NCBI GenBank assembly: GCA_946479905.1
Contig: CAMLIA010000145.1
Location: 1-11,553 of the forward strand
Length of the DNA stretch: 11,553 bases
From: an uncultured Frankiales bacterium
Lineage (GTDB): Bacteria > Actinomycetota > Actinomycetes > Mycobacteriales > SCTD01
Reading direction: 5' to 3'
Shown here: one piece after another, positions 1 through 11,553 of the stretch
Layout: each line of letters begins with the position of its first letter
Position numbering within the stretch: position 1 is the first letter of the stretch
Position numbers and translations under genes: made by a program
Notes under the pieces: generated by a model
The model's database searches: none
What the model was told of the DNA's origin: nothing
The model's input: only the letters and a program-made list of their open reading frames with translations

Positions 1-219
1 GTCGTCAGCGACAAGATGGACAAGACCGTCGTCGTCGCCGTCGAGGACCGCGTGCAGCACCCGCTGTACAAGAAGACGCTGCGCCGCACCAACAAGCTCA
101 AGGCGCACGACGAGCAGAACGCCGCCGGCGTGGGCGACCGGGTCCTCCTCATGGAGACCCGTCCGCTGTCCGCGACCAAGCGCTGGCGCATCGTCGAGAT
201 CCTGGAGAAGGCGAAATAG
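1..219 (+). CDS. rpsQ: 30S ribosomal protein S17 (3' part; start lies outside the window)
   Basis: The frame is open from the first base and ends at TAG 217-219, so this is the C-terminal ~72 residues of S17, a primary 16S rRNA-binding protein of the small subunit with an OB fold. The visible sequence shows the family core: a beta strand with [13 protein letters not shown], the segment [19 protein letters not shown], then [26 protein letters not shown] at the end. An ATG at base 16 lies inside this conserved core (SDKMDKT), so it is an internal methionine and not the true start. S17 is normally the last gene of the S10 operon, and here it is followed by a structured gap before rplN. No oddity was seen in the visible part. 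Confidence 0.96.
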
Positions 220-223
220 CGGC

Positions 224-243
224 GAGCGAAGCGAGCTTCGCTC
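224..243 (+). terminator. Stem-loop after rpsQ, possible weak terminator or attenuator
   Basis: An 8-bp perfect stem (GAGCGAAG at 224-231 pairing with CTTCGCTC at 236-243) closes the four-base loop CGAG and is followed by only TTT. It begins five bases after the rpsQ stop, exactly at the conventional S10/spc operon boundary. The position suggests partial termination or mRNA end protection. The short T run argues against a strong intrinsic terminator. A second small stem (GCGGCC 263-268 with GGCCGC 272-277) follows. Confidence 0.45.
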
Positions 244-319
244 TTTCGCAACAACAATCAGCGCGGCCGCAGGCCGCACCACGTGGATCCGCGTCCCTCG
301 CAAGGGGGATACGGGATCC

Positions 320-326
320 GGAGGAG
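320..326 (+). promoter_or_regulatory. Ribosome binding site of rplN
   Basis: GGAGGAG sits five bases before the GTG at 332. This is what fixes the GTG as the start of L14, in agreement with the standard 122-residue family length. The site lies at the edge of a possible long imperfect hairpin formed by two GGATCC copies (285-290 and 315-320) flanking CCCT and AGGG, so the leader could partly hide the binding site. Confidence 0.7.
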
Positions 327-331
327 AAATT

Positions 332-700
332 GTGATTCAGCAGGAGTCGCGACTGCGCGTCGCCGACAACACGGGTGCGAAGGAAGTCCTCTGCATCCGG
401 GTTCTCGGCGGCTCCGCCCGTCGCTACGCCGGGATCGGCGACATCATCGTCTGCACGGTGAAGGACGCCATCCCGGGCGCGGGCGTGAAGAAGGGCGACG
501 TGGTCAAGGCCGTCGTCGTCCGCACCGTCAAGGAGCGCCGTCGCCCGGACGGCAGCTACATCCGCTTCGACGAGAACGCAGCCGTGCTCATCAAGGACGG
601 CGGTGACCCGCGGGGCACCCGCATCTTCGGGCCGGTCGGTCGCGAGCTGCGCGACAAGCGGTTCATGAAGATCATCTCGCTCGCCCCGGAGGTGCTCTAG
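332..700 (+). CDS. rplN: 50S ribosomal protein L14
   Basis: L14 is a core large-subunit protein that binds 23S rRNA and contacts L19 and the small subunit. It is also the docking site of the silencing factor RsfS in bacteria generally. The product has 122 residues, the usual length. It starts [21 protein letters not shown], carries the family signature around residues 34-50 ([18 protein letters not shown]), and ends with [19 protein letters not shown]. The GTG start is chosen for its GGAGGAG binding site and for length. It is the first gene of the spc operon, and rplX follows after two bases, so the two are almost certainly translated together. No unusual residues were seen. Confidence 0.98.
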
Positions 701-702
701 CC

Positions 703-1044
703 ATGGCCGGACTGTTCGTGAAGAAGGGCGACACCGTCCAGGTCGTCGCCGGCAAGGACAAGGGCGTGAAGGGCAAGGTCATCCTGGCCGACCCCGCCAG
801 CAGCCGGGTCCTCGTCGAGGGCGTCAACCGCATCAAGAAGCACACCCGCGTCACGCAGTCGGCGCGCGGTTCCCAGCAGGGCGGCATCGTCACGCAGGAA
901 GCCGCCGTGCACGTCAGCAACGTGCAGGTCGTGTGCCCCTCCTGCGGCAAGCCGTCCCGCATCGGCCACCGCCGCAGCGAGCCGGACGCCAACGGCAAGA
1001 CCCACAGCGTGCGCGTCTGCAAGCGCTGCGAGAAGGACATCTGA
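703..1044 (+). CDS. rplX: 50S ribosomal protein L24, zinc-ribbon form
   Basis: L24 is an early assembly-initiator protein that binds the 5' region of 23S rRNA. The product has 113 residues. An N-terminal KOW/SH3-like domain covers about residues 1-55 ([21 protein letters not shown] and [12 protein letters not shown]). A C-terminal extension carries two Cys pairs, C78-x2-C81 (CPSC) and C106-x2-C109 (CKRC), arranged as a zinc ribbon. Many bacteria have this form, while the E. coli protein lacks the cysteines. The stop TGA shares its last base with the ATG of rplE (TGATG), which implies coupled translation. It belongs to the compact rplN-rplX-rplE-rpsN run. Confidence 0.98.
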
Positions 1045-1604
1045 TGACCACCACTGTTGAGATCCCGCGGCTCAAGGCCCGGTACCGCTCGGAGATCAAG
1101 CCGGCCCTGCAGGAGCAGTTCTCCTACGGCAACGCCATGCAGATCCCGGGCGTCGTCAAGGTCGTCGTCAACATGGGTGTCGGCGACGCCGCGAAGGACT
1201 CCAAGCTGATCGACGGTGCGCTGCGCGACCTGACGGCCATCACCGGCCAGAAGCCGCAGCTGCGGCGCGCCACCAAGTCGATCGCGCAGTTCAAGCTGCG
1301 CGAGGGCATGCCCATCGGCGCGAAGGTCACCCTGCGCGGCGACCGGATGTGGGAGTTCCTGGACCGGCTGGTCACGCTGGCGCTCCCGCGCATCCGCGAC
1401 TTCCGCGGCCTGTCGGCGTCCCAGTTCGACGGCAACGGCAACTACACCTTCGGCCTCAACGAGCAGTCGATGTTCCACGAGATCGACGTCGACAAGGTGG
1501 ACCGCACCCGCGGCATGGACATCACCGTGGTCACCACGGCGACCAACGACGACGAGGGCCGGGCGCTGCTGCGCGCTCTCGGCTTCCCGTTCAAGGAGCA
1601 GTAG
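1044..1604 (+). CDS. rplE: 50S ribosomal protein L5
   Basis: L5 binds 5S rRNA with L18 (and, where present, L25), helps to form the central protuberance, and contacts P-site tRNA. The product has 186 residues, typical of the family. The signature is clear: [10 protein letters not shown] near residues 41-50, then [20 protein letters not shown] at 69-89 and a C-terminal region with [13 protein letters not shown]. The start overlaps the rplX stop by one base, and AGAAGGA at 1031-1037 lies six bases upstream as a binding site. A longer frame reaching back to base 933 is just the out-of-frame reading of rplX. The type Z rpsN follows after two bases. Confidence 0.98.
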
Positions 1605-1606
1605 AG

Positions 1607-1792
1607 ATGGCGAAGAAGGCGCTCGTCGAGAAGGCGAACCGCAAGCCCAAGTTCCAGGTCCGCGGCTACACGCGCTGCAACCGCTGCGGGCGACCGCGGG
1701 CGGTGTTCCGCGCGTTCGGCCTCTGCCGGATCTGCTTCCGCGAGATGGCGCACGCGGGCGAGCTGCCCGGCATCACGAAGTCCTCCTGGTAA
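1607..1792 (+). CDS. rpsZ: 30S ribosomal protein S14, type Z (zinc)
   Basis: S14 packs in the head of the small subunit next to S3, S10 and S13. This is the short, 61-residue type Z form, with a zinc site made by C24-x2-C27 (CNRC) and C40-x2-C43 (CRIC). The N terminus [16 protein letters not shown] and the end [10 protein letters not shown] are characteristic. The ATG at 1607 is two bases after the rplE stop, so translation is likely coupled. Many actinobacteria also carry a zinc-free, roughly 100-residue paralogue (rpsN) expressed under zinc limitation, but none is in this window. The symbol rpsN type Z is also used for this gene. A 72-base gap follows before rpsH. Confidence 0.97.
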
Positions 1793-1864
1793 CCCCAGAA
1801 ACCCTCAACTCTTCGTCACAGGCCCTCGCGGGAACCGGGACGGGAAAGGCCTCAGGCCACCGAC

Positions 1865-2263
1865 ATGACCATGACCGACCCGATCGCGGACATGCTGACC
1901 CGCGTGCGCAACGCCAACTCGGCGTACCACGACAGCGTCTCCATGCCGCACAGCAAGATCAAGACGCACATCGCGGAGATCCTCCAGCAGGAGGGCTACA
2001 TCGCGGGCTGGAAGACCGAGGACGGTGAGAAGGGCAAGGTCCTCACCATCGACCTCAAGTACGGCCCGAACCGCGAGCGCTCCATCGCCGGTGTGCGCCG
2101 CGTCTCCAAGCCCGGCCTGCGCGTCTACGCGAAGGCCGGCAACCTCCCCAAGGTCCTCGGCGGGCTGGGTGTCGCGATCATCTCGACGTCCAGCGGCCTG
2201 CTGACCGACCGCCAGGCCAACAAGAAGGGCGTGGGTGGGGAAGTCCTCGCCTACGTCTACTAA
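1865..2263 (+). CDS. rpsH: 30S ribosomal protein S8
   Basis: S8 is a primary 16S rRNA-binding protein of the small-subunit platform. In E. coli it represses spc operon translation by binding mRNA near rplE. The product has 132 residues, the usual size. It starts [18 protein letters not shown] and carries the C-terminal family signature around residues 102-121 ([17 protein letters not shown]). A second in-frame ATG at 1871 gives a product two residues shorter and cannot be excluded, because the binding site is weak for either start. Directly upstream is a small palindrome, GGCC-TCA-GGCC (1848-1858). rplF follows after ten bases that carry its binding site, so the two should be co-translated. 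Confidence 0.98.
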
Positions 2264-2268
2264 GGAGG
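2262..2268 (+). promoter_or_regulatory. Ribosome binding site of rplF overlapping the rpsH stop
   Basis: AAGGAGG, a near-perfect anti-16S match, overlaps the TAA of rpsH and ends five bases before the ATG at 2274. It picks that ATG as the start of L6 over a longer in-frame reading that reaches back to 2235 within rpsH. Confidence 0.75.
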
Positions 2269-2273
2269 CCCTG

Positions 2274-2810
2274 ATGTCGAGAATCGGCAGGCTGGCCATC
2301 CCCGTGCCCTCGGGCGTCGAGATCACCATCGACGGCCAGGACATCACGGTGAAGGGCCCGAAGGGCACGCTGAGCCACACCGTCTCCGAGCCCATCCGCA
2401 TCGAGCAGGGTGACGGTGTCCTCAACGTCACCCGCCCCGACGACGAGCGCGCGAGCCGCAGCCTGCACGGGCTGACCCGCTCGCTGGTCAACAACATGGT
2501 CGTCGGTGTCACCACCGGCTACGAGAAGCCGATGGAGATCCGCGGCGTCGGCTACCGCGTGGCCGCCAAGGGCTCGGACCTCGAGTTCGCCCTCGGCTAC
2601 AGCCATCCGGTGCCCGTCTCGGCGCCGGAGGGCATCACCTTCGAGGTGCAGTCCCCGACGAAGTTCGTCGTGAAGGGCATCGACAAGCAGAAGGTCGGCG
2701 AGGTCGCCGCCAACATCCGCAAGCTGCGCAAGCCCGACCCCTACAAGGGCAAGGGCGTCCGCTACGAGGGCGAGCAGATCAAGCTCAAGGTCGGGAAGAC
2801 GGGTAAGTAA
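2274..2810 (+). CDS. rplF: 50S ribosomal protein L6
   Basis: L6 binds 23S rRNA near the factor-binding centre and the sarcin-ricin loop. The product has 178 residues, as expected, built from two similar alpha/beta halves. The start is [20 protein letters not shown], and the C-terminal family signature [14 protein letters not shown] lies at about residues 154-167. The start is set by the strong AAGGAGG site. The stop TAA shares one base with the ATG of rplR (TAATG at 2808-2812), a typical re-initiation junction. No deviation from the family was noticed. Confidence 0.98.
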
Positions 2811-3175
2811 TGGCTGACATCTCGACCAAGCGCCGCCTCGGGAAGGCCCGACGGCACTTCCGCATCCGCAAGAAGGTCCGCGGCACCGCAAGCCGTCCGC
2901 GCCTCGTGGTGACCCGCTCCTCGCGGCACATCACCGCCCAGGTCGTGGACGACCTCGCCGGCCACACGCTGGCCAGCGCGTCGACGCTCGACGCCACGAT
3001 CCGTGGCGGGGACGGCGACAAGACCGCGCAGGCCAAGAAGGTCGGCGCCCTGGTCGCCGAGCGCGCCAAGGCGGCCGGCATCGACAAGGTCGTCTTCGAC
3101 CGCGGTGGCAACGCCTACGCCGGCCGGATCGCGGCCCTGGCCGACAGCGCCCGCGAGAACGGCCTGGAGTTCTGA
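2810..3175 (+). CDS. rplR: 50S ribosomal protein L18
   Basis: L18 is the main 5S rRNA-binding protein of the central protuberance and works with L5. The product has 121 residues, normal for the family. A basic N-terminal tail ([31 protein letters not shown]) precedes the alpha/beta core with HITAQVVDD and the conserved end [28 protein letters not shown]. The start overlaps the rplF stop by one base. The TGA stop in turn overlaps a tiny ATG frame (3175-3210) that leads directly onto the rpsE start, which is an unusual junction described separately. Confidence 0.98.
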
Positions 3176-3210
3176 TGACGTGCACGACTGACAAGAAGAG
3201 GAACATCTGA
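3175..3210 (+). other. Possible 11-codon bridging mini-ORF between rplR and rpsE
   Basis: ATG at 3175-3177 overlaps the last base of the rplR stop (TGATG), and TGA at 3208-3210 overlaps the first base of the rpsE ATG (again TGATG). The reading [11 protein letters not shown] has no recognisable similarity. The purine-rich AAGAAGAGGAA inside it also serves as the rpsE binding site. It could keep ribosomes moving across the 34-base gap by termination and re-initiation, or be chance. There is no evidence that the peptide matters. Confidence 0.25.
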
Positions 3211-3866
3211 TGCCCGGACAGCAGCGCCGAGGCGGGACTGGTCCCGCACAGGGCGGCGACCGTCAGGGTGGCCGTGACGGCGGCCGCGGAGGCCGTGACG
3301 GCGGTCGTGGTGGCGCGCCCGAGAAGAGCGCCCACATCGAGCGCGTCGTCGCGATCAACCGCGTCGCCAAGGTCGTGAAGGGTGGTCGTCGCTTCAGCTT
3401 CACCGCCCTCGTGGTCGTCGGTGACGGCGACGGCCAGGTCGGCGTCGGCTACGGCAAGGCCAAGGAGGTGCCCGCCGCCATCGCGAAGGGCGTCGAGGAG
3501 GCCAAGAAGCACTTCTTCCGCGTCCCGCGGATCGGTGCGACCATCCCGCACCCGATCCAGGGCGAGGCGGCCGCCGGTGTCGTGCTCCTCAAGCCGGCCA
3601 GCCCCGGTACCGGCGTCATCGCCGGTGGCCCGGTGCGTGCCGTGCTCGAGTGCGCCGGCATCCACGACGTGCTCAGCAAGTCGCTCGGGTCCTCCAACCC
3701 GATCAACATCGTCCACGCGACCGTCGCGGCCCTCAAGGGCCTCGTGCGTCCCGAGGAGATCGCGGCCCGCCGCGGCCTGCCCCTCGAGGACGTCGCGCCG
3801 GCCGCCATGCTCCGGGCCCGGGCCGCAGCGGCTGCTGCGGCTCCCGCGCCCGCCGTCGGAGGCTGA
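3210..3866 (+). CDS. rpsE: 30S ribosomal protein S5 with Gly/Arg-rich N-terminal extension
   Basis: S5 lies at the mRNA entry side of the small subunit with S3 and S4 and affects decoding accuracy. The product has 218 residues, against about 167 in E. coli. The extra length is a Gly/Arg/Asp-rich N terminus (residues 1-35) and an Ala-rich C-terminal tail ([13 protein letters not shown]). The core starts near [22 protein letters not shown], the double-stranded-RNA-binding fold. It continues with [15 protein letters not shown] and the second domain [22 protein letters not shown]-terminal extensions of this kind are usual for actinobacterial S5. Here the extension includes a 21-base duplication encoding GRDGGRG twice. 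The rpmD binding site lies inside its last codons. Confidence 0.98.
3270..3311 (+). repeat. Two tandem 21-base units inside rpsE
   Basis: The units 3270-3290 and 3291-3311 share their first 14 bases (GGCCGTGACGGCGG) and differ at a few later sites. Each encodes GRDGGRG (residues 21-34 of S5). Synonymous differences in the second half (CGC/CGT, GGA/GGT) suggest the duplication is not recent or is kept by selection on protein sequence. Confidence 0.7.
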
Positions 3867-3868
3867 TC

Positions 3869-4051
3869 ATGGGCCGTCTCAAGGTCACGCAGACCCGGTC
3901 GGGGATCGGGGGCAAGCAGAACCAGCGCGACACGCTGCGGACGCTCGGCCTCAAGCGCATCAACGACACCGTCGTCAAGGAGGACCGCCCCGAGATCCGC
4001 GGGATGGTCAACACGGTCACGCACCTCGTGTCCGTCGAGGAGGTCGAGTAA
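3869..4051 (+). CDS. rpmD: 50S ribosomal protein L30
   Basis: L30 is a small protein that binds 23S rRNA and is absent from some bacterial lineages. The product has 60 residues, the normal size. The start is [28 protein letters not shown], with the family motif in the middle ([12 protein letters not shown]) and the end [16 protein letters not shown]. The ATG is supported by GGAGG at 3858-3862, six bases upstream and inside the last rpsE codons. It sits between rpsE and rplO in the usual spc order, with gaps of two and three bases, so it is clearly part of the same transcript. Confidence 0.97.
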
Positions 4052-4054
4052 CCG

Positions 4055-4528
4055 ATGAGTGACTCCCCGCAGAAGTCCATGAACGGTTCACCGTTGAAGG
4101 TCCACCACCTCCGTCCGGCTCCTGGCGCCAAGACCGCCAAGACCCGCGTCGGCCGTGGTGAGGCCAGCAAGGGCAAGACCGCCGGCCGTGGCACCAAGGG
4201 CACCAAGGCCCGCTACCAGGTGCCGGCCGCCTTCGAGGGCGGGCAGATGCCGCTGCACATGCGGCTGCCCAAGCTCAAGGGCTTCAAGAACCGGTTCCGC
4301 ACCGAGTACCAGGTCGTCAACCTCGACAAGATCGCCGAGCGCTTCCCGCAGGGTGGGACGATCGGTGTCGAGGAGCTCGTCGCCAAGGGCCTGGTCCGCG
4401 ACAACAGCCTCGTCAAGGTGCTCGGCGGTGGTGATCTTGCCGTCAAGCTCGAGGTGACCGCACACGCCTTCTCGGCCACCGCCAAGGAGAAGATCGCCGC
4501 TGCTGGTGGGACCGCCACCCAGCTGTAG
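4055..4528 (+). CDS. rplO: 50S ribosomal protein L15
   Basis: L15 is an assembly protein that bridges several 23S rRNA domains with a long basic N-terminal arm. The product has 157 residues from the first ATG. The conserved part begins at [24 protein letters not shown] (from residue 13), followed by the Gly/Lys-rich arm ([14 protein letters not shown]) and the globular C-terminal domain. About ten residues precede the usual start. A GAGGAGG site (4037-4043) favours the ATG at 4055 despite a longish gap of 11 bases, and an in-frame ATG at 4079 is a weaker alternative. It is the last ribosomal gene before a large stem-loop, so it probably ends the spc transcript. Confidence 0.97.
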
Positions 4529-4540
4529 CGCACGCTCGTC

Positions 4541-4579
4541 AGGGCCGTCGTGCTCCCCGCGAGGGGAGGCGACGGCCCT
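4541..4579 (+). terminator. Strong two-segment stem-loop after rplO
   Basis: AGGGCCGTCG (4541-4550) pairs with CGACGGCCCT (4570-4579) in a perfect 10-bp stem. After a small internal bulge (TG against G), CTCCCC (4553-4558) pairs with GGGGAG (4563-4568) and closes a GCGA loop, a GNRA-type tetraloop. There is no T run, which is common for actinobacterial terminators. It begins 12 bases after the rplO stop and lies upstream of a candidate secY promoter, so it very likely ends or attenuates the ribosomal transcript. Confidence 0.75.
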
Positions 4580-4613
4580 CGGTCGCTCCGGCGCTGCCAG
4601 CGGGACCGGCTGT

Positions 4614-4619
4614 TAGAGT
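4614..4619 (+). promoter_or_regulatory. Candidate -10 box of a secY-adk-map promoter
   Basis: TAGAGT fits the actinobacterial TANNNT -10 pattern and is preceded by TGT, somewhat like an extended -10. I see no convincing -35 at the right distance, so the call rests on the -10 and on its position just after the rplO stem-loop and 160 bases before secY. Confidence 0.45.
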
Positions 4620-4781
4620 GCCGCGGGACGGGCTGACACCGTCATCCCAGCGTGCACGCCGGCCCCACCCGGCACCGTGTGACCAGCTCGACCGCCCCTC
4701 ACCCCACCTCACCCGTAGCCCGCCCGCGACCGTCACAGCGACCCGGAACGCCCCCCACGGACCGGATGCCAGGAGGACCCC
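4620..4781 (+). promoter_or_regulatory. C-rich, G-poor leader of secY
   Basis: This untranslated stretch between the candidate promoter and the secY start is strongly biased. In 4681-4740 I count 33 C against 12 G, and 4691-4710 holds 14 C and one G. Such C-over-G bubbles are typical of Rho-loading regions, but this may also simply be an open leader. It ends with AGGAGG at 4771-4776, the secY binding site. No stable hairpin or known riboswitch was recognised. Confidence 0.35.
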
Positions 4782-6074
4782 GTGCTCACCGCTTTCGTCC
4801 GGGCCTTCCGCACGCCCGACCTCCGGCGGAAGCTGCTCTTCACGCTGGCGATGATCGGCGTCTACCGCCTCGGGTCGGTCGTTCCCGGCCCGGGCGTCTC
4901 CTACGTCGCCATCCAGACCTGCCTGGACCAGGTCAAGGACAAGAGCCTGTACGGCCTGATCAACCTGTTCAGCGGCGGCGCGCTGCTCAAGCTCAGCGTG
5001 TTCGCGCTCGGGATCATGCCCTACATCACGAGCTCCATCATCATCCAGCTGCTCATCGTGGTCATCCCGCGACTGGAGACGCTGAAGGAGGAGGGGCAGT
5101 CCGGCCAGGCGAAGCTCACGCAGTACACCCGCTACCTCACGGTGGCGCTGGCCATCCTGCAGTCGACCGGCATCGTGGCGCTGGCCCGCTCCGGCAACCT
5201 CATCCAGGGCTGCAACGAGAAGATCATCCCGGACGAGTCGATCTTCAAGATCAGCGTGCTCGTCATCACGCTGACGGCCGGCACCGCCGTCATCATGTGG
5301 CTGGGGGAGCTGGTCACCGACAGGGGCGTCGGGAACGGCATGTCGGTCCTGATCTTCACCTCGATCATCTCCTCCATGCCGTCCCAGGGGACAGGCATCG
5401 CCCGCTCCACCAACGGCGGGTTCAAGCTCACCGGCGTCATCCTGCTCGCCATCGTCGTGATCACCCTGGTCGTGTTCGTCGAGCAGGCGCAGCGGCGGGT
5501 GCCGGTGCAGTACGCCAAGCGGATGATCGGCCGCCGGATGTACGGCGGGACGAGCACCTACATCCCGCTCAAGGTCAACCAGGCCGGCGTCATCCCGGTC
5601 ATCTTCGCCAGCTCGCTGCTGTACCTCCCGCAGCTGCTCAGCCAGGTCTGGACGAACGAGACGTTCACCAAGTACGTCAACCGGTACCTCGTGCGCGGCG
5701 ACCACCCGATCTACCTGGCGATCTACTTCGGGCTGATCATCTTCTTCACCTACTTCTACGTCGCGATCACGTTCAACCCGGTCGAGGTCGCCGACAACAT
5801 GAAGAAGTACGGCGGCTTCGTGCCCGGCATCCGTCCGGGTCGGGCGACCGCCGAGTACCTCGACTACATCCTGTCGCGCGTGACCAGCTTCGGCGCCCTC
5901 TACCTCGGGCTCGTGGCGGTGCTGCCGCTGCTGCTGTTCAACCTGACCGCGGGTGCGAACCGGCTCCCCTTCGGCGGCACAGCTGTGCTCATCGTGGTCG
6001 GTGTCGGCCTCGAGACGGTGAAGCAGATCGAGAGCCAGCTGATGCTGCGCAACTACGAGGGCTTCCTCCGATGA
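4782..6074 (+). CDS. secY: Protein translocase channel subunit SecY
   Basis: SecY forms the membrane pore of the Sec translocon with SecE and SecG and is driven by SecA or by the translating ribosome. The product has 430 residues with ten hydrophobic segments at roughly 18-36, 69-95, 117-135, 157-175, 183-199, 217-234, 268-287, 309-331, 368-387 and 398-411. Family signatures are present: GGALLKLSVFALGIMPYITS (65-84) and GELVTDRGVGNGMSVLIF (175-192). The basic cytoplasmic loop QRRVPVQYAKR lies between segments 6 and 7, and ETVKQIESQLMLRNYEGF is at the C terminus. The GTG start is fixed by AGGAGG five bases upstream. The stop overlaps a tiny ATG frame that leads to adk. Confidence 0.98.
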   Translation: MLTAFVRAFRTPDLRRKLLFTLAMIGVYRLGSVVPGPGVSYVAIQTCLDQVKDKSLYGLINLFSGGALLKLSVFALGIMPYITSSIIIQLLIVVIPRLETLKEEGQSGQAKLTQYTRYLTVALAILQSTGIVALARSGNLIQGCNEKIIPDESIFKISVLVITLTAGTAVIMWLGELVTDRGVGNGMSVLIFTSIISSMPSQGTGIARSTNGGFKLTGVILLAIVVITLVVFVEQAQRRVPVQYAKRMIGRRMYGGTSTYIPLKVNQAGVIPVIFASSLLYLPQLLSQVWTNETFTKYVNRYLVRGDHPIYLAIYFGLIIFFTYFYVAITFNPVEVADNMKKYGGFVPGIRPGRATAEYLDYILSRVTSFGALYLGLVAVLPLLLFNLTAGANRLPFGGTAVLIVVGVGLETVKQIESQLMLRNYEGFLR

Positions 6075-6094
6075 CGCTGCGCTGGGGTCACTAG
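6071..6094 (+). other. Seven-codon mini-ORF bridging secY and adk, in frame with adk
   Basis: ATG at 6071 overlaps the secY stop (ATGA), and its frame (MTLRWGH) closes with TAG at 6092-6094, directly touching the GTG of adk. It is in the same frame as adk, so only this TAG separates the two readings. It may pass ribosomes from secY to adk, be a relic of an earlier adk start, or be chance. Confidence 0.25.
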
Positions 6095-6754
6095 GTGCGC
6101 CTCGTCCTGGTCGGTCCCCCCGGAGCAGGTAAGGGGACGCAGGCCCAGTTCATCGCGGAGCACCTGCTGGTCCCCAAGATCTCGACGGGGGACATCTTCC
6201 GCGCCAACGTCGGCCAGGGCACCGAGCTGGGGCTGCTCGCCAAGAGCTACATGGACCGCGGCGACCTGGTCCCGGACGACGTCACGATCGACATGGTGCG
6301 GCTCCGGCTGGCCGAGTCCGACGCGGTGACAGGGTTCCTGCTCGACGGGTTCCCCCGCACGGTGCCGCAGGCGCAGACGCTCGACGACATGCTCGCCGAG
6401 GCGGGCGTCAAGCTCGACGTGGTGCTGGAGCTGGTCGTCGAGAAGGACGAGGTGATCCGGCGGCTGTCGGGTCGTCGTACCTGCCGCACCTGCAACCACA
6501 TCTGGCACGTGGAGTTCGACCCGCCCGGCGAGGACGGCGTCTGCGACCTCGACGGCGGCGAGCTCTACCAGCGCGACGACGACAAGCCGGAGACGATCGC
6601 CAACCGGCTCGAGGTCTACGACAAGGACACGGCGCCGCTCGTCAACTACTACGCCGAGCGCGGTCTGCTCATCGGCGTCGACGCGACCGGACCGGTCGAC
6701 GACGTCACGCAGCGCGCCATCGACGCGCTGCGGCCGCTCCAGCACGGTGAGTGA
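6095..6754 (+). CDS. adk: Adenylate kinase, long form with zinc-binding lid
   Basis: Adk converts ATP and AMP to two ADP in the cytosol. The product has 219 residues. The P-loop [10 protein letters not shown] is at 7-16, followed by the AMP-binding segment STGDIFR (30-36), the DGFPRT motif (84-89), and a lid domain from about 126 to 160. The lid holds C130-x2-C133 and C150-x2-D153, the same four positions that bind zinc in the Bacillus subtilis enzyme, so a structural zinc is likely. Mycobacterial Adk is a short form without this lid; this one is the long form. The GTG start gives the standard [14 protein letters not shown] beginning. The stop overlaps the map start by eight bases. Confidence 0.98.
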
Positions 6755-7562
6755 CGTGGGCCTGAGGAACCGCCGGCCCCGCGGGGTGACGGTGAAGACG
6801 CCGGAGCAGGTGCGCAGGATGCGCGCCGCCGGGCTCGTCGTGGCCGAGGCGCTGGCCCGGATGACCGAGGCGGTGCGGCCGGGTACGACGACAGCGGACC
6901 TCGACCGGATCGCGCGCGACGTCCTGGACAGGCACGGCGCCACGTCGAACTTCCTCGGGTACGGCAACCCGGCCTTCCCCGCCGTCATCTGCGCGTCGGT
7001 GGGGGCGGAGGTCGTGCACGGCATCCCGGGGGACCGCCCGCTCGAGGAGGGCGAGCTGTGCTCGATCGACTTCGGGGCGGTCGTCGACGGCTGGCACGGT
7101 GACGCCGCGGTGACGGTGCCGGTCGGGACCTGCGACGCCGACGTCCTCGAGCTCAACCGCGTCACCGAGGAGAGCCTGTGGGCCGCGCTGCGGGCGGTCC
7201 GGCCGGGCGGGTTCCTGTCCGACGTGGGGGCGGCCGTCGAGCGGGTGGTGCGACCGCACGGCTTCGGGCTGCTGGAGGACTACGCCGGCCACGGCATCGG
7301 GACGGCGATGCACGAGCCGCCGTACGTCCCGAACCTGGCACCCCAAGGGCCCGGGCACGGCATGCCGCTGGACGTCGGGATCGTGCTGGCCGTGGAGCCG
7401 ATGGCGACGCTCGGCGCCCCCGAGGTCACGACCCTGGCCGACGACTGGACGGTCGTGACCGCCGACGGCCGGCAGGCCAGCCACTGGGAGCACACCGTCG
7501 CCGTCACCCCCGACGGGCCGTGGGTGCTGACCGCGCTCGACGGCGGCAGCTCACGCCTGTAG
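6747..7562 (+). CDS. map: Type I methionine aminopeptidase
   Basis: Map removes the initiator methionine from new proteins at the ribosome. The product has 271 residues, close to the usual 255-285. All metal ligands of the M24 family are visible: D108 (SIDFG), D119 (HGDA), H182 (GHGIG), E217 (VEP) and E248 (HWEHT). The substrate-site His is H91 (VVHGIP). Spacing from D108 to D119 and to H182 is identical to that in the E. coli enzyme. The GTG at 6747 overlaps adk by eight bases, and GTG 6756 is a possible shorter start. It lies with secY and adk as in many bacteria. The next gene is not infA, as would be usual, but a three-gene insertion. Confidence 0.97.
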
Positions 7563-7576
7563 GGACTGTCCGACAG

Positions 7577-7608
7577 CCGACACCACCGTTGTCCTCGAGC
7601 GGTGTCGG
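7577..7608 (+). terminator. Stem-loop after map, possible terminator
   Basis: CCGACACC (7577-7584) pairs with GGTGTCGG (7601-7608), eight perfect pairs around a 16-base loop, starting 14 bases after the map stop. There is no T run. A second small hairpin (GCGCT-CGGG-AGCGC, 7631-7644) follows before the next gene. The first may reduce read-through from map into the downstream three genes. I found no convincing promoter for those genes, so they may still depend on read-through. Confidence 0.4.
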
Positions 7609-7665
7609 GCCGCACGCTCGTCGGATGCGGGCGCTCGGGAGCGCGCGCGACGATGAGAGGTGCGT

Positions 7666-8355
7666 GTGTTGGGTCGGCCGCAGGAGGACAGCGGGCTGCG
7701 GGGGGACGACGACGTGGCGGGCCACGTGCTGCGGTTGTCGGGCTCCCGGACGGCCCCGACACTGGTGCGCCTGACCAGCTCGCGGGCGGGCGCCCCGGAG
7801 GGAGCCCCGCTGGCGTTCGCCGCGCAGGTCGTCACCGTCGGCGGCGCGCCAGGGGACCCGCCCACCGGGGAGGTGACCTTCCGCGTCGACGGCCGCCGGA
7901 TCGGCACCGCCTCGCTGGACACCGCCGGGCAGGCGGTGCTGGACGGGGTGCAGCTCGCCGTCGGCGTGCACGCGGTCGTGGCGTCCTACGCGGGGGACGA
8001 GCGGCACGCCGCAGCCACCAGCACACCGCTGCCGCAGGCGGTGACGGCGGCCGCCACCCCCGTCGTGCTGCTGGTCGCCTCACCCACGCACACCGCGGAG
8101 GGCGTCGTCATCGAGGCCGAGCTCGTCGACCCCCGGTCCGGGCGGCTCGCGGAGGACGCCGACGGCGAGCTGGTCTTCAGCGTCGGCGGCAGGGACGTCG
8201 GTGCGGCCCCGCTGCGCACGGGCCAGGCGCGCCTCGTCCTCCGCTCCCTGCCCCCCGGCCGGCTGCGCGCGACCTTCGCGGGCGACCGCGAGCACGCGCC
8301 CGCCGAGGGCCAGCTGCCGCCCCACGCCGTCGACCCCTACCCGGAGGCACCGTGA
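7666..8355 (+). CDS. Protein of two bacterial Ig-like (Big_3-type) repeats, no signal peptide
   Basis: The function is not known. The product has 229 residues and holds two beta-rich repeats. Repeat 1 (about 31-120) runs from TLVRLTSS through PPTGEVTFRVDGRRIGTASL (65-84) to GVHAVVASYAGDERHAAATS. Repeat 2 (about 131-213) runs from TPVVLLVAS through DGELVFSVGGRDVGAAPL to GRLRATFAGDREHAPA. This layout (PTG-V-F, then Y/F-x-GD near the end) is that of bacterial group 3 Ig-like domains, usually found in secreted adhesins and enzymes. Here there is no signal peptide, anchor or membrane segment, so it looks cytosolic. GAGAGG (7655-7660) favours GTG 7666, with GTG 7660 and TTG 7669 as alternatives. 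It overlaps the GAF gene by four bases (GTGA). Confidence 0.82.
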   Translation: MLGRPQEDSGLRGDDDVAGHVLRLSGSRTAPTLVRLTSSRAGAPEGAPLAFAAQVVTVGGAPGDPPTGEVTFRVDGRRIGTASLDTAGQAVLDGVQLAVGVHAVVASYAGDERHAAATSTPLPQAVTAAATPVVLLVASPTHTAEGVVIEAELVDPRSGRLAEDADGELVFSVGGRDVGAAPLRTGQARLVLRSLPPGRLRATFAGDREHAPAEGQLPPHAVDPYPEAP

Positions 8356-9125
8356 CCGCGCCCTCGGCCGACCTGGCCGGCATGCTCGAACGACTCGGCC
8401 GGCTCGCCGGCGACGTGGGGCCGGTGCTGGCGCCGGCCGGCCCGGACGACCTGGTCACCGCCGTCGCCGCGACCGCGATGCGGATGTTCGGCGCCCGGGC
8501 CTGCTCGGTCGCGCTGCTCACCGACGACGACTCCGAGCTCGTCTTCACCACCGTGGTAGGCGCGGGGTCGGAGGCGGTGCAGGGCCTGCGGCTGCCGAGC
8601 GGGCAGGGCATCGCCGGCTGGGTCGCCATGTCCGGCCAGCCGCTGGTGGTCAGCGACCTGCAGCGCGACCCGCGCTGGGCAGGCTCGGCCCCTGCCGCCG
8701 GCTACACCCCCACCAGCATCCTGGCCGCGCCCGTCGCGACGTCGGAGCGGCTGCTCGGCGTCATCGAGATCCTCGACCGCTCCGAGGACCGCCCCGAGGC
8801 CGCCGCCGACCTCGAGCTGCTCGGCGTCGTCGCCGACCAGGCCGCGCTCGCCCTCGAGGGTGCCCGCGCCTTCGACGACTTCGGCCGGCGGCTGCTGTCC
8901 GCGGCTGCGGCCGCGGCGTCCGAGGGCGCCGAGCTGTCCGACGTCCTGACCCAGACAGCCGCCCGGCTCGGCCCTCCCGACAGCGACCTGCTCGAGCTCG
9001 CCGCCCTGTTCGGCGAGCTCGGCCGGCTCGACGCCGAGGACCGCCGGCTGGCGGTCCGGGTCGTCCGGCAGTTCACCGACGCCGCGGCCTCGCGGCACCG
9101 ATCCCGCCGTCCCGCCGGCCGCTGA
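8352..9125 (+). CDS. GAF-domain protein with helical C-terminal region
   Basis: GAF domains sense small molecules, cyclic nucleotides, redox state or light, or mediate dimerisation. The ligand here cannot be told. The product has 257 residues. After a helical lead (1-30) the GAF fold covers about 30-172: SVALLTDDDSELVFTTVVG (52-70), LRLPSGQGIAGWVAMSGQPL (79-98), VVSDLQRDPRW (99-109), SILAAPVATSERLLGVIEI (122-140) and the closing helix LGVVADQAALALEGARAF. The rest (175-257) is predicted mostly helical, Ala/Leu/Glu-rich, with a basic tail (RHRSRRPAGR). It has no HTH, kinase, GGDEF or membrane part, so any output must come through partners. Its GTG start overlaps the Ig-like gene by four bases, and the protease gene follows after eight bases. 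Confidence 0.88.
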   Translation: MTAPSADLAGMLERLGRLAGDVGPVLAPAGPDDLVTAVAATAMRMFGARACSVALLTDDDSELVFTTVVGAGSEAVQGLRLPSGQGIAGWVAMSGQPLVVSDLQRDPRWAGSAPAAGYTPTSILAAPVATSERLLGVIEILDRSEDRPEAAADLELLGVVADQAALALEGARAFDDFGRRLLSAAAAAASEGAELSDVLTQTAARLGPPDSDLLELAALFGELGRLDAEDRRLAVRVVRQFTDAAASRHRSRRPAGR

Positions 9126-9133
9126 CGGCCGGC

Positions 9134-10030
9134 ATGGAGGTCGCCGCGCACGCCGTGCAGACCGCCCTGCACAGCGACAGCGCCCCCGCACGGACGGCGT
9201 TGCGCCCCGCCGGCTCCGAGAAGTTCGAGCCGGGTGTGCTGCGCACCGTGCAGCCGCTGCCGGTCGGCATCACCCGCGAGTGGGCCTGGGGCGGCGGGAC
9301 GGGGGCGGGGGTCGACGTCGCGGTCATCGACAGCGGTGTCGAGGACGGCCATCCGCTCGTCGGTCGGGTGGACTCCGCGGTCGCGCTGTCGTTCGACGCC
9401 TCGCAGCCCGACGGCGTCCGGGTCGACGACGGCCCGCACGACGACCTGTTCGGGCACGGCACCGCCTGCGCCGGCATCATCCGGCGGCTCGCCCCGCAGT
9501 GCCGGCTGCACAGCGTCCGGGTGCTGGGCGACCGGCTCACCGGGCGCGGCCCGGTCTTCGCCGCCGGGGTCCGCTGGGCCCTCGACCAGGGGTTCCAGGT
9601 GGTCAACCTCTCGCTGTCGACGGGCAAGGACGACTACCACGGGCTCTTCCACGACCTCGCGGACGAGGCCTACTTCCGCGGTGTCGCACTGGTGTGCGCG
9701 GTCAACACCGCCCCCGTCCCGTCGTACCCCTCGCAGTTCTCGGCGGTGTTCTCCGTCGCGGCCCACGCCCGGACCGATCCCGAGGGGTTCGACTTCAACC
9801 CGGACCCGCCCGTGGAGCTCGGCGCGCCCGGCATCGACGTCGAGGTCGCCTGGCGTGGCGGGGCCTCGCTGTCGGCGACCGGGAACAGCTTCGCGGCGCC
9901 GCACGTCAGCGGGCTGCTCGCCCGGATCCTGTCCAAGCACCCGGGGCTGACCCCGTTCCAGCTCAAGACCGTGCTGCACGCCTGCGCGGACAACGCGGTC
10001 CCGTGTGACACGCCCGACCTCGGGGGGTGA
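9134..10030 (+). CDS. Subtilisin-family (S8) serine protease, apparently cytosolic
   Basis: The product has 298 residues and a complete S8 catalytic set: Asp66 in VAVIDSGVEDGHP (62-74), His108 in FGHGTACAGII (106-116), the oxyanion Asn191 in VCAVNTAP (187-194) and Ser252 in GNSFAAPHVSG (250-260). The substrate-cleft strand VVNLSLSTG lies at 156-164. It should therefore be an active endopeptidase. Only about 45 residues precede the catalytic domain, with no signal peptide, no membrane segment and no classical I9 prodomain, so it is probably intracellular. The ATG lies eight bases after the GAF gene stop without a good binding site, suggesting coupled translation. A frame running upstream of this ATG is a shadow of the GAF gene. 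The substrate is unknown; the two neighbouring gene products are candidates for regulator or target. Confidence 0.92.
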   Translation: MEVAAHAVQTALHSDSAPARTALRPAGSEKFEPGVLRTVQPLPVGITREWAWGGGTGAGVDVAVIDSGVEDGHPLVGRVDSAVALSFDASQPDGVRVDDGPHDDLFGHGTACAGIIRRLAPQCRLHSVRVLGDRLTGRGPVFAAGVRWALDQGFQVVNLSLSTGKDDYHGLFHDLADEAYFRGVALVCAVNTAPVPSYPSQFSAVFSVAAHARTDPEGFDFNPDPPVELGAPGIDVEVAWRGGASLSATGNSFAAPHVSGLLARILSKHPGLTPFQLKTVLHACADNAVPCDTPDLGG

Positions 10031-10049
10031 CGGGCCTCACGAGCCGCCG

Positions 10050-10080
10050 TTGGACGGCCCACGCGCGGATGACGTAGGAT
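10050..10080 (+). promoter_or_regulatory. Promoter of infA and the alpha-operon genes
   Basis: A -10 box TAGGAT (10075-10080) matches the actinobacterial consensus TANNNT well. TTGGAC (10050-10055) stands 19 bases upstream as -35, slightly far apart. Transcription would start near 10087 and give a leader of about 100 bases. This lets infA and the ribosomal genes be expressed independently of the three inserted genes. Confidence 0.7.
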
Positions 10081-10087
10081 GACACGT

Positions 10088-10100
10088 CGGTCTGTGACCG
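10088..10100 (+). other. Small hairpin near the predicted 5' end of the infA leader
   Basis: CGGTC (10088-10092) and GACCG (10096-10100) pair across TGT just after the predicted start of transcription. The rest of the leader up to 10186 shows no recognisable regulatory RNA. Confidence 0.3.
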
Positions 10101-10186
10101 GCGCGCCTCAGCATGCCTGCCGTCCGCCAGAGGGCCGGAAGCGCTGGAGCACGACTGAACCACAACCACGACGGTGAAGCGAGGAC

Positions 10187-10408
10187 ATGCCGAAGAAGGA
10201 CGGGGCCATCGAGATCGAGGGCCGAGTCGTCGAGCCGCTCCCCAACGCGATGTTCCGCGTGGAGCTGCAGAACGGCCACAAGGTCTTGGCTCACATCAGC
10301 GGCAAGATGCGGCAGCACTACATCCGCATCCTCCCCGAGGACCGCGTGGTCGTGGAGCTCTCGCCCTACGACCTGACCCGCGGTCGCATCGTCTACCGCT
10401 ACAAGTAA
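10187..10408 (+). CDS. infA: Translation initiation factor IF-1
   Basis: IF-1 is an OB-fold (S1-like) factor that binds the A site of the 30S subunit during initiation with IF-2 and IF-3. The product has 73 residues, the standard length. The sequence is diagnostic: [20 protein letters not shown] (9-28), [20 protein letters not shown] (30-49) and the end [17 protein letters not shown]. The ATG is supported by GAGG three to six bases upstream. It is placed with rpmJ-rpsM-rpsK-rpsD as in most Gram-positive bacteria, but here it is separated from map by a three-gene insertion and has its own promoter. Confidence 0.98.
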
Positions 10409-10423
10409 GCAGAGAGAAGAACC

Positions 10424-10540
10424 GTGAAGGTCAAGCCGAGCGTCAAGCCGATCTGCGACAAGTGCCGCGTCATCCGACGTCACGGCCGCGTCATGGTGAT
10501 CTGCTCCTCGACGGCCCGCCACAAGCAGCGGCAGGGCTAG
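10424..10540 (+). CDS. rpmJ: 50S ribosomal protein L36, zinc form
   Basis: L36 is the smallest 23S-binding protein of the large subunit. The product has 38 residues: it starts [27 protein letters not shown] and ends RHKQRQG. Zinc ligands C11, C14 and C27 are present, with H33 as the fourth. Typical zinc-form L36 has 37 residues with four residues between the last Cys and the His. Here there are five (SSTAR), a one-residue insertion in the zinc loop. The GTG start is chosen from the invariant MKVKPSVK beginning and the purine-rich AGAGAGAAGA upstream. It was too short to be found by a simple length filter. A pair of strong hairpins follows. Confidence 0.96.
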
Positions 10541-10572
10541 CAAGCACACAAGCGCGTCCCACAGCACGACAC

Positions 10573-10611
10573 CCCCGGTCGGAGGCCGGGGCCCCTCCCG
10601 GGCGGGAGGGG
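10573..10611 (+). terminator. Two adjacent hairpins between rpmJ and rpsM (terminator, attenuator or regulatory leader)
   Basis: Hairpin 1 pairs CCCCGG (10573-10578) with CCGGGG (10586-10591) over a seven-base loop. Hairpin 2 starts at the next base and pairs CCCCTCCC (10592-10599) with GGGAGGGG (10604-10611) over GGGC. No T run follows and no promoter was seen between here and rpsM at 10661. They may cause partial termination, protect mRNA ends, or bind a ribosomal protein. In E. coli, S4 represses this operon at the rpsM leader, but by a different structure. Confidence 0.5.
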
Positions 10612-10660
10612 ACGGGACGGGCAACGACCTCCGAACGAGAAGAGAAGAGAACCCCGCCCG

Positions 10661-11038
10661 ATGGCACGCCTTGCCGGCGTCGACCTCCCCCGCGAGAAGC
10701 GGTTGGAGATCGCGCTCACCTACATCTACGGCATCGGCCGCACTCGCGCCCAGCAGACGCTGGCCGAGACCGGTGTCTCCCCTGACGTCCGCGTCAAGGA
10801 CCTTGCCGAGGAGGACCTCGTCAAGCTCCGCGACTGGATCGACGCCAACTACAAGGTCGAGGGTGACCTGCGGCGCGAGGTCGCCGCGGACATCCGTCGC
10901 AAGATCGAGATCGGCTGCTACCAGGGCATCCGGCACCGTCGTGGCCTTCCGGTCCACGGGCAGCGCACGCACACCAACGCGCGCACCCGCAAGGGACCGA
11001 AGAAGACCGTCGCCGGCAAGAAGAAGCCGAAGAAGTAG
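10661..11038 (+). CDS. rpsM: 30S ribosomal protein S13
   Basis: S13 sits in the head of the small subunit, contacts the P-site tRNA with its basic tail and makes bridges to the large subunit. The product has 125 residues, as expected: [26 protein letters not shown] at the start, the helix-two-turn-helix core, the conserved [29 protein letters not shown] (about 86-114), and a Lys-rich end (KKKPKK). The binding site is a diffuse purine run (GAGAAGAGAAGA) further away than usual, about ten bases, so initiation could depend on the leader structure. rpsK follows after nine bases. Confidence 0.98.
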
Positions 11039-11047
11039 GGATAACAG

Positions 11048-11455
11048 ATGCCTCCCAAGAGTCGCACCGCTGCCGGCGTGAAGAAGGTCCGCCGCAAGGA
11101 GAAGAAGAACGTCGCCCACGGGCACGCTCACATCAAGAGCACGTTCAACAACACGATCGTCTCGATCACCGACCCCTCGGGCAACGTGATCAGCTGGGCC
11201 TCGGCCGGCCACGTCGGCTTCAAGGGCTCCCGCAAGTCCACGCCGTTCGCCGCGCAGATGGCCGCCGAGAACGCGGCCCGCAAGGCGCAGGAGCACGGCA
11301 TGAAGAAGGTCGACGTCTTCGTGAAGGGCCCGGGTTCGGGCCGCGAGACGGCGATCCGGTCGCTGCAGGCGGCCGGCCTCGAGGTCGGTTCGATCAGCGA
11401 CGTCACCCCTGTTCCCCACAACGGTTGCCGCCCGCCCAAGCGGCGGAGGGTCTGA
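11048..11455 (+). CDS. rpsK: 30S ribosomal protein S11
   Basis: S11 lies on the platform of the small subunit near the E site and mRNA exit. The product has 135 residues, usual for actinobacteria. A basic N terminus ([26 protein letters not shown]) precedes [24 protein letters not shown] (about 36-60). The C-terminal signature [32 protein letters not shown] follows. The ATG is preceded by GGGATAAC as a modest binding site nine bases after the rpsM stop. The rpsD binding site GGAGGG lies in its last codons, so S11 and S4 should be produced together. Confidence 0.98.
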
Positions 11456-11459
11456 CCTG

Positions 11460-11553
11460 ATGGCGCGTTACACCGGAGCCGACTGCCGCCGTTGCCGTCG
11501 CGAGAAGATGAAGCTGTTCCTCAAGGGCAGCAAGTGCGAGTCCCCGAAGTGCC
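11460..11553 (+). CDS. rpsD: 30S ribosomal protein S4, zinc form (5' part; runs off the window)
   Basis: S4 starts 16S rRNA folding on the body side of the small subunit and, in several bacteria, represses its own operon. Only the first 31 residues are visible, starting [20 protein letters not shown]. They hold C9, C12, C26 and C31, the four-cysteine zinc site known at the same positions in the Thermus S4, so this is the zinc-binding form. The ATG is set by GGAGGG at 11445-11450, nine bases upstream, and lies four bases after the rpsK stop. rpoA would be expected next in the usual actinobacterial order. Confidence 0.95.

Follow-up and report, generated by a model that had tools for sequence, protein, structure and literature searches.

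The locus considered here raises the question of what an Ig-like protein, a GAF domain–containing protein, and a subtilisin-like (S8) protease might do together within a cluster of housekeeping genes. The stretch of DNA that was analyzed, 11,553 nucleotides from an uncultured Frankiales bacterium and referred to as the window, otherwise carries translation, secY, adk, and map genes. The three open reading frames lie on the forward strand, flanked by map (6747–7562) and infA (10187–10408). An earlier note on this DNA had described them as one module for signal-triggered proteolysis in the cytosol, composed of a GAF sensor, a protease effector, and an Ig-like scaffold, inhibitor, or substrate.

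Organization of the Locus

The junction sequences agree with the tight packing described in that note, namely a four-base overlap (GTGA) between the Ig and GAF genes and an eight-base gap between the GAF and S8 genes. The domain identities are likewise borne out, with all three proteins scoring above the curated Pfam cut-offs: 85.5 bits over a cut-off of 35.5 for Big_3_5 (PF16640), matched in two stretches of the Ig protein; 73 over 22.4 for GAF (PF01590); and 81.5 over 21.8 for Peptidase_S8 (PF00082), with the subtilase triad present. Inspection by eye showed no hydrophobic stretch at the N-terminus of any of the three proteins, consistent with the lack of export signals noted before, and all three proteins are presumably cytosolic. 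Neither a modification enzyme nor an exporter was seen within the window.

Table 1. Features of the locus, in positions of the window
Feature	Positions	Strand	Remarks
Ig-like protein gene	7660..8355	+	GTG start, 231 aa; two Big_3_5 repeats; syntenic in G007; proposed substrate or cargo
DDDVAGH motif	7705..7725	+	Ig protein residues 16–22; cut predicted to follow His22
GAF protein gene	8352..9125	+	GTG start, 257 aa; GAF domain and a C-terminal extension, also conserved; pairs with the S8 protease
S8 (subtilisin-like) protease gene	9134..10030	+	ATG start, 298 aa; proposed precursor peptidase
Catalytic Asp66 codon	9329..9331	+	Invariant
Catalytic His108 codon	9455..9457	+	Invariant
Ser162 codon	9617..9619	+	Aligned with subtilisin Gly127; covaries with last motif residue
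Catalytic Ser252 codon	9887..9889	+	Invariant

The order map–Ig–GAF–S8–infA recurs identically in G007, a genome of another genus, which argues that the three-gene arrangement is not due to chance. The site is empty in G013, which by Map, SecY, and Adk is the nearest of the relatives searched, and the locus shows presence/absence variation among relatives. The old, lineage-specific gain proposed earlier is compatible with these data, with the addition that the locus comes and goes. The genome-like composition on which that proposal drew holds at third codon positions (GC3 of 0.95–0.96 in the three genes, 0.97 in map, and 0.95 in adk) and less so for overall GC, which is somewhat higher in the three genes (0.74–0.79) than in ten other genes (0.64–0.75).

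A GAF–S8 Pair Conserved in Two Phyla

Across 53 loci, the GAF gene adjoins the S8 gene on the same strand in 51 (50 by the main count, plus L024 by a fuller S8 frame), and the two exceptions, L160 and L161, are located at the ends of contigs. The pair was found in Actinomycetota and Chloroflexota; of the 38 Chloroflexota places listed, 37 were read, the match in G473 (2.4e-47) being the other. An Ig relative was found in only two of the 53 loci, and G005 encodes the Ig protein with no GAF–S8 pair found. The co-occurrence count proposed in the earlier note thus separates its claims: GAF and S8 do belong together, whereas the obligate three-gene module has to be given up. Judged by this comparison, the conserved unit is the GAF–S8 pair. 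The S8 proteins of the pair also form a clade of 51 members apart from 18 other S8 proteins (100/100 support), the frames of L024 and L160 being too short for inclusion in the tree. The window protease has both attributes of the family, a place in this clade and an adjacent GAF gene. A Gemmatirosa locus (L074; 41% S8, no adjacent GAF gene called) was left out of the family, and gene cluster c4 was dropped because its members looked like frames antisense to GAF and S8.

In other genomes, genes near the pair encode RiPP-like precursors, lanthionine synthetases, radical SAM enzymes, and exporters, often an MFS exporter whose C-terminal part is a cyclic-nucleotide-binding domain. The pair is not simply a lanthipeptide protease, since a lanthionine synthetase was found near only 9 of the 53 pairs, and G007, G003, and G001 gave nothing beyond kinase-domain matches to the LanL model. 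A literature search, with most subscription papers outside its coverage, found no paper on the GAF–S8 pair or on the motif described below among the papers listed. The motif strings do occur in unrelated papers, such as DDVEGH in one on hypertension (PMC12027864), and a Bacillus proteome paper contains both protein names.

Relation of the Protease to Known S8 Families

Asp66, His108, and Ser252 are invariant in 64 aligned relatives and lie in stretches that align with subtilisin. The best NCBIfam match of the window protease is QhpE of the quinohemoprotein amine dehydrogenase pathway (NF049966; 112 bits over residues 62–284), yet the cut-off is 165 bits and no qhp gene was recognized in the window. 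Similarly, the mycosins of type VII secretion (TIGR03921) match the subtilase core with 109 bits, well short of their cut-off of 278.75, and the window has no recognized ESX secretion genes and the protease no visible membrane anchor. Membership in either family was rejected. The cyanobactin proteases PatA/PatG work at recognition sequences that flank more than one core. They are S8 proteases of a RiPP pathway (PMC10885120), but the window protease scores only 21 bits against their model TIGR03895 (cut-off 421).

Parallels are also found among lanthipeptide leader peptidases. ElxP, a cytoplasmic S8 peptidase of epilancin 15X biosynthesis, recognizes (D/E-5)(L/V-4)XX(Q-1) according to a passage of PMC10885120, in the same register as the motif [D/E][V/T]x[G/A][H/Y/Q] found near the GAF–S8 pair. 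The comparison is one of motif register; ElxP belongs to a class I lanthipeptide, whereas P1 in the GAF–S8 family is mostly His or Tyr. AmyP, treated in the same source under class III lanthipeptides, is an S8 protease as well and serves a lanthipeptide precursor of the kinase type, but its motif is (T/S/A)EVE, it comes from Bacillus, and the passage concerned mentions no GAF partner. The word GAF is absent from the main text of that review.

A Shared Motif in Short Proteins near the Pair

Short proteins, or the Ig protein, with the [D/E][V/T]x[G/A][H/Y/Q] motif are encoded no more than about 7 kb away from the pair in 41 of the 53 loci. The carriers are tandem-repeat peptides, lanthipeptide precursors with NHLP leaders, and radical-SAM-linked peptides. 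No plausible motif frame was found in the remaining 12 loci, several of which are short contigs. In L023, L073, L084, and L088 a motif frame lies some 5–7 kb from the S8 gene, with a nearer one also present in L023 and L084.

Several comparisons indicate that the motif goes with the pair. At least two copies in one frame occur in 17 of 51 loci, compared to none of 29 control loci (107 kb versus 663 kb), and ten Markov-resampled sets yielded no frame with two or more copies. Among Chloroflexota, the DNA pattern for DDVEGH is present in 19 of 35 genomes bearing the S8 gene and in 29 of 266 others (Fisher p 1.5e-8); in 13 of those 19 it lies less than 5 kb from the S8 gene. In eight lanthionine-synthetase loci with GAF–S8, 21 of 22 NHLP-like precursors carry [DE]Vx[GA][YHF] before the putative core, while six such loci without an adjoining pair gave no match to the NHLP profile. 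A lone match in high-GC relatives means little, because DDV[ADE]GH occurs in 56 of 61 such genomes, and that search was set aside as uninformative.

Covariation of Residue 162 with the Motif

Residue 162 of the protease tracks the last residue of the motif. In all 41 labeled loci, Ser accompanies His or Gln (30 loci) and Gly accompanies Tyr (11 loci), and column 162 is the only perfect separator among 260 columns. The aligned Gly127 of subtilisin lies in the wall of the S1 pocket. Even the exception among lanthipeptide loci conforms: L076, the sole one with a His motif, is also the sole one with Ser. The agreement is to be read with some reservations, as ten of the 41 labels came from a small-ORF scan and were assigned once the Ser/Gly split was known. 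The same scan gave a His motif, in antisense frames, in the Gly loci L082 and L161 as well, and counting Gln and Phe endings adds mismatches (L077, L088, and L089 for Gln; L073 and L159 for Phe). Moreover, the Ser/Gly change needs about three events on the S8 tree, so that related loci inflate the count. Taken together, the covariation and the motif frames near the pair make that of a cytosolic precursor peptidase the most likely role for GAF–S8. Pair, motif, and pocket covariation are apparent from comparison of sequences.

The Ig-like Protein as a Candidate Substrate

The Ig protein begins with a tail of about 37 residues that precedes the repeats. This tail contains DDDVAGH, overlooked in the earlier note, and this motif links the Ig protein with the protease. 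Because the tag is the same as that on precursor peptides, the Ig protein is suggested as the thing cut, and in the window it is probably the substrate of the S8 protease, with the tail serving as a putative leader tag. Of the three roles offered before, that of substrate has thereby gained sequence evidence. Of 47 Ig proteins, 21, that of the window included, carry the motif among their first 40 residues, amid variable flanks. It is missing from the Ig protein of G005. Thirteen Ig proteins are on apparent GAF contigs, their contig being equal in length to that of a GAF relative. The canonical form is also absent from six of these (P0143, P0160, P0162, P0163, P0164, and P0166) and from P0158, which was matched to an S8 contig; a contig-length match between P0135 and P0026 was discounted, its 1342 bases being too short for both genes. 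Between the window and G007, the Ig proteins are 38% identical and the GAF and S8 partners 75% and 77%, so the Ig protein diverges much faster.

These data bear on two other views of the Ig protein. The true substrates might be other tagged peptides encoded elsewhere in the genome, the Ig protein having a job of its own and its motif being a relic or accident. The Ig proteins that lack the motif on an apparent GAF contig would fit, as would the abundance of the pattern in high-GC genomes and the arrangement in G003, where a 208-residue DDVEGH protein adjoins the pair in place of Ig. Set against this, the motif keeps its N-terminal place while its flanks vary, and G005 lacks it along with the pair. 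The idea is unlikely. Alternatively, the Ig protein could be an inhibitor or adaptor whose substrate-like tail, standing in for a propeptide, occupies the S8 cleft until GAF is triggered. Pfam indeed detects no propeptide domain in the window protease, and a resemblance to the substrate motif and a gene directly upstream, overlapping that of GAF, would suit such a role. It is nonetheless unlikely given the rarity of Ig near the pair, a divergence more cargo-like than interface-like, and the absence of the motif from several Ig proteins that apparently still have GAF–S8 beside them on the contig.

A purpose unrelated to peptide maturation, namely cytosolic signal-triggered proteolysis in stress, regulation, or defense, appears quite improbable. 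The GAF fold is the sole basis for the signal-triggered part of the earlier reading; CRP-like and cyclic-nucleotide-binding neighbors in many loci and a match to the PADLOC 'subtilase' model (78.6 bits) point the same way. The RiPP-type neighbors in other genomes speak against it. IetAS defense systems consist of a full-length IetS plus an IetA ATPase; the window protease matches IetS with 22.9 bits, its best stretch being residues 61–115 only, and no IetA-like partner was found in the window. Membership in this system was rejected as well.

A Model for Cleavage of Tagged Precursors

The favored model, to which we assign a probability of roughly two in three, is that GAF–S8 constitutes a cytosolic two-protein peptidase that cuts tagged precursors, the Ig protein being its substrate in the window. 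Acting together, GAF and S8 would strip precursors made by the ribosome of a tag, either N-terminal or repeated, with the cut falling after [D/E]-[V/T]-x-[G/A]-[H/Y/Q]. Likely substrates elsewhere would be lanthipeptide precursors with NHLP leaders, radical-SAM-linked peptides, and tandem-repeat peptides, whereas in the clade of the window the tagged substrate would be a folded Ig-like protein. There, cleavage after His22 of DDDVAGH would detach the tail and set the two-domain Ig protein free. The GAF protein may gate the protease or present the substrate. The cut, its exact bond, the identity of the Ig protein as the protein cut, and the part given to GAF are predictions of the model.

More tentatively, the pair may represent a general, possibly signal-gated tag peptidase that several ribosomal peptide pathways of unrelated kinds have in common and whose specificity can be read from a single pocket residue. 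In the clade of the window it would have moved from peptide maturation to freeing a folded Ig-like protein, placing a RiPP-type leader tag on an ordinary folded protein, and GAF might represent a novel type of leader-recognition element. As stated in passages of PMC10885120 and PMC8960859, leader proteases yet to be identified are needed by many clusters for RiPPs and lanthipeptides. The adjacent GAF–S8 pair provides a marker that, together with the predicted cut site and the one-residue rule, would allow the core peptides of unnamed precursors to be predicted in both phyla. The use of such a tag on a folded Ig-like protein, if true, would broaden the range of roles known for tags of this type.

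The GAF–S8 pair and the map–infA site

Three packed genes are present between map and infA; their frames, an overlap of four bases and a gap of eight were read from the sequence. The catalytic-type S8 residues Asp66, His108 and Ser252 are invariant across an alignment of 64 relatives. Pfam found no propeptide domain in the window S8, the alignment of the family S8 profile to subtilisin BPN' starts at profile position 36 of 274, and no export route was seen within the window.

Genes between map and infA in the window
Gene	Position	Strand	Basis
Ig-like (two Big_3_5 stretches)	7660-8355	+	open frame; Pfam over cut-off
GAF (GAF domain)	8352-9125	+	open frame; Pfam over cut-off
S8 protease (Peptidase_S8)	9134-10030	+	open frame; Pfam over cut-off

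Among 61 relatives searched, a close S8 was found in just three: G007 (75%), which has the order map-Ig-GAF-S8-infA, and G003 (60%) and G055 (50%), which carry GAF and S8 without Ig in different surroundings. The map–infA site is empty in G013, the nearest genome by Map (86%) and by SecY and Adk (94-95%), and at this site G001, G003, G008, G009, G012 and G016 gave no match to the three genes. In G005, Ig is the only one of the three genes at this site, as an open frame (locus L181, 57% identity); the G005 genome, 91% complete, yielded no close S8 (best match 1.9e-13), and no DDVxGH motif is left at the Ig N-terminus. This lone untagged frame without GAF–S8 is a natural experiment on the tag hypothesis.

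S8 profile searches matched 10/396 genomes of Actinomycetota (E <= 1e-50) and 35/301 of Chloroflexota (E <= 1e-40), and a public-genome scan returned one Frankiales and one Anaerolineae locus, both GAF–S8 with an MFS gene upstream. In 51 of the 53 loci read closely, a same-strand GAF gene adjoins S8 (50 by count, with L024 added via a fuller S8 frame); the remaining two, L160 and L161, sit at contig ends. Of the counted pairs, 40 run GAF–S8 and 10 S8–GAF. An Ig relative was found in two loci, those of the window and G007. The unit is the GAF–S8 pair, not the trio: the earlier note's association of GAF with S8 was borne out, and its single three-gene unit with Ig as a constant member was not. 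In a tree with 18 other S8 proteins, those of 51 of the 53 loci form a single clade (100/100 support), in which the window and G007 nest among three loci with tagged peptides.

A shared motif in candidate precursors

With P3 left free and P1 allowed to be His, Gln or Tyr, the search pattern partly fixed P5, P4, P2 and P1, and percentages at these positions are therefore conditional: in the tandem-type motif (84 occurrences, 28 ORFs), P5 is Asp (98%), P4 is Val or Thr, P3 is Glu (93%), P2 is Gly and P1 is His (93%) or Gln; the motif of 21/22 NHLP-like precursors (eight loci), ahead of the putative core, reads Asp or Glu, Val, Ser or Ala in most, Gly (95%) and Tyr (90%); and that of 21/47 Ig proteins (window counted), inside the first 40 residues, reads Asp/Glu, Val, Ala/Ser/Thr, Gly and His (95%). 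ORFs with at least two strict copies occur in 17/51 family loci (107 kb) versus 0/29 control loci (663 kb), and none occurred in ten Markov-resampled sets.

A DDVEGH DNA pattern occurs in 48/301 Chloroflexota genomes, comprising 19/35 S8-bearing genomes versus 29/266 others (p 1.5e-8); a reversed control pattern matches 12/301. The pattern lies within 5 kb of S8 in 13 of the 19 and on a different contig in the remaining six. Three S8-negative genomes (G516, G671 and G681) have several copies on one contig, and these contigs (3 to 13 kb) hold an MFS–cyclic-nucleotide-binding or CRP-like gene, one also a GAF gene.

Class III/IV lanthionine synthetases are encoded in eight loci, and L023 additionally has a partial LanKC (480 bits). 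Three of the eight, compared with NCBIfam, scored 586-603 bits against LanL (cut-off 650); two others exceeded that cut-off in a genome search. The synthetase loci encode the NHLP-like precursors, of which two compared with TIGR04509 reached 31 and 23 bits, under the cut-off of 34. In Chloroflexota, S8 is found in 6/11 synthetase-bearing genomes versus 29/290 others (p 5e-4), and the NHLP profile had no match in six synthetase loci without adjoining GAF–S8 (five in S8-negative genomes and an additional one in G754). Two synthetase loci without GAF–S8, L175 and L176, encode a different precursor type in two copies each, with an acidic leader and a core containing a CTWTCAWTCGW-like sequence.

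Short proteins carrying DDVEGH-like motifs occur in 21 loci, 18 of which have at least two motif copies. Within the stretches read, 22/53 loci encode an MFS exporter that ends in a cyclic-nucleotide-binding domain and 27/53 a CRP-like protein, a tally whose domains were confirmed on four proteins. Of the six repeat or motif peptides run against each library, none scored above a Pfam or NCBIfam cut-off.

Other neighbors vary. L084 and L088 (and, by eye, L023) have radical SAM genes near short motif peptides whose leaders end in PEVQAH or DVQGY, a combination found in Actinomycetota and Chloroflexota; those of L088 and L084 look like an unnamed RiPP type. L088 also encodes an iron-containing redox enzyme (Haem_oxygenas_2). 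Similar 88- and 85-aa proteins without the tag motif adjoin the S8–GAF pair in L073 (9536-9802) and L079 (8102-8359) (Miltoncostaea oceani, G233), with a weak, below-cut-off likeness to the Frankia ribosomal peptide family PF14407; a separate gene in each stretch has ETQAH or EVEAH/DVEAH repeats. One lanthipeptide locus encodes a leucine-rich-repeat protein immediately downstream of S8 (L096:7974-8849). In G003, a 208-aa frame adjoining GAF–S8 (L022:9046-9669) runs from DDVEGH through a hydrophobic stretch to long repeats and is a different sort of putative tagged cargo. Small proteins of L087, L089, L025 and L077 have, by eye, a common helical-looking leader before the motif (L..F...L...Q..LLD.I...), unlike NHLP, which is perhaps an additional leader family.

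The Ig protein as candidate cargo

In the window Ig protein, DDDVAGH occupies residues 16-22, before the first Ig repeat. Twenty relatives have the motif at the corresponding position, between variable flanks, and in 26 it is absent or altered; the G007 variant is DDVRAH. Identity between window and G007 is 38% for Ig, 75% for GAF and 77% for S8, and such fast Ig divergence would suit a cargo.

Among 46 Ig relatives, nine lie on contigs of exactly the size of an S8 relative's contig (47 relatives among 120 listed) and 13 of a GAF relative's (54 among 120 listed), where chance predicts 0.3 matches each (lengths jittered 5%). One of the nine, at 1342 bases, was rejected as too short to be real. 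The equal sizes are indirect evidence that Ig is linked to GAF and S8. Six of the 13 GAF-matched Ig proteins lack the canonical motif, and the tag is therefore dispensable for keeping the genes together.

A putative pocket residue that covaries with the motif end

Subtilisins favor a large P1, a small P2 and a hydrophobic P4. The family strand NLSLST aligns with NMSLGS of subtilisin BPN', placing position 162 at subtilisin residue 127, in the strand (125-128) that lines the S1 pocket. Position 162 is Ser in all 23 tandem or Ig loci and Gly in seven lanthipeptide loci, where the last motif residue is Tyr, or Phe in one case; in the eighth lanthipeptide locus, L076, Ser goes with a final His. 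Without further labels the separation is 24 and 7 (p 4e-7), and the tree requires about three Ser/Gly changes, therefore few independent events.

A small-ORF scan of 21 of the 22 loci still unlabelled found that six loci with Ser (L023, L025, L073, L079, L084, L097) have His motifs and that four with Gly (L077, L087, L088, L089) have Tyr motifs. The counterexamples, Gly loci L082 and L161, yielded His motifs encoded antisense to GAF and MFS genes. The strict His/Tyr count is 6/6 and 4/6 (p 0.03), with more mismatches if Gln (L077, L088, L089) or Phe (L073, L159) ends count. With these ten labels, assigned with the Ser/Gly split already known, column 162 separates 41/41 and is the sole perfect column of 260; the second best holds 0.66 of 0.84 bits. 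Ser162 in the window S8 predicts a cut after His.

A model for GAF-paired S8 proteases

S8 leader peptidases of the cytoplasm are already known. One of them, ElxP, recognizes (D/E-5)(L/V-4)XX(Q-1) (PMC10885120), and the GAF–S8 motif has the same register. A GAF-paired S8 family serving several peptide classes, its motif and its pocket rule had no match in the literature searched, which covered few subscription journals. Taken from sequence, the most likely reading is that S8 with its GAF partner would cut tagged precursors in the cytosol, the GAF part perhaps acting as a gate, chaperone or substrate presenter, and that in the window clade the tagged precursor would be the Ig protein, which the earlier note had cast as scaffold, inhibitor or substrate.
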